A stretch of DNA of 64,000 nucleotides from Jiangella alba (lineage in GTDB: Bacteria; Actinomycetota; Actinomycetes; Jiangellales; Jiangellaceae), in contig NZ_FNUC01000003.1 of NCBI RefSeq assembly GCF_900106035.1, forward strand, positions 2,597,501 through 2,661,500, written 5' to 3'. How positions within the stretch are numbered: position 1 is the first letter of the stretch; each line of letters opens with the position of its first letter. The notes under the pieces are model-generated. The model was not told the origin of the DNA and ran no database searches. It worked only from the letters and a program-made list of their open reading frames with translations. Shown one piece after another: positions 1-64,000 of this stretch. Made by a program: the position numbers and the translations under genes.

Positions 1-3000
1 GCGACGACCACGGACACGGCACCCACACCATGGGCACGATGGCCGGCGACGACGCGGGCGGCAGCGCCATCGGGGTCGCGCCGGGAGCACGCTGGATCGC
101 CACCAACGGCTGCTGCACCGACGAGGCGCTCATCGCGTCCGGTCAGTGGCTGCTGGAACCGACCGATCCGCACGGCGAACACCCCGACGCCGGCCGCCGG
201 CCGCACGTCGTCAACAACTCGTGGGGCAGCGAGCTCCCGTCCACCGACCCGTTCATGGAAGACATCAGCCGCGCCTGGGCGGCATCGGGCATCTTCGCCG
301 TCTGGGCCAACGGCAACCTCGGTCCGCGCTGCCTGACGTCCAGTTCACCGGGCAGCCGCACCGTCAACTACTCGGTCGGCGCCTACGACGTGAACGACAC
401 CATCGCCGGGTTCTCCGGGCGGGGGACCGGCCAGGACGGCGAGATCAAGCCGAACCTGTCCGCACCCGGCGTCGACGTCCGGTCCGCCTGGCCGGGCGGC
501 GGCTACGTCGACGCCGACGGCACGTCCATGGCGGCGCCGCACGTCGCCGGGGCCATCGCGCTGGCCTGGTCGGCGTCGCCCGCGCTCGTCGGCGACGTCG
601 AGACCACCGTCGACCTCCTCGACGGCACCGCCCGCGACACCGCGGGCGACGAGTGCGGCGGCACCTACGCCGACAACAACGTGTTCGGCGAGGGCCGCCT
701 CGACGCACTCGCGCTGCTTGACTCCGCGCCCGTCGGCGAGACCGGAACGCTGGTCACCACGGTCACCGACGCCGGCACCGGCGACCCCGTGCCGGGCGCG
801 CTCATCACCGTCACCGGGCCGGTCGAGCGGGAACGGACCACCGGCGACGACGGCACCTACACGGTTCCGCTGCGGGTCGGCGACTACGAGGTGACGGCGT
901 CGGCGTTCGGCTACATGCCGCGCACTGAGTCGGTGCACGTCGCCGAGAACGAGACCGCCACCCTCGACTTCTCGCTGCATCGGCAAGACACCGTCACCAT
1001 CAGCGGCCGCGTGACCGACGGCTCCGGGCAGGGCTGGCCGTTGTACGCGCGGGTCACGGTCGACGGCATGCCCGGCGGCACCACCTACACCTCGCCCGAC
1101 GACGGCCGGTACTCCATCGACGTCCCGGTGGGCGCGTCCTACACGCTGTCCGTCACGTCCGAGTACCCCGGCTATCAGCCGGCCACCAGCACCGTCACCG
1201 CCGCCGACGACGTCACGTCCGACGTCGCCCTGGCCCGGGTCGCCGACCGGTGCACGACTCCCGGCTACGCGTACGCCTACACCGGCGGCGGCGCCGACTT
1301 CGACCACGGCCTGCCCGACGACTGGACCGTCACCGACGGCAACGGTTCCGGCGAGGTGTGGGCCTTCGACGACCCCTACGACAAGGGCAACCTCACCGGC
1401 GGCAGCGAAGCGTCGGCCAGCGTGCAGAGCCCTGGCCTGGGCCTCTACATCGACACCAGCTTGACGACGCCGGTCTACGACCTCAGCGACGACCCCGCGC
1501 CGGTGGTCGGGTTCCGGCAGGCGCTGATCCAGCTCAGCGACATCGCCGACGTCGACGTCAGCACCGACGGCGGCGCCTCCTGGCAGACGGTACTGCGGCA
1601 GACCGACGTCGACGAACGCGACGGCGCCGAGAAGAGCGTCCCGATCCCGCAGGCCGCCGGTCAGTCCGCCGTCCAGGTGCGGTTTCGCTATCACAACGCC
1701 CGCTACAGCTCGTACTCCTGGCAGCTCGACGACGTCTACGTGGGCAGCCGCGAGTGCGTGCCGGTCGACGGCGGCCTGGTCGTCGGCGCCGTCACCGATG
1801 CCAACACCGGCGCGCCGCTGACCGGCGCCCAGATCGCCGACGCCGCGGCGCCGCTCGACCCGGTCCGGTCGGTCGCGACCACCGGCGACCCGGCCCTGGC
1901 CGACGGCTTCTACGCGCTGTTCGCCGCCGGCACGTCGCCTCGGCTCACGGCGGGTCTGGGCCGGTACGCCGACGGTGAAGCGGTCGTCGACATCGCCGCC
2001 GGGGGAGTGACCCGCCACGACATCGCGCTCGCGGCCGGGCAGCTGGAGGTGTCCGGCGGGGTCGAGACGTCCCTCGAGCTGGGCGACGCAGACGACCACA
2101 CCGTCACGCTGACCAACACCGGCACCGCGCCGGTCGCCGTCCAGCTCACCGAGCGGCAGGGCGACACCACCATCCTGCGGCCCGACGGCAGCACCGCCGG
2201 CCGGGCCGCGATCGCCGCCGCGCCGGGGGCGCCGATCCTGCGGGTCGAGGGCGAGGCGTCACCGCTCGGCTACGACCCGGCCACCGACGGCGGGGCGGAC
2301 GACTCGCCGTCCGCCGCCGTTTCCTCCGGCGACGGGCCGTGGACCGACCTCGCGGCCTACCCGATCCCCGTGCTCGACAACGCGGTCGGCGAGCTGAACG
2401 GCCGCCTGTTCTCGGTGGGCGGCATCGGCGGCAGCGGTGTCCTCGACTGGGTGAGTGCCGGCTGGTCGTACGACCCCGCCACGCTGCGCTGGGAACCGAT
2501 CGCCGACCTGCCGCAGGCACGCGAGGCGCCCATGGGCGCGGTCATCGGCGACCTGTTCTACGTCACCGGCGGACGGTGGAGCGACCAGCGGCCCAAGAGC
2601 GACACCTGGGCCTACGACCCGCACACCGACCAGTGGACCGTCCGTGCCAATGCGCCTGCGCCGGTCTACGGCGCGGGGCGGGCCGTACTCGACGACCAGC
2701 TGTACGTCGTCGGCGGCTGCGACAACAACTGCGGGCGCGACACCGTCTACCGCTACGACCCGGCGGCCGACACGTGGGCGACGCTGGCGCCGTACCCGAT
2801 CGCGACGTCGCGGCAGGCCTGCGCCGGCATCGACGGCCGGGTCTACTGCACCGGCGGCATCCAGCGCGACCGAACCATCAGCGACCACACCTACGCCTAC
2901 GATCCCGCCACCGACACCTGGACGCGGGTCGCCGACCTGCCGGCGGCGCGCTGGGGGATGGCCTACACCGGCGCGTCCGACGAACTGATCGTCGCCGGCG

Positions 3001-3710
3001 GTTACGACGGCAGCGCCATCACGAACGAGAGCTGGGCCTACGACCCCGAGACCGACGCCTGGCTCGACCTGCCGGCACCGGCGCACGTGCTGTACCGCAG
3101 TGGCAGCACGTGCGGCCTCAACCGCGTCGGCGGCAGCGACCGCACCGGCTTCTTCCCGGTCACGACGGTCGACCAGCTCCCCACCTACGGCGACTGCCGT
3201 CCGGCCGACGTGCCCTGGCTGACGGTCGACGGCGGTGCCGCGACGCTGGCGCCGGGCGAGTCGACGCAGGTCACCCTCCGCGTCGCCGCCGATGTTGCGC
3301 AGCCGGGGACGTACTCGGGCGGGGTCTGGATCCGCGAGGACACGCCGTACGCGGTCGCCCCGGTCGACGTCGTGCTGACGGTCGACGTGCCCCGTCGCTG
3401 GGGCGCCCTCGTCGGCACCGTCACGGCTCCTGCCTGCGGCGACACCGCCGCGGTGGACGGCGACCCGGCGGCGGACGGGGACACTGCGCCGGTCCCGGTC
3501 CCCGGCGCCGGCGTGCTCGTGGACGGCCGCAGCACCGACGTCACGGTCCGCACCGACCGCGACGGCCGGTTCCTGCGCTGGATCGACCGGGCCGAGATGC
3601 CGTTGACCCTCACCACCACGGCCGACGGCTACGCGACCGATACTCGCCGGGTCCGGCCGCCCGCCTCGGGACCGTCGGTGGTGGACATCGGCCTCGCCTG
3701 CGAGTCGTAG
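1..3710 (+). CDS. Secreted S8 subtilisin-like peptidase with Kelch and carboxypeptidase-regulatory-like domains (5' end missing)
   Basis: The frame is already open at base 3, so the start, signal peptide and catalytic Asp lie upstream. The catalytic His lies in an HGTH motif at 15-26, the oxyanion Asn region (NNSWG) is near 208-222 and the nucleophile Ser in GTSMAAPHVAG has its codon at 525-527, so the visible peptidase half looks intact. It is followed by two carboxypeptidase-regulatory-like Ig folds (about 744-1245), a jelly-roll/MAM-like region (1290-1760), a third regulatory-like fold, about six Kelch motifs forming a beta-propeller (2335-3140), a stretch resembling a BACON or NPCBM-type spacer, and a last regulatory-like fold. 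Family knowledge suggests an extracellular protease whose accessory domains bind carbohydrate or protein. The gene stands alone and ends at a strong hairpin. Confidence 0.9.
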   Translation, partial: DDHGHGTHTMGTMAGDDAGGSAIGVAPGARWIATNGCCTDEALIASGQWLLEPTDPHGEHPDAGRRPHVVNNSWGSELPSTDPFMEDISRAWAASGIFAVWANGNLGPRCLTSSSPGSRTVNYSVGAYDVNDTIAGFSGRGTGQDGEIKPNLSAPGVDVRSAWPGGGYVDADGTSMAAPHVAGAIALAWSASPALVGDVETTVDLLDGTARDTAGDECGGTYADNNVFGEGRLDALALLDSAPVGETGTLVTTVTDAGTGDPVPGALITVTGPVERERTTGDDGTYTVPLRVGDYEVTASAFGYMPRTESVHVAENETATLDFSLHRQDTVTISGRVTDGSGQGWPLYARVTVDGMPGGTTYTSPDDGRYSIDVPVGASYTLSVTSEYPGYQPATSTVTAADDVTSDVALARVADRCTTPGYAYAYTGGGADFDHGLPDDWTVTDGNGSGEVWAFDDPYDKGNLTGGSEASASVQSPGLGLYIDTSLTTPVYDLSDDPAPVVGFRQALIQLSDIADVDVSTDGGASWQTVLRQTDVDERDGAEKSVPIPQAAGQSAVQVRFRYHNARYSSYSWQLDDVYVGSRECVPVDGGLVVGAVTDANTGAPLTGAQIADAAAPLDPVRSVATTGDPALADGFYALFAAGTSPRLTAGLGRYADGEAVVDIAAGGVTRHDIALAAGQLEVSGGVETSLELGDADDHTVTLTNTGTAPVAVQLTERQGDTTILRPDGSTAGRAAIAAAPGAPILRVEGEASPLGYDPATDGGADDSPSAAVSSGDGPWTDLAAYPIPVLDNAVGELNGRLFSVGGIGGSGVLDWVSAGWSYDPATLRWEPIADLPQAREAPMGAVIGDLFYVTGGRWSDQRPKSDTWAYDPHTDQWTVRANAPAPVYGAGRAVLDDQLYVVGGCDNNCGRDTVYRYDPAADTWATLAPYPIATSRQACAGIDGRVYCTGGIQRDRTISDHTYAYDPATDTWTRVADLPAARWGMAYTGASDELIVAGGYDGSAITNESWAYDPETDAWLDLPAPAHVLYRSGSTCGLNRVGGSDRTGFFPVTTVDQLPTYGDCRPADVPWLTVDGGAATLAPGESTQVTLRVAADVAQPGTYSGGVWIREDTPYAVAPVDVVLTVDVPRRWGALVGTVTAPACGDTAAVDGDPAADGDTAPVPVPGAGVLVDGRSTDVTVRTDRDGRFLRWIDRAEMPLTLTTTADGYATDTRRVRPPASGPSVVDIGLACES

Positions 3711-3720
3711 GGCGCCGATC

Positions 3721-3753
3721 CCGCCAGAACGCCAACCCATGGCGTTCTGGCGG
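3721..3753 (+). terminator. Strong hairpin after the subtilase gene
   Basis: A perfect 13-bp inverted repeat (CCGCCAGAACGCC / GGCGTTCTGGCGG) with a 7-nt loop begins 10 bases after the stop codon. There is no U tract, which is common for actinobacterial terminators. Confidence 0.7.
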
Positions 3754-4064
3754 CCGCGGCACTGACGCTCGCGCCACCGATGCTTGCCAACGGCCGGGGT
3801 CACTGCGCGGGCTCAGTGACAGGGGCACCGCGCGAACCCAGTGGTGGGATGAGTGGCGGGCCATCGCTGGGAGCACCCTCGGGCACCGCTGGGCCCGTGC
3901 TGGGGCACCCCTGCGATCAGTGGCGAGGCGCGTCGCATTCCAGCCGACGCGCCATCGCCGCGCCATCGCGGTCCCGTTGCCGTGTGCCCGGGCGACGGCT
4001 CTCCGGCAGCCTCTTTCCAAGCAAGAAACTCTACAGTTGCCAGACCGGAAACTCAGCGGCTAGA
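3754..4064. other. Gap without a recognisable gene
   Basis: About 310 bases between the subtilase terminator and the operator of the next gene. Open frames here have no family resemblance and no ribosome binding site. The 3' end (4020-4064) is locally AT-richer and probably holds the promoter for the membrane protein at 4074. A second half-site GAAACTC occurs at 4025-4031 and an inverted pair GGAAACTC / GAGTTTCC at 4047-4070. Confidence 0.4.
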
Positions 4065-4081
4065 GTTTCCATCATGGAAAC
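4065..4081. promoter_or_regulatory. Palindromic operator overlapping the start codon
   Basis: GTTTCCAT-C-ATGGAAAC is a perfect palindrome with 8-bp arms, and the ATG of the gene at 4074 lies in its right arm. A related inverted pair (4047-4070) overlaps it. The most economical reading is a self-repression site for the winged-helix regulator at 4568, the second gene of this operon. Confidence 0.55.
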
Positions 4082-4571
4082 CAGCGAGCACGCGTCCCAG
4101 CCAACGCCTGAGGAGGCCCGCGCGGCGTTGGCCGATGCCGACGAGGTGAGGGCGTCGGTCGCGGCGTTGTCCGCTACGCCGTGGCCGGTGTGGTTCGTCG
4201 TGGCGATCACGGCGATGTTCGTCGTCCTGCCGATCGCGCTCGGGGGCATGCTGGCCGAGCCCGACTGGCTGATGCCGCGGTGGGCCTGGCTAGTCGCCAT
4301 GCTCATCGCCGAGGTGGTGTTCGTGGCGCTCTTCGCCGTCGCGGCCAGGAGTTGGCAGGCCAGGACCGGGGTGGCGCTGCGGCTGGACGTCCTGCCGAAG
4401 TGGGCCACCATCCCGGCGGCCGCCGTCCTGCCGCTGGTCGTCGTCGGCGCCGCGTACGCGTTCCGCGACACCAGGCAGCCGCTCTGGCTGTTCGGCGGCG
4501 CCGCGGTGGGGGTCGCCCTGTCGGTCGGCTTCCACCTCTGGTTCGTGCGCCTGCACGGGAAGCCGTCGTGA
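4074..4571 (+). CDS. Small membrane protein of unknown function
   Basis: 165 residues. A hydrophilic, Ala/Glu-rich N-terminus of about 30 residues is followed by three or four hydrophobic segments (around residues 42-65, 72-98, 110-130, 138-155) and a basic C-terminal end (RLHGKPS). The ATG at 4074 is chosen because it follows the AT-rich promoter/operator area; the open frame upstream has no protein-like sequence. It overlaps the next gene by GTGA and so is translationally coupled to a winged-helix regulator. Such pairs (multi-TM protein plus MarR/ArsR-like regulator) are common in actinomycetes, and no substrate is known. Confidence 0.75.
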   Translation: METSEHASQPTPEEARAALADADEVRASVAALSATPWPVWFVVAITAMFVVLPIALGGMLAEPDWLMPRWAWLVAMLIAEVVFVALFAVAARSWQARTGVALRLDVLPKWATIPAAAVLPLVVVGAAYAFRDTRQPLWLFGGAAVGVALSVGFHLWFVRLHGKPS

Positions 4572-4873
4572 CCACCAACGCCACCGACCCGATGAGCGGC
4601 TTCAACACCACGATTCACGCGCCCAACCGGCTGCGCATCTGTGCCCTCCTCGACACCGCCGGCGAGGCCGAGTTCGGCGTCGTGCAGGAGCAGCTGGGGG
4701 TCTCGGCGTCGGTGCTCAGCAAGCACGTCACCGTCCTCATGGAGGCCGGTTACGTCGATCAGCGCAAGGCCGTCCGCGACACCCGGCAGCGGGTCTGGCT
4801 GACGCTGACCCGGCAGGGACGCGAGGCGTTCCGGGCGCACCAGGCGGCCTTGCGGGCGATCGTTGGGCCGTAG
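4568..4873 (+). CDS. Winged-helix transcriptional regulator (MarR/HTH_34-like)
   Basis: 101 residues, GTG start inside the stop of the preceding gene. The sequence from NRLRICALLDTAGEAEF through VSASVLSKHVTVLMEAGYV is a typical winged helix, followed by the wing (VRDTRQRVWLTLTRQG) and a short last helix. This length and layout match single-domain winged-helix regulators of the MarR_2/HTH_34 group, which bind DNA as dimers. It probably represses its own operon through the palindrome at 4065. The last codons (from AALRAIVGP) are repeated twice in the DNA downstream. Confidence 0.8.
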   Translation: MTTNATDPMSGFNTTIHAPNRLRICALLDTAGEAEFGVVQEQLGVSASVLSKHVTVLMEAGYVDQRKAVRDTRQRVWLTLTRQGREAFRAHQAALRAIVGP

Positions 4874-5257
4874 GGACGCGAGGGCCTCGGGGCCTCGTCG
4901 GTCCAGGGGGACGCGGGGGCGTTGCGCGCCACGCGTCCGGGCGGGTCAGGCGCCTCGCGCGCCATATACAGGCCGGTGAGACGCGAGAGCTCCTGGGAAC
5001 GCAACGCCGCCCAGCGCCGCTCCGCGCAGCAGACGGCCCTGCGGGCGATCGTCGGCCCGAAGGGAGATAGGGACGCGAGGGCCTCGGGGCCTCGTCGGTC
5101 CAGGGGGACGCGGGGGCGTTGCGCGCCACGCGTCCGGGCGGGTCAGGCGCCTCGCGCGCCATATGCAGGCCGGTGAGACGCGAGAGCTCCCGGGAACGCA
5201 ACGCCGCCCAGCGCCGCTCCGCGCAGCAGGCGGCCCTGCGGGCGATCGTCGGCCCAT
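4838..5257. repeat. 197-bp tandem duplication starting at the 3' end of the regulator gene
   Basis: The block from 4874 to about 5067 recurs from 5071 to about 5257 with a period of 197 bp and only about three base differences. The end of each copy (GCGGGCGATCGTYGGCCC) repeats the last codons of the regulator gene, so that segment is present three times (4852-, 5041-, 5238-). Neither copy encodes a convincing complete protein. The extra copies would encode a tail ending AALRAIVGP, as in the regulator, so they look like partial 3' duplications of the gene plus its downstream spacer. Confidence 0.75.
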
Positions 5258-5266
5258 AGGGGCGAC

Positions 5267-5299
5267 GACGGCCGGCCCGGGCGGCCCGCGCCGGCCGTC
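5267..5299. terminator. Hairpin between convergent genes
   Basis: GACGGCCGGC and GCCGGCCGTC form a 10-bp stem with a 13-nt loop between the repeat region and the convergent kinase gene, so it may stop transcription from both sides. Confidence 0.5.
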
Positions 5300-5362
5300 A
5301 ACAGCACCCCGAGAGGCCGCAGCAGCAGGGACCGCAGCCCGGCGCGAACGCCCCTCCGACGC

Positions 5363-6352
5363 TCAGCCGAACAGCGCCGCGTGCAGGTGCTCGGCCCCGG
5401 CGGCGTCGAGGGAGCGGGCGGCGAGCCAGGCGGCACCGGCGGCGCCGTCCAGCGCGACCCCGACGGCGGCGGAGGGCCAGGTGGCGGCGAGGCCGGAGCG
5501 GACCAACCGGGCCAGGGGCGTGTCGGTGGTCAGCAGCGACCCGGCCAGCACGATCGGCGTCGCGTCGCCGGCTGTGCGGACCATCGAGGTCTGGTCGAGC
5601 AGGGTCGCGGCGGCCGCGGCGAGGAGACGGTCGGCCTCGGGGTCGACCCCGGCGTGCGCCGTCACCAGCGGCGCCAGCGCGGCCAGGGCGACCGGCGGCT
5701 GGGCGTGCACCGCCAGGACGAGATCGGACGTCACCTGCCGCGACGACGGGTCGAAGTCCGTCGCGCCGGTCAGGGTCCGCAGCACGGCCAGCCCCAGCGG
5801 CCCCGGCCGGGTGTGCTGGTCCAGCGCGGCCAGCGCCACCTGCACCGCCGACCGCCCGAGGAAGAACCCGGACCCGAGGTCGCCGAGCAGCCAGCCGTGC
5901 GCGTCGATGATCTGCGCCGGCCGCCGGTCCGTGAACCGCGCCGCCAGCGACCCCGTCCCGGACAGCACCAGCGTCCCGTCGGGCGACGGCGTTCCCGCGA
6001 CGAAGGCCGCCACCGCGTCGGCGACCACCTCGTAACGGCAGGTCAGCCCGGCCTTCGCCCATCGCGAGGCCAGCGCGGACGCGATCTCGGGCCGGTTCAG
6101 ATTATTGTCGCCCGCCGACGCGATGACCGCCGCGCGCACGGATGCCGGGGACACCGTCGCCAGGGCTGCCGCGACGGCCGCCGACACCGCGTCGAGCGCC
6201 TTGTCCCGCGCGTGCGACGTGAGGTTGGCGCCGTCGGCACGGCCGGTCCCCAGCCGGCGTCCGGCCCGGTCGATGACGACCGCCCGGGTGGACGTGCCGC
6301 CGATGTCCAGGCCGAGCGCGAGCGGCCCGCCGCTAGCCTCCGTCGTCGCCAC
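5363..6352 (-). CDS. BadF/BadG-type sugar kinase (N-acetylglucosamine kinase-like)
   Basis: 329 residues. The N-terminal phosphate-1 motif LGLDIGGTSTRAVVID and the adenosine/phosphate-2 region VVLSGTGS (here LVLSGTGSLAARF) are diagnostic of ASKHA-fold kinases of the BadF/BadG/BcrA/BcrD ATPase family, whose sugar-acting members phosphorylate GlcNAc or glucosamine. GWLLGDLGSGFFLG matches the family glycine-rich loop. The GTG at 6352 is chosen for its AAAGGA ribosome binding site. The gene diverges from the rpiR-type regulator and the NgcEFG-like importer, so it likely phosphorylates the imported amino sugar. The substrate is inferred from context. Confidence 0.85.
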   Translation of the reverse strand: MATTEASGGPLALGLDIGGTSTRAVVIDRAGRRLGTGRADGANLTSHARDKALDAVSAAVAAALATVSPASVRAAVIASAGDNNLNRPEIASALASRWAKAGLTCRYEVVADAVAAFVAGTPSPDGTLVLSGTGSLAARFTDRRPAQIIDAHGWLLGDLGSGFFLGRSAVQVALAALDQHTRPGPLGLAVLRTLTGATDFDPSSRQVTSDLVLAVHAQPPVALAALAPLVTAHAGVDPEADRLLAAAAATLLDQTSMVRTAGDATPIVLAGSLLTTDTPLARLVRSGLAATWPSAAVGVALDGAAGAAWLAARSLDAAGAEHLHAALFG

Positions 6353-6422
6353 AAGAATCCTTTCCGCCCGGTCTCGCCCAGGCTGCGGGTGGGTCACGCT
6401 TCCGAAAACTCTCGTCAAACAC

Positions 6423-6453
6423 TTGACATCCGGCCGTTGGTAGAAAGAATTCT
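6423..6453 (+). promoter_or_regulatory. Promoter for the rpiR-type regulator, with a small palindrome
   Basis: TTGACA at 6423-6428, a 16-bp spacer and AAGAAT at 6445-6450 form a good sigma-70 type promoter reading toward the regulator. The palindrome AGAATTCT (6446-6453) overlaps the -10 element and is a candidate binding site for the RpiR-family protein, which would then also control the divergent kinase. Confidence 0.5.
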
Positions 6454-6509
6454 CACCACTACGGCTCTGAGGGTCGCAGACGAAACTGACTACCACGCCG
6501 GGAGGTCGT

Positions 6510-7463
6510 GTGGCGGAAGGGACACTACCCACCGCGGAAGTGCCCGAGGCCGGGTCGCCCGCCGATTCCGTGCTGATGCGGATCCGGGCCGCGCTGCCCG
6601 ACCTGCCCGCCGCGTTGCAGCGGGTAGGGGAGCAGGTCCTGTCCGCGCCCGCCGTCGTCGCGAGGGCGACGATCCTGGAGACGGCCGAGCGGAGTGGGAC
6701 GTCGGCGGCGACGGTGACGCGGTTCTGCCGCGCGCTGGGCCTGCCCGGCTACGCCGACCTGCGGCTGGCGATGGCCGAGGAGACCGGCCGCTCGTCCGCC
6801 GTCGCCGGCTGGGAGGTCGACATCGGGCGGGAGATCCTGCCGACGGACTCCCTCCAGGAGATGCTCGACCTCATCACCACCGCCGACCTGCGGGCGATCC
6901 AGGAGACCGCCGCCCAGCTGGACCTCACCGAGGTCGAGAAGGCCGCCGACGCCATCGCGGACGCCGGCCGCGTCGAGGTGTACGGCATCGGCGGCAGCGC
7001 GCTGGTCGCGGGCGAGATGCAGCTCTGCCTGCACCGCATCGGCATCCCGACGTGGTCGTGGAGCGACGTCCACGTCGGCCTGACCAGCGCCGCCCTGCTG
7101 GGCCCGAGCGACGTCGCCATCGCGGTGTCGCACTCGGGTGCCACCTACGAGACGGTCGAGATGCTGTCGGCGGCGGGCAGCCGCGGCGCCACCACCGTCG
7201 CGCTGACGAGCTACCGCAACTCCGCGCTCGCCGAGGTCGCCGACATCGTGCTGACGACCGCCATCCACGAGACGACGTTCCGGCCCGACGCCCTGGCGGC
7301 CCGGCATCCGCAGCTGATCGTGCTCGACCTGATCTACGTGGCGGTCGCGCAGCGGCGGTACGAGACGACGGGCGTCGCCCTGAACCTGACCGCACAGGCG
7401 GTCAGCGCGCACCGCGCGGTCAGCCCCGAGACGGCCCGAGCACTGAAGAAGGAGCAGCGGTGA
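6510..7463 (+). CDS. MurR/RpiR family transcriptional regulator
   Basis: 317 residues, GTG start with GGGAGG just upstream. The N-terminal RpiR helix-turn-helix covers about residues 25-100 (ARATILETAERSGTSAATVTRFCRALGLPGYADLRLAM) and a SIS domain covers about 135-270 (YGIGGSALVAGEMQLCLHRIG, then AIAVSHSGATYETVEML). SIS domains of this family sense phosphosugars. It overlaps the next gene by GTGA and heads the isomerase-importer operon, so it probably responds to a phosphorylated amino sugar made by the divergent kinase and controls both transcription units. Confidence 0.9.
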   Translation: MAEGTLPTAEVPEAGSPADSVLMRIRAALPDLPAALQRVGEQVLSAPAVVARATILETAERSGTSAATVTRFCRALGLPGYADLRLAMAEETGRSSAVAGWEVDIGREILPTDSLQEMLDLITTADLRAIQETAAQLDLTEVEKAADAIADAGRVEVYGIGGSALVAGEMQLCLHRIGIPTWSWSDVHVGLTSAALLGPSDVAIAVSHSGATYETVEMLSAAGSRGATTVALTSYRNSALAEVADIVLTTAIHETTFRPDALAARHPQLIVLDLIYVAVAQRRYETTGVALNLTAQAVSAHRAVSPETARALKKEQR

Positions 7464-8215
7464 ACGACGTCAGCGCGGCCGCCTACCTGGCCCGGCTCAA
7501 CGAGATCGTCGACAACGTCACGACGACGCAGCTCGACGAGGTGCACCGCGCGGCGGACATCGTCGCCACCGCGGTACGCGCCGGCGGAGTGGTGCAGGCG
7601 TTCGGCACCGGGCATTCGCAGGCGACGGCGATGGAGATCGCCGGGCGCGCCGGAGGGCTCATCCCCACCAACCGGATAGCACTGTCCGACCTGGTCATGT
7701 ACGGCGGCGAGGCACCCGAGAAGATCCTCGACCCGCGCACCGAACGCGACCCGTCGCTGGCCCAGCGGCTCTACGACCTGGCCCCGATCGAGGCACAGGA
7801 CGTGTTCGTCATTGCGTCGAACTCGGGCATCAACGGTAGCATCGTCGGGATGGCGCAGGTCGCCCGTGAGAACGGGCACCCCGTCATCGCCATTGCATCC
7901 CTGGAACACGGCGCGCACGTGGAGTCGCGGCACCCGTCGGGGCGGAAGCTCACCGAGCTCGCCGACGTCGTCCTCGACAACGGCGGGCCGTTCGGCGACG
8001 CCGTACTGCCGCTGCCGGGAGGCGGCGCCGTCTGCGCCGTCTCGTCCATCACTGCGGCACTCCTCGCGCAGTTGCTCACGGCGGAAGTCGTCCGCCGGCT
8101 CCTCGAGGCCGGCGACACCCCGCCCGTCTATCTCTCCGCCAACGTCCCGGGGGGAGACGTCCACAACGACGGTCTGCTGCAGCGCTATGCAGGCCGGATT
8201 CGTCGTGGTGGCTGA
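7460..8215 (+). CDS. SIS-domain sugar isomerase family protein (UPF0309-like)
   Basis: 251 residues, GTG start with AAGGAG at 7449-7454. The protein is essentially one SIS domain: VVQAFGTGHSQATAMEIAGRAGG, then DVFVIASNSGINGSIVGMAQVARENGHPVIAI, with a C-terminal SANVPGGDVHNDGLLQRY motif typical of the UPF0309/sugar isomerase-domain family (related to SCO4393 of Streptomyces). Members act on or bind phosphosugars, but the reaction is not established. It is coupled to the RpiR-family gene and followed 46 bp later by the importer, so a role in amino-sugar-phosphate conversion is likely. Confidence 0.85.
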   Translation: MNDVSAAAYLARLNEIVDNVTTTQLDEVHRAADIVATAVRAGGVVQAFGTGHSQATAMEIAGRAGGLIPTNRIALSDLVMYGGEAPEKILDPRTERDPSLAQRLYDLAPIEAQDVFVIASNSGINGSIVGMAQVARENGHPVIAIASLEHGAHVESRHPSGRKLTELADVVLDNGGPFGDAVLPLPGGGAVCAVSSITAALLAQLLTAEVVRRLLEAGDTPPVYLSANVPGGDVHNDGLLQRYAGRIRRGG

Positions 8216-8261
8216 GGGATCGCCGGACCCACACACCATCAAGTCCAGGAGAGGTTTCACG

Positions 8262-9737
8262 ATGTCCAGCAGCATCGAACGCACCCCTGCGGCGGCCGGA
8301 ACCGACCGCCGGACCTTCCTGCAACGCGTCGCACTCACCGGCGTGGCCCTCGGGCCGGGCGCCGCCTTCCTCGCCTCCTGCGCGACGGGCGGCGGCGACG
8401 ACGATGAGGACAACGCGTCGCAGGCCCCGACGGGCGACGTGTCCGACGACAACCCGCTCGGCATCCCGACCGACCAGCCCCTGCAGATCTACATCTTCGA
8501 CGGCGGCTTCGGCGACGCCTACGCCACCGAGCTGCACGAGCCGATGTTCAGCGAGCGCTGGCCCGACGTCACCATCGAGCACAACGCCGCCGTCGACATC
8601 GGCGCCGAGCTGCAGCCGCGCTTCGTCGCCGGCGACCCGCCGGACTTCGTCAACAACTCCGGCGACGGCCAGATGGACACCGCGACGCTGGTCTCCGACG
8701 GCCTGCTGTACGACCTCTCGCCGCTGTTCGACGCGCCCAGCTGGGACGACCCCGACGTCACGGTGCGCGACAGCCTGCTGCCCGGCACCATCGAGGCCGG
8801 CACGTTCAACGGCACCCCGTACGTCCTGAACTACGCGTTCACCGTCTTCGGCACCTGGTACAACAAGACGCTCATGGACGAGAACGGCTGGCCGGTGCCG
8901 ACGACGTGGCAGGAGATGATGGACGTCTGTGCCGACATCGCCGCCACCGGTGTCGCGCCGTGGGTGTACCAGGGCGTCACGGCGCCGCGGTACATGAACT
9001 GGCCGCTGCTGTCGATGGCCGCCAAGCTGGCCGGCCCGGAGATCCTCATCGCCATCGACAACCTCGAAGAGGGCGCCTGGGGCCACGAGGCGGTCAAGGA
9101 GTCGGCGGCCGCCATCCGCCAGCTGGCCGAGAACAGCTACTTCCTCCCCGGCGTCGAGGGCATGGAGTTCCGCGACGCGCAGGGCCTGTGGGCGCGCGGC
9201 GAGGCGGTGTTCTGCCCGTCGGGCTCCTGGCTGGAGAACGAGGAGGCCGACGCCATCGCCGAGAACCCGACGTTCGAACTGGCGATGATGCCCGACCCGC
9301 TGCTCTCGCCCGACTCCGTCATGCCGCTCGAGACCGTCCGGGCCACCGCCGGCGAGCCGTACATCATCCCGGCCGACGCGAAGAACCCGCTCGGCGCGAT
9401 GGAGTACATGCGCGTCATGCTGTCGATGGAGGGCGCCCGCGGCTTCAGCGAGCGGGTCACCAGCCTCACGTCGGTGGCGGGGGCGTCGGACGGCGTGCAG
9501 ATCGACGCGCCCGGGCTGGCGTCGGCGCAGGCCGCGCTGCAGGCCGCCGGCACCAACGTCGTCAACTGGTTCTACCCGAGCTGGTACCCGACGATGGAGA
9601 ACCCCGGCATCGACCAGAACACGGCCGCGCTGCTGCGCGCCGAGATCACCGTCGACCAGTGGGTGGAGCAGAACGAGGCGGTCACGGCGACGATCCGCGA
9701 CGACGACTCCATCGTCAAGCAGACCCGCGAGTCGTAG
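8262..9737 (+). CDS. ngcE: GlcNAc/diacetylchitobiose ABC importer, substrate-binding lipoprotein
   Basis: 491 residues with a Tat-type lipoprotein signal: DRRTFLQRVALTG then lipobox LASC. The mature start (NPLGIPTDQPLQIYIFDGGFG) closely resembles Streptomyces NgcE, and the family 1 extracellular-binding fold continues to the end. It should capture GlcNAc or chitobiose outside the membrane and deliver it to the two permeases that follow. AGGAGAGG at 8247-8254 precedes the ATG. Recognition as NgcE is from sequence resemblance; the substrate is not proven. Confidence 0.88.
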   Translation: MSSSIERTPAAAGTDRRTFLQRVALTGVALGPGAAFLASCATGGGDDDEDNASQAPTGDVSDDNPLGIPTDQPLQIYIFDGGFGDAYATELHEPMFSERWPDVTIEHNAAVDIGAELQPRFVAGDPPDFVNNSGDGQMDTATLVSDGLLYDLSPLFDAPSWDDPDVTVRDSLLPGTIEAGTFNGTPYVLNYAFTVFGTWYNKTLMDENGWPVPTTWQEMMDVCADIAATGVAPWVYQGVTAPRYMNWPLLSMAAKLAGPEILIAIDNLEEGAWGHEAVKESAAAIRQLAENSYFLPGVEGMEFRDAQGLWARGEAVFCPSGSWLENEEADAIAENPTFELAMMPDPLLSPDSVMPLETVRATAGEPYIIPADAKNPLGAMEYMRVMLSMEGARGFSERVTSLTSVAGASDGVQIDAPGLASAQAALQAAGTNVVNWFYPSWYPTMENPGIDQNTAALLRAEITVDQWVEQNEAVTATIRDDDSIVKQTRES

Positions 9738-9747
9738 GAGCACGGGC

Positions 9748-10671
9748 ATGCGGCACGGCAAGTATCCCTTCATCCTGGCCTTCCTGCTGCCACCGGTCGG
9801 GATCTACGCGATCTACATGCTGTCGCCGTATCTCCAGGCCATCTACATCTCGATGACCGACTGGAGCGGCTTCACCTCGACCCAGACGTTCATCGGGTTC
9901 GACAACTACGTGGAGATGTGGCACGACGACCAGCTGCGGACAGCGTTGCGCAACAACCTGATCCTGGTGCTCGTCGTGCCCGTCCTCACCCTGCTGCTCG
10001 GCCTGTTCTTCGCGTCGATGCTCAACGTCGGCGGCCGAAGGCGCGGGGGAGCGGTGACGGGTGTGCGCGGCGCGTCGATCTACAAGGTCGTGTACTTCTT
10101 CCCGCAGGTGCTCTCCGTCGCGATCATCGGCATCGTCTTCAAGTACGTGTTCGCGCCGGAGAACGCCGGCGGCATCCTCAACCGGGTGCTCGGCGCCGTC
10201 GGGCTGGACGGGCTGCAACGGCTCTGGCTGGCCGAGCCGAACTACCTGATCTGGATCGTCGTCCTCGTCATGACGTGGTCGTTCGTCGGCTTCTACGTGG
10301 TGCTGTTCTCGGCCGCGATGCAGTCGATCCCGCGCGACATCTACGAGGCGGCGCTGCTCGACGGCTCCAGCCGGCTCACCACGTTCCGCAAGATCACCGT
10401 CCCGCTGGTGTGGGACACCGTGCAGGTGGGCTGGGTGTACATGGCGATCCAGGCGATGGACGGGTTCGCGACGGTGCACATCATGCTCGGCATCAACGGC
10501 GGCGTTCAGGGCGCCGGCGACGTCCTCGGCATCGCGATGTACCGCGAGGCGTTCGCCGAGTCCGACTTCGGCTACGCCGCCGCGATCGGCGTCCTCATGC
10601 TCGTACTGACCATGCTCGTCGCCGTGGTGTTCATGCGCGGCCTGCGCCGGGAGAGGGTGGAGCTGGCATGA
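9748..10671 (+). CDS. ngcF: Sugar ABC transporter permease (NgcF-like)
   Basis: 307 residues with about six transmembrane helices and the binding-protein-dependent permease EAA motif (IYEAALLDGSSRLTTFRKITVPL). A ribosome binding site (AGGAG) sits 10 bases before the ATG, and the gene follows the binding protein by 10 bp and overlaps the second permease by ATGA. It forms half of the membrane channel of the amino-sugar importer. Confidence 0.9.
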   Translation: MRHGKYPFILAFLLPPVGIYAIYMLSPYLQAIYISMTDWSGFTSTQTFIGFDNYVEMWHDDQLRTALRNNLILVLVVPVLTLLLGLFFASMLNVGGRRRGGAVTGVRGASIYKVVYFFPQVLSVAIIGIVFKYVFAPENAGGILNRVLGAVGLDGLQRLWLAEPNYLIWIVVLVMTWSFVGFYVVLFSAAMQSIPRDIYEAALLDGSSRLTTFRKITVPLVWDTVQVGWVYMAIQAMDGFATVHIMLGINGGVQGAGDVLGIAMYREAFAESDFGYAAAIGVLMLVLTMLVAVVFMRGLRRERVELA

Positions 10672-11606
10672 CGACGACAGAGGCGCCGCCGCGCGTGTCC
10701 GGCGGCAGCGGGGGCGGACGGGGCGGCCGCGGCCGGATGCCCGGCGTCGGCGTGGGGGAGAAGGCGGTCGGCCTGATCAACGGCGGGTTCCTGCTGTTCT
10801 GGGGGCTCATCACGGCGCTGCCGCTGCTGTGGGCGATCATGTCCGCGTTCAAGACCAACGGCGAGTTCCGCGTCGACCCGCTCGGCCTGCCGTCCGGCGT
10901 CCAGTGGGACAACTTCTCGCGGGCGTGGTCGGCGGCCAACATCGGCCAGTACTTCCTGAACAGCGTCATCGTCGTGGCGATGTCGCTGACCCTGACCATG
11001 CTGTTCGGCGCGATGGGCGCGTACGTCCTGGCCCGGTACGACTTCCCGGGCAACCGGTTCGTCTACTACCTGTTCGTCGGCGGGCTGATCCTGCCGGTGT
11101 TCCTCGCGCTCGTCCCGATGTTCTTCGTCGTCCGCAACCTCGGGAACCTGCCGGTGGTGGGGCAGTTCCTCGGGCTGAACAGCTACCTGAGCCTGGCGCT
11201 GGTGTACACCGCGTTCTCGATGCCGTTCACGGTGTTCTTCCTCACGGCGTTCTTCCGGACGCTGCCGACGTCGATCGCCGAGGCCGGCATCGTGGACGGC
11301 TGTTCGCACTTCACGCTGTTCTGGAAGGTCATGCTGCCGATGGCCCGGCCCGGCATGATCAGCCTGGCCCTGTTCAACTTCCTCGGCCACTGGAACCAGT
11401 ACGTGTTGCCGCTGGTCATCATGCAGGACCCGGACAAGAAGGTGCTGGCGCAGGGTCTGGGCACGCTGGCCACGAGTACCGGCTTCCGGGCCGACTGGTC
11501 GGCGTTGTTCGCCGGTCTGGTGATCGCGCTGCTGCCGGTGCTGATCGTCTACATCGTCTTCCAGAAGCAGGTGCAGGCCGGGCTGACCGCCGGGGTGCTC
11601 AAATGA
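10668..11606 (+). CDS. ngcG: Carbohydrate ABC transporter permease (NgcG-like)
   Basis: 312 residues; a Gly/Arg-rich cytoplasmic N-terminus of about 35 residues, six predicted transmembrane helices and the EAA motif (SIAEAGIVDGCSHFTLFWKVMLPMARP). The ATG overlaps the stop of the preceding permease. No ATP-binding subunit follows. In Streptomyces the corresponding importers share the multi-use ATPase MsiK encoded elsewhere, and the same is inferred here. The operon ends abruptly: the stop codon is one base before the promoter of the MFS gene. Confidence 0.9.
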   Translation: MTTTEAPPRVSGGSGGGRGGRGRMPGVGVGEKAVGLINGGFLLFWGLITALPLLWAIMSAFKTNGEFRVDPLGLPSGVQWDNFSRAWSAANIGQYFLNSVIVVAMSLTLTMLFGAMGAYVLARYDFPGNRFVYYLFVGGLILPVFLALVPMFFVVRNLGNLPVVGQFLGLNSYLSLALVYTAFSMPFTVFFLTAFFRTLPTSIAEAGIVDGCSHFTLFWKVMLPMARPGMISLALFNFLGHWNQYVLPLVIMQDPDKKVLAQGLGTLATSTGFRADWSALFAGLVIALLPVLIVYIVFQKQVQAGLTAGVLK

Positions 11607-11607
11607 G

Positions 11608-11638
11608 TTGACCTCAACCTTAGTTGAGGTATTTGACT
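11608..11638 (+). promoter_or_regulatory. MerR/SoxR-type promoter of the MFS exporter
   Basis: TTGACC (11608-11613), a 19-bp spacer and TTGACT (11633-11638) carry a perfect inverted repeat ACCTCAAC / GTTGAGGT (11611-11618 and 11623-11630). Overlong 19-bp spacers with a centred palindrome are the hallmark of promoters activated by MerR-family proteins, and the CCTCAA-N6-TTGAGG core is the half-site arrangement of SoxR boxes. The ATG at 11645 is 6 nt after the -10 element, so the transcript is probably leaderless. The same layout occurs at 51065-51095. Confidence 0.75.
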
Positions 11639-11644
11639 GTCCCC

Positions 11645-13246
11645 ATGACGTTCGAAGCACGTACCGAAACCGATCACGGCCCGCCGCTGGCCGGCGCGAA
11701 GGAATGGACCGCGCTGGCCGTCCTCAGCCTACCGGCGATGCTCGTGATCATGGACCTGACGGTGCTGCACCTGGCCGTGCCGCACCTGAGCGCCGACCTC
11801 GCGCCGTCATCGTCGCAACTGCTCTGGATCACCGACATCTACGGCTTCCTGATCGCCGGCTTCCTCATCACCATGGGGTCGCTGGGCGACCGGATCGGAC
11901 GGCGGAAGCTGCTGCTCATCGGCGGCGCCGCGTTCGGGGTGGCGTCGGTCCTGTCCGCCTACGCGACCAGCCCCGAGATGCTGATCGGCGCCCGGGCCCT
12001 GATGGGGATCGCCGGCGCGACGCTGATGCCGTCGACGCTGTCGCTGATCCGCAACATGTTCCTCGACGACCGCCAGCGCACCACCGCGATCTCGCTCTGG
12101 ATGATGAGCTTCATGGTCGGCGGCTCCATCGGCCCGCTGGTCGGCGGGGCGCTGCTGGAAGTGTTCTGGTGGGGCTCGGTGTTCCTCGTCGGCGTGCCGG
12201 TCATGGTGCTGCTGCTGGTCGCCGGCCCGTTCCTGCTGCCCGAGTACCGCGACCCCCGCGCCGGCCGGCTCGACCTCTTCAGCGCCGTGCTGCTGCTGGC
12301 CGCCGTCCTGCCGGTGATCTACGGCATCAAGAAGCTCGCGTCCGACGGGTTCGGCTGGCTGCTGGTCGCCGCCATCGCCGCCGGGCTGGTGTTCGCCGTC
12401 ATGTTCGTGCGGCGGCAGCGGTCGCTGGACGACCCGCTGATCGACATCGAGCTGTTCCGCAACCGGGCGTTCGGCGTGACCCTCGGCGTCATGACGACCG
12501 CGACGTTCGCGATGATGGGCCTGAACCTGTTCGTCATGCAGTACCTCCAGCTCGTGCACGGGCTGTCGCCGCTGCGTGCGGGCCTGTGGGTGCTGCCGAT
12601 GACCGGCGCCATGATGATCGGCATGATGGCCGCGCCGCTTCTCGTGCGCTACGTCCGGCCCGGGTACGTCATCAGCGGCGGCCTGCTGGTCAGTTCCGCC
12701 GGCATCGTGCTGATGACGCAGATCGACGGCTCGTCCGGGTTCGGCGTGCTCATCACCGGGACGTGCGTCATGGCGGCCGGGTTCACGCCGCAGGCCGCGC
12801 TCGGCACCGACCTCGTCATCCGGGCCGCGCCGCCGGAGAAGGCGGGCGCCGCGTCGGCCGCGTCGGAGACGGGCAACGAGCTCGGCGGGGCCCTCGGCCT
12901 CGCGATCCTCGGGAGTGTCGGTACCGCCGTCTACCGTTCGGGTATGAGCGACTCCGTGCCCTCCGAGCTGCCCGGCGACGCCGCCGCGGCGGCGGGCGAC
13001 ACCCTGGCCGGCGCCACCGCCGTCGCGGCCACGCTGCCCGACGCCGTCGGCGGCCCACTGCTCGACGCCGCGCGCGCCGCGTTCACCGACGGCCTGCAGG
13101 CCACCGCGGTGGTCAGCGCGCTGGCCGTCCTGGCCGGCGCGGTGCTGGCGGCGGTGCTGCTGCGGCGGGTCGGCACCGACACCGGCCCCAGCGGCGACGC
13201 CCCGCCGTCCGCCGTCGATCCCGCCGCGGAGGTGCCGGTCCCATGA
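11645..13246 (+). CDS. MFS drug exporter, DHA2 (14-TM) type
   Basis: 533 residues. The start at ATG 11645 fits the promoter spacing. The sequence shows the DHA2 signature LDLTVLHLAVPHL (here MDLTVLHLAVPHLSADL), motif A GSLGDRIGRRKLLLIGG, motif C-like GGSIGPLVGGALLEVFWWGSVFLVGVPV, and about 14 hydrophobic segments. Such proton-driven exporters (EmrB/QacA/SmvA type) pump hydrophobic cations, dyes and antibiotics. Its promoter suggests induction by a MerR/SoxR-type redox or drug sensor not encoded in this window. ATGA overlap couples it to the ABC exporter. Confidence 0.9.
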   Translation: MTFEARTETDHGPPLAGAKEWTALAVLSLPAMLVIMDLTVLHLAVPHLSADLAPSSSQLLWITDIYGFLIAGFLITMGSLGDRIGRRKLLLIGGAAFGVASVLSAYATSPEMLIGARALMGIAGATLMPSTLSLIRNMFLDDRQRTTAISLWMMSFMVGGSIGPLVGGALLEVFWWGSVFLVGVPVMVLLLVAGPFLLPEYRDPRAGRLDLFSAVLLLAAVLPVIYGIKKLASDGFGWLLVAAIAAGLVFAVMFVRRQRSLDDPLIDIELFRNRAFGVTLGVMTTATFAMMGLNLFVMQYLQLVHGLSPLRAGLWVLPMTGAMMIGMMAAPLLVRYVRPGYVISGGLLVSSAGIVLMTQIDGSSGFGVLITGTCVMAAGFTPQAALGTDLVIRAAPPEKAGAASAASETGNELGGALGLAILGSVGTAVYRSGMSDSVPSELPGDAAAAAGDTLAGATAVAATLPDAVGGPLLDAARAAFTDGLQATAVVSALAVLAGAVLAAVLLRRVGTDTGPSGDAPPSAVDPAAEVPVP

Positions 13247-15435
13247 GCATGGAGGTCACCGCGTGGAACGCGCTCTACAACGCGATGCACGCGCAGCAGG
13301 ACACCCGCCCGTTCTCGCGCGCCACGCTGCGCCGCATCTTCGCGTTCGCCCAGCCGCACCGGCGCTACCTGGTGGCGTTCACGGCGCTGAGCATCGTGAC
13401 GGCGGTCCTCGCGGTGGCCACGCCGGTGCTCGCCGGCCGCGTCGTCGACGCCATCATGGAGGGGTCGTCCCAGCGCTACGTCATCGGGCTGGCGGTCGTC
13501 ATCGCGGTCATCGCGGTCGCCGAGGCGGGCGTCGGCCTGGTGCAGCGCTGGCTGTCGGCCAGCATCGGTGAGGGGCTCATCCTCGACCTGCGCCAGGCTG
13601 TCTTCGACCACGTGCAGAAGATGCCGGTCGCGTTCTTCACCCGCACCCGCACCGGCGCGCTGGTCAGCCGGCTCAACAACGACGTCATCGGCGCGCAGCG
13701 GGCGTTCAGCGACCTGCTCTCCGGCGTCGTCAGCAACGTCGTCATGCTGGTGCTGGCGCTCATCGTCATGCTGGGCATCTCGTGGCAGATCACGCTGCTC
13801 GCGCTGGCGCTGCTGCCGGTGTTCGTGCTGCCGGCGCGGCGCATGGGCGGCAAGCTGGCCCGGCTCGAACGCGAGGCGGCCAACCACAACGCCGTCATGG
13901 GCACGCAGATGACCGAACGGTTCTCCGCGCCCGGCGCCACGCTGGTGAAGCTGTTCAGCCGGCCCGAGCGCGAGTCGGCCGAGTTCTCCGTCCGGGCCCG
14001 CCGGGTGCGCGACATCGGGCTGCGCACCGCCATGGTGCAGTGGATCTTCGTCACGGCGCTGACGCTGGTCGGCGCGCTGGCGCTGGCCCTGGTGTACGGG
14101 CTGGGCGGGTTCTACGCGCTGCGCGACCAGCTCGACGCCGGCGCCGTCGTGTCCATGGCGCTGCTGCTGACCCGCCTGTACGCGCCGCTCACGGCACTGG
14201 CCAGCGCGCGGGTCGAGGTCATGAGCGCGCTGGTCAGCTTCGCCCGGGTGTTCGAGGTGCTCGACCTCAAGCCGCTCATCGTCGAGAAGCCCGACGCCCG
14301 TCCGGTGCCCGACGGCCCGGTGTCGGTCGAGTTCGACGACGTCCACTTCAGCTACCCGGCGGCGTCCGACGTGTCGCTGGCCTCGCTGGAAGAGGTCGCC
14401 ATGCTCGACACCCGCGGCGGCGACGAAGTCCTGCACGGCGTCTCGTTCACGGCGGCGCCGGGCGAGATGGTGGCGCTGGTCGGGTCGTCCGGCGCCGGGA
14501 AGTCGACCATCGCGCAGCTGCTGCCGCGCCTCTACGACGTCGACACCGGCGCCATCCGCCTCAACGGCGTCGACGTCCGCGACCTCACCACGGCGTCGGT
14601 GCGCCAGGCGCTGGGCATGGTCACCCAGGACGGCCACCTGTTCCACGAGTCGATCCGCGAGAACCTGCTCATCGCCCAGCCGTCCGCGTCCGACGACGAC
14701 CTGTGGGACGTGCTGCGGCGGTCCCGCCTCGACGCCCTGGTGGCGTCGCTGCCCGACGGCCTCGAGACGGTCGTGGGGGAGCGCGGCTACAGGCTGTCCG
14801 GGGGCGAGCGGCAGCGGCTGACGATCGCGCGGCTGCTGCTGGCCCGGCCACGGGTGGTCATCCTCGACGAAGCGACGGCGCACCTCGACTCCACCTCCGA
14901 GGCCGCGGTGCAGGAGGCGCTCGGCGAGGCCCTGGAAGGGCGCACGGCCGTCGTCATCGCCCACCGGCTGTCGACGGTGCGGTCGGCCGACCAGATCCTC
15001 GTCATCGAGGCCGGTCGCGTGGTCGAGCGGGGGACCCATCCGGAGCTGCTCTCGGCCGATGGCCGGTATGCGCAGCTCTACCGCACCCAGTTCGACCAGC
15101 CCGCCGCCGACCGCTCGGCCGCCGATGCCCCGGCGGACCCAGGGCCCGCCGACGCTGAGCTGGCCGATGCTGGGCTGGCTGATTCTGGGCTGGCTGATTC
15201 TGGGCTGGCTGATTCTGGGCTGGCTGATTCTGGGTCGGCTGAGGCCGAGCTGGCGGATGGCGGGCTGGCCGATGCCGAGCTGGCTGATGCTGGGCTGGCC
15301 GATGCCGGGCCGGCTGATGCTGCGCCGGCTGATGGCGGGCCGGCCGACGCTGGGCCGGTGGCGGACGACCGCCGCGCGGGTGCCGCGCCTGGCGCGGCTC
15401 AGACCGATGCCGGCGAGGAGGTGGTGCCGCGCTGA
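13243..15435 (+). CDS. ABC exporter (fused permease-ATPase) with Ala/Asp-rich repeat tail
   Basis: 730 residues. A six-TM type 1 exporter domain (about 35-330) is followed by an ATPase with Walker A GSSGAGKST, signature LSGGERQR, Walker B VVILDEATAHLDS and H-loop IAHRLST. The body ends about residue 625; the remaining hundred residues are a low-complexity tail of pentapeptides like LADSG/LADAG. It starts inside the stop of the MFS gene, so the two probable drug exporters share one SoxR-type promoter. As a half-transporter it should act as a homodimer. Its end overlaps the convergent esterase gene by 37 bp. Confidence 0.9.
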   Translation: MSMEVTAWNALYNAMHAQQDTRPFSRATLRRIFAFAQPHRRYLVAFTALSIVTAVLAVATPVLAGRVVDAIMEGSSQRYVIGLAVVIAVIAVAEAGVGLVQRWLSASIGEGLILDLRQAVFDHVQKMPVAFFTRTRTGALVSRLNNDVIGAQRAFSDLLSGVVSNVVMLVLALIVMLGISWQITLLALALLPVFVLPARRMGGKLARLEREAANHNAVMGTQMTERFSAPGATLVKLFSRPERESAEFSVRARRVRDIGLRTAMVQWIFVTALTLVGALALALVYGLGGFYALRDQLDAGAVVSMALLLTRLYAPLTALASARVEVMSALVSFARVFEVLDLKPLIVEKPDARPVPDGPVSVEFDDVHFSYPAASDVSLASLEEVAMLDTRGGDEVLHGVSFTAAPGEMVALVGSSGAGKSTIAQLLPRLYDVDTGAIRLNGVDVRDLTTASVRQALGMVTQDGHLFHESIRENLLIAQPSASDDDLWDVLRRSRLDALVASLPDGLETVVGERGYRLSGGERQRLTIARLLLARPRVVILDEATAHLDSTSEAAVQEALGEALEGRTAVVIAHRLSTVRSADQILVIEAGRVVERGTHPELLSADGRYAQLYRTQFDQPAADRSAADAPADPGPADAELADAGLADSGLADSGLADSGLADSGSAEAELADGGLADAELADAGLADAGPADAAPADGGPADAGPVADDRRAGAAPGAAQTDAGEEVVPR
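15151..15360 (+). repeat. 15-bp minisatellite inside the ABC exporter gene
   Basis: The unit GATTCTGGGCTGGCT occurs in tandem at 15181-15240 (three exact copies and a variant), and degenerate copies extend over the whole interval, about 14 units. Because the unit is 15 bp it stays in frame and encodes the five-residue repeat of the protein tail. Confidence 0.85.
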
Positions 15436-16730
15436 CCAGCCGATCCAGCCGGGGCGCCGGCCACCCACGACACGAACGCCTCGACGCCGTCGATCACGGC
15501 CTCGTGCCGCACGGAGCGGAACAGGTCGAAGGAGTGGTGCGCGCCCGGCAGTTCGGCGTACACGACCGGGCTGGGCGACGCTGCCCGTAGGTGCGCGACG
15601 AACTCGCGGGCGGCGGTCACCGAGACCAGCGTGTCGCGGTCGCCGTGCGCCACGAACACCGGCGGCGCCGCGTCGGCCGCATACCCCACCGGCGACGACA
15701 CGGGCAGGTCCTGCGGGCCCATGCCGTAGTAGTGGCCGTAGTAGCCGTACAGGCAGATCGCCGCCAGCGGGCGGTGCGCCGGAGACGGCGCCGTCACGTC
15801 GGTCGCGGCAGGCTGGACCGGCCCCGCCGGTGCGGGTCGGCCGGCGGTCGCGGCCGGCTGGTCGGGTGCCGTCGACGGGGCCGTCGCAGCGGTGGCGGCA
15901 GGCTGGTCGGGCGCCAGCAACGGCGCCGTCACAACGGGCTGTTCGGGCGCCGGCGACAGCGCGGTCACGGCGGCCAGGTGGGCGCCGGCGGAGCTGCCGG
16001 CGAGGATCACGCGGTCCGGGTCGCCGCCGTACTCGGCGATGTGGGCGCGGACCCAGGCCAGCACGCGCTGGAGGTCGGCGAGGTGGCCGGCGAAGTCGGT
16101 GTGCGGGCGGAGGCGGTAGTTCGCGCTGACGCACACGTGGCCGCGGGCGGCCAGCCGGTACAGCAGCAGCCGGCCCTCGCGGTTCTTGTGGCCGCTGAAG
16201 TAGCCGCCGCCGTGCAGGTAGACGATGACGGGCGCGGGCTCGCCGGTCCGCGGGGCGCGGGACCGGTAGACGTCGAGGCGGTGCCGCCGGCCGGCGTCGC
16301 CGTAGGCGAGGTTCCTGGTGCGCCGCACGTCGCGGCGATGCACCCACAGCGGCCTGAACAGGATCGACGCCCACGGCGTCCGCCGCCCGACCCGCTCGGC
16401 GGCGGCGTCGCCGAGGCCAGCGGCGACGGCCGAGCGGACGATCCGCGGCGCACCGAGCGATCGCCGCGCGACGACGACCAGGCCGGGCGCCGTCAGCGCC
16501 GCGACGCCGACGACCGCCCACGCGCCCGCCGACTCGACGTCGCCCTGCCCGAACACCAGCGCCGTCGATCCGGCGAGCAGGGTCAGGGCCAGGAACGGCA
16601 GCTCGTTGACCACGAGTCCGAGCACGAAGCTCACCACCCCGACGACCGGGTAACGGCGCGGCGCCGGTGCGAGCGCGGCCAGCGTGCCGAGGGCGAGGAG
16701 GACGGTCGAGAACAGGTATCCGTAGGGCAT
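15399..16730 (-). CDS. Membrane-anchored alpha/beta hydrolase of the hormone-sensitive lipase family
   Basis: 443 residues. Two to four hydrophobic segments fill the first 95 residues, then a carboxylesterase domain with oxyanion motif HGGGYFSG, nucleophile motif GSSAGAH, acid in HGDRD and His in GAHHSF. All catalytic elements are present, so it is probably a membrane-tethered esterase. Between the nucleophile and the acid lies an unusual insert of about 65 residues of Ala/Pro/Thr-rich repeats containing PDQPAATA twice. The gene is convergent with the ABC exporter and overlaps it tail-to-tail by 37 bp. Confidence 0.85.
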   Translation of the reverse strand: MPYGYLFSTVLLALGTLAALAPAPRRYPVVGVVSFVLGLVVNELPFLALTLLAGSTALVFGQGDVESAGAWAVVGVAALTAPGLVVVARRSLGAPRIVRSAVAAGLGDAAAERVGRRTPWASILFRPLWVHRRDVRRTRNLAYGDAGRRHRLDVYRSRAPRTGEPAPVIVYLHGGGYFSGHKNREGRLLLYRLAARGHVCVSANYRLRPHTDFAGHLADLQRVLAWVRAHIAEYGGDPDRVILAGSSAGAHLAAVTALSPAPEQPVVTAPLLAPDQPAATAATAPSTAPDQPAATAGRPAPAGPVQPAATDVTAPSPAHRPLAAICLYGYYGHYYGMGPQDLPVSSPVGYAADAAPPVFVAHGDRDTLVSVTAAREFVAHLRAASPSPVVYAELPGAHHSFDLFRSVRHEAVIDGVEAFVSWVAGAPAGSAGQRGTTSSPASV

Positions 16731-16799
16731 GCCGCCACGCTAGGAACCGCGCGGCGGCCGCACCCATGACGGAAGTCACCACCCGGCCGTGAACCTCGC

Positions 16800-16953
16800 C
16801 GGCAGCCGAGCAGATCCCGGCCGGTCGGCCAGCGCGACGCCGGTCGGCCAGCGCGACGCCGGCCGGGCCAGCGCGACGCCGGCCGGGCCGGCCGGGCTGG
16901 GGGAGGCCGGCCGGGCTGGGGGAGGCCGGCTGTATCGGGGGAGGCCGGCCGGG
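16800..16953. repeat. Short tandem repeats in an intergenic gap
   Basis: Three near-identical units of GGCCAGCGCGACGCCGG are followed by three units of the type GGGGGAGGCCGGC. The gap lies between the start of the esterase gene and the stop of the SRPBCC gene, and I see no gene or clear promoter in it. Confidence 0.7.
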
Positions 16954-16957
16954 TGGG

Positions 16958-17902
16958 TCAGCCGCGGAGCTCGCGGGCGAGGTCGGCGACGCGGGCGGAC
17001 CAGGAGGGGTCGTCGGCCGCGGGGCCGGTGACGGTGAGGACGAGGCGGGCGCCGTGGCCGGTGCCGTCGCCCAGTTCCCAGCGCACCTGGGCACCGCCCC
17101 GCGCGGTGTAGGCGAGCGCCTTGGGCTCGTCGCGCTCGACGACGCCGGCGGACGGGGCGTCGGCGAGGCGCTCGATGACCGGCCAGGCGACCCCGGCCGG
17201 GGCGGTGAGCTGCCGCTCGAACCGCACCCGCGACTCACCGTCGACGGTCGAGGAGACGCCGGCGCCGAGGCCGAACCGGTCGACGAACGCGTCGTGCTGT
17301 GCGGCGGACGGCGACGCGGCGGTGACGGGCTCGCCGGCCAGGACCTGGCCGAGGCCGACGAAGCACTGGCTCCACCCGGACGCGAAGCTGGCCGCGCCGT
17401 AGCGGTCGTCGAAGACGTGGGTGAACTCCAGCAGGCAGCCGTCGCCGTCGTCGCGCAGGGCGAACCGCAGCAGCTCGTCGCCCCAGGTGAAGGCCAGCAG
17501 CCGGCCCGGCGACACCTCCGTCACCCGGCCGTCGACCGCCGGCCCGCTGCCGTCGCCCCAGTCGAAGCTGACGTCGGCGCCGGCTTCGAGGGCGAACTCG
17601 ACGCGGGCGGGGAACCACTGGCTCAGGTGGCCGGGCTCGGTGAGCGCGCGCCACACCTGCGCCCGCGGATGGCGGAACCGGCGCTCCATGCGCAGCACGC
17701 TGCGGTCGCCGTCGGTGTGCAGGGACTCGGTCACGATGACTCCTCGTAGATGTTCCAGGTCAGCGGCGCGCCGCCAGACGTCCCAGTCGATGGGACGGGC
17801 GTCGAGGGCGGCCGCCAGCAGCTCCAGCCCGGCGTGCCAGCCGGTCGCGATGGCCGCGCCGGAGCAGGCGGCCGTCGCCGTGGGGGACGAGCTCCCGGTC
17901 AC
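16958..17902 (-). CDS. SRPBCC/AHSA1-domain protein
   Basis: 314 residues from a GTG that overlaps the stop of the ArsR gene. An AHSA1-type domain starts near residue 68 (RMERRFRHPRAQVWRALTEPGHLSQWF) and a weaker second half follows (SRVRFERQLTAPAGVAWPVIERLADAP). Such proteins have a hydrophobic pocket and are usually paired with ArsR regulators in actinobacteria. A second GTG at 17734 has a much better ribosome binding site (GAGGAG, 6 nt away) and gives a 258-residue protein that starts right at the AHSA1 domain. The first 56 residues (TGWHAGLELLAAALDARPI) look like the C-terminal tail of another SRPBCC protein, so the true start may be 17734. Confidence 0.7.
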   Translation of the reverse strand: MTGSSSPTATAACSGAAIATGWHAGLELLAAALDARPIDWDVWRRAADLEHLRGVIVTESLHTDGDRSVLRMERRFRHPRAQVWRALTEPGHLSQWFPARVEFALEAGADVSFDWGDGSGPAVDGRVTEVSPGRLLAFTWGDELLRFALRDDGDGCLLEFTHVFDDRYGAASFASGWSQCFVGLGQVLAGEPVTAASPSAAQHDAFVDRFGLGAGVSSTVDGESRVRFERQLTAPAGVAWPVIERLADAPSAGVVERDEPKALAYTARGGAQVRWELGDGTGHGARLVLTVTGPAADDPSWSARVADLARELRG

Positions 17903-18213
17903 TCGTCGTCCATGGTGTCGAGGTGGCGCTCGAGGGCGTCGAAGCGATCGGCCCACATCCAGCGGTACGGCGTGAGCCACGCGTCGATCTCGGCGAGCGG
18001 CTCGGGCCGCAACTCGTACCACCGCCGCTGCGCCTCGGGGCGGACGGTGACCAGCCCGGCCTCGCGCAGCACCCGCAAGTGCTTCGACGTGCCGGGCTGG
18101 GACAGGCCGACGGCGGCGGTCAGCTCGCCGGCCAGCCGGGGGCGCTCGCGGAGGAGGTCCAGGATGCGCCGCCGGGCGGGGTCGGCGAGGACGCCGAACG
18201 GTTCAGTCGCCAT
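17899..18213 (-). CDS. ArsR family transcriptional regulator
   Basis: 104 residues: winged helix with FGVLADPARRRILDLLRERPRLAGELTAAVGLSQPGTSKHLRVLREAGLV, then RRWYELRPEPLAEIDAWL. No metal-binding Cys is visible, as in the ArsR-SRPBCC group rather than metal sensors. It is the first gene of a two-gene unit with the AHSA1 protein and probably represses that unit. Confidence 0.88.
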   Translation of the reverse strand: MATEPFGVLADPARRRILDLLRERPRLAGELTAAVGLSQPGTSKHLRVLREAGLVTVRPEAQRRWYELRPEPLAEIDAWLTPYRWMWADRFDALERHLDTMDDE

Positions 18214-18236
18214 GCCATCGACGTTAGCCGTTCAGC

Positions 18237-18258
18237 TATATAACCGCAAGAGTATATA
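18237..18258. promoter_or_regulatory. TATATA inverted pair upstream of the ArsR gene
   Basis: Two self-complementary TATATA hexamers lie 16 bp apart, 24 bases upstream of the ArsR start, in otherwise GC-rich DNA. They form a good candidate operator/-10 region for autoregulation. Confidence 0.45.
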
Positions 18259-18262
18259 AACG

Positions 18263-18736
18263 TCAGCGCAACTGCCCCCGGATCGCGCCGGGCTGGAACG
18301 ACGCGTTGTGCACGTTGACGTAGAAGGCGCCGGGGTCGGCCAGCAGCGCGGCCAGTTCACTCTCGGTGAGCGTCGAGGTCGTGTTCTGGCCGTCGGGGAC
18401 CGCGGTGATGCAGCCATGGCTGACGGGGTCGGGTGTCGCGAGGCCGATGACGATCGGGCCGGGGTCGGTCGGCGGGGCGATGTGGATGTGCGCCGCCGTC
18501 GCCGGCTCGATGCGGACCGCGACAAGCGTGTAGCAGAGCGTGTCGCCCCGGACGACGGCGGCGAACGCGCCGCGACCGTCGGCGTCGCCGGGTCCGGGCC
18601 GCTCCGCGGCGCCGGTCAGCACGGGGTGCAGGGTGGTGACGTCGCCGCCGCCGGACGATGCGGGTACGGCGCCCGCGACGAGTGCGGCTCCGGCTGCGGT
18701 GACCAGGGCCGCGGAACGGAGGAGCCAGGTGCGCAT
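18263..18736 (-). CDS. Secreted CHRD-domain protein
   Basis: 157 residues with an N-terminal signal peptide (MRTWLLRSAALVTAAGAALVAGAVPASS) and one CHRD domain: HPVLTGAAERPGPGDADGRGAF, TAAHIHIAPP and YVNVHNASFQPGAIRGQL. Start at 18736 is supported by AAGGAG 8 nt upstream. CHRD proteins are extracytoplasmic; their molecular role in bacteria is unknown. A possible ECF-type promoter lies at 18796-18822. Confidence 0.85.
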   Translation of the reverse strand: MRTWLLRSAALVTAAGAALVAGAVPASSGGGDVTTLHPVLTGAAERPGPGDADGRGAFAAVVRGDTLCYTLVAVRIEPATAAHIHIAPPTDPGPIVIGLATPDPVSHGCITAVPDGQNTTSTLTESELAALLADPGAFYVNVHNASFQPGAIRGQLR

Positions 18737-18795
18737 GATGCTCTCCTTCGAGACCGGGTGTGACGGAGGTCGCCTGAATGGACCCCCCGTGGTTG

Positions 18796-18822
18796 TACGA
18801 CGCCGGCTGCCGGAGGGATTCC
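18796..18822 (-). promoter_or_regulatory. Possible ECF-sigma promoter of the CHRD gene
   Basis: On the minus strand GGAATC, a 17-bp spacer and CGTA give an ECF-like -35/-10 pair about 50 bases before the start. The motif is short and could be chance. Confidence 0.3.
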
Positions 18823-19080
18823 GCCCGGCGCGAACATCTCGGCGGGCATCATCCGTTCGGTCAGTCCGCGCCACACCGAACGGACGAAATTTGCGTTCCA
18901 AAGCCGTCACAGCGGGTTCGACCTGGGGAAACGCGGCGTGGCGGGGCTCGTTCGCGTTGCGGCCAAGGGATAGTCGGTAGATCATCGACGAAGCAGGGTT
19001 TTCCTCCACCGGCCGGCATCGGCCGGGGAGTCTTGGGGCGAATTCAGAGACCGACCGATCGCTGTCAGGGACGGGCAGCG
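18823..19080. other. Gap without a recognisable gene
   Basis: The 360-bp space between the CHRD gene and the small gene at 19099 has no protein-like frame. Apart from the possible ECF promoter at 18796 it probably holds the divergent promoters. I could not fix the promoter of the small gene. Confidence 0.4.
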
Positions 19081-19098
19081 AGGAGCAGGAGGATCACG

Positions 19099-19257
19099 AT
19101 GTTGCGCCGGGACACGGAGTACGTGTTGACCTGGAACGCACAGAACCACAGCTGGCTGGTGCGGCCGATCGAACGTGACGGGAACCAGATCATGCAGATC
19201 GGCGGCGGCACCCAGATGGGCGATCCCGCCTGGGCCATGTCCGGCTGGGACGACTAG
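19099..19257 (+). CDS. Small hypothetical protein, 52 residues
   Basis: Begins at an ATG preceded by a strong AGGAGG-like site (19085-19093). The protein (LRRDTEYVLTWNAQNHSW through MGDPAWAMSGWDD) is soluble, Trp-rich and has no family I recognise. The ribosome binding site and the terminator that follows make it a likely real gene. Monocistronic. Confidence 0.6.
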   Translation: MLRRDTEYVLTWNAQNHSWLVRPIERDGNQIMQIGGGTQMGDPAWAMSGWDD

Positions 19258-19330
19258 AACCGCGACGCCCGCGGCCCTCCGTCGTCCGGCGCGCTCTTTC
19301 GCCCGCCAACGAGCCCGGCAGTACGCGACG

Positions 19331-19375
19331 CGGTGCCGGCTGCCCTCCGCCATGAGCGTGGGGCAGCCGGCACCG
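19331..19375. terminator. Bidirectional terminator hairpin
   Basis: A perfect 15-bp stem (CGGTGCCGGCTGCCC / GGGCAGCCGGCACCG) with a 15-nt loop lies between the convergent small gene and the sigma-factor partner gene. Confidence 0.75.
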
Positions 19376-19400
19376 TGGCATGTGCGGCCCGGGGGACGGG

Positions 19401-20372
19401 CTACTCGTCGTCGGGCAGCTCGGACTCGCCCGAGCCCTCCGGCAGCTCCGTCGTACCCGACCCCTCCGGCAGCGTGACCCCGCCGACGCCGGTGTCGTCG
19501 TCCAGCTCGTCGGGGGAGACCCGCAGGTCGGGGTCGGTGACGAAGGCGAAGCCCTGGTCCAGCGACACGTCCATCTCGGCCAGCGGCGTCAGGCTGTTGT
19601 TGCCGAAGAGATCGCGCACCGCGATGCCGACGAGGGAACCGTCGGCCCGCTCGTAGACGATGCTGTACAGCAGATGCATATTCGGGTTCGCGGCGCCGAC
19701 CAGCGCGGTCTCGTCGGTGCCGGGGATCGGCTGCTCGGTGCACCGGTCGGTGTCGATCTCGCAGCCGATGTTGACGGCGAAGTCCTGGCGCGCGTAGTCG
19801 TACTCCTCGGCGTAGCCCGGCCCGGTGACCGCCACCTGCACCAGACCCATGCCGTCGTCGCCATCGACCAGCCACTCGAGCTTGGTGCCGACGTTCGTCC
19901 CGCCGCCGTTGATACCGCTGGTCTCGGCCGGCAGGTGCTCGTGCGCCGGGTCGAGGTGCTCGACGGCGGTGTCGAGCAGCAGCTGCCGGGTGGCCGGGAA
20001 CCCGAGGCCGTCGGCGGAGGGGGTGTCCGCCGGGGTGTCAGCAGCGGTCGGGGTGCTGGTGGGCGCCTCCGTCGGCGTCGCGGTGGTGCCGCCCGACGGG
20101 TCGGCGGGCGCGTCGGACGGCGCGTCGCCGGCGCCACGGCCGGCCACCGGAACCTCCTCGGCTCCGGACGGCCCGCCGCCGGGCAGCGCGAACGCCACCC
20201 CGGCCGCGACCGCGACCACGCCGACGACCCCGCCGGTCAGGGTGACAGCGCGGCGCCGGCGCAGGTGCCGCCGTCCCCGCGCGAGGTCGTCCGTCGCGGT
20301 GGAGGCCATCGGCGGCTCGCCGGCGAACCCCATGCGCCGGAACCGCTCGTGCAGCTGGTCGTCCTCGTTCAT
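19401..20372 (-). CDS. Membrane protein encoded with SigE-family sigma factor (probable sigma-activity partner)
   Basis: 323 residues. A cytoplasmic, charged N-terminus of about 42 residues (MNEDDQLHERFRRMGFAGE to RRHLRRRR) is followed by one transmembrane helix, a Thr/Pro/Ala-rich linker (about 70-120) and an extracytoplasmic domain with two Cys (IGCEIDTDRC) and an acidic C-terminus. No zinc-binding HxxxCxxC anti-sigma motif is visible. The ATG overlaps the stop of the sigma gene, and this single-TM layout next to a SigE-family sigma is common in actinobacteria, where it may act as an anti-sigma-like or signal-sensing protein; that role is inferred. Confidence 0.75.
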   Translation of the reverse strand: MNEDDQLHERFRRMGFAGEPPMASTATDDLARGRRHLRRRRAVTLTGGVVGVVAVAAGVAFALPGGGPSGAEEVPVAGRGAGDAPSDAPADPSGGTTATPTEAPTSTPTAADTPADTPSADGLGFPATRQLLLDTAVEHLDPAHEHLPAETSGINGGGTNVGTKLEWLVDGDDGMGLVQVAVTGPGYAEEYDYARQDFAVNIGCEIDTDRCTEQPIPGTDETALVGAANPNMHLLYSIVYERADGSLVGIAVRDLFGNNSLTPLAEMDVSLDQGFAFVTDPDLRVSPDELDDDTGVGGVTLPEGSGTTELPEGSGESELPDDE

Positions 20373-20914
20373 CTCGATCGCCTCTCGGTCGTCGTCACGT
20401 CGTCGGTCGACAGGGAGGCGCGCAGGCCGGCCATCGCCCGTGCGGTCTGGCTCTTCACCGTGCCCGTGGTGCAGCCGAGGTCGTCGGCGGTCTCCTCCAC
20501 GCTCAGCCCGCACCAGTAGCGCAGCACCACGGTGGCGCGTTGCCGCTGTGGCAGGGCCTTGAGCGCACCGACGAGCGCGTCGCTGTCCTCCAGCGAGAGC
20601 GGCTCGGGCGCGGCGACGTCGATGCCGTCGAGCCCGATGCGCTCGCGGCGCCAGGGCCGCCGCTTCTCGTCCAGGTGCGCCCGCACGATGATGCGGCGGA
20701 CGTAGGCGTCCTCGGCGCCGTCGGTGTGGATGCGGGGCCAGGCCGCGTACAGCTTGAGCAACGCGGTCTGCACCAGATCCTCGGCGGCGTGCCAGTCTCC
20801 GCACACGAGGTAGGCGACGCGGCGCAGGTACCCACGCCGCGCATCGACGTAGGCCACGAACTCGTCAGCTCGCGCATGCCGTCTGCTCACTCCACCAACT
20901 CCTCGTGCGCTCAT
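20369..20914 (-). CDS. SigE-family ECF RNA polymerase sigma factor
   Basis: 181 residues with region 2 (VAYLVCGDWHAAEDLVQTALLKLYAAWPRI) and region 4 (ALPQRQRATVVLRYWCGLSVEETADDLGCTTGTVKSQTARAM). These match the actinobacterial SigE-family group of ECF factors. An in-frame GTG at 20890, 8 residues in, has a better-placed CGAGGAG site and may be the true start. The downstream membrane gene overlaps by ATGA. A CAACC-N16-CGTC motif upstream could be its own promoter. Confidence 0.88.
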   Translation of the reverse strand: MSARGVGGVSRRHARADEFVAYVDARRGYLRRVAYLVCGDWHAAEDLVQTALLKLYAAWPRIHTDGAEDAYVRRIIVRAHLDEKRRPWRRERIGLDGIDVAAPEPLSLEDSDALVGALKALPQRQRATVVLRYWCGLSVEETADDLGCTTGTVKSQTARAMAGLRASLSTDDVTTTERRSR

Positions 20915-20930
20915 CCTGTCTCACCCACTA

Positions 20931-20955
20931 GACGGAGCGCACGGATGCCGGGTTG
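20931..20955 (-). promoter_or_regulatory. Candidate autoregulated ECF promoter
   Basis: CAACC (20955-20951), 16-bp spacer and CGTC (20934-20931) on the minus strand, ending about 17 bases before the sigma gene. AAC-type -35 and CGTC -10 elements are typical of ECF-dependent promoters. Confidence 0.4.
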
Positions 20956-21082
20956 TCGCGGACCCGAAGAAAGATCCGGGGGCTAGCCCCACCCCGGCCC
21001 GGTACCTGGCACCAGTGAGATGCGGGCCCGGCGCGACCAGCATGGTGGACGACCTGTTGATCACTGCTCGGAGGGCCGCCCG

Positions 21083-23272
21083 GTGTCTCACACCAGCTCC
21101 CGCTACTCCCGTCCACCCGTGACCGTCCGCGTCGCCCGCTGGAGCGCGACCCACCCCGGCCGCGCCATCGGCGGCTGGTTCGCCTTCGTCCTGCTGTGCC
21201 TGGCCGCCATGAGCGTCGCCGGCATCCAGCAGGCCAACCAGCTCGACCTCGGCATCGGCGAGTCCGGCCGGGCCGAGCGCATGCTCGACGAGGGCGGGCT
21301 GGAGGCGCCGATCACCGAGAACGTCCTGATCACGCCGGCCGGGCCGGACGCCGACGCGGCCGCCGCCGAGGTCGCGGAGCAGCTGGCCGCGCTGCCCGAG
21401 GTCGAGTCCGTCGGCGACCCGGTCACCGCACCCGGCGGCGACGCCGTCACCGTCCCCGTCGCGATGACCGCCGACGAGGACCAGGCCGAGGACGACGTGC
21501 AGGCGCTGCGCGACGTCACCGCCGGCGTGCAGGAGCAGTACCCGGACCTGCTGGTCGAGCAGGCCGGCGAGGCGTCGGTGATGAAGGACTTCTTCGGCCT
21601 GCTCGAGGAGGACCTCGGCACCATCGCCATGCTGAGCCTGCCGGTGACGCTGCTCGTGCTGCTGGTCGCGTTCGGCGCGATCCTGGCCGCCGGGGTGCCG
21701 GTGCTGCTGGCGATCTCGTCGGTCGGGTCGGCGATCGGGCTGTACGCGCTGGCGTCGTACGCGGTGCCCGACGGCGGCACCGTCACGCACCTGGTGCTGC
21801 TCATCGGCATGGCGGTCGGCGTCGACTACTCGCTGTTCTACCTGCGCCGCGAGCGGGAGGAGCGGGCCCGCGGACGGGACACGCTGCAGGCCGTGGAGAT
21901 CGCGGCCGCCACGTCCGGCCACTCCGTCGTGGTGTCCGGGCTGGCCGTCGCGGTCTCGATGGCCGGGCTCTACCTCGCCGCCGACGTCAACTTCGCCTCC
22001 ATGGCCACCGGCGCCATCCTCGTCGTCGCGATCGCCGTCATCGGCTCGCTGACGGTGCTGCCGGCGCTGCTCGCCAAGCTCGGCCACCGCATCGACCGCC
22101 CGCGCGTCCCGGTGCTGTGGCGGCTGACGAACCAGCAGCGGCCGCCGCGGCTGTGGCCGGCGATCCTCCGTCCGGCGCTGCGCCGTCCCGCCGTCACGCT
22201 GGTCGTCGCCGTCCTGGCGCTGCTCGCGCTGGCCGCGCCCGCCCTCGACCTCAAGCTGGCCAACCCGGACGAGGCCGCGTTCCCGCGCAGCCTGCCGGTC
22301 ATGCAGAGCTACGACCGGCTGGTCGAGGCGTTCCCGAGCACCGGCGCCGCGCACGTCGTCGTGGTCGAGGCCCCGTCCGACGAGGCCGGCGACGTCCGCG
22401 CCGCGCTGGAGGACCTGGCCGGGCGCACCGCCACCGACGACAACTTCGCGCACGACCAGGAGCCGGTCGTCGCGCAGTCCGAGGACGGGCGGTTCAGCAC
22501 GCTGCGGGTGGGCGTGCCGTTCGGTCCCGACTCGGACGAGGCCGCGCGCTCGCTGGACGTGCTGCGCGACGACCTCATCCCGGCGACGGTCGGAGCGGTA
22601 TCCGGTGCCGAGACGGCGGTGACGGGCGAGGTCGCCGACGGCGTCGACTACAACGACAACCTCGCCGCGAAGCTGCCGTGGATCATCGGGTTCGTGCTGG
22701 TCCTGGCGTTCGTCATGATGACGGTGACGTTCCGCTCCGTCGTCGTCGGCCTCACCACGGTGTTCGTGAACCTGCTGTCGACGGTGGCAGCGTTCGGCGT
22801 GCTGGCGCTGGTGTTCCAGCACTCGTGGGCCGAGGGCCTGCTGAACTTCACCTCGACCGGCACCGTCGTGGTGTGGATCCCGCTGTTCCTGTTCGTGATC
22901 CTGTTCGGGCTGTCGATGGACTACCACGTGTTCGTCGTCAGCCGCATCCGCGAGGCGGCCGACCGCGGGCTGCCGATCCGCGCCGCCGTCCGCGAGGGCA
23001 TCACCACCTCCGCCGGCACCGTCACCAGCGCCGCGCTGGTCATGGTGGCCGTGTTCGGGCTGTTCGCCGCGATGCGGGTGCTGGAGATGAAGCAGATGGG
23101 CGTCGGCCTGGCGGTCGCGGTGCTGATCGACGCGGTCGTGATCCGCGCGGTCGTGCTGCCGTCGGTGATGGCGCTGCTCGGGAACGCGAACTGGTGGGCG
23201 CCGCGGTGGCTGCGCCGGTCCCGTCCGGCCGTCGGCGCCGAGACCGAGCGCGAGCTCACCCCCGTCGGCTGA
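21083..23272 (+). CDS. MMPL/RND family transporter
   Basis: 729 residues from GTG 21083 with GGAGG 8 nt before it. Two homologous halves each start with a TM helix, then an extracytoplasmic loop (21230-21590 and 22240-22670), then five TM helices. The MMPL signatures are VGVDYSLFYLRRERE in the first half and LSMDYHVFVVSRIREA in the second. Family members move lipids, siderophores or drugs using the proton gradient; substrate unknown. It diverges from the sigma factor gene, with 168 bp between them. Confidence 0.9.
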   Translation: MSHTSSRYSRPPVTVRVARWSATHPGRAIGGWFAFVLLCLAAMSVAGIQQANQLDLGIGESGRAERMLDEGGLEAPITENVLITPAGPDADAAAAEVAEQLAALPEVESVGDPVTAPGGDAVTVPVAMTADEDQAEDDVQALRDVTAGVQEQYPDLLVEQAGEASVMKDFFGLLEEDLGTIAMLSLPVTLLVLLVAFGAILAAGVPVLLAISSVGSAIGLYALASYAVPDGGTVTHLVLLIGMAVGVDYSLFYLRREREERARGRDTLQAVEIAAATSGHSVVVSGLAVAVSMAGLYLAADVNFASMATGAILVVAIAVIGSLTVLPALLAKLGHRIDRPRVPVLWRLTNQQRPPRLWPAILRPALRRPAVTLVVAVLALLALAAPALDLKLANPDEAAFPRSLPVMQSYDRLVEAFPSTGAAHVVVVEAPSDEAGDVRAALEDLAGRTATDDNFAHDQEPVVAQSEDGRFSTLRVGVPFGPDSDEAARSLDVLRDDLIPATVGAVSGAETAVTGEVADGVDYNDNLAAKLPWIIGFVLVLAFVMMTVTFRSVVVGLTTVFVNLLSTVAAFGVLALVFQHSWAEGLLNFTSTGTVVVWIPLFLFVILFGLSMDYHVFVVSRIREAADRGLPIRAAVREGITTSAGTVTSAALVMVAVFGLFAAMRVLEMKQMGVGLAVAVLIDAVVIRAVVLPSVMALLGNANWWAPRWLRRSRPAVGAETERELTPVG

Positions 23273-23334
23273 TGTTGTGGCTGACGGCGGTCCCGGGTAG
23301 CCGCGGCGGCGGGGTTCGCGTGAGGATGGCCGGC

Positions 23335-24888
23335 ATGGCTGACGATGTCTCGACGCTGCGGGCCCGGTACGACGCCGTCGTGGTGGGCGGTGGGCACAAC
23401 GGGCTCACCGCCGCCGCCTACCTCGCCCGCGCCGGCCGCAGCGTGCTGGTGCTCGAACGCCTCGACCACGTCGGGGGAGCGGCCGTCTCGCAGCGGCCGT
23501 TCCCCGGCGTCGACGCCCGGCTGTCGCGGTACTCGTACCTGGTGTCGCTGCTGCCGCGGCAGATCGTCGACGAGCTGGCGCTGCCGATCACCCTGCGGCG
23601 GCGCCGGTACTCGTCCTACACACCGGTCGGCGACGGCGGGCTGCTGGTCGACACCGGCTCGCGCGACGCGACCAGGGCGTCGTTCGCCGCCCTGGGCGCG
23701 GCCGCCGATCACGACGCGTGGGAGCGGTTCTACGCGATGACCGGCGAGGTGGCCCGCCGGGTCGCGCCGACGCTGACGGCGCCGCTGCTCTCGCGCGACG
23801 AGTTCCGCTCGCTGGTGGGGCCCGAGGCGTGGACGGCGCTGTTCGAGCGGCCGGTCGGCGGGCTCGTCCGCGAGACGTTCGCCGACGACGTCGTCCGCGG
23901 CGTGGTGTCGACCGACGCGCTGATCGGCACCTTCGCCGCCGTTGACGAGCCGTCGCTGCGGCAGAACCGGTGCTTCCTGTACCACGTCATCGGCAACGGG
24001 ACCGGCGACTGGGACGTCCCGGTCGGCGGCATGGGCGCGGTCAGCGGGGCGCTGCGCGACGCGGCGGTGGCGGCGGGCGCGGTCATCGTCACCGGGGCGA
24101 CGGTGACCGCGGTCGACGCGGCGACCGGCGAGGTGGTGTTCGAGACGGCCGACGGGGTGGCGCGCTCGGTCGGTGCGGGGCACGTGCTGGCCGGCTGCGC
24201 GCCGTCGACCCTGGCCGGGCTGTTGGGCTCGCCGTCGTCGGAGGAGGCGCCGGAGGGCGCGCAACTGAAGCTCAACCTGCTGCTCACGCGGCTGCCGCGG
24301 CTGCGCTCCGACGTCGACCCGGCGGCCGCGTTCAGCGGGACGTTCCACGTCAACGAGTCGCTGACCCAGCTGGAGACGGCGTACGCGCAGGCCGCGGCCG
24401 GGTCGGTGCCGGAGCTGCCGCCGTGCGAGACCTACTGCCACTCGCTGACCGACCCGTCCATCCTCGGGCCGTCGCTGCGCGAGGCGGGCGCGCACACGAT
24501 CACGCTGTTCGGGCTGCACCTGCCGGCGCGGCTGTTCCGGTCCGATCCCGCGGGCGCCCGCGAGGCGGCCGTCAAGGCGACGCTGACCTCGCTGAACTCC
24601 GTCCTGGCCGAGCCGATCGAGGACTGCCTCGCCCTCGACGCCGACGGCCGGCCCTGCCTCGACGCGCGCACCCCTCTCGACCTCGAGGCGTCGGTCGGGC
24701 TGCCCGGCGGGCACATCTTCCACCGCGACCTGACCTGGCCGTTCGCCGAGTCCCCGGCCGACGCCGGCCGCTGGGGCGTCGAGACGGAGCACCCGCGGGT
24801 GCTGCTGTGCGGGGCCGGTGCCCGGCGCGGCGGAGGCGTGAGCGGCATCCCCGGCCGCGCCGCCGCGATGGCGGTGCTGGGCCGGTGA
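23335..24888 (+). CDS. Phytoene-desaturase-like NAD(P)/FAD-dependent oxidoreductase
   Basis: 517 residues. An N-terminal FAD-binding Rossmann motif (DAVVVGGGHNGLTAAAYLARAGRSVLVLE) with R/E after it, and a C-terminal GGHIFHRDLTWPF ... VLLCGAGARRGGGVSGIPGRAAA motif match the amine-oxidase/phytoene dehydrogenase-related family (PYROXD2-like). Start at the ATG 23335 is supported by GAGGA 8 nt upstream; ATG 23326 is possible. No carotenoid genes are nearby, so the substrate is open. Confidence 0.88.
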   Translation: MADDVSTLRARYDAVVVGGGHNGLTAAAYLARAGRSVLVLERLDHVGGAAVSQRPFPGVDARLSRYSYLVSLLPRQIVDELALPITLRRRRYSSYTPVGDGGLLVDTGSRDATRASFAALGAAADHDAWERFYAMTGEVARRVAPTLTAPLLSRDEFRSLVGPEAWTALFERPVGGLVRETFADDVVRGVVSTDALIGTFAAVDEPSLRQNRCFLYHVIGNGTGDWDVPVGGMGAVSGALRDAAVAAGAVIVTGATVTAVDAATGEVVFETADGVARSVGAGHVLAGCAPSTLAGLLGSPSSEEAPEGAQLKLNLLLTRLPRLRSDVDPAAAFSGTFHVNESLTQLETAYAQAAAGSVPELPPCETYCHSLTDPSILGPSLREAGAHTITLFGLHLPARLFRSDPAGAREAAVKATLTSLNSVLAEPIEDCLALDADGRPCLDARTPLDLEASVGLPGGHIFHRDLTWPFAESPADAGRWGVETEHPRVLLCGAGARRGGGVSGIPGRAAAMAVLGR

Positions 24889-25061
24889 GCGCGGACGGGC
24901 TGCCCCGGGGCGCGGCACTGGCCGAGCTGGCGCCGTCCGGCATCGAGGCGGAGGAAGCGCTCTTCGCGCAAGCCCTGACGCTGCGGCGCGCCATCGGCGA
25001 CCGGGCAGGGAGGTCGCGCCGATGCGCGACACCGCGACGCCGGGGGTCCACGAGTTCATGA
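24885..25061 (+). pseudogene. Possible 5' fragment of a lost gene
   Basis: A GTG overlapping the oxidoreductase stop opens a frame whose first 45 codons look protein-like (LAELAPSGIEAEEALFAQAL, TLRRAIGDRAG), with normal codon bias. After about 25010 the frame runs antisense into the aminotransferase remnant and loses protein character. It is best read as a truncated gene end at a deletion junction; function unknown. Confidence 0.3.
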
Positions 25062-25566
25062 CGACGGCGCCGGCGAGGCCCGGGAGGTCGCCGGGGCGAA
25101 CCTCGGCGTCGCGCTGGGGCACGCCGCGGGCGGCCAGCTGCCGGCGCAGGATGCCCATCGTGCTGCCGCCGAGCACGTCCGCCACCGGCCACACCACGGC
25201 CGAGCCGTCCCAGAACGCGAGGTTCCAGATGGACGCCTCGCTGAGCCGGCCCGCGCGGTCGACGAACGCGGAATCGTCGAAGCCGTCGCGTTCGGCGACC
25301 CGCAGGGCGTGGGTCTTGGCGACCTCGCCGACGTGCTTCACGGCGGGCAGGTACCGCTCGTACTCGACGACGGCGAGCGCGAGCGGGCCTTCCGGGCCGG
25401 TCGACGGCGGGCCGGTGCGCACCAGCAGATCCAGGACGCCGTCCGCCGAGGAGTACACCGTCGCCGTCAGCGACACGTCCGCCGGGCCCGCCGCGAGCGC
25501 CGTCCGGACGAAGCCGCGGACCCGCCCGTCGCGGACCTGGGCGGCGGTGAAGTGGGCGCGCGTCAG
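25005..25566 (-). pseudogene. Remnant of a class IV aminotransferase / aminodeoxychorismate lyase-like gene
   Basis: The translated frame contains recognisable family blocks: YERYLPAVKHVGEVAKTHAL with the PLP-lysine HVG region, GFDDSAFVDRAGRLSEASIWNLAFWDG, and VLGGSTMGILRRQLAARGVPQRD. It begins LTRAHFTAAQVRDGRVRGF at a CTG that overlaps the stop of the DUF2236 gene (CTGA), so no normal start exists. About 25-30 residues that normally follow RVRG (the HLxRL segment) are missing, and after SRIGATSLPG the conserved C-terminus is absent with no stop for kilobases. The gene appears truncated and internally deleted. Confidence 0.65.
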
Positions 25567-26384
25567 GCCGCCGCCACCCGGGCGGCCTCGGCTCGCTGCA
25601 TCGCGTCGCGGTAGATGGGGCCCTCGCGCACCGGCAGCGCGTTGATCAGGCCGCGTAGCCCGAGCACCGTCAGCGACGCCGCGACGTCCGTCGTCGGCAG
25701 GCCGGGCAGCCGGTACAGGCGCCGCGCCCAGCGGGGGAGCAGTGCGACCGCCGTGGTCGCCAGCCCGAGCCAGGCGGGCCGCCCGGCGACGGCGTAGCGG
25801 GCTGGCATCGGCGGGAGCGTGAGGAAGCGGGCGACGTCGCGGGCCTCGGCGGTGAGCGCCAGCTCCGGCCGGATCGACCGGTAGAACTCGTCGACCTCGG
25901 CGGCGCTGGCCGGCACGGTGCCGGGGTCGAGGCCGACGAGCGCGGCGGCGCGGGTCTGCTCGGCGTAGTAGCGGTCGACGTCGGCCTCGGACAGGCCGAT
26001 GCGCGCCCGTCGTGCCGTCGACACGAAGGACTCGACCTCGGTGACGTGCACCCAGCGCAGCAGCTGTGCGTCGTCGACGCGGAACTCCTCGCCGGTGCGG
26101 GGGTCGTGTGCGCGCAGGCGGTCGTGGATGCGCCGCACCCGGCGCCCGGCCCGCTCGGCCTGGTCGGTGGTGCCGTAGACGACGGTGCCGACGTACTCGG
26201 CGGTGCGCATGAGCCGCGGCCAGCAGTTGCGCCGGATGTCGGAGTTCTGCACCACCCCGGCGACGGCGCGCGGGTGCAGCGCCTGCAGGTACAGCGCGCG
26301 GACCCCGGCCAGCCACAGCACCGGCTCGCGGTGCACCCGCCAGCTCACGCTGCCGGGCCCGAACAGGCCGAGGTCGTCAGTCAC
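25563..26384 (-). CDS. MpaB/DUF2236 family oxygenase
   Basis: 273 residues, GTG start overlapping the methyltransferase by 8 bp. The conserved features are ALYLQALHPRAVAGV near residue 30 (His likely a heme ligand), RTAEYVGTVVYGT, and VHVTEVESFV with the second conserved His. The family includes latex-clearing protein-like and MpaB oxygenases, which use b-type heme. Substrate unknown. It is translated together with the methyltransferase upstream of it. Confidence 0.88.
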   Translation of the reverse strand: MTDDLGLFGPGSVSWRVHREPVLWLAGVRALYLQALHPRAVAGVVQNSDIRRNCWPRLMRTAEYVGTVVYGTTDQAERAGRRVRRIHDRLRAHDPRTGEEFRVDDAQLLRWVHVTEVESFVSTARRARIGLSEADVDRYYAEQTRAAALVGLDPGTVPASAAEVDEFYRSIRPELALTAEARDVARFLTLPPMPARYAVAGRPAWLGLATTAVALLPRWARRLYRLPGLPTTDVAASLTVLGLRGLINALPVREGPIYRDAMQRAEAARVAAA

Positions 26385-27012
26385 GGCGGAACTCCGCGCG
26401 CCAGCGGTTCTCCAGCCGCTCGACGGCGACCGGCGTGAGCCCGTCCTGCCCGAACGCGTCGATCTCGGCGCGCGTGAGCGGCCACGGCGGGCCGTCCTCG
26501 GGCGGGGTGTCGGCCACCATGGTGATGACCAGCAGCGTGCCGCCGGGCGCGACGAACCCGGCCACCGACGCCGTGGCCGGCGGGTGGAACTGCGGCGGCA
26601 TCGACTGCACCGTCATCACCTCGAGGACCAGGCCGAACGCGTGCCGGAGCTCCTGCGGCGGCGCCAGCAGGTCGGCCGTCCGGTAGTCGACCGGCGAACC
26701 GGGGAACCGTCCACGTACAGCCGTCAGGGCGCTGGGGGAGACGTCGAACGCGGTGGTCGTGGCGCCCCGGGCGGCCAGGAACTCGGCGTCGAACCCCGGC
26801 CCGAACCCGACGACGAGCGCGCTGCCCGCCAGGTCACGGCCCTCGGCCCAGTCGACCAGCAGCGGATGCGGCGCGCCGCGGTCCCACGGCACCACGGCGG
26901 CGCCGTCGGCCGCGGCGGCGTAGAGGCGCTCGAACCAGCCGGTCGGGTCGTCGGCCGCGAGCGACACCGCCGCCAGCCGCCGCGCGGCCTCGTCCGGGTC
27001 CTCGGTCGTCAT
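26377..27012 (-). CDS. Class I SAM-dependent methyltransferase
   Basis: 211 residues from the ATG at 27012. The SAM-binding motif I is ALVVGFGPGFDAEFLAARG, followed by FDVSPSALTAV (motif II), YRTADLLAPP and GLVLEVMTVQSMP. Layout PWDRGAPHPLLVDWA at the N-terminus matches the thiopurine methyltransferase-like/Methyltransf_23 group. Substrate unknown. It heads a two-gene unit with the DUF2236 oxygenase. Confidence 0.85.
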   Translation of the reverse strand: MTTEDPDEAARRLAAVSLAADDPTGWFERLYAAAADGAAVVPWDRGAPHPLLVDWAEGRDLAGSALVVGFGPGFDAEFLAARGATTTAFDVSPSALTAVRGRFPGSPVDYRTADLLAPPQELRHAFGLVLEVMTVQSMPPQFHPPATASVAGFVAPGGTLLVITMVADTPPEDGPPWPLTRAEIDAFGQDGLTPVAVERLENRWRAEFRRD

Positions 27013-27109
27013 CGGGTCCAGCCTAGGCCGGTTTCGGCGCGGGTGGCCAGGTGGGCGCGGCCGGGGCGAGCTCGGGGCGAGCTGGCGGCAGGCCCCACGG
27101 GTCGGAGTT

Positions 27110-27640
27110 GTTGTCGCGGGTGGTGACCTGAGCGCCAACAGTTGGCGGTGGTGTCAACGCGCCGGAAAGGAGATCGGCAGGGCAGGGATCGGCGGGTAGG
27201 GCGGGAACTGGGCCGGCCGGAGGTCAGCGGGCGCACCGGGTTGTCGTTGCCGGTGGTGACCTGAGCGCCAACAGTTGGCGCCGGTGTCAACGCGCCGGAA
27301 GGGATTCGGGCGGCGCGGGTAGGGCGGGGGAGTTCACGGTAGGGCCCGGGGGAGGCGGGAGTTGTTGTCGCGGGTGGTGACCTGGGCGCCAACTGTTGGC
27401 GGTGGTGTCAACGCGCCGAAAAGGACATTGGCAGGGCAAGGCTCGGCGGGTGAGGCGGGAACTGGGCGGGGGAGCTGGCGGCAGGTCCCGGCGGGCCGGG
27501 GTTGTCGTTGCGGGTGGTGACTTGAGCGCCAACAGTTGGCGCTGGTGTCAACGCGCCGGAAAGGACATTGGCAGGGCAGGGATCGGCGGGGCAGGGCGGG
27601 AACTGGGCCGGGCCGAGGGAGGCGGGGTACACCGGAGCCG
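27110..27640. repeat. Four-copy intergenic repeat with palindromic core
   Basis: A core of about 50 bp (GGTGGTGACCTGAGCGCC, AAC-W-GTTGGC, then GGTGTCAACGCGCCG) occurs four times, with palindromes at 27132-27148, 27265-27281, 27385-27400 and 27525-27541 (period 120-140 bp). Flanking parts such as GGCAGGGCAGGGATCGGCGGG are also shared by three copies. The core is GCGCCAAC-A-GTTGGCGC with 8-bp arms in the best copy. No gene is visible in the 670 bp between the methyltransferase and TetR genes. Confidence 0.8.
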
Positions 27641-27680
27641 GAGCCCAGCGGGCGTTCGGCTGGAGGTCAGTGCGCGAGCG

Positions 27681-28184
27681 TCAGCGGGCGACGGCGTCGC
27701 GGACGAGGTCGAGCAGGCGGCTCTGCTGCTCCGGCGAGCCGGACGTGAGCGCCGCCCCGCGGACGAGGGCCAGCAGGTCGTCGGCGGTGACGTCCGGGCG
27801 GACGGCGCGGGCCCGCTGCGCCGCCGTGAGCAGCCCGGACACCGTCGCCCGCACGGACGTGTACCAGTCGCCGTCGGCGGCGAGCGCGAGGTCGCGGGTG
27901 TGCGCCAGCTGCATCGCCACCGCCCGCAGCCAGGCGTGCAGCGCGTCGGCCGGGGACTCCTGTTCGCGCAGCAGTTCGGCGTAGTCGCGCAGCGCGGCCA
28001 GCTCGTCGGCGAAGACGGCGGCCAGCAGCGCCCGGCGGGTGGGGAAGTGGCGGTACAGCGTCGCGTTGCCGACCCCGGCCCGCCGCGCGACGTCGTCGAG
28101 CGGGGCGTCGGCGCCGGCCTCGGCGAACACCTTCGCCGCCGCCGCGACCAGCGCCTCGCGGTTGCGCCGTCCGTCCGCCCGCAT
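27681..28184 (-). CDS. TetR/AcrR family transcriptional regulator
   Basis: 167 residues from ATG 28184 (ribosome site GAGAAGGG). HTH: VAAAAKVFAEAGADAPLDDVARRAGVGNATLYRHFPTRRALLAAVF; the C-terminal ligand domain is short, with VRPDVTADDLLALVRGA and a final SPEQQSRLLDLVRDAV. Divergent from the VOC-UvrA unit with 189 bp between; candidate operators lie at 28204-28240. Confidence 0.9.
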   Translation of the reverse strand: MRADGRRNREALVAAAAKVFAEAGADAPLDDVARRAGVGNATLYRHFPTRRALLAAVFADELAALRDYAELLREQESPADALHAWLRAVAMQLAHTRDLALAADGDWYTSVRATVSGLLTAAQRARAVRPDVTADDLLALVRGAALTSGSPEQQSRLLDLVRDAVAR

Positions 28185-28203
28185 CGGCACCCTTCTCGTC
28201 GAT

Positions 28204-28240
28204 GTGGGGAGCTCCCCGTGGCTTCCGGAGAACTCCCCAC
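28204..28240. promoter_or_regulatory. Candidate TetR operator
   Basis: GTGGGGAG (28204-28211) and CTCCCCAC (28233-28240) form an inverted pair, and the left part contains the palindrome GGGGAGCTCCCC (28206-28217). It lies 20-56 bases upstream of the TetR start. Confidence 0.5.
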
Positions 28241-28272
28241 ATATGCTTTCAGACCCGAACGAGCCTACCCCG

Positions 28273-28309
28273 TGGCATCGATGACAAACGGCCGATGTCA
28301 TCGATGCCA
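28273..28309. promoter_or_regulatory. Perfect 14-bp inverted repeat between TetR and VOC genes
   Basis: TGGCATCGATGACA and TGTCATCGATGCCA, separated by 9 nt, form either a dimer-binding operator or a stable hairpin. It lies outside both coding regions, about 90 bp from the TetR start and 65 bp from the VOC start. Confidence 0.65.
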
Positions 28310-28325
28310 TTCGGTGGGTACCGGT

Positions 28326-28366
28326 CAGGAATCGAGAAGCGCCTCTGACCAGGCCCGGCCTAGCGT
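28326..28366 (+). promoter_or_regulatory. Promoter of the first VOC gene, with motif shared with the second
   Basis: TCAGGAATCGAGAAGC (28325-28340) and TAGCGT (28361-28366) recur in front of the VOC gene at 31270 with the same spacing of 27 bp between GGAATC and TAGCGT. TAGCGT is a plausible -10 element, and the upstream 16-mer looks like an activator site. The ATG follows 7 nt after it. Confidence 0.55.
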
Positions 28367-28373
28367 GACCGGC

Positions 28374-28784
28374 ATGGAACTGAGCATTCAGGCGAGCTTC
28401 CTGCCGCACGACGACCCGGAGGCGGCGCTGGCGTTCTACCGCGACCTCCTCGGCTTCGAAGTGCGCAACGACGTCGGCTACGAGGGGATGCGCTGGATCA
28501 CCGTCGGCCCGGTCGGCCAGCCCGCCACGTCGATCGTCCTCGAACCGCCGGCCGCCGATCCCGGCGTGACGTCAGAGGAGCGCCGTACCATCACGGAGAT
28601 GATGGCGAAGGGCAGTTATGCCGGCATCCTGATGTCCACCCACGACCTCGACGGCGTCTTCGACCGTCTGCAGGCCGGCGGCGCGGAGATCGTCCAGGAG
28701 CCCGTGCAGCAGCAGTACGGCGTCCGCGACTGCGCCGTCCGCGACCCTGCCGGCAACCTCATCCGCATCAGCGAGCTGCGTTGA
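28374..28784 (+). CDS. VOC (glyoxalase/bleomycin-resistance) superfamily protein
   Basis: 136 residues with the paired beta-alpha-beta-beta-beta modules of the family: ALAFYRDLLGFEVRNDVGYEGMRWITVGP near the N-terminus and STHDLDGVFDRLQAGGAEIVQEP ... DCAVRDPAGNLIRISEL at the C-terminus. Members bind metals or drugs or catalyse small-molecule rearrangements; the activity cannot be told from sequence. It precedes the UvrA-like ATPase by 38 bp, probably in one operon. Confidence 0.85.
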   Translation: MELSIQASFLPHDDPEAALAFYRDLLGFEVRNDVGYEGMRWITVGPVGQPATSIVLEPPAADPGVTSEERRTITEMMAKGSYAGILMSTHDLDGVFDRLQAGGAEIVQEPVQQQYGVRDCAVRDPAGNLIRISELR

Positions 28785-28822
28785 GCTCACGCACCACGGA
28801 CGGACACACAGATGGAGACACG

Positions 28823-31189
<2,367 letters not shown>

Positions 31190-31196
31190 TCTCGTC

Positions 31197-31236
31197 AGGA
31201 ATCGAGAAGCAGCCCGTCCGGCTCCGGCCGTAGCGT
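31197..31236 (+). promoter_or_regulatory. Promoter of the second VOC gene, with shared motif
   Basis: TCAGGAATCGAGAAGC begins at 31195 and TAGCGT is at 31231-31236, the same pair and spacing as at 28325-28366. Here the ATG is 33 nt further on, with its own ribosome binding site. Confidence 0.55.
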
Positions 31237-31269
31237 GGTGACATACCCACGGAAGGCAAGGAGAACATC

Positions 31270-31659
31270 ATGTCGCTGCAGGTGAGCGTGGTCATGCTCG
31301 GTGTCGAGGACATCGACCGCGCCAAGAAGTTCTACGCCGACGGCATGGGCGGCGAGCTCGAGCAGGACCACCCGGGCTTCGCCCTGGTCCGTCTGCGCGG
31401 CGGGGCCACGAAGCTGGCGTTGTACCGCTGGGAGGCCGTGGCGGGCGACGCCGGCGTCGAGTCGGAGGGCTCGGGGTTCCGCCGCTTCGCGCTGCACTAC
31501 ATCGCCGACACGCGCGAGGAGGTCGACGACGTCATCCAGGCCGCCGTGGCCGCCGGCGCCACGGTGCTCAAGCCGGCCAAGGCCGCCGAGTGGGGCGGCT
31601 ACTCCGGCACGTTCAGCGACCCGGACGGTCACCTCTGGAAGGCCGCGACCAACGCGTGA
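31270..31659 (+). CDS. VOC superfamily protein
   Basis: 129 residues. SVVMLGVEDIDRAKKFYADGMGGELEQD opens the first module and YSGTFSDPDGHLWKAATN closes the second, a pattern typical of glyoxalase-like proteins. AAGGAG lies 8 nt before the ATG. It has its own promoter and is followed by a very strong hairpin, so it is monocistronic, but the shared promoter motif ties it to the VOC-UvrA unit. Confidence 0.88.
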   Translation: MSLQVSVVMLGVEDIDRAKKFYADGMGGELEQDHPGFALVRLRGGATKLALYRWEAVAGDAGVESEGSGFRRFALHYIADTREEVDDVIQAAVAAGATVLKPAKAAEWGGYSGTFSDPDGHLWKAATNA

Positions 31660-31693
31660 ACCCCCGGCGGGACGTCCCGCCCAGCATGGCCCC

Positions 31694-31729
31694 GACGGCG
31701 GGCCGCCCGCAGGTGGGCGGCCCGCCGTC
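31694..31729 (+). terminator. Strong hairpin after the VOC gene
   Basis: Perfect 15-bp stem (GACGGCGGGCCGCCC / GGGCGGCCCGCCGTC) with a 6-nt loop followed by TTGT; lies 35 bases after the VOC stop. Confidence 0.8.
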
Positions 31730-31784
31730 TTGTAGCCTGATCCATTTGCCATGCGAAATTGCACGAAACGAGAAGGGACACCTT

Positions 31785-32678
31785 TTGCGGTTCGGACGGA
31801 CTCGACGACAGACCATCGCCGCCACGGCCTCCGTACTGGGACTCGGGCTGACGCTCGCGGCCTGCGGAGACGACGGCGGCTCAGGCGACGACACGATCAC
31901 CATCGGCGTCATCTCGTCGTGGACGGACTACCTGTCGATGGGCTACCTCTGGAAGGACATCTTCGAGGACGAGGGCTACACCGTCGAGATCCAGGAGCTG
32001 GCCGACAACGGGCCGCTCTACACCGGTCTCGCCGACGGCGACATCGACCTCATGCCGTCGTCGTGGCCCGAGGTCACGCACGCGCAGTACATGGACGAGT
32101 TCGGCGACGACATCGAGGATCTCGCCACCTACTACGACGGCGCGGTGCTGACGTTCGCCGTGCCGGAGTACACCGACATCGATTCCATCGACCAGCTCGC
32201 CGGCAACGCCGAGCGCTTCGGCGGGCGCATCGTCGGCATCGAGTCGGGCGCCGGGCTCACCGAGATCACCCAGAACGCCGTCATGCCGCAGTACGGCCTC
32301 GACGCCGAGTACGAGCTGATCACGTCGTCGACCGTGGCGATGCTGGCCGAGCTGTCCAACGCCATCGACGCGCAGGAGGACATCGTCGTCACGCTGTGGC
32401 GGCCGTTCTGGGCGAACAACGCGTTCCCGGTCAAGGACCTGGAGGACCCGCAGGGCGCCCTCGGCGAACCCGAGAGCCTGCACGTGCTCAGCAGCAAGGA
32501 CTTCAAGGAGGAGCACGCCGACCTCGCCGAGATCATCGGCAACGCCCGGCTCGACGACGAACAGTACGGCTCGCTGGAGAACCTCGTCGTGAACGAGTAC
32601 GGCGAAGGCCAGGAAGCCGACGCCGTCGCCGAGTGGCTCGAGACGAATCCCGACTGGCTGGAGACGCTGCAGGGCTGA
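31785..32678 (+). CDS. Glycine betaine/proline-type ABC substrate-binding lipoprotein (OpuAC family)
   Basis: 297 residues. The TTG at 31785 is chosen because AAGGGA lies 8 nt upstream and the product then begins with a lipoprotein signal (LRFGRTRRQTIAATASVLGLGLTLAAC, lipobox LAAC). The OpuAC fold shows ITIGVISSWTDYLSMGYLWKDI, LADGDIDLMPSSWPEVTH and LWRPFWANNAFPVKDL, with aromatic residues typical of quaternary-ammonium binding. It should bind a compatible solute such as betaine or choline. No permease or ATPase adjoins it, so it must serve a transporter encoded elsewhere. Confidence 0.85.
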   Translation: MRFGRTRRQTIAATASVLGLGLTLAACGDDGGSGDDTITIGVISSWTDYLSMGYLWKDIFEDEGYTVEIQELADNGPLYTGLADGDIDLMPSSWPEVTHAQYMDEFGDDIEDLATYYDGAVLTFAVPEYTDIDSIDQLAGNAERFGGRIVGIESGAGLTEITQNAVMPQYGLDAEYELITSSTVAMLAELSNAIDAQEDIVVTLWRPFWANNAFPVKDLEDPQGALGEPESLHVLSSKDFKEEHADLAEIIGNARLDDEQYGSLENLVVNEYGEGQEADAVAEWLETNPDWLETLQG

Positions 32679-32686
32679 CGTCGTCG

Positions 32687-32717
32687 CCGTGCGGGCCGGG
32701 TGTTCCGGCCCGCACGG
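32687..32717. terminator. Strong hairpin after the OpuAC gene
   Basis: Perfect 13-bp stem (CCGTGCGGGCCGG / CCGGCCCGCACGG) with a 5-nt loop, 9 bases after the stop, between convergent genes. Confidence 0.75.
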
Positions 32718-32730
32718 AACCGCAGGTCCA

Positions 32731-32764
32731 GGCGTTATCGCGTAACGCCGATAATGCACATTAT
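32731..32764. promoter_or_regulatory. Two adjacent operator-like palindromes
   Basis: GGCGTTA-TCGCG-TAACGCC (32731-32749) and ATAATG-CA-CATTAT (32751-32764) lie side by side in an AT-rich patch between convergent genes, where no promoter is expected. They resemble operators rather than terminators. Confidence 0.4.
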
Positions 32765-32825
32765 GTCAAGTAATGGTGAGGAGCGCCGGAGAGGGGCCAC
32801 GACCGGACGCTCCCCTCGGCCCGGC

Positions 32826-33080
32826 CTACTCGAACGGGATCGCCTCGATGCGCTCCAGGTTGTCCTCGCCCCACGTGCCCAGCGGCGCCATGGCGTCGTT
32901 GAGTGACCGGCCGAATGCCGTGAGCGAGTACTCGACCTTCGGCGGCACCTGCTGGTACACCTCGCGGTGCACCAGCCCGGCCGTCTGGAGCTCCCGCAGC
33001 TGCAGGATGAGCATGCGCTCGCTGATGGCGCCGACCGTCCGGCGCAGCTCGCCGAAGCGCAGCGGGCCGTCCTGCAACAT
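32826..33080 (-). pseudogene. HxlR family winged-helix regulator lacking its N-terminus
   Basis: The 84-residue frame starts MLQDGPLRFGELRR and continues TVGAISERMLILQLRELQTAGLVHREVYQQVPPKVEYSLTAFGRSL, a clear HxlR domain. The family normally has about 25-35 more residues before this point, including the first helix with its conserved Cys (CPV/SxxxxDxIGDKW). Here its ATG shares the CATG with the start of the divergent oxidoreductase, leaving no room for a promoter. It is most simply a gene cut by a deletion, although a short product could still be made. Confidence 0.65.
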
Positions 33081-33957
33081 GACACGCCCCGCTTCGACCT
33101 CCGTCACCGTCCTCGGCCTCGGTTCGATGGGCACAGCCCTGGCCCGCGCGTTCCTCGCCGCCGGGCACACCGTCACCGTCTGGAACCGCACCGCGGCGAA
33201 GGCCGCGCCGCTCACGGCCGAAGGAGCCCAGTCGGCCGCCACCGCCGCCGACGCGGTGGCCGCCAGTCCCCTGGTCGTCGCGTGCCTGACCGGGTACGAC
33301 GAGACCCGGCAGCTCCTCGAGCCCGTGACGGCGACGCTGGCCGGCCGCACGCTGGTCGCCCTCAACAGCGGCACCCCCGCGGCCGCCCGCGGCTTCGCCG
33401 CCTGGGCCGGCGACCACGGCATCGGCTACCTCGACGGCGCCGTCAAGGACGTCCCCGGCGCGGTCGGGCAGGCCGGCACGCTGCTGTACTACGCCGGAGC
33501 GGCGGACGTCTTCGCCGAGCACGAGGCGACCCTGCGGGCGCTCGGCGGCGACACCGTCCTGCTGGGCGACGAGCCCGACCTCGCGAAGTTCTACGAGTCC
33601 GCCGTCGGCACCGCACTACTGCCCGCACTGGTCGGCTTCTTCGCCGGCGCGGCGGCCGGTCGTACACGTGGCATCGCCGCCGGCGACCTGGTCCCCTACG
33701 CCGTCCGCTGGATGGAGATGATCGCCGCGATCCTGCCCGGGTTCGCGGCCGAGATCGACGCCCGCGACTACCGCGAGGGCGCGTCGTCGGTGAACCTCTT
33801 CCTTGCCGGCGCCGACTGGGACGTCGAGTTCGCCCGCGACGCGAAGGTCGACCACACCTGGCTGCAACCGCTGCACGATCTCGTCCGGAAGGCGGCCGCC
33901 GCCGGTCACGGCGAGGACAGCATCGCCGCCCTGACCGAGGTGCTGGGCGCCCCCTAG
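33079..33957 (+). CDS. NAD(P)-dependent oxidoreductase, 6PGDH/imine-reductase-like
   Basis: 292 residues. The N-terminal Rossmann motif VTVLGLGSMGTALARAFLAAGHTVTVWNRT, with R after the second strand, indicates NADP binding. The C-terminal helical domain and the signature YLDGAVKDVPGAVGQAGTLLYYAG follow the beta-hydroxyacid dehydrogenase/imine reductase pattern. FYESAVGTALLPALVGFF fits the helix where imine reductases diverge from dehydrogenases. Substrate unknown. The ATG overlaps the ATG of the truncated HxlR gene on the other strand; no ribosome site is obvious. Confidence 0.85.
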   Translation: MTRPASTSVTVLGLGSMGTALARAFLAAGHTVTVWNRTAAKAAPLTAEGAQSAATAADAVAASPLVVACLTGYDETRQLLEPVTATLAGRTLVALNSGTPAAARGFAAWAGDHGIGYLDGAVKDVPGAVGQAGTLLYYAGAADVFAEHEATLRALGGDTVLLGDEPDLAKFYESAVGTALLPALVGFFAGAAAGRTRGIAAGDLVPYAVRWMEMIAAILPGFAAEIDARDYREGASSVNLFLAGADWDVEFARDAKVDHTWLQPLHDLVRKAAAAGHGEDSIAALTEVLGAP

Positions 33958-33964
33958 CCCGAGC

Positions 33965-34468
33965 TCAGCCGAGCAGGTGCGCGACGGCGTCGTCGGTGCG
34001 GCCGGCGCCGTACACGCGCAGCAGCTCGGCGATCTCCGGATGGTCCGGCGCGACGTGGTCGGCGGCGGCCAGGTAGTCGGCCGCCGACGCGACCCGGCGG
34101 AACAGGCTCTGGATCTGCTCGGCGGTCTCGCGCGCCGACGCGCGCCGGGTGGTGGCGCCGGTGAGCAACTCCCCCGGGCCGCCGGCCGCCTCGATGCGGG
34201 CGATCGCGTCGGCGACCGGCAGCCGCCCGGCGGCGACGGCGTCGGTGACCTCGACCATGACCCGCAGCCGCTCGACCGCCGACGGGTTGCCGATCTTGAT
34301 GCGCTGCCCGCTGACCAGCTGCGACAGCATGGGCGCGGAGATGCCGAGCAATGCCGCGACCCTCCCCTGTGTCAGGCCCAGCGTGCCGCGGCACCGGTCG
34401 ACGACGGTGCCCAGCGGCTCGCCGTAGATCTCGCGCTGCGCGGTGCGGCTGGCGTCGACGTCGGCCAC
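33965..34468 (-). CDS. XRE-family helix-turn-helix regulator
   Basis: 167 residues from GTG 34468, which has GGAGG 5 nt upstream. HTH: LGTVVDRCRGTLGLTQGRVAALLGISAPMLSQLVSGQRIKIGNPSAVERLRVM; the rest is helical (AIARIEAAGGPGELLT, IQSLFRRVASAADYLAAADHV). It diverges from the tandem VWA genes, and TTTGCA/TGCAAA sites in front of both genes suggest that it controls itself and them. Confidence 0.85.
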   Translation of the reverse strand: MADVDASRTAQREIYGEPLGTVVDRCRGTLGLTQGRVAALLGISAPMLSQLVSGQRIKIGNPSAVERLRVMVEVTDAVAAGRLPVADAIARIEAAGGPGELLTGATTRRASARETAEQIQSLFRRVASAADYLAAADHVAPDHPEIAELLRVYGAGRTDDAVAHLLG

Positions 34469-34482
34469 GTGCCCTCCCACAA

Positions 34483-34561
34483 TTTGCACCCGTAAAGCTG
34501 CAACCATGTTGACACGCGCGGCGTTCACGGTCCAGACTCGGACCACGTTTGCAAGTGCAAA
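34483..34561. promoter_or_regulatory. Divergent control region: TTTGCA/TGCAAA sites and VWA promoter
   Basis: TTGACA (34509-34514), an 18-bp spacer and CAGACT (34533-34538) form the promoter reading into the VWA genes. TTTGCA-AG-TGCAAA (34548-34561) lies just after its expected start point, a repressor-like position. A second, looser pair TTTGCA (34483-34488) / TGCAAC (34499-34504) lies over the regulator's leader. Confidence 0.55.
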
Positions 34562-34579
34562 TCAGCTTCGGGAGTCGCC

Positions 34580-36508
34580 ATGCTTCGTCTCGCCGCCGCT
34601 CTCACGGCCGCTGCCGCCGTCGTCGCGACCATGTCGGTGTCGGCTGTGGCGGCGTCGGAGGGGCCGGTCGATCCGGGCAGCCGGATGATGCTGGTGCTGG
34701 ACTCGTCCGGGTCGATGGCCGAGGCCACCCCGTCGGGCGGTACCAGGATCGACGCGGCGAAGGACGCGTTGCGGCAGGTCATCGCCGGGCTGCCGGACGA
34801 CCAGGAGGTCGGGCTGCGCGTCTACGGCGCCGAGGTGTTCTCCCAGAACGACCCCGGCGCCTGCACCGACTCCCAGCTCATCGCCGCACCAGACACCGGC
34901 AACCGCGACGCGCTCACCGCCGCCCTGGACGACTACGAGCCCTACGGCGAGACGCCCATCGGCCACGCGCTGCAGGAAGCGGGGAAGGATCTCGGCACCG
35001 AGGGGCCGCGCACCATCGTGCTGGTCTCCGACGGCGAACCCACCTGCGCACCCGACCCGTGCGAGGTCGCCACCCAACTCGCCGGCGACGGCGTCGACGT
35101 GCGCATCGACGTCGTCGGCCTCGACGTCGACGAAGCAGCCCGCGACAAACTGCGCTGCATCGCCGACAACGGCCACGGCACCTACTACGACGCCAAAGAC
35201 GCCGACGACCTCGTCAGATCCCTCGACACCTCCACCACCAGGGCATCCCGACCGTTCGACCTCACCGGCACCCCCATCCAAGGCACCGCCACCCCCGCCG
35301 ACGCGCCGGTCATCACCACCGGCCAATACCTCGACACCGTCCCCCTCAACGACGGGCTCTGGTATCGGGTCGAACGGACCGTCCCCAACAGCACCATCCA
35401 CGTCGGCATCGCGCACTACTCCGCCGACATCGGGAACATGGGCAACTGGATGTCGGTCTACCTCTACGCCGATCCCGACGGCGTGGAGTGCGGCGGCCGC
35501 AGCTCCTTCCCGTTGGGCAACGTCGGCTACACGGCGGCGATGACGTGGAGCGAGCTCCCCGACGACGCCTGCAACACGGCCGACGTCATCTACGTCCACG
35601 TCGACGAGGTGGCCAACATCCGGGCGGACCTGGCCGGCCAGCCGGTCGAGATGGTCGTGTACGAGGAGCCGCCGCTGGCCGACCCGTCCGGCCGCGACCT
35701 GGTCGCCGCACCCGACCCGCCGGCCTGGGAGACCATGGAACCCGGCGACCCGGTGACCGACGTCGTGCCGGGCACGTCGATCTCCAACGCTCCCGTGGTG
35801 TCCGACGGCACCTACGCGTTCGACATCAATCCGGGCGAGACGCAGGTCGTCGCGGTCGCGCTCGACTGGGGGCAGAATCTGCAGGCGCAGTTCGACGGCC
35901 TCGTGCCGGAGAAGACGAGCATCGATGTCGGGCCGACCGTCCAGATCTCCGGCCCCGTGCGCGACGCGGGAACGGTCGACTTCTACGGCAGCGCGCCCGC
36001 GGACTGGACCGGCGACACGTGGGGCATGATCGCCGCAGGGTCGCCGTACCGCACGGGCGCTCAGACGCTCACACTTGGCTACCTGAACCGGCTCGCGTTC
36101 ACCGATGGGTCCAGCATGCCCGGACTCCGGTACGTCCAGGTGTCCTACGGCGACGTGGGCGACCCGCTCCCCTACACGCTGACGCTGAAGACCAACGGCA
36201 CCGCCGGCGAGGGCGCCCCCGAGTACGCCGACGTCGACGGCCTCGCTCCCCCGACGGCCGATTCCGCGCTCGTCGGCGGCGGCTCCGAGGACGAGGAGGA
36301 GAACGAGGAGAACGGCGCGACGGACGACCCGACGCCGGGCGATGGCGGCACCGAGGAACAGGCGCTCAGCGGCGACGGCAGCAGCGGATCGGACCTGCCC
36401 TGGACGTCCATCGGGCTCGGCGCCGCCGGCGTGGTGGCGCTGGCCGGTGCCGGCTGGCTGGTGCGCCGGAACCGGGGCGCCGCGAACCAGGCCGGGAGCA
36501 ACGGATGA
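34580..36508 (+). CDS. Secreted, membrane-anchored VWA-domain protein (copy 1)
   Basis: 642 residues: signal peptide (about 1-25), VWA domain (about 33-215) with complete MIDAS start DSSGS and the later DGEP motif, then an extracytoplasmic region that appears to have two related halves, an acidic linker (EDEEENEENG) and a C-terminal TM helix (LGAAGVVALAGAGWLV) followed by Arg-rich anchor residues. It resembles metal-dependent adhesion proteins displayed on the outer face of the membrane. The ATG is preceded by GGGAG. The first 658 bp are almost identical to the next gene. Confidence 0.85.
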   Translation: MLRLAAALTAAAAVVATMSVSAVAASEGPVDPGSRMMLVLDSSGSMAEATPSGGTRIDAAKDALRQVIAGLPDDQEVGLRVYGAEVFSQNDPGACTDSQLIAAPDTGNRDALTAALDDYEPYGETPIGHALQEAGKDLGTEGPRTIVLVSDGEPTCAPDPCEVATQLAGDGVDVRIDVVGLDVDEAARDKLRCIADNGHGTYYDAKDADDLVRSLDTSTTRASRPFDLTGTPIQGTATPADAPVITTGQYLDTVPLNDGLWYRVERTVPNSTIHVGIAHYSADIGNMGNWMSVYLYADPDGVECGGRSSFPLGNVGYTAAMTWSELPDDACNTADVIYVHVDEVANIRADLAGQPVEMVVYEEPPLADPSGRDLVAAPDPPAWETMEPGDPVTDVVPGTSISNAPVVSDGTYAFDINPGETQVVAVALDWGQNLQAQFDGLVPEKTSIDVGPTVQISGPVRDAGTVDFYGSAPADWTGDTWGMIAAGSPYRTGAQTLTLGYLNRLAFTDGSSMPGLRYVQVSYGDVGDPLPYTLTLKTNGTAGEGAPEYADVDGLAPPTADSALVGGGSEDEEENEENGATDDPTPGDGGTEEQALSGDGSSGSDLPWTSIGLGAAGVVALAGAGWLVRRNRGAANQAGSNG

Positions 36509-37203
36509 TCCGCCGCGTGGCCGCCGTCGCCGTCATCGCCGGCCTCGTCGCGACCATGTCGGTGTCGGCTGTGGCGGCGTCGGAGGGGCCGGTCGATCCG
36601 GGCAGCCGGATGATGCTGGTGCTGGACTCGTCCGGGTCGATGGCCGAGGCCACACCGTCCGGCGGCACCAGGATCGACGCGGCGAAGGACGCGTTGCGGC
36701 AGGTCATCGCCGGGCTGCCGGACGACCAGGAGGTCGGGCTGCGCGTCTACGGCGCCGAGGTGTTCTCCCAGAACGACCCCGGCGCCTGCACCGACTCCCA
36801 GCTCATCGCCGCACCAGACACCGGCAACCGCGACGCGCTCACCGCCGCCCTGGACGACTACGAGCCCTACGGCGAGACGCCCATCGGCCACGCGCTGCAG
36901 GAAGCGGGGAAGGATCTCGGCACCGAGGGGCCGCGCACCATCGTGCTGGTCTCCGACGGCGAACCCACCTGCGCACCCGACCCGTGCGAGGTCGCCACCC
37001 AACTCGCCGGCGACGGCGTCGACGTGCGCATCGACGTCGTCGGCCTCGACGTCGACGAAGCAGCCCGCGACAAACTGCGCTGCATCGCCGACAACGGCCA
37101 CGGCACCTACTACGACGCCAAAGACGCCGACGACCTCGTCAGATCCCTCGACACCTCCACCACCAGGGCATCCCGCCCGTTCGACCTCACCGGCACCCCC
37201 ATC
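34621..37203 (+). repeat. 658-bp near-identical direct repeat shared by the two VWA genes
   Basis: 34621-35278 and 36546-37203 differ at only about four positions (offset 1925 bp); similarity falls sharply on both sides. The repeated block covers the end of the signal peptide and the whole VWA domain. Confidence 0.9.
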
Positions 37204-38400
37204 GAAGGCGCCGCGACACCGGCCGACGCGCCGGTCATCACGACCGGGCAGTACCTCGACACGGTCCCAGCGGAGGGCGGGCTCTGGTACCGCGCCGAAC
37301 GGACGGCGCCGAACAGCACCATCCACGTCGGCGTCACGCACCGGAGCATCGCGTTCGGCGCCATGGGTGACTGGGTCGCCGTGAGCACCCATCACCCCGG
37401 CGACGACCCCGCCGCGCCGGGCCTGTGCGGCGAGGGCACGTCCTTCCCGCTGGGGACGCTCGGGCACACGTCGGTGACGAGCTGGGTCGAGAACGCGGAC
37501 AACCCCTGCAACACCGCCGACGAGGTCTACGTCCAGGTCGCGGTGCGCAAGGGCGACCTCGCCGGCGAACCGGTCGAGATCGCGGTCTACGAGGAGCCGC
37601 CACTGGCCGACCCGTCCGGCGGCGACCTGTTCCCCCGACCCCAGGAACCGGCCTGGACGCCGCTCGAGCCGGGCGAGCCGGTCACCGACGTCGTGCCCGG
37701 CACCTCCATCTCCAACGCGCCGGTCGTGTCCGACGGCAGCTACGCCTTCGACATCAACCTGGGCGAGACGCAGGTCGTCGCCGTCCCGCTCGGCTGGGGG
37801 CAGAACCTGCAGGCCCAGTTCGACAGCGCGCTGCCGACGGGTGCCGGCCTGGCGACGCACGGGCCCACCGTGCAGATCTCCGGCCCGGTGCGCGACAACG
37901 CCATGCTGGACTTCCTCGGCCGCGAACCCGACGACTGGACCGACGGCGTGTGGGGCGCGTTCCCCGAGGGCACGACGGCCTATCGCATCGGCGCGCAGAC
38001 GCAGACCGTCGGCTACCTCAACCGCAACGGTGGCGGCGGCGCGAGCGTGCCGGGCCTGCGCTACGTCCAGGTCTCCTTCGACACGTCGGGCGATCCGCTG
38101 CCGTACACGCTGACGCTGAAGACCAACGGCACCGCCGGCGAGGGCGCCCCCGAGTACGCCGAGGTCGACGGCCTCACTCCCCCGGCCGCGGACTCCGCCC
38201 TGGTCGACGGCAGCGGCGGCGGCGAGCCGGACGGCGACCCGGCGCCGCGTGCCGAGCCGACCGAGGAGCAGGCGCTCAGCGACGGCGGCAGCGGAGAGGA
38301 CCTCCCCTGGACGTCCATCGGGCTGGGCGCCGCCGGGCTGCTCGCGCTGGCCGGCGCGGCCTGGCTGGTGCGCCGGAGCAGAGCTACGTCAACGCCGTGA
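36505..38400 (+). CDS. Secreted, membrane-anchored VWA-domain protein (copy 2)
   Basis: 631 residues, same layout as the preceding gene: signal peptide, VWA domain with DSSGS MIDAS, repeated extracytoplasmic domain (TAPNSTIHVGVTHRS, VVAVPLGWGQNLQAQFD) and C-terminal TM helix with Arg anchor. It starts inside the stop of copy 1 (ATGA). The VWA half is about 99% identical at DNA level to copy 1 and the rest clearly diverged. Its 3' end overlaps the convergent Ser/Thr kinase gene by 17 bp. Confidence 0.85.
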   Translation: MIRRVAAVAVIAGLVATMSVSAVAASEGPVDPGSRMMLVLDSSGSMAEATPSGGTRIDAAKDALRQVIAGLPDDQEVGLRVYGAEVFSQNDPGACTDSQLIAAPDTGNRDALTAALDDYEPYGETPIGHALQEAGKDLGTEGPRTIVLVSDGEPTCAPDPCEVATQLAGDGVDVRIDVVGLDVDEAARDKLRCIADNGHGTYYDAKDADDLVRSLDTSTTRASRPFDLTGTPIEGAATPADAPVITTGQYLDTVPAEGGLWYRAERTAPNSTIHVGVTHRSIAFGAMGDWVAVSTHHPGDDPAAPGLCGEGTSFPLGTLGHTSVTSWVENADNPCNTADEVYVQVAVRKGDLAGEPVEIAVYEEPPLADPSGGDLFPRPQEPAWTPLEPGEPVTDVVPGTSISNAPVVSDGSYAFDINLGETQVVAVPLGWGQNLQAQFDSALPTGAGLATHGPTVQISGPVRDNAMLDFLGREPDDWTDGVWGAFPEGTTAYRIGAQTQTVGYLNRNGGGGASVPGLRYVQVSFDTSGDPLPYTLTLKTNGTAGEGAPEYAEVDGLTPPAADSALVDGSGGGEPDGDPAPRAEPTEEQALSDGGSGEDLPWTSIGLGAAGLLALAGAAWLVRRSRATSTP

Positions 38401-39376
38401 CGACGGCCGCGACCACCAGGCCGGCTCCGACCACCGCGAGCGCCACCGCCGGCCACGGCCAGCGCCGGGACGGACGGGCGGGCGCAGGGCTCGCGTCGCC
38501 GAAGGGCACGGGGACCGACGTGGCCGGCGCGGACGGCGTCGGCCCGCCCGGACCCCAGCCGGCCGGCCAGGGCGGCAGCTGCTCGAACACCTCCACGGGC
38601 TCGGCGGACGGCGGGGGCGGCGGGATCGGGACCGCCCGCAGCGCGTCGAGCGCCGCCGCGGCCGACCCGAACCGCTCGGCCGGATCCGTCGCCACCAGCC
38701 GCGAGATCACCCCGGCCAGCGGGCCCGGCGGCACGGCCGGAGCCGACGGCGCCGCGTCCGGACGCCGGCCGGTGAGCAGCTCGGTCAGCACGATCCCGGT
38801 GGCGTAGAGGTCCTGCCGCGGATCCGGGTCGGCGCCGCGCCGGGCCTCCGGCGCCGAGTACCCGGGCGTGTGCACGACCTCCGCCGCGTGGGTCAGCCGC
38901 GGCTCGTCCATCCGGGCCGCGATGCCGAAGTCGGACAGCCGCAGCACGGGCGCACCGACCCCGGTCGGATCGAGCAGCAGGTTGGAAGGCTTGACGTCGC
39001 GGTGGACGAGGCCCGCCGCATGCACCGCGGCCAGCCCGGCCAGCAGCTGGCCGCCCAGCGTCGCCGTCCACCAGTCCCCCAGCGCGCCGTGATCGGCCAG
39101 CAGCACCGACACCGACCCACCGGCGACGATGGGCATGACGAACAGGACGCGGCCGTCGTCGGCCCACCAGCTGGACGGGGTGAGGACGTGCGGGTGGTCG
39201 ACGCGGGTGGAGGACTCGCGGACGAAGCGCAGCAGCGCCGCGCCGTCGGACTGGCGCTGCAGCTTCGCCGCCCGGAAGACGCGTTCGCGCAGGTCCCAGA
39301 CCCGCCACACGTCGCCCATGCCGCCGCGTCCGAGCACGTCGACCAGCTCGTAGCGGCCCGCGAACACCTCGCCCAC
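38384..39376 (-). CDS. Membrane-anchored serine/threonine protein kinase (PknB-type)
   Basis: 330 residues from a GTG. Kinase domain about 8-260: glycine loop LGRGGMGDVW, catalytic Lys in FRAAKLQ, HRDVKPSNLLL, DFG and GYSAPE, all present, so it should be active. A Pro-rich juxtamembrane linker is followed by one C-terminal TM helix with only a few residues outside, so no extracellular sensor. It is convergent with the VWA pair. Confidence 0.9.
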   Translation of the reverse strand: MGEVFAGRYELVDVLGRGGMGDVWRVWDLRERVFRAAKLQRQSDGAALLRFVRESSTRVDHPHVLTPSSWWADDGRVLFVMPIVAGGSVSVLLADHGALGDWWTATLGGQLLAGLAAVHAAGLVHRDVKPSNLLLDPTGVGAPVLRLSDFGIAARMDEPRLTHAAEVVHTPGYSAPEARRGADPDPRQDLYATGIVLTELLTGRRPDAAPSAPAVPPGPLAGVISRLVATDPAERFGSAAAALDALRAVPIPPPPPSAEPVEVFEQLPPWPAGWGPGGPTPSAPATSVPVPFGDASPAPARPSRRWPWPAVALAVVGAGLVVAAVVTALT

Positions 39377-39397
39377 GGATCAGACCCTAGCGAGCGC

Positions 39398-40840
39398 TCA
39401 GCTCTGCCGCTCCTCCACGCGCCCGTCCGACCACAACGTGTGGAAGACGCCGTCGCGGTCGACGCGGTGGTAGGTGTGGGCGCCGAAGAAGTCGCGCTGG
39501 CCCTGGATCAGCGCCGCCGGCAGCCGCGGCGCCCGCAGCGCGTCGTAGTAGGCCAGCGCGGTCGAGAAGCCGGGCGCCGGGATGCCCGACCGGGTCGCCG
39601 TGGCCACCACCTGCCGCCAGGCGTCCTGCGCCGCGCCCAGCTCGGCCGCGAACCCCTCGTCGGCGAGCAGGCTGGGCAGCGCCGGGTCCTTCGCGTACGC
39701 CGCGGTGATGCGGTCGAGGAAGGCCGCCCGGATGATGCAGCCGCCGCGCCAGATGCCGGCGATGGCGCCGAGGTCGAGCGTCCACGAGTACTCCGCACCG
39801 GCCGCCTGCAACTGGTGGAAGCCCTGCGCGTACGACACCAGCTTCGACGCGTACAGCGCCTGCTCGACCTGCGCGGCGAACGCTTCGGCCTCGTCGGCGG
39901 CCAGCGGCGACGGCGTCGGGCCGGCCAGCCCGCGGCCCACGGCGCGCTGGCCCGCGTGGCCGGACAGCGACCGCGCGAACACCGCCTCGGCGATGCCGCT
40001 GACCGGGACGCCGAGGTCGAGCGCGATCTGCACCGTCCACCGGCCGGTGCCCTTCTGCTCGGCCTGGTCGAGGACGACGTCGACGAACGGCTTCCCGGTG
40101 GCGGCGTCGACGTGCGCGAGCACCTCGGCGGTGATCTCGATGAGGTAGGAGTCGAGGCGGCCGGCGTTCCAGCCGCGGAACACCTCGGCGATGCGGGCCG
40201 GCTCGTACCCGGCGGCGTGCCGGAGCAGGTCGTACGCCTCGGCGATGAGCTGCATGTCGGCGTACTCGATGCCGTTGTGCACCATCTTGACGAAGTGGCC
40301 GGCGCCGTCGGGCCCGATGTGCGTGCAGCAGGGCGAGCCGTCGGCGGCCTTGGCGGAGATCTTCTCGAGCATCGGCCCGAGCGAGGCGTACGACTCGGCC
40401 GAGCCGCCGGGCATGATGCTGGGCCCATTCAGCGCGCCCTCCTCGCCGCCGGAGACGCCGGTGCCGACGAAGTGCAGCCCGCGCTCGCGCAGCGCCGCCT
40501 CGCGCCGACGGGTGTCGGCGAAGTGCGCGTTGCCGCCGTCGATGATCATGTCGCCCGGCTCGAGCAGCGGCGCGAACTCGTCGATGACGGCGTCGGTCGG
40601 CGCGCCCGCCTTGACCATGACGACCAGCCGGCGCGGCCGCTCCAGCGCGGCGACGAACTCCTCGGCGGTCTCGGCCGGCACGAACGTGCCTTCGTCGCCG
40701 AACTGCTCGACGAGCTCGCGGGTGCGGCTCGCGGTGCGGTTGTGCAGCGCGACGGTGTATCCGTTGCGGGCGAAGTTCCGCGCGAGGTTGCGGCCCATGA
40801 CCGCGAGCCCGGTGACGCCGATCTGTGCCGTTCCAGCCAT
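39398..40840 (-). CDS. gnd: 6-phosphogluconate dehydrogenase (decarboxylating)
   Basis: 480 residues, the usual length of the long (GndA-type) form. The NADP fold is GVTGLAVMGRNLARNFARNGYTVALHNRT, the substrate motif GVSGGEEGALNGPSIMPGG, and the catalytic region HIGPDGAGHFVKMVHNGIEYADMQ with the Lys and Asn-Glu pair. It oxidises 6-phosphogluconate to ribulose 5-phosphate, CO2 and NADPH in the oxidative pentose phosphate pathway. AGGAG lies 9 nt before the ATG. No other pentose pathway gene adjoins. Confidence 0.95.
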   Translation of the reverse strand: MAGTAQIGVTGLAVMGRNLARNFARNGYTVALHNRTASRTRELVEQFGDEGTFVPAETAEEFVAALERPRRLVVMVKAGAPTDAVIDEFAPLLEPGDMIIDGGNAHFADTRRREAALRERGLHFVGTGVSGGEEGALNGPSIMPGGSAESYASLGPMLEKISAKAADGSPCCTHIGPDGAGHFVKMVHNGIEYADMQLIAEAYDLLRHAAGYEPARIAEVFRGWNAGRLDSYLIEITAEVLAHVDAATGKPFVDVVLDQAEQKGTGRWTVQIALDLGVPVSGIAEAVFARSLSGHAGQRAVGRGLAGPTPSPLAADEAEAFAAQVEQALYASKLVSYAQGFHQLQAAGAEYSWTLDLGAIAGIWRGGCIIRAAFLDRITAAYAKDPALPSLLADEGFAAELGAAQDAWRQVVATATRSGIPAPGFSTALAYYDALRAPRLPAALIQGQRDFFGAHTYHRVDRDGVFHTLWSDGRVEERQS

Positions 40841-40867
40841 CAGTGCCTGCTCCTGTCGCGCCTGCCT

Positions 40868-40897
40868 GGTGTCTGACGGCGAGCCGCCGTCGGCACC
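40868..40897 (-). terminator. Hairpin after the arginine deiminase gene
   Basis: GACGGC-GAGCC-GCCGTC with outer pairing GGTG/CACC lies 26-55 bases past the arcA stop, ahead of gnd. A 14-bp palindrome CCGGCCGCGGCCGG is adjacent. Confidence 0.5.
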
Positions 40898-40922
40898 AGT
40901 ATGCCGAGCCGGCCGCGGCCGG

Positions 40923-42170
40923 TCAGAACGCGACCGGATCGCGGATCAGCGGGCAGGTCATGCAGTGGCCGCCGCCGCGGCCGCGGCCCAGCTCCGCGCC
41001 GACGATCGTCAGCACCTCGATGCCGGCCTCCTCCAGCGCCGCGTTGGTCTGGGTGTTGCGGTCGTAGGTGAACACGACCCCCGGCTCGACGGCGACGGCG
41101 TTGTTGCCGCTGTCCCACTGCTGGCGTTCGGACGCGTACACGTCGCCGCCGGTCTCGACGACGCGCAGGCGGTCGAGGCCGAGGGCCGCCGCGACGACGT
41201 CGACCAGCCGGGCGTCGCCCTCGTCGGTGACGTCGACGCCCGGCGGCCGGTCGCTCGGGCGCAGCGTGAACACGTGCAACGCGTCGACGATGCGCGGGAA
41301 GACGGTGACGACGTCGCGGTCGGCGAAGGTGAAGACGGTGTCCAGGTGCATGGCCGCGCGCAGCTTCGGCATGCCCGCGACGATGACGCGCTCGGCGGCG
41401 CCCTGAGCGAAGAGCGCGGCCGCGACCTGGGTGATCGCGTGCCGTGAGGTGCGCTCGCTCATGCCCATGAGCACGGTGCCGTTGCCGATCGGCATGATGT
41501 CGCCGCCCTCGAACGTCGCCCGGCCCCAGTGCCGCTCCGGGTCGCCCCACCAGACCGTCGAGCCCGCGTAGCCGGGGTGGAACGTGTAGATCGCCTTGTA
41601 GAGCAGCGTCTCGTCGTGCCGGGCCGGCCAGTACAGCGGGTTCATCGTCAGCCCGCCGTAGAGCCAGCAGGTCGTGTCGCGGGTGTAGAGGGTGTTCGGC
41701 AGCGGCGGCATCAGGTAGTCGCGGGCGCCGACGGACTCGCGCGCCAGCGCGCCGTAGCCGCACAGCTGGCCGTCCGGCAGGTCGCTCACCGCGAGCCCGC
41801 CGATGAGGAACTCGGCCAGCGCGGACGGCTCCAGCGACTCCAGGAAGGCGCGGGTGGTGTCGATGAAGCCGAGCCCGACCTGGTCGGCCGTCACCTTGCG
41901 GTCCAGCAGCCACGACCGCGCCTGCGCGTCCGCCATGGTCTGCGCCAGCAGGTCGTGCAGCTCGACCACCTCGACGCCGCGCCCGCGCAGCTGGCCGACG
42001 AAGTCCTGGTGGTCGCGCTGGGCCGACTCCACCCACAGGACGTCGTCGAAGAGCAGGTCGTCCGAGGTGGTCGGCGTCAGGCGACGGTGCGCGAGGCCGG
42101 GGCGGCAGACCAGCACCTTGCGCAGCCGCCCCACCTCCGAGTGGACGCCGTGGGCGGTGCCGTCGGTCAT
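40923..42170 (-). CDS. arcA: Arginine deiminase
   Basis: 415 residues, typical length. Family blocks: [19 protein letters not shown] at the N-terminus, [47 protein letters not shown], and the catalytic Cys in [15 protein letters not shown]. It converts arginine to citrulline and ammonia. The antiporter gene lies 27 bp upstream in the same direction, so they form an operon. Ornithine carbamoyltransferase and carbamate kinase genes are not next to it, so the pathway would have to be completed elsewhere. Confidence 0.95.
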
Positions 42171-42197
42171 GGCGGAGTCCTTCCGTGCGAGGTCGGG

Positions 42198-43625
42198 TCA
42201 GAGGGTGATCCAGCCCTGGACCAGGGCGACGATGCCGACGACCGCCCCGGCCAGCGAGAGGGCCAGGATGACCAGCTCGCCGGGCGTGAACGGCGCGCGG
42301 CCCTGCTCGCGGCGCGCCAGCACGAACAGGACGGTGGCCGGCGCGTAGACGATGAACGAGACGAGCAGGTACTTCAGCCCGGCCGCGTACAGGAGGAACG
42401 CCGTGTACAGGGTGGCGAGCGCGCCGATGACGATCTCGCGCCGCACTCCCCCGGGCCAGCCGTCGTCGCGGCCGAGCGCCAGCTTCAGCGCGTAGCCCGC
42501 CGCGAGCAGGAACGGGATCAGCGTCAGCGCGCTGGTGAGGTTCAGCGCGAAGTTGAACGCGTTCTCGGAGAACGCCGTCACGATCAGCACCGCCTGGACC
42601 AGCACGGTCGTCAGCAGCAGCGCCGGGCCGGGCACGTCGGCGCCGGTCTTGCGGCCCAGGAACCGGGGCATGTCGTGGTCGGCGGCCGCGACGAACAGCA
42701 CCTCGGCCGCCATCAGCGTCCACGCGAGGTACGCGCCGAGGACGGACACGATCAGCCCGACGCTGACGAACACCTCGCCCCACTGCCCCACCGCCGCCTC
42801 GAGCACGCCGGCCATCGACGGCTGCCGCAGCTCGGCCATCTCGTCGCTGGGCAGGATGCCGTAGGACACGATGGTGACCGAGGCGAAGATGCTCAGCACC
42901 ATCGCGAAGCCCAGCAGCGTCGCCCGGCCGACGTCCTGGCGCCGGCGGGCGTGCCGCGAGTACACGCTGGCGCCCTCGACGCCGAGGAAGACGAACACCG
43001 TCACCAGCATCGTGCCCCTGACCTGCTCGTACAGCGAGCCCAGGCTGCCGCCGCTCCAGTTGTCGGCGAACACCTGCGGGTCGAGGTAGAACACGGCGAG
43101 GATGACGAAGACGATGATCGGGATGACCTTCGCCACGGTGACGATGCGGTTGATCGCCGTGGCCTCCTGCACGCCACGCCTGATCAGCAGATAGAACGTC
43201 CACAGGCCGACGCTGCTGATCACGATGGCCAGCGCGGTGTCGCCGTCGCCGAGCGCCGGGGCGATGGCGCCCACCGTCGACATGATGAGCACCCAGTAGG
43301 TCACGTTGCCGACGCACGCGCTGGCCCAGTACCCGAAGGCGGAGAAGAAGCCCAGGTACTCGCCGAAGCCGGCCTTCGCGTACGCGTACACCCCGGCGTC
43401 GAGGTCGGGCCGCCGGACGGCGAGCGTCTGGAAGACGAACGCCAGCATGAGCATGCCGCTGCCGGCGACCACCCAGGCCACCAGCGCCCCGGCCACGCCG
43501 GTCTCGCTGCCGAACCGCTGCGGCAGCGAGAAGACGCCGGCGCCCACCATCGAGCCGACCACCATGGCCGTGAGGGTCGCCAGCGTCACCTTCTGTGCGG
43601 ACTGTGCCACCGATGTCTCGGCCAT
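42198..43625 (-). CDS. APC-family basic amino acid antiporter (probably arginine/ornithine)
   Basis: 475 residues from ATG 43625, with about 12-13 TM helices. The APC motif VGSMVGAGVFSLPQRFG in the first helix and VFLGVEGASVYSRHARRRQDVGRAT in the sixth match the ArcD/basic amino acid antiporter branch. It lies just before arcA and so is likely to exchange arginine for ornithine or citrulline. Substrate is inferred from context. Confidence 0.88.
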   Translation of the reverse strand: MAETSVAQSAQKVTLATLTAMVVGSMVGAGVFSLPQRFGSETGVAGALVAWVVAGSGMLMLAFVFQTLAVRRPDLDAGVYAYAKAGFGEYLGFFSAFGYWASACVGNVTYWVLIMSTVGAIAPALGDGDTALAIVISSVGLWTFYLLIRRGVQEATAINRIVTVAKVIPIIVFVILAVFYLDPQVFADNWSGGSLGSLYEQVRGTMLVTVFVFLGVEGASVYSRHARRRQDVGRATLLGFAMVLSIFASVTIVSYGILPSDEMAELRQPSMAGVLEAAVGQWGEVFVSVGLIVSVLGAYLAWTLMAAEVLFVAAADHDMPRFLGRKTGADVPGPALLLTTVLVQAVLIVTAFSENAFNFALNLTSALTLIPFLLAAGYALKLALGRDDGWPGGVRREIVIGALATLYTAFLLYAAGLKYLLVSFIVYAPATVLFVLARREQGRAPFTPGELVILALSLAGAVVGIVALVQGWITL

Positions 43626-43733
43626 CCCGGCCCCCGCCGAAGATCCGCTAGATCGTTTCGGCGAGGCTAACGCACTCTCATCGGGAGAATCGGGACTTCC
43701 GCAAGATTGGCACTCGGGTGACACGCCCAGACG

Positions 43734-44507
43734 TCACTCGGGTGACACCCGGCGCTCGATGTAGCGGGCGACGCCTTCGAGCACGAGATCGAGGCCGAAC
43801 GCGAAGTCGTCGCCGAGCCATTCGTCGTCGGGCTCGGCGTAGCCGTCGAAGGACTCGTCGGCGACGATGCGGGCCAGCACCGGGTGCTCGGCGGGGTTGA
43901 CGAACGACGTCAGCATGCGGCCGTAGGCCTGGTCCCAGGCCGCCTGCGGCACGCCGGTGCGCTTCTCGACGTCGGCCAGCGTGGTGGCCAGCTGGGCGTG
44001 CCCGCGGACGAAGCCGCTGAGCACGACCAGGATGCCGAGCATCTCTCCCCCGCTGAGCCCGGTCTCGTCGAGCGCGGCGAGCGCCTGCTCCATGCGCTTG
44101 ATCTGGTTGGGGCCCATCGGCGGCGCGTTCATCGGGACGTCCAGGGCCCAGCGCCGGCGCCGGTAGATGTCGGCGGTGTCGGTGGCCCACCAGCGCAGCT
44201 TGTCGCGCCAGCCGGTCAGCTCGGGCGGGATGTCGGGCACCACGGACGCGTGCTCGACCATGAGCTCGAGCAGGTCGGTCTTGCTGGGCACGTACCGGTA
44301 CAGCGACATCGTGGTGTACCCGAGCTCGTCGGCCACCCGTCGCATGGAGACCGCCGCCACCCCTTCGGCGTCGGCGATGGCGATGCCGGTGTCGACGATC
44401 TGCCGCAGCGACAGCGCGGGCTTGGGCCCGCGGGTCGGCGGCGCCTGGACGTCCCACAGCAGGTCGAGCGTGCGGTTCGGATCGGCCTGACGCTGGTCGG
44501 TGGCCAT
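43734..44507 (-). CDS. TetR/AcrR family regulator, TetR class C-terminal domain
   Basis: 257 residues from ATG 44507 with a GGGGGAG site. HTH: IVDTGIAIADAEGVAAVSMRRVADELGYTTMSLYRYVPSKTDLLELMV; the C-terminal part (WRDKLRWWATDTADIYRRRRWALDVPMN, MEQALAALDETGLSGGEM) is the TetR_C_1 type linked to antibiotic exporters. It is divergent from the DrrAB-type transporter and probably represses it. Confidence 0.9.
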   Translation of the reverse strand: MATDQRQADPNRTLDLLWDVQAPPTRGPKPALSLRQIVDTGIAIADAEGVAAVSMRRVADELGYTTMSLYRYVPSKTDLLELMVEHASVVPDIPPELTGWRDKLRWWATDTADIYRRRRWALDVPMNAPPMGPNQIKRMEQALAALDETGLSGGEMLGILVVLSGFVRGHAQLATTLADVEKRTGVPQAAWDQAYGRMLTSFVNPAEHPVLARIVADESFDGYAEPDDEWLGDDFAFGLDLVLEGVARYIERRVSPE

Positions 44508-44533
44508 GCTCCCCCTTCGTCGGTGGCGTGCGC

Positions 44534-44593
44534 TTGACGCCCATCCTAGAACTGTGTACAACATAAACCAAGCGATATACGCCATAAACAGTT
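44534..44593 (+). promoter_or_regulatory. Promoter and operator of the DrrAB-type exporter
   Basis: TTGACG (44534-44539), 17-bp spacer, TACAAC (44557-44562). An inverted pair AACTGT (44550-44555) / ACAGTT (44588-44593) flanks the -10 and the transcription start in a 50-bp AT-rich island, fitting TetR repression. Confidence 0.5.
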
Positions 44594-44608
44594 TAAGGGA
44601 GGGTGGCA

Positions 44609-45588
<980 letters not shown>

Positions 45589-45592
<4 letters not shown>

Positions 45593-46443
45593 GCATCACG
45601 CTGCAGCAACCGCCCACCCTGGTCGCTCCCCCGCCGGCCCGCACGCCGCTGGCCCGGCTGCGCTGGGCGCTGGCCGACGGCTGGGTGATGACGAAGCGCA
45701 ACCTGTCGCACGTCGTGCGGGCGCCCGAAGAGGTCGTCATCTACTTCACCCTGCCGATCATGTTCGTCCTGGTCTTCGGGTACGTGTTCGGCAGCGGCAT
45801 GGCGCTGCCCGGCGGCGGCGACTACCGCGAGTTCCTGCTGCCCGGCGTGTTCGCGATGACCATGCTGTACGGGCTCGGCGCCACCGCCACGAGCATCGCC
45901 TTCGACGTCGACCGCGGCGTCGTCGACCGGTTCCGGTCCATGCCGATGGCCCGCTCGGCCCTGGTCGTCGGGCGCAGCGGGGCCGACCTCGTCCGCGCCC
46001 TGCTGGAGATGGCGACCCTGGTGGTGTGCGGGCTGCTGGTCGGCTGGCAGTGGCGGGGCGGCATCGGCGACGCGCTGGCGGCCGTCGGGCTGATCCTGCT
46101 GCTGCGGTTCGCGATCACCTGGATCGGCATCTACCTCGGCCTGGTCGTGCCGAACCCGGACACCGTCGGCGTGATCGTCTTCCCGGCGGCGTTCCCGCTG
46201 ACGGCGCTGTCCAACGTGTTCGTCGCGCCGGAGCTGATGCCGGGCTGGATGGGCGCGGTGTCGGAGTGGAACCCGCTGTCCTCGACGGTGGCCGCGGCGC
46301 GCGAGCTGTTCGGCAACCCCGGCTTCGGCGGCGATTCGTGGGCCGCGCAGCACAGCCTGCTGCTGGCCGTCGCCTGGCCGCTGCTGATCCTCGCGATCTT
46401 CGTGCCGCTGTCCATCCGCCGCTACCAGAAGCTCAGCCGCTGA
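45589..46443 (+). CDS. DrrB-type ABC-2 permease
   Basis: 284 residues. Six TM helices in the ABC-2 arrangement; a cytoplasmic N-terminus (RWALADGWVMTKRNLSHVVRAPEEVV) and the signature VDRFRSMPMARSALVVGR are typical of DrrB. Last TM is followed by a short basic tail. It forms the pore with the DrrA-type ATPase. Confidence 0.9.
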
Positions 46444-46517
46444 CCCGTTGCCCTCGCCGCCCCGGCGGAGCACGCTGGAGGGAGACCGTTCGGTCCGCTC
46501 CGGGGAGGTCGGGGACC

Positions 46518-46723
46518 ATGCACGCACACGACGGTGACCACCTGGTGGTCGAGGGCACGAAGGTCGGCTCGGGCGGCGCGAGGGCGAGGTGCTCGAGGCG
46601 CACGGGCCCGACGGCGGCCCGCCGTTCCTGGTCCGCTGGTCCGACGGCGCGCAGTGCCTGGTCTACCCGGGCACCGACGCCCACGTCGTCCCGGCGGCGC
46701 CGGCGACACCGGCGGACGGCTGA
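46518..46723 (+). pseudogene. DUF1918 gene with a frameshift
   Basis: The ATG opens MHAHDGDHLVVEGTKVGSG, the normal start of a DUF1918 protein. The second half of the domain (REGEVLEAHGPDGGPPFLV, RWSDGAQCLVYPGTDAHVVP) is read in another frame ending at TGA 46721. The interval is 206 bp, one base short of an exact 69 codons, so a single base was lost around 46571-46580 (run GGGCGGCGCGAG). Either a real mutation or a sequencing error. Confidence 0.7.
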
Positions 46724-46857
46724 GCACGGCCCGGCCGTCTCCGCCGGAGGGTCCGTGACCCCGCGGGTCATACGCAGCACAAGTAACTCGTCATTACCAG
46801 AGTCCTATTGCTCCCGGTTAGTCTGCTCTTCCACGACCCCGCCCGGAGCCGCCATTC

Positions 46858-48525
46858 ATGCCAGGACGCCACGCCTCGCACCGACCGGCCGCGCCCTCGC
46901 CCTGGCCGCGCCGGCTCGGCCTGTCCGTCATGGCGGTCGCGCTGATCGGGGCGGCCGGGCTCGGCGTCGTGTCGATCCTGGACCGTGGTGACAGTGAGTG
47001 CGGCGCGACGCTGCCGGTCACCGTCGTCGCCGACCCGACGCTCGCGCCGGTGCTCACCGAGCTCGCCCGCACCTACACCGACAGCGAGCCGCGGCAGGGC
47101 GACCGATGCGTCGAGATCGACGTCGCGGCCAGCACCGCGGCCGCGGCCGTGCCGACGTTCGGCGGCGAGGAGGCGCCGGACCTGTGGATCCCCAAGACCC
47201 GCGCGTTCGGCCCGGCCGTCGACGACGGACTGATCGAGCCGCTGGCCAACGTCGCGCTGTCGCCGCTGGTCGTGGCGATGCCGCAGGACGCGGCCGCGGC
47301 CGTCGCGGGTGCGGACGCGCAGATCTCGTGGGCCGCGCTCGTGCAGGGCGACGGGCCCGCGGTCATCGCCGATCCCGCCGCCACCGACGAAGGGCTGGCC
47401 AGCCTGGTCGCCGTCCGCACCGCGCTGGGCGACCAGATCGAGGCCGACCAGCTGGTCGAGGTCATGACGCAGGTCTCGCAGGCGTCCGTGCCCACCGTCG
47501 ACGACGCGCTCGCCGCCACGGCCGAGGCGCCGGCCGCCATCACCGCGACCGAGCAGTCCGTCGTCGCCTACAACCGCGACCCGTCCGGCCCGCGCCTCAC
47601 CGCCCTCTACCCCGCCGAGGGCACCTTCGGGTTCGACTACCCGGCGTTCGCCGTCACCGGCGCCGACGACGACTCCGACGCCCGTGCGGCCGCCGCCGCG
47701 TTCGTCACCCACCTCGAGACGGAGGAGGCCCAGGACACGCTGCACCGGGCCGGGTTCCGCAGCCCCGACGGCACCGCGGCCGCCGACGCGGGCATCGTCG
47801 ACGGCATCCGTGCGGCGCTGCCCGAGCTGCTGCCCGCACCCGCCCCGGAGCTGATCGCCGAACTGTCCCGGCAGTGGGCGGCGCTCTCGCTGGACATGCG
47901 GATGCTCGCCGTCATCGACGTGTCCGGGTCGATGAACGAGCAGGTGAACGGCGGCGCCACCCGCATCGAGCTGACCCGCGACGCCGCGCTGGAGGCGCTG
48001 ACGCTGTTCCCGCCGGACGCCTCCGTCGGGCTGTGGGCGTTCTCGATCGAGCAGGACCCGCCGAACGACTACATCGAGCTGGTCGAGGTCGGGCCGATGA
48101 ACGAGCGGCTGCTCAACGGCAGCACCCGGCAGGAGGCACTGGTCATCGCGTCGGAGTCGCTGCCGTCGCGGGCCGAGGGCGGCACCGGGCTCTACGACAC
48201 CGCCTGGGCCGCGTTCCAGTCGATGCGCAGCGGCTACCAGGCCGGCATGGTGAACTCGGTGGTGCTGCTCACCGACGGCCGCAACGAGGACGACCCCGAC
48301 GGCATCGACCTCGAGACACTGCTCACCCAGCTCACCGCCCAGTTCGACCCGGCCGAGCCGGTGCCGATCATCACCATCGGCATGGGCCCCGAGGCCGACA
48401 TGGAGGCGCTGCAGCAGATCTCCGCCGCCACCGGCACGACGGCCTACCACGCCGAGGATCCCAGCGACATCAAGGCCGTGTTCATCCAGGCCATGATCGA
48501 ACGGCAGTGCCGCCCCAACTGCTGA
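46858..48525 (+). CDS. Substrate-binding plus VWA domain protein
   Basis: 555 residues. A basic N-terminus and one TM/signal segment (LGLSVMAVALIGAAGLGVVSIL) are followed by a periplasmic-binding-protein-like domain (LPVTVVADPTLAPVLTELART to about residue 320) and a VWA domain from about 350 with intact MIDAS DVSGS, GGTGLYDT and LLTDGRNEDD. This fusion of a molybdate/phosphate-type binding fold with VWA is a known actinobacterial architecture of unknown role at the cell surface. Two Cys (near 48 and 83) and a C-terminal CRPNC may form disulfides. Confidence 0.85.
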   Translation: MPGRHASHRPAAPSPWPRRLGLSVMAVALIGAAGLGVVSILDRGDSECGATLPVTVVADPTLAPVLTELARTYTDSEPRQGDRCVEIDVAASTAAAAVPTFGGEEAPDLWIPKTRAFGPAVDDGLIEPLANVALSPLVVAMPQDAAAAVAGADAQISWAALVQGDGPAVIADPAATDEGLASLVAVRTALGDQIEADQLVEVMTQVSQASVPTVDDALAATAEAPAAITATEQSVVAYNRDPSGPRLTALYPAEGTFGFDYPAFAVTGADDDSDARAAAAAFVTHLETEEAQDTLHRAGFRSPDGTAAADAGIVDGIRAALPELLPAPAPELIAELSRQWAALSLDMRMLAVIDVSGSMNEQVNGGATRIELTRDAALEALTLFPPDASVGLWAFSIEQDPPNDYIELVEVGPMNERLLNGSTRQEALVIASESLPSRAEGGTGLYDTAWAAFQSMRSGYQAGMVNSVVLLTDGRNEDDPDGIDLETLLTQLTAQFDPAEPVPIITIGMGPEADMEALQQISAATGTTAYHAEDPSDIKAVFIQAMIERQCRPNC

Positions 48526-48606
48526 CCGCGTGGCGCGCCTGTCCGGTTTCGGCTGCGGCGAACCCTATGATCTTGGGTCGACGAGCGCCCGAGGGAGGTG
48601 GCTGCC

Positions 48607-49413
48607 GTGAACAACCTGTCGTGGCCGGCCACCATCATCCTCGGCATCGTCCTGGGGCTCATCGCGGGCGCGGCCGAGAACGCGGGCGTGGGGCGGGACC
48701 AGCCGTCGGCGAGCCCGCCGGCGTCGGCGTCGCCCGGCACCGGCTCGGACGACGACTCCGGTGGCGGCGGGTCGGGTGGCGGGTCCGGCGGCGGCTCGGG
48801 TGGCGGTGAGACCAACCCCGACACCGGCGGCGCCGCCGAGGAGAACACCGTCACCCTCACCTTCGACGACGGCCCGCACCCGGTGTACACCCAGCAGGTG
48901 CTCGAGCTGCTCGAAGAGCACGACGCCATCGCCGTCTTCTGCATGGTCGGCCAGCGCGCCCGCGAGCACCCCGAGGTCGTCCGCCAGGTCGTCGACGCCG
49001 GTCACGCCCTGTGCAACCACACCGACAGCCACGACGAGCAGTTGTCCGGGCGCACCCGCGAGCAGATCGAGCAGCAGATCGGCGAGACCGACGAGGCCCT
49101 CGACGACGCCGTCGGCGGCGACACCGAGGTGCGCTGGTTCCGCCAGCCGGGCACGTACGTGCAGCCGCAGGTCAGGCCGGTCCTCGACGACGAGAAGCTG
49201 GAGCCGCTGGACTGGACGGTCGACCCACGCGACTGGTCGCGCCCCGGCTCGGCGTCGATCGTGCAGGACGTTCTCGGGCAGGTCGAGCCCGGGTCGGTCA
49301 TACTGCTGCACGACGGCGGCGGCGACCGGTCGCAGACGGTCGCGGCCCTCGACCAGATCCTGACCGGCCTCGACGCCGCCGGCTACCGCTACGTCCTGCC
49401 TGGAGACCCATGA
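48607..49413 (+). CDS. Secreted polysaccharide deacetylase (NodB domain)
   Basis: 268 residues. A TM/signal anchor (PATIILGIVLGLIAGAAE), a flexible Gly/Ser linker (residues about 45-72, GGGSGGGSGGG-type), then the NodB domain: motif 1 TFDDGPHP, motif 2 NHTDSH, motif 3 RQPGTY, motif 4 WTVDPRDW, motif 5 ILLHDGGG. All metal and catalytic positions seem present. It should remove N-acetyl groups from peptidoglycan or other surface glycans. GTG 48607 is chosen for the GGGAGG 8 nt upstream. ATGA overlap with the next gene. Confidence 0.9.
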   Translation: MNNLSWPATIILGIVLGLIAGAAENAGVGRDQPSASPPASASPGTGSDDDSGGGGSGGGSGGGSGGGETNPDTGGAAEENTVTLTFDDGPHPVYTQQVLELLEEHDAIAVFCMVGQRAREHPEVVRQVVDAGHALCNHTDSHDEQLSGRTREQIEQQIGETDEALDDAVGGDTEVRWFRQPGTYVQPQVRPVLDDEKLEPLDWTVDPRDWSRPGSASIVQDVLGQVEPGSVILLHDGGGDRSQTVAALDQILTGLDAAGYRYVLPGDP

Positions 49414-49889
49414 CCCGCCCCGTCGCCGTCGTCGACATCGACGGCGTCCTCGCCGACGTCCAGCACCGGCTGCACCACCTGAAGCGGCGGCCGAAGGACT
49501 GGGCCGGCTTCTTCGGCGCGATGGGCGACGACACGCCGTACGCCGAGGGCATCGAGCTGGTGACGCTGCTGGCGCACGAGCACGAGGTGGTCTACCTCAG
49601 TGGCCGGCCCGAGCGCACCCGCGCCGTCACCCGGTCGTGGCTGGCCGCCAACGGCGCACCGGCCGGCACCATCATGCTCCGCCCCGACGACGACCGCCGC
49701 CCGGCCCGCCAGTTCAAGGTCGGCGTGCTGCGCCGGCTGGCGGCACACCGCGAGGTCGCCATGCTGGTCGACGACGATCCCGCCGTCTGCTCCGCCGCCC
49801 GGGCCGCCGGGTTCACCGTCTACGAGGCCGAGTGGGGCCGCTCCGACCCCACGCTGTTCGGCGCCCAGGAGACCGACGGTCGCACCTAG
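49410..49889 (+). CDS. HAD-superfamily phosphatase (PNKP 3'-phosphatase-like)
   Basis: 159 residues. Motif I is DIDGVLADVQHRLHHL, motif II SGRPERTRAVTRSWL, motif III ... QFKVGVLRRL and motif IV LVDDDPAVCSAARAAG. This pattern matches the small polynucleotide kinase-phosphatase/Swiss-army HAD group. All four key motifs are present, so an active phosphatase is likely; the substrate is not evident. Coupled to the deacetylase gene. Confidence 0.8.
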   Translation: MTRPVAVVDIDGVLADVQHRLHHLKRRPKDWAGFFGAMGDDTPYAEGIELVTLLAHEHEVVYLSGRPERTRAVTRSWLAANGAPAGTIMLRPDDDRRPARQFKVGVLRRLAAHREVAMLVDDDPAVCSAARAAGFTVYEAEWGRSDPTLFGAQETDGRT

Positions 49890-50083
49890 TGTCGTGCGTC
49901 GCTCATTCGTTGACAACGCTGGCCGTCGCCAGGGGTGACGATACCCACCTTCATGATCATCAACCTTTTGCGCTGTCATGACGACCGAGAAGGTGGATGA
50001 AAACGGCCGGTCCGGGTGGCGGGGCAGGACTACGACCAGACCGTCCACACGGCGCCTGTCAACTGGATTCAGACGCGCGGCAC

Positions 50084-51058
50084 TTAGGTCACCAGCAGCG
50101 ACTTGCCGACGGTCGCACGGGCCTCCAGCGCCGTGTGCGCGTCGGCGGCCCGGTCCAGCGGATGGGCGGCGGCGATGACGGGGCGCAGCCGTCCGGCGGC
50201 GGCGAGCGCCAGCGCCGCGGCGAGCAACTCGCGGACGGCCGCCCGATCAAGCCGCGTGGCCAGGGCGTTCGTCACCTCGATGCGCCGGTTCGCGGCCCGC
50301 TCGGCATCGACCTCGGTGAACCCGCCGCCGGCGGTGCCGTAGGTGACGAACCGGCCGCCACGCGCGACCGTCTCGAAGGCCGCCGCGCCGAGCCCGCCGG
50401 GCCCGCCGCCGGCCCCGTCGAACGCGACCTCCACGCCGTCGCCGCCGGTGGCCGCGCGGACCCGATGCTGCCAGCCATCCTCGCCGTAGTCGACGGTCAG
50501 GTCGGCACCGAGGTCGCGGGCGAGGGCCAGCTTGCGCTCCCCGCGGGCGGCCGCGACCACCCGGGCGCCGGCCGCCGTGGCGAGCTGGACCAGCAGCGAT
50601 CCCGCTCCTCCGGCGGCGGCCGCGATCAGCACGGTGTCGCCGGCGGCTACCGGCGCGTGGCGGAGCAGGCCGAGCGCCGTCACGCCGTCGTGCAGCAGCG
50701 CGGCCGCGTCGGTCCAGCCGACGCCGCCGGGCAGCTCGACCAGCTCGTCGAGGCCGGCGGTCATCCGGTCCGCGTAGCCGCCGGAGCCGCGGGCCAGCAC
50801 CCGGCGGCCCACCCAGCCGGGGTCGACGCCTGGGCCGGTGGCGACGACGGTGCCCGCTCCCCCGCCGCCGGGCACGTACGGCGGCCGCAGCGGGAAGTGC
50901 TCGCCGCCCCAGCCGCCGCGCAGCAGGGTGTCCAGGTAGATCACATCGGCGGCCGCCAGCGCGATGACGACCTGTCCCGGCCCGGCGACCGGGTCCGGGA
51001 CCTCGCGGGCGACCAGGACCTCCGGCCCGCCGAACTCACGTACCTCGATGGCTCGCAT
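50084..51058 (-). CDS. Zinc-less quinone oxidoreductase (MDR superfamily)
   Basis: 324 residues from ATG 51058. Starts MRAIEVREFGGPEVLVAREV as in QOR proteins; the cofactor motif is TVLIAAAAGGAGSLLVQLATAAGARVVAAARGERKL (AxxGGxG), and the zinc-binding Cys/His set of alcohol dehydrogenases is missing. These enzymes reduce quinones and other electrophiles with NADPH. The promoter is the same SoxR/MerR type as that of the MFS exporter, consistent with redox-drug detoxification. Confidence 0.9.
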   Translation of the reverse strand: MRAIEVREFGGPEVLVAREVPDPVAGPGQVVIALAAADVIYLDTLLRGGWGGEHFPLRPPYVPGGGGAGTVVATGPGVDPGWVGRRVLARGSGGYADRMTAGLDELVELPGGVGWTDAAALLHDGVTALGLLRHAPVAAGDTVLIAAAAGGAGSLLVQLATAAGARVVAAARGERKLALARDLGADLTVDYGEDGWQHRVRAATGGDGVEVAFDGAGGGPGGLGAAAFETVARGGRFVTYGTAGGGFTEVDAERAANRRIEVTNALATRLDRAAVRELLAAALALAAAGRLRPVIAAAHPLDRAADAHTALEARATVGKSLLVT

Positions 51059-51064
51059 GCCGGC

Positions 51065-51095
51065 AGTCTGCGACCTCAACCACTGTTGAGGTCAA
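51065..51095 (-). promoter_or_regulatory. MerR/SoxR-type promoter of the quinone oxidoreductase
   Basis: On the minus strand TTGACC (51095-51090), a 19-bp spacer and CAGACT (51070-51065) carry the perfect inverted repeat GACCTCAAC / GTTGAGGTC (51072-51080, 51085-51093). ATG starts 6 nt after the -10 element. Every distance equals that of the MFS promoter at 11608. Confidence 0.75.
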
Positions 51096-51829
51096 GCCAG
51101 CAGCAGCGCCGCCAGCGCGCCGGCCAGCATCGGCGGGCCGAACGGCAGGCTCGTCCGCCGGCCCGCCCGCCCCACCGCCAGCAGCACGATCCCGATCAGC
51201 CCGCCGGCCAGGAACGCCAGGAACACCCCGCCGGCGACCGTGGACCAGCCGGCCCAGCCCAGCAACAGTCCCAGCGACGCCGACAGCTTCACGTCGCCGA
51301 GGCCGAGGTCGGCCGGGCGGAGCAGCGCCAGCAGCAGGTAGAAGGCCAGGCACGCGGCGGCGGCCGCCCAGGCGCGTCCGTAGGCGCTCCAGTCGCCGGT
51401 GAGGGCGGCGGCGACCGTCAGCCAAGCGCCGGCCGCGCCGAACGCCGTCAGGGTGAGCCAGTCGGGCAGCAGCTGGGTGCGCAGGTCGACGTACGCCATC
51501 GCGACGCCGAGCAGCCCCACCGCGAGGTAGGCCGGCAGGTCCTCGGGCGCGGTCGCCGCGCCGTCGCGGGCGATCGTCAGCAGCGCCCACACCGCCGCCG
51601 TCGCGACGGCCAGCCAGGCCGCCAGCCGGGGCGCGGCGGCCAGTTCCCGGTACGGCACCGGCGTCGGCGGCCGGCCGCCCTCGATCAGCTCCGGGGACAC
51701 CGGCTCGGCGGCCGCCGGTTCGGTGGCCGGGACGGTGACCGGAGGGCGGTCCGGGATGCGCGCGATCAGCCGCGGCAGCAGGGCGCCGGCGAGCAGGCCG
51801 GCCGCCGCCAGGACGAGCGCGAGGGTCAC
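51092..51829 (-). CDS. A24-family prepilin peptidase
   Basis: 245 residues with about seven hydrophobic segments. The two catalytic Asp lie in AMAYVDLRTQLLPDWLT and in LGLGDVKLSASLGLLLG (GxGD motif), both present. The N-terminal methyltransferase part of classical PilD is absent, as in most actinobacteria. It should cleave type IV pilin or Tad/Flp-like precursors at the membrane. GTG overlaps the aroE stop. Confidence 0.88.
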   Translation of the reverse strand: MTLALVLAAAGLLAGALLPRLIARIPDRPPVTVPATEPAAAEPVSPELIEGGRPPTPVPYRELAAAPRLAAWLAVATAAVWALLTIARDGAATAPEDLPAYLAVGLLGVAMAYVDLRTQLLPDWLTLTAFGAAGAWLTVAAALTGDWSAYGRAWAAAAACLAFYLLLALLRPADLGLGDVKLSASLGLLLGWAGWSTVAGGVFLAFLAGGLIGIVLLAVGRAGRRTSLPFGPPMLAGALAALLLA

Positions 51830-52653
51830 GCGCGGGCGCCGATCGCCGCGAGCGCCGCCGACCGCAGCACGTCGACCGGGACGTCGGCGCCGGTCATCAG
51901 GCGCACCTGGCCGACCGCCTGGTGGGCGAGCAGGTCCAGGCCGCTGGCCACCACGCCGCCGGCCGCCTGCCACGCCGCCGCCACCGGCGTCGGCCACGGG
52001 TCGTACACGACGTCGAACAGCACCCGGTCGGTGGCTCCGGCCGCGGCGACGGCGGTCGCGAGCTCGTCCAGCGCGCCGGACGGCGCCGTCGTCACCGTGA
52101 CGCCGGCGTCGGCGCAGGCCGGCAGGACGGCCCAGGGCGCGGGCTCGGCCGGGTGGCCCAGCGCGGCCGCCACGGCCAGCGCCGCCTCGGCCCGGGCCGC
52201 GGACCGGACGTGCACGTGCACCGGGCCGCTCTCCAGGAACGCCAGCGCCGCCAGCACGCTCGCCGCCGTCGCGCCGCCGCCCCACAGGCACACCGGAGCG
52301 GCCACGGCCGCCCCGGCCTCGCGCAGGGTCGCCACGATGCCCGGCACGTCGGTGTTGTCGGCGTCCCAGCCGCCGTGGTCGCGGCGGACCAGGGTGTTCG
52401 CCGCGCCGACCGTGGCCGCCACATCGGAGGCCGACGTCGCGAGGTCGAGCGCCACCCGCTTGAGCGGCATCGTCAGGGAGAGACCCCGCCAGCCCGCTCC
52501 GAGCGAAGCCACGAACCCGGCCAGCCCGGCCTCGTCGACCTCGTGCGCGGTGTACTCCCAGTCCAGCCCGAGCTGCCGGTACGCGGCGCGGTGGATCACC
52601 GGCGACAACGAGTGCGCGATCGGCGAGCCGAGCACCGCGCAGCGGGTCAGCAC
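51826..52653 (-). CDS. aroE: Shikimate dehydrogenase
   Basis: 275 residues. Substrate motif VLGSPIAHSLSPVIHRAAY, catalytic Lys in SLTMPLKRVALD, ANTLVRR and DNTD. The nucleotide motif GGGATAASVLAALA replaces the usual GAGGAA; no obvious NRT motif after it, seen instead as VHVRSAARAE. It reduces 3-dehydroshikimate with NADPH in aromatic amino acid synthesis. Overlaps the mltG stop by 7 bp. Confidence 0.9.
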   Translation of the reverse strand: MLTRCAVLGSPIAHSLSPVIHRAAYRQLGLDWEYTAHEVDEAGLAGFVASLGAGWRGLSLTMPLKRVALDLATSASDVAATVGAANTLVRRDHGGWDADNTDVPGIVATLREAGAAVAAPVCLWGGGATAASVLAALAFLESGPVHVHVRSAARAEAALAVAAALGHPAEPAPWAVLPACADAGVTVTTAPSGALDELATAVAAAGATDRVLFDVVYDPWPTPVAAAWQAAGGVVASGLDLLAHQAVGQVRLMTGADVPVDVLRSAALAAIGARA

Positions 52654-53798
52654 AGGTCGCTCTCCGTGCAGTACTCGTCCAGCCGGGCGATGTTCGCGTC
52701 GTGGTCCGCGGCGGTGACGGCGAACGCGGTCTCGCCGGTCTCCAGGTTGACGGCGACGAAGTAGCAGCTGCCGTCGCTGGCCGGGTTGAGCGCAGCCGCC
52801 AGCGCCGCGTCGCCGGGGGCCGCGATGGGGCCGGGTGGCAGGCCGGACACCAGGTAGGTGTTGTACGGCGATTCGCTCTGCCGCTGCTCCGGCGACGTGT
52901 AGACCGTCGAGTAGTCGTCGAAGGCGTAGTGGACGGTGGAGTCCATCTGCAGCCGCTCCCTCACCACGCCATTGGCAGCGCAGGCGCCGGTGAGGCGGTT
53001 GTAGACGACCTCGGCGACCTTGGGCATGTCCTCCTCGCGGCGCACCTCGCGCTGGACGATGCTGGCGACCGTGACGATCTCGCGCGGTGTGTAGCCGAGC
53101 GCCTCGGCGCGGCTGACGAGGTCGACGTCGGTGGCGGTCTGCTCGAAGCGGGCCACCATCGAGGCGACCAGCGACTCGGGCGTCACCTCGCCGCCGAGGT
53201 CGTACGAGGCCGGATAGAGGAAGCCCTCGGCCTCGCCCTCGGCGTACTCGGGCAGCGTCGCGGCGTCGACGGCGGCCTGCAGCTCCTCGGCGGTGAAGCC
53301 GGACGCCTCGGCCAGCCGGTCGACGGTCTGGCGGACGCGCAGGCCCTCGGGCAGCGACACCCGCGCGCCGCCCTCGCCCGCGACCAGCGCGGCGACGGCG
53401 TCGGCGGCGGTCATCTCGCTGCGCAGCACGTAGTTGCCGGGCTGGATGCCACGGGACTCGGGGTTGTCGTCGGCGGCCGCGATGAACGCGTCCTGGCTGG
53501 CGACGATGCCGGCGTCGACCAGCGTGGCGCCCATGGCCCGCAGCGTGGCGCCGTCCTGGATGGTGACCGGTACCTCGCCGGTGCCCGGGCCCGGGAAGTC
53601 CTCGGGCTCGCCGAACAGGCCGTCGACGCTGTTGAGCACCGCATTGCCGCCGTAGTAGACGCCGCCCAGAACCGCGCCGATGACGGCCAGCGAGGCCAGC
53701 ACCGCCACGAACGAACCGAACCGGCTGCGTTTGCGCCTGCGGCGGCGCTGCCGCCGGGGGCGGACGATCTCCTCCTCCGACGTGAACAGGTCACTCAT
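52647..53798 (-). CDS. mltG: Endolytic transglycosylase MltG (YceG-like)
   Basis: 383 residues. A basic cytoplasmic N-terminus (RPRRQRRRRRKRSRF), one TM helix, a LysM-like region and the YceG domain with VASIVQREVRREEDMPKVAEVVYNRL, QMDSTVHYAF and NTYLVSGLPPGPIAAPGDAALAAALNP. It cuts nascent peptidoglycan glycan strands at the membrane. Located between ruvX and aroE as usual in actinobacteria; overlaps ruvX by 8 bp. Confidence 0.93.
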   Translation of the reverse strand: MSDLFTSEEEIVRPRRQRRRRRKRSRFGSFVAVLASLAVIGAVLGGVYYGGNAVLNSVDGLFGEPEDFPGPGTGEVPVTIQDGATLRAMGATLVDAGIVASQDAFIAAADDNPESRGIQPGNYVLRSEMTAADAVAALVAGEGGARVSLPEGLRVRQTVDRLAEASGFTAEELQAAVDAATLPEYAEGEAEGFLYPASYDLGGEVTPESLVASMVARFEQTATDVDLVSRAEALGYTPREIVTVASIVQREVRREEDMPKVAEVVYNRLTGACAANGVVRERLQMDSTVHYAFDDYSTVYTSPEQRQSESPYNTYLVSGLPPGPIAAPGDAALAAALNPASDGSCYFVAVNLETGETAFAVTAADHDANIARLDEYCTESDLC

Positions 53799-54251
53799 CC
53801 GATACCGTCAGCACCTCTCCAGGCGGCTCGCCGGTCGCACGTTCGGCGTCCAGCGCATCTTGCAGGATCACCATCGCCGCGGCCTGGTCGACCGCGGGAC
53901 GTCCAGCACGCGACGAGACACCGCTGGCTCGCATCCCGCGCGCGGCGACGGTCGTGCTCAGTCGTTCGTCGACCAGCCGCACCGGGCATGGTGCCACATA
54001 TCGGGCCAAATCGGCACCAAAGGCGCGGGCATGCGCGGCCGCCGCGTGTTCCTTCCCATCGAGACTACGCGGTAATCCGAGGACGATCTCGATCGCCTCG
54101 TACTCGTGCGCCAGATCGCGGAGCCGCCGCAGGTCACCCTTCCCGCGGCGGACCGTCTCGACCGGCGTGGCGATCAGCCCGCCGGGGTCGCACGACGCGA
54201 CCCCGATGCGGACCGTTCCGACATCGACCCCCAGTCTGACGCCGCGCCGCA

Positions 54252-54252
<1 letters not shown>
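53791..54252 (-). CDS. ruvX: Holliday junction resolvase RuvX (YqgF)
   Basis: 153 residues. RNase H-like fold with GVDVGTVRIGVASCDPGG, IVLGLPRSLDG, RLVDERLSTT and DQAAAMVILQ; the acidic active-site residues are in place. It is implicated in Holliday junction and 16S rRNA 5' maturation. It starts at 54252, the last base of the alaS stop. Confidence 0.93.
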
Positions 54253-56927
<2,675 letters not shown>

Positions 56928-56929
56928 GG

Positions 56930-57232
56930 TCAGAACGTGCCTCTCGAGTGCGGGTGGAACAGGTCGTCGACGGCGTCGGGGTCGGCGACGCCCTGCGTGC
57001 CGGTGCCGTCGGGCGCGATGCCCAGCGCGTAGCGCAGCTCGGCGTCGCGCTCGGCCATGCCGGCACGCACCTCGTCGGTGAACTCGCGGACGGCGTCGCC
57101 GAGGGTGCGCAGGCCGCCGGCGACGCGGTCGGCCGCGCCCTCGGGCGTCAGGCTCTCGGCCGCCTTGGTGAGCCGGCGGACCACCAGCACCCCGGCGGTG
57201 GCGCCGAGCGCGATCCAGAACAGCTTGCCCAT
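56930..57232 (-). CDS. Small protein encoded upstream of alaS (DUF6167-like)
   Basis: 100 residues. A short N-terminal hydrophobic helix (LFWIALGATAGVLVVRRL) is followed by a long amphipathic helix (LTPEGAADRVAGGLRTLGDAVREFTDEVRAGMAERDAELRYAL) and a C-terminal HPHSRGTF. This protein is conserved between the DUF948 gene and alaS in actinobacteria; function unknown. Its ATG overlaps the stop of DUF948 gene (TGATG). Confidence 0.85.
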   Translation of the reverse strand: MGKLFWIALGATAGVLVVRRLTKAAESLTPEGAADRVAGGLRTLGDAVREFTDEVRAGMAERDAELRYALGIAPDGTGTQGVADPDAVDDLFHPHSRGTF

Positions 57233-57639
57233 CACCGGCTCCCGAACCGCCGGCGGCGGCCGTTGCCGGCGGCAGCGCCGTCGCGGCGGGCGGCGATGGC
57301 CCGGCGCACGCCGTACGTGAACGCGGCCGTGCGCACCAGCGGGCCGCCCAGCGTGGCCGCGAACAGCGACGACATGGCGGCGACGTTGGTGGTGACGGTC
57401 TGCGCGTTCGACGTGATGGCGTCGATGCGCTGCAACTGCGCGTTCGTGGAGGCGAGCAGCTCGTTGGTCTCGTCGACCGTGGTGGCCGTCTTCGCGACGT
57501 GCTCCTGGCGCAGGTCGCGCACGACGAGGGTGAACTCGTCGACGGTGCGGCCCAGCTTGAGTATCGGCACGGCGAGGAAACCGACCAGTGCCACCAGGGC
57601 AGCGGCGGCCAGCAACCCGGCGACTTCGCCTACGGACAT
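57232..57639 (-). CDS. DUF948 membrane protein
   Basis: 135 residues. An N-terminal TM helix (VAGLLAAAALVALVGFLAVPIL) is followed by a coiled-coil-like region (LGRTVDEFTLVVRDLRQEHVAK ... TNAQLQRIDAI) and a second weakly hydrophobic stretch. Members resemble general-stress and chemotaxis-like coiled coils. It begins the DUF948-DUF6167-alaS-ruvX-mltG-aroE-peptidase run, most of whose junctions overlap. Confidence 0.85.
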   Translation of the reverse strand: MSVGEVAGLLAAAALVALVGFLAVPILKLGRTVDEFTLVVRDLRQEHVAKTATTVDETNELLASTNAQLQRIDAITSNAQTVTTNVAAMSSLFAATLGGPLVRTAAFTYGVRRAIAARRDGAAAGNGRRRRFGSR

Positions 57640-57687
57640 GGGTGGAGCTGCCTCTCTTCGGAAGGTCGTCTCAAACGTCTGACCCTA

Positions 57688-57710
57688 CCGCGCCGGACCA
57701 CCCGGCGCGG
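57688..57710 (-). terminator. Hairpin between the YdeI-type gene and the alaS operon
   Basis: Perfect 9-bp stem CCGCGCCGG / CCGGCGCGG with a 5-nt loop. It lies 87 bases past the YdeI stop and before the DUF948 start. Confidence 0.65.
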
Positions 57711-57796
57711 TCACGACCGGGAGACGGCCGCGGGTCGGGCCGCGGGTGCTCGCCCGGGCGTCGGCAGCATGTCCATGTCCTCCAGGGTAGGCGACC

Positions 57797-58336
57797 TCAG
57801 CGCAGCCCGGCCAACGCTTTGTCCAGCGCCTTCGCCCGCGCCTGCGGTGTGCGGGTCTTCATCAGCGCGAGCAGGATCGCGTACCGGCCGCTCTTCGTCA
57901 GCGCGTCGAACGCGGCGGCCTTGGCCGGGTCCGCCGCCAGGGCCGCGGCGAGGTCGTCCGGCACGGTGGCGGTGGCCTGCGACGCGTACGCCGCCGCCCA
58001 CCGCCCGTCCGCCTTCGCCGCCTCGACCTCGGCCAGCCCGCCGGGACGCATGCGGCCGGCCGCCGTCAGCTCCTCGACCAGCGCGACGTTGACCGCCGAC
58101 CACGGGCTGCCCTTGCGCCGCGGCGAGTAGCGCTGCAGGAAGTACTGGTCGTCGCCGCGGCGGCGGACGCTGTCGATCCAGCCGTGGCACAGCGCCACCT
58201 CGAGCGCCGCCCGGATCGTCAGGCCCGGCGCGCTCTTGCGCGCGATGCGCAGGACGACGCCGTCGCTGCTGTCGTGGTGCGCGGCCAGCCAGGCGTCCCA
58301 GCCGGCCGCGTCCACGAACGTGAGCGCGTCGCTCAC
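57797..58336 (-). CDS. YdeI/OmpD-associated family protein
   Basis: 179 residues from GTG 58336 (GTGA overlap with the VOC gene). Family blocks: AAGWDAWLAAHHDSSDGVVLRIARK, LEVALCHGWIDSVRRRGDDQYFLQRYSPRRKGSPWSAVNV and a C-terminal FDALTKSGRYAILLALMKTRTPQARAKAL of the bacteriocin-protection (YdeI) type. Function unknown; some members help resist antimicrobial peptides. In operon with the VOC gene. Confidence 0.88.
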   Translation of the reverse strand: MSDALTFVDAAGWDAWLAAHHDSSDGVVLRIARKSAPGLTIRAALEVALCHGWIDSVRRRGDDQYFLQRYSPRRKGSPWSAVNVALVEELTAAGRMRPGGLAEVEAAKADGRWAAAYASQATATVPDDLAAALAADPAKAAAFDALTKSGRYAILLALMKTRTPQARAKALDKALAGLR

Positions 58337-58770
58337 GCGCCCGCCCCGTCCGCCATGGCCTTCCAGTGCGGGTTGTACATGAGGCCGAGCAGGTTGCCGA
58401 ACGGGTCGGCGACGGTGGCGTTGGCGAACCCCTCGGCGCGGTCGACCCGCGGCTGGTGCACCGTGGCGCCCAGCTCGACCAGCCGGGCCAGCGTGCCGTC
58501 GAGGTCGTCGACGTGCCAGTTCATGACCGCCCCGCCCGGCGCGTCCGGCGTGGTGGGGTCGGCCGGCGACCGCCAAGCGCGGTTGATGACGCCGAACTCG
58601 TCCTGGTGGTCGCCGATGCGCCACTCGTAGTAGCCGACCATGCCCGACGCCGGGTCGATCGCCTCGAAGTACGGCTCCAGGCCGAGCACCTCGGTGTACC
58701 ACTCGCGGGCCGCCGCCATGTCGTCGGCGTAGAAGTTCAGGGTGCAGAAGCCGCGCAGTTCGATGCTCAT
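58333..58770 (-). CDS. VOC superfamily protein
   Basis: 145 residues with FYADDMAAAREWYTEVLGLEPYFEA, YYEWRIGDHQDEFGVINRAW, WHVDDLDGTLARLVELGATVHQP and VADPFGNLLGLMYNPHW, a complete two-module glyoxalase-like fold. It has no motif identifying the substrate. It precedes the YdeI-type gene and diverges from the WYL regulator with about 98 bp between. Confidence 0.88.
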   Translation of the reverse strand: MSIELRGFCTLNFYADDMAAAREWYTEVLGLEPYFEAIDPASGMVGYYEWRIGDHQDEFGVINRAWRSPADPTTPDAPGGAVMNWHVDDLDGTLARLVELGATVHQPRVDRAEGFANATVADPFGNLLGLMYNPHWKAMADGAGA

Positions 58771-58829
58771 CGATCTCTCTCTTTCGTCTCTGTTCCCTTG
58801 CTGGTGAGAACGACACTACGGGCGGTTGT

Positions 58830-58844
58830 GGAACGTACGGTTCC
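58830..58844. promoter_or_regulatory. Inverted repeat between VOC gene and WYL regulator
   Basis: GGAAC-GTACG-GTTCC, 24 bp upstream of the WYL gene; a candidate operator for the divergent pair. Confidence 0.45.
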
Positions 58845-58868
58845 TCAATCGGTGGCAGACTCTCTCTC

Positions 58869-59822
58869 ATGTTGGAGACGTCGGTACGGCTGCTGCGGCT
58901 GTTGTCGTTGCTGCAGGTCAGGCGGGAGTGGTCGGGTTCGGAGCTGGCGACGCGGCTGGAGGTGACCACGCGCACCGTCCGCAACGACATCGAGCGGCTG
59001 CGGATCATGGGCTACGAGGTCGAGTCGTTCACCGGCCCGGCCGGCGGCTACCGCCTCGGCGCCGGGACGTCGCTGCCACCGCTCGTGCTGGACGACGACG
59101 AGGCGGTCGCGGTGGCGCTGGGGCTGCGCGCGGCCGCCGCGGGTTCGATCACCGGCATCGAGGAGACGTCGCTGCGGGCGCTGGCCAAGCTCGAGCGCAC
59201 CCTGCCGTCGCGGCTGCGGCACCGCGTCGACGCGCTCCGCTCCGCCACGGCGTCCGCCCCGGGCGTCGGCGGCCGGGTCGACGCCGACGTGCTGACGGCG
59301 GTCGCGGCGGCGGTGCACGGGCACGAGCAGCTGCGGTTCGACTACGCCGGCCACGACGGCGAGTCGTCGGTGCGGCGGACCGAGCCGCACCAGCTCGTCT
59401 ACACCGGCCGCCGCTGGTACCTGCTCGCCTGGGACCTCGACCGCGACGACTGGCGCACGTTCCGGGCCGACCGCGTGCGGCCGCGCATTCCCACCGGCCC
59501 CCGGTTCACGCCCCGCCCGCCACCGGGCGGCGACGCCGTGGCGCACGTCCTGAGCGGCGTCGGGTCGCGGGCGTACCGCGAGCAGGCCAGGGTGCGGCTG
59601 GACGCGCCGATCGAGGTGGTCCGCGACAAGATCACCGCGCTCGGCGGCCTCGTGACGGAACTGGAGGACGGCAGTTGCCTCCTCCAGACCGGCGGCGACT
59701 CCTGGCACGACCTCGCCGGCTATCTCGGCAGCCTCGGGGTGCCGTTCGAGGTGCTCGACCCGCCGGAACTGCGCGACCACCTGCGCTCGTTGGCCGAGCG
59801 CTACCTCGCCGCCGCGGGTTGA
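58869..59822 (+). CDS. WYL-domain transcriptional regulator (YafY type)
   Basis: 317 residues. N-terminal HTH_11: LLSLLQVRREWSGSELATRLEVTTRTVRNDIERLRIMGYEV; then WYL domain with LRFDYAGHDGESSVRRTEPHQLVYTGRRWYLLAWDLDRDDWRTFRADRV and a C-terminal WCX extension. It likely controls the divergent VOC-YdeI unit in answer to a ligand bound by the WYL domain. Confidence 0.92.
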   Translation: MLETSVRLLRLLSLLQVRREWSGSELATRLEVTTRTVRNDIERLRIMGYEVESFTGPAGGYRLGAGTSLPPLVLDDDEAVAVALGLRAAAAGSITGIEETSLRALAKLERTLPSRLRHRVDALRSATASAPGVGGRVDADVLTAVAAAVHGHEQLRFDYAGHDGESSVRRTEPHQLVYTGRRWYLLAWDLDRDDWRTFRADRVRPRIPTGPRFTPRPPPGGDAVAHVLSGVGSRAYREQARVRLDAPIEVVRDKITALGGLVTELEDGSCLLQTGGDSWHDLAGYLGSLGVPFEVLDPPELRDHLRSLAERYLAAAG

Positions 59823-60059
59823 TCGGCTGACGGTCCGCGCTCCCCGGCAGTGCCCGGGTGGAGCCCCCGCCTCCGCCGGCCGTGCCGGGGGCCGAACGCC
59901 GCCGGCGGACCGTCCGCCCTTCCCCGGCCGTGCCCGGGGACCCAGCCCGCCTCGGCCTAGCGCGCCTCCGCCGGCCGACCGGCCGGCCTCCCCGCGGCAC
60001 CCGCGGCCGAGCGACCACGGCGCCCGGGCCGCGGCATCCTCCCCTGCTCCTTTCCTCCA
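59823..60059. other. Gap with GC hairpins
   Basis: About 240 bases without a believable gene. TCCCCGG-CCGTGC-CCGGGGA (59921-59940) is a probable terminator for the WYL gene, and two similar but weaker Pro/Gly-rich-codon-like GC hairpins precede it. Confidence 0.5.
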
Positions 60060-60086
60060 TGTCACAGCCGGCGGGGCTGTCTTGTC
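60060..60086 (+). promoter_or_regulatory. ECF41-type promoter of the sigma gene
   Basis: TGTCACA (60060-60066), a 16-bp spacer and TGTC (60083-60086) match the published ECF41 promoter pattern (TGTCACA with a CGTC-like -10), except for one base in the -10 element. It lies about 90 bp before the ECF41-type gene start, suggesting autoregulation. Confidence 0.6.
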
Positions 60087-60176
60087 TCGGGTAGCGAAGG
60101 CAGCAGTTCGCGTCGGGAAGGTGATGGACATGCGGGTGGTCGGCGGGCAGGACGGGGGCGCTGGGGTGACTCCGGC

Positions 60177-61100
60177 GTGACCCGGGCCGAGGAGTTCGAG
60201 GAGCTGCGGCCGCTGCTGTTCTCGATCGCCTACCGGATCACCGGCAGCGTGGCCGAGGCCGAGGACGCGGTCCAGGAGACCTGGCTGCGCTGGGAGGCCT
60301 CCCCCGCACACCCCACGTCGGCGAAGGCGTTCCTGTCGGCCGTGGTGACCCGCCTCTCGATCAACGTCCTGCGCTCGGCGCGCGTGCGGCGCGAGGTGTA
60401 CGTCGGGCCATGGTTTCCCGAGCCGCTGCTGACCGACCCCTACTCCGACCCCGAGCGCTCGGCCGAGCTGGCCGACTCGGTGTCGATGGCGGCACTGTTG
60501 CTGCTGGAACGCCTGTCGCCGCTGGAGCGCGCGGTGTTCGTGCTGCGGGAGGTGTTCGGGTTCGGCTTCGGCGAGATCGCCGCGACGGTCGGCCGCTCCG
60601 AGGCGGCGTGCCGTCAGCTGGTGGTGCGGGCGCGCCGTCACATGAAGGAGGGCCGGCCCCGGTTCGAGGCCGACCGGCGCGAGCGCGAGGCCCTGGCGAT
60701 GCGGTTCTTCGACGCCTTCGCCGAAGGGGACGTCGACCGGCTGCGCGACCTGCTCGCCGCCGACGTGCAGCTCGTCGCGGACAGCGGCGGCAAGGGCCCG
60801 CGGTGGGCCGGCGGCTTCTTCGGCGCCGACCGGGTGGCCCGGCTGCTGGCCGCGCTGCTCCCGCCGTTCGCCCGCATCGGCGGCCTCGTGGAGCCACGCC
60901 AGGTGAACGGCCAGCCGGGCGCGATCTTCCGCGACCGCGACGGCAACGTCATCAACACCTGGACCCTCGACGTCCTCGACGGGCGGATCCAGGCGATCCG
61001 CACGGTCAGCAACCCCGACAAGCTCGGGCACGTGGGACCGGTCGGCGACGGCTGGGCCGTTCTGCGCGAGACCCAGCAGGCCCGCCGAGGAACGCACTGA
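60177..61100 (+). CDS. sigJ: ECF41/SigJ-type RNA polymerase sigma factor
   Basis: 307 residues. Region 2 RPLLFSIAYRITGSVAEAEDAVQETWLRW, region 4 LSPLERAVFVLREVFGFGFGEIAATVGRSEAACRQLVVRARRHM, and a C-terminal SnoaL/NTF2-like domain from about residue 170 (RFFDAFAEGDVDRLRDLLAADVQLVADSGGKGPRW). This extension is the mark of ECF41, where it controls sigma activity without an anti-sigma. The GTG lacks an obvious ribosome site. ECF41 genes are typically beside a carboxymuconolactone decarboxylase, oxidoreductase or epimerase; here the gene that follows fits. Confidence 0.9.
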   Translation: MTRAEEFEELRPLLFSIAYRITGSVAEAEDAVQETWLRWEASPAHPTSAKAFLSAVVTRLSINVLRSARVRREVYVGPWFPEPLLTDPYSDPERSAELADSVSMAALLLLERLSPLERAVFVLREVFGFGFGEIAATVGRSEAACRQLVVRARRHMKEGRPRFEADRREREALAMRFFDAFAEGDVDRLRDLLAADVQLVADSGGKGPRWAGGFFGADRVARLLAALLPPFARIGGLVEPRQVNGQPGAIFRDRDGNVINTWTLDVLDGRIQAIRTVSNPDKLGHVGPVGDGWAVLRETQQARRGTH

Positions 61101-61166
61101 CCCGCACCAGCAGCCGTCCCCCACGGACGTCGCCGACGTGGTCATCATCATGCGAAAGGACATCTC

Positions 61167-61862
61167 ATGCGCATCACCGTCGTCGGAGCCAACGGCCCCA
61201 CCGGCCGCCTGCTCACCGGCCAGGCACTCGCCGCCGGGCACGAGGTCGCGGCGGTCACCCGGCAGCCGGACGCGTTCCCGCTGCGTCATGACCGGCTCGA
61301 GGTGATCGGCGCCGACGTGCTCGACGCCGGCGCCGTCGACGCGGCCGTCGCCGATCGCGACGCGGTGCTGTCGGCGCTCGGCGCGCCCGCGGGCAGGAAG
61401 CCGATCAGCACCTACTCGCTCGGGACGGCCAACCTCATCGCCGCGATGACGCATCATCGGGTGCGCCGCCTGGCCGTCGTCAGCTCGGTGGGCCTCGACC
61501 CGCACCACTACTCCGACGGCGGGTTCCTGTTCAACCGGGTGCTCCTGCCGTACGTGACCCGGGTGGTGGCCAAGACGCAGTACGACGACATGCGGCGGAT
61601 GGAGGCGCAGGTGCGCGAGAGCGACCTGGACTGGACGATCGTGCGCCCGAGCGGGCTCTACCACCTGCCGTCGGTCACCGACTACACCGTGGTCGAGGGG
61701 CACGCCGACGGCAGGTTCACCGCCCGCGTCGACCTCGCCGCCAGCCTGCTGGCGCTCCTCGACGACGACCGCCACGTCGGCCGCACCGTCAGCGTCATCA
61801 CGACCGCCGACAACCCCACCCTGCTGCGGTGGATCCGCCGTGAGGCGCTCGCCAGGAACTGA
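61167..61862 (+). CDS. NAD(P)-binding atypical SDR oxidoreductase
   Basis: 231 residues. Nucleotide motif ITVVGANGPTGRLLTGQALAAGHEVAAVTR (GxxGxxG), then ADVLDAGAVDAAVADRDAVLSALG and WTIVRPSGLYHLPS, as in NmrA/NAD(P)H-binding family. AAAGGA precedes the ATG. The tyrosine-lysine active site of classical SDRs is absent. It follows the ECF41 sigma gene by 66 bp and is likely its COE-type partner; substrate unknown. Confidence 0.88.
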   Translation: MRITVVGANGPTGRLLTGQALAAGHEVAAVTRQPDAFPLRHDRLEVIGADVLDAGAVDAAVADRDAVLSALGAPAGRKPISTYSLGTANLIAAMTHHRVRRLAVVSSVGLDPHHYSDGGFLFNRVLLPYVTRVVAKTQYDDMRRMEAQVRESDLDWTIVRPSGLYHLPSVTDYTVVEGHADGRFTARVDLAASLLALLDDDRHVGRTVSVITTADNPTLLRWIRREALARN

Positions 61863-61875
61863 GCGGGCGCGCGGG

Positions 61876-62865
61876 TCAGCAGCGCAGGGTCAGGGTGGCG
61901 ACGCAGCCGACGCCGTCGGCGGCGGAGGTGAGGGTGACGTCGCCGCCGTGGGCGAGCGCGATCTGCCGGGCGATCGGCAGGCCGAGGCCGGTGCCCGGCC
62001 CGTCGCGGCCGTGCCAGAACGGCTCGAAGACGTGCGGGAGATCGGCCTCGGGGATGCCGGGACCGTGATCGGTGACGACGACGGCCAGCTCGGGGCCGCG
62101 CCGCTCGGCCGCGACCGAGACCACCGAGCCGGACGGGGCGTGGCGGACGGCGTTGTCGACGAGGTTGGCGACCGCCCGGCGCACCGTGGCGTCGTCGACC
62201 GCGCCGACCAGCGTCGGCGGCGCCGTGACCACCACCGACACCTCGCGCTGCGCCGCCAGCACGCGGGCGTCGTCGGCCACGGCGCGGGCCAGGGCGGCGA
62301 CGTCGGCCGGGTGGCGGTCGATCGTGCGGGCTCGGCCCCGGGCGTCGACCAGCAGCTCGTCGATGACCGCGCGCAGCCGGGTGGCGGCCCGGCCGGAGCG
62401 TTCGAGCCCTTCGCGGTACACCTCGAGCGTCGGCCGCGGGTGGGCGAGCAGCACCTCGGCGTTGGTCGCCAGCACCGACAGCGGGATGCGCAGCTCGTGG
62501 CTGGTCTCCTCGATCAGCCGCCGCTGGGCGTCGGCCGCATGCTGGAGCCGGGCGTACATGTGCTCGTACCGCCGCACCGCCCGCCCGGCCCACCACCACG
62601 ACAGCGACGCCGCGGCCGGGGCGAGCGCCAGCGCCGTGGCGGTGATCCACGGCGGCCAGGTGATGGACGAGTCGGTGGTGATCTCGACGCCGTTGACCAC
62701 CTCGGTGGTGGTGTCGTACTCGGTGGCGATGGTGACGCCGAACAGCAGCAGCACCGGCATGTAGATGGCGAGGAACCCGGCCACCGCCAGCCGCGCCCGC
62801 AGCGACCACCACGGGCGGCTCGCGGGGCTGACCGCGGCACGCTGCCACCGCCACGGCCGGCTCAC
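61876..62865 (-). CDS. Two-component sensor histidine kinase
   Basis: 329 residues from GTG 62865. Two TM helices (about 22-42 and 70-90) with a short loop of about 28 residues; H-box RRLIEETSHELRIPLSVLATNAEVLL, N-box NLVDNAVRHAP, G1 DHGPGIP and G2 GTGLGLPIARQIALAHGG, all intact. HAMP is not obvious. It phosphorylates the response regulator with which it overlaps by GTGA; the signal is unknown. Confidence 0.9.
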   Translation of the reverse strand: MSRPWRWQRAAVSPASRPWWSLRARLAVAGFLAIYMPVLLLFGVTIATEYDTTTEVVNGVEITTDSSITWPPWITATALALAPAAASLSWWWAGRAVRRYEHMYARLQHAADAQRRLIEETSHELRIPLSVLATNAEVLLAHPRPTLEVYREGLERSGRAATRLRAVIDELLVDARGRARTIDRHPADVAALARAVADDARVLAAQREVSVVVTAPPTLVGAVDDATVRRAVANLVDNAVRHAPSGSVVSVAAERRGPELAVVVTDHGPGIPEADLPHVFEPFWHGRDGPGTGLGLPIARQIALAHGGDVTLTSAADGVGCVATLTLRC

Positions 62866-63533
62866 GGCGCCGCCCGCAGGACGTAGCCGACGCCGGTGAC
62901 GGTGTCGATGATGGGTGGGTCGCCGAGCTTGCGGCGCAGCCGGCTGAGGATGACCCGCACCGAGGTGGTGAACGGGTCGGCGTTGACGTCCCACACGTGC
63001 TCGAGCAGCTGTTCGGCGGACAGCACCTCGCCGGGATGGTGCATGAAGTAGCGCAGCAGCGAGAACTCGCGCGCTGTGAGCCGCAGGTCGGCGTCGCCGC
63101 GCCAGGCCCGGTGCGCCGCGAGGTCGAGGCCGAGGTCGCCGAACCGCAGCGTCGCGCCGGTCTCGTCGGAGCGACGGCCCAGCGCCCGGACCCGCGCCAC
63201 CAGCTCGGCGAAGTGGAACGGCTTGACGAGGTAGTCGTCGGCGCCGCCGTCGAGCCCGGCGACGCGGTCGGCGACGGCGTCGCGGGCGGTCAGCACCAGC
63301 GTGCGCCGCGGCCGCCGCAGGACGGGATCGGCGCCGAGGCGGCGCAGCAGCTCGAGCCCGTCGCCGTCGGGCAGGCCGAGGTCGAGGCAGGCGACGTCGT
63401 AGACGGTGGTGGTCAGCAGCTCCTCCGCCGCGGCCGCGGTGCCGGCGTGGTCGACGGCGTACGACTCGTTGCGCAGCCCCAGCGCCACGACGTCGGCGAG
63501 GTCGGCGTCGTCTTCGACCAGCAGGATCCGCAT
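62862..63533 (-). CDS. OmpR/PhoB-family response regulator
   Basis: 223 residues. Receiver: MRILLVEDDADLADVVALGLRNE with acidic pair, phospho-acceptor Asp in VACLDLGLPDGDG, Thr in LVLTARD and Lys in DYLVKPF. C-terminal winged helix from about residue 130 (LRLTAREFSLLRYFMHHPGEVLSAEQLLEHVWD, VRVILSRLRRKLG). It is followed by the sensor kinase. Confidence 0.94.
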   Translation of the reverse strand: MRILLVEDDADLADVVALGLRNESYAVDHAGTAAAAEELLTTTVYDVACLDLGLPDGDGLELLRRLGADPVLRRPRRTLVLTARDAVADRVAGLDGGADDYLVKPFHFAELVARVRALGRRSDETGATLRFGDLGLDLAAHRAWRGDADLRLTAREFSLLRYFMHHPGEVLSAEQLLEHVWDVNADPFTTSVRVILSRLRRKLGDPPIIDTVTGVGYVLRAAP

Positions 63534-63535
63534 GC

Positions 63536-64000
63536 TCAGCCTCGCCTCGCCGTGACGTCGCCGACCGTGACGGTGTCGTCGCCGAAGGTCACAGCGACGT
63601 CGGGGCCCGCGCCCGCCGGGTCGGACGGCCGGAAACCGTCGCCGTCGGGCGCCAGCGGCACCGACGGCGGATCGGCGCCGACGTCGACGCCGTCGACCCC
63701 GCCCTCGGCGTTCAGCGCGTACCAGGCCAACAGCGGCCCGTCTCCGGTGTCGAGCGTGACGTACGTGCGCAGCTCGCCGTCGGCGAGGACGGTGCCGGCC
63801 GGTTCGAACCCGCCGATCGGGCCGAAGTCGTCGTCCAGCGCGGCGAGCTCCTCGCGGCCGGCGTCGGTCTGGCCCGCCAGCAGCGCCGCGACCGCCCGCT
63901 CGTGCTCGCGGACGGCGCCGGGGTCGGCCGGCGGGAACAACGCCCGGACGGCGTCGGCCCCGCGCGCGGCGATGCGCAGGCCGTCGTCGTCGCTCACCAG
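63536..64000 (-). CDS. Hypothetical protein, 5' end may lie outside the window
   Basis: At least 153 residues, ending 3 bp before the response regulator start. A GTG at 63997 could be its start, but the frame is open to the window edge. The protein is acidic, soluble, with HERAVAALLAGQTDAGREELAAL and TYVTLDTGDGPLLAWYALNAEGGVDGV; I recognise no family. Its close link suggests it is the first or second gene of the two-component operon. Confidence 0.6.
   Translation of the reverse strand: MVSDDDGLRIAARGADAVRALFPPADPGAVREHERAVAALLAGQTDAGREELAALDDDFGPIGGFEPAGTVLADGELRTYVTLDTGDGPLLAWYALNAEGGVDGVDVGADPPSVPLAPDGDGFRPSDPAGAGPDVAVTFGDDTVTVGDVTARRG

Follow-up and report, generated by a model that had tools for sequence, protein, structure and literature searches.

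What drives the expression of a predicted quinone reductase gene in the soil actinomycete Jiangella alba, and is its promoter shared in kind with other genes of the organism? The window, by which we mean the whole stretch of 64,000 nucleotides that was analysed, carries the gene on its minus strand. The first-pass annotation had described a promoter of the form TTGACC-N19-CAGACT-N6-ATG with a palindrome embedded in it, and direct reading of the minus strand from 51095 to 51056 confirmed this layout. The −35 hexamer TTGACC (51095-51090) is followed by a spacer of 19 nt (51089-51071), the −10 hexamer CAGACT (51070-51065), a gap of 6 nt, GCCGGC (51064-51059), and the start codon ATG (51058-51056), with which the predicted transcription start coincides. 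A putative SoxR box, ACCTCAACAGTGGTTGAGGT (51073-51092, minus strand), lies in the 19-bp spacer. By direct reading of the minus strand, the palindrome is perfect, both as ACCTCAAC-N4-GTTGAGGT and as GACCTCAAC-N4-GTTGAGGTC (51072-51093).

The gene itself (50084-51058, minus strand) encodes an NADPH:quinone oxidoreductase-like protein (QOR) of 324 aa with ADH_N and ADH_zinc_N domains. Its best NCBIfam match is PIG3 (TIGR02824) with 162.9 bits over the full length; as this is below the curated cut-off of 296.8, the protein is named QOR-like only. Orthologues (E ≤ 1e-60) were found in four of the 12 genomes of the genus Jiangella, the own genome included, so QOR is an accessory member of the regulon described below. 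All four, own included, keep TTGACC, the box, AGACT of the −10 hexamer and an ATG 6 or 7 nt further on. The centre of the palindrome (four bases) is equal in two of them (G000 and G010) and different in the other two. Upstream, a minus-strand frame at 51092-52291, prepilin-peptidase-like by reading, ends in a TGA stop that falls within the QOR −35 hexamer (51090-51095); the same overlap of stop and −35 was read in G010, G002 and G001. The region 51826-54252 presumably represents a housekeeping cluster, with frames resembling shikimate dehydrogenase, MltG and RuvX/YqgF.

A companion promoter lies on the plus strand of the window, ahead of an exporter unit (11608-15435). It consists of the −35 hexamer TTGACC (11608-11613), the box ACCTCAACCTTAGTTGAGGT (11611-11630), the −10 hexamer TTGACT (11633-11638) 19 nt after the −35, six further nucleotides (GTCCCC) and the ATG at 11645-11647. 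The palindrome at 11610-11631 has one outer-base mismatch. It had been claimed that core, spacer and start distance are the same in the two promoters. This is true of the −35, the 19-nt spacer and the 6-nt start distance, while the two promoters diverge in the −10 hexamer (CAGACT versus TTGACT) and in the four central bases. The first gene of the unit encodes an MFS exporter (11645-13246), whose best NCBIfam matches, QepA and LfrA, are both below cut-off. The second, joined to it by an ATGA overlap in a presumed operon, encodes an ABC exporter (13243-15435). MFS orthologues are present in 12/12 genus genomes, own included, and all have the strict box with an ATG at offset 37 or 38 from the −35. 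The ABC gene is next after the MFS gene in all 12, with the frames overlapping in ten (ATGA in nine, TGATG in G005) and separated by a few bases in G003 and G006. Comparison of upstream regions thus found box and spacing kept in every orthologue of both genes. Furthermore, the window ABC protein shares 77, 75 and 74% identity with three ABC proteins which have a strict SoxR box of their own and start 6-7 nt after their own −10, namely those of Streptomyces bambusae (L179), L314 and L317, the latter two compared over 495 aa up to the end of the locus.

To see the two promoters in the context of the genome (7.68 Mb), ACCTCAACNNNNGTTGAGGT was searched in both orientations with up to three mismatches, along with a reversed control. 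The search gave 21 sites as against one for the control; the earlier count of two independent occurrences is therefore correct for the window and an understatement for the genome. Eleven of the sites have TTGACC in register before a reading frame, and the regulon of about 11 promoters is defined by these, the ten sites without it being dropped. The proposal of a small detoxification regulon is supported, its restriction to the window being too narrow. Besides the window QOR and the window MFS-ABC unit, the members are a PPOX-like protein with a weak match to TIGR03667, a protein read as an ABC ATP-binding protein, whose start is uncertain, a member of the SgcJ/EcaC family that scores above cut-off and has behind it a frame which by reading is NAD(P)-binding-like, an MFS protein 51% identical to the window MFS, a second MFS-like protein (weak matches) and an F420-type LLM oxidoreductase (below cut-offs). 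The remaining three are divergent from soxR genes: a quinone reductase 44% identical to the window QOR beside soxR1, an MFS protein, by reading, beside soxR2, and an NAD(P)-binding, NmrA-like protein, by reading and with weak matches, beside soxR3.

The distance between the −10 hexamer and the start codon is the second feature that these promoters share. It is 6-7 nt in nine of the 11 home promoters and 8 nt in one, that on the soxR2 side. For the quinone reductase on the soxR1 side, about 85 nt separate the ATG from the box, and the gene is not leaderless in the home genome (L071:1929-2034); in G011 and G007 (L246, L244) the ATG stands 7 nt after the −10, an apparent change between a leaderless and a leadered form from genome to genome. 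Across the family, the strict box was found at 53 sites in 16 of the 22 genomes, six having none, and its −10 ends in T at the 19-bp spacing in 53/53. An ATG or GTG stands at offset 37 or 38 from the −35, i.e., 6-7 nt after the −10, in 48 of the 53, a count made with a search that did not demand a start codon. All 48 open a frame; ATG or GTG starts with an open frame fall 26 and 22 times on the two offsets, compared with 68 in all on the 85 others. The proportion is 45/47 within the genus and 3/6 in the rest of the family. As many of the genus boxes are mutually orthologous, fewer of them are independent, and the 9/11 of the home promoters gives a rough idea of their number. Outside the own genome, 9/16 boxes in the phylum sample have the 6-7 nt distance. 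If the −10 hexamer occupies −12 to −7, the start codon would come to lie at +1 or +2, and leaderless mRNA is the straightforward reading. From the six-base gap between −10 and ATG, we infer that the QOR mRNA is leaderless, and by eye neither window ATG is preceded within 14 bases by a Shine-Dalgarno-like run.

The layout with the ATG demanded was also searched in species genomes and occurs at no fewer than 118 sites, though such a pattern is uninformative on the frequency of leaderless starts. Among the 118 matches listed, 114 carry actinobacterial record titles, and the frame after the ATG closes within 60 codons in eight. A rough script test found a SoxR-like motif pair in 27 of the 118 loci listed, each of up to 8 kb. 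One of the sites, with the box and a SoxR-like motif pair nearby (L113:2333-2372), is on a contig titled Vibrio cholerae strain 35D; its downstream frame resembles those of the Arthrobacter loci L137 and L138, and the title may be wrong or the contig contaminated.

Which protein would act on these boxes? Three proteins of the home genome exceed the TIGR01950 cut-off for SoxR. All three have the motif C-x2-C-x-C-x5-C, which we take to be that of the SoxR four-cysteine cluster; the scan for this motif covered plus-strand matches only, and the count of three rests on the separate profile searches. SoxR1 matches E. coli SoxR (2zhg) with E = 1.3e-53 across the helix-turn-helix and the four cysteines. 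In both window promoters, a palindrome of the CCTCAA type is situated between −35 and −10 in a spacer which at 19 bp exceeds 17 bp. At the level of the phylum, the strict box TTGACCTCAASNNNNSTTGAGGT, for which perfect arms were demanded, occurs in 12 of 296 genomes, every one of which has SoxR. SoxR was found in 70 of the 296 (69 above cut-off), and 58 of these 70 are without a strict box. The hypergeometric probability of this co-occurrence is 1.4e-8, a value that ignores kinship, six of the 12 box genomes belonging to one genus. Experimental precedent comes from Stenotrophomonas maltophilia, where the mfsA box ACCTCAACTGCAGTTGAGGT binds SoxR and binding is lost on mutation, according to the available text of PMC4411124; its arms are identical to those of the window box. 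Genes for quinone oxidoreductases, ABC transporters and MFS exporters are known SoxR targets in the accessible parts of the same source and PMC4146615, and the statement made earlier that quinone oxidoreductases are among them is borne out by Streptomyces coelicolor (PMC4146615). Taken together, soxR genes adjoining boxes, the co-occurrence and the arms of a proven box support SoxR, which had been named from the outset, as the best candidate regulator of both window promoters in preference to an unspecified MerR protein.

The three SoxR proteins fall into classes that recur in the genus. With classes assigned by reading of sequences and boxes rather than from a tree, and a search that covered the 12 genus genomes at E ≤ 1e-20, SoxR1 was found in 12/12, SoxR2 in seven and SoxR3 in six. 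Three genomes (G004, G007 and G011) have SoxR1 as their only SoxR and still carry 3, 4 and 4 strict boxes, respectively, which indicates that SoxR1 suffices. Judging from its presence throughout the genus and its position as sole SoxR found in three genomes, SoxR1 is probably the main regulator. SoxR3 differs from it in the recognition helix, GVPASTLR[YF]YE as compared with GVAVSALHFYE. One arm reads GTTC[AG]GGT in all six of the boxes that belong to SoxR3 itself, the other arm being ACTTAAAC in five and ACTTCAAC in the sixth. The specificity of SoxR3 may thus have shifted toward GTTCAGGT half-sites, which should be seen as a lead and not as a result. The same C-to-G change is found in SoxR1 own boxes, on one arm in 7/12 genomes and on both arms in G004, and this opposes a clean division between SoxR1 and SoxR3 boxes. 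The SoxR3 class was read at L084:2530-2549, L254 and L257-L261, and the SoxR3 of the home genome is C-terminally short.

Other explanations of the two promoters have to be weighed against SoxR. That the palindrome is a functionless product of chance has next to no probability. As had been argued earlier, chance is an unlikely source of such a pattern: with up to three mismatches it occurs at only two sites in the window and in none of 100 dinucleotide shuffles, the 22 family genomes gave 0 matches to the reversed control, and the reversed control of the genome search as well as the conservation among orthologues speak against it in the same way. A long spacer with a dyad is common to MerR-family promoters, and the home genome has 26 PF00376 and 27 PF13411 matches, mostly in the same genes, so that another MerR-family protein, a metal or drug sensor, might be thought to run both promoters. 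We consider this very improbable. The matches resolve into 27 MerR-type places, one broken PF13411 fragment being left out, and only the three soxR genes among them, at 30, 42 and 54 bp, come as close as 60 bp to a box; for the MerR-type match that follows in order of distance, the value is 2227 bp. The occurrence of SoxR in every strict-box genome of the phylum and the half-sites shared with a proven SoxR box also stand against this explanation.

Within SoxR, the part of main regulator of the window promoters could be assigned to SoxR2 or SoxR3 instead of SoxR1, since both are encoded in the genome, each beside a box, and QOR is confined to four genomes which hold all three SoxR proteins. This assignment is rather unlikely, because neither protein reaches beyond seven and six of the 12 genomes, respectively, whereas the MFS box is present in all 12, including the three with SoxR1 only. 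SoxR3, moreover, has the different recognition helix and the GTTC[AG]GGT arm in its own boxes, and it also occurs in G003 and G005, both without QOR. A pairing of QOR with SoxR3, suggested by the coincidence of the four QOR genomes with the four that have three SoxR proteins, was dropped on account of these two genomes. On the MFS tree, the four-genome QOR set needs two changes. SoxR1 therefore remains the preferred regulator. As to the start codon, the true one could lie further downstream behind a normal leader and the six-base gap could reflect a chance ATG, and indeed 7/16 strict boxes in the phylum sample have no start codon at that distance. The near-uniform offset of ATG or GTG among the genus boxes speaks against this, and the alignment with the QOR orthologues of the three other genomes begins at the very first residue behind the ATG; a leadered mRNA accordingly has a poor chance of being correct, and the leaderless reading is kept.

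On the preferred reading, a dimer of SoxR, a [2Fe-2S] redox sensor, would sit on the palindrome in the over-long 19-bp spacer. Oxidised E. coli SoxR untwists an over-long spacer and thereby activates transcription. Likewise, a redox-cycling compound as the inducer would oxidise the SoxR cluster, the DNA would be distorted in such a way as to bring −35 and −10 into register, and RNA polymerase could start. The first base transcribed would be the A of the ATG, which follows the −10 at a distance of six bases, and QOR would be made from a leaderless mRNA. The MFS-ABC operon (11645-15435) would be driven by its promoter of the same build, and the two units together might reduce and export redox-active compounds. 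A SoxR-activated promoter with a leaderless QOR mRNA, together with a like-built MFS-ABC promoter, is very probably the correct joint explanation of what is seen at both places. In the home genome, the boxes of the soxR genes are followed at 20, 5 and 17 nt by the nearest plausible start codons. Autorepression is brought about in S. maltophilia by a box that covers the soxR start site, as given in the available text of PMC4411124, and by analogy activation of the targets may be combined with autorepression of soxR in the home genome.

The comparison with known systems shows both common and distinct features. The S. coelicolor SoxR regulon, as far as the accessible text of PMC4146615 describes it, comprises six genes (SCO7008, SCO1909, SCO1178, SCO4266, SCO2478 and SCO0320ext), among them the quinone oxidoreductase SCO0320ext, the oxidoreductase SCO4266 and the ABC transporter SCO7008, and shares with Jiangella alba the SoxR box in a common promoter architecture as well as the quinone oxidoreductase and ABC transporter targets. 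Measured against the same text, Jiangella alba differs in having about 11 promoters instead of six genes, three SoxR paralogues each beside a box where S. coelicolor soxR is not autoregulated, and MFS exporters among the targets (PMC4146615). The near-uniform start distance of 6-7 nt is a Jiangella feature, the S. coelicolor regulon having been compared without its start distances (PMC4146615). The mfsA-soxR locus of S. maltophilia has, in the text available of PMC4411124, identical arms, an MFS target and a divergent soxR with the box near its start in common with the Jiangella system. S. maltophilia is a proteobacterium with mfsA divergent from soxR, in contrast to the window targets, both of which are unlinked to soxR (PMC4411124). 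With E. coli SoxR (PDB 2zhg/2zhh), the resemblance of SoxR1 extends over helix-turn-helix and cysteine motif, and the over-long spacer is found in both; E. coli uses a SoxS relay, whereas none is proposed in Jiangella alba, where the structural genes carry the box themselves. Leaderless mRNA has been described for a MerR-type repressor, CvkR, which is made from such an mRNA according to the part of PMC9938897 available.

The control of quinone reductases and exporters by SoxR is already known. The near-uniform leaderless layout appears to be new within the literature searched, as does the SoxR paralogue whose box has changed; among the titles listed there was no paper on SoxR with leaderless mRNA, and nothing was found on Jiangella with SoxR; the word "leaderless" is absent from the main text of PMC4146615. 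We lean towards the broader view that nearly the whole SoxR regulon of the genus is leaderless by design, with box, −10 and start forming a fixed 40-base module, so that nearly all mRNAs induced by redox stress through it would be leaderless, and that SoxR has split into three paralogues of which SoxR3 has a changed helix and box. A regulator can now be assigned with confidence to a quinone reductase that is unremarkable in other respects and to the MFS-ABC exporter operon, and a SoxR regulon of about 11 promoters is described for Jiangella. If the broader view is true, the genus would have a stress regulon with nearly all members leaderless, and the reason for leaderless initiation in stress genes could be tested by means of a single regulator with its fixed promoter module. 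Since their boxes differ, the three SoxR classes would likewise allow the evolution of SoxR specificity to be tested in a natural setting.
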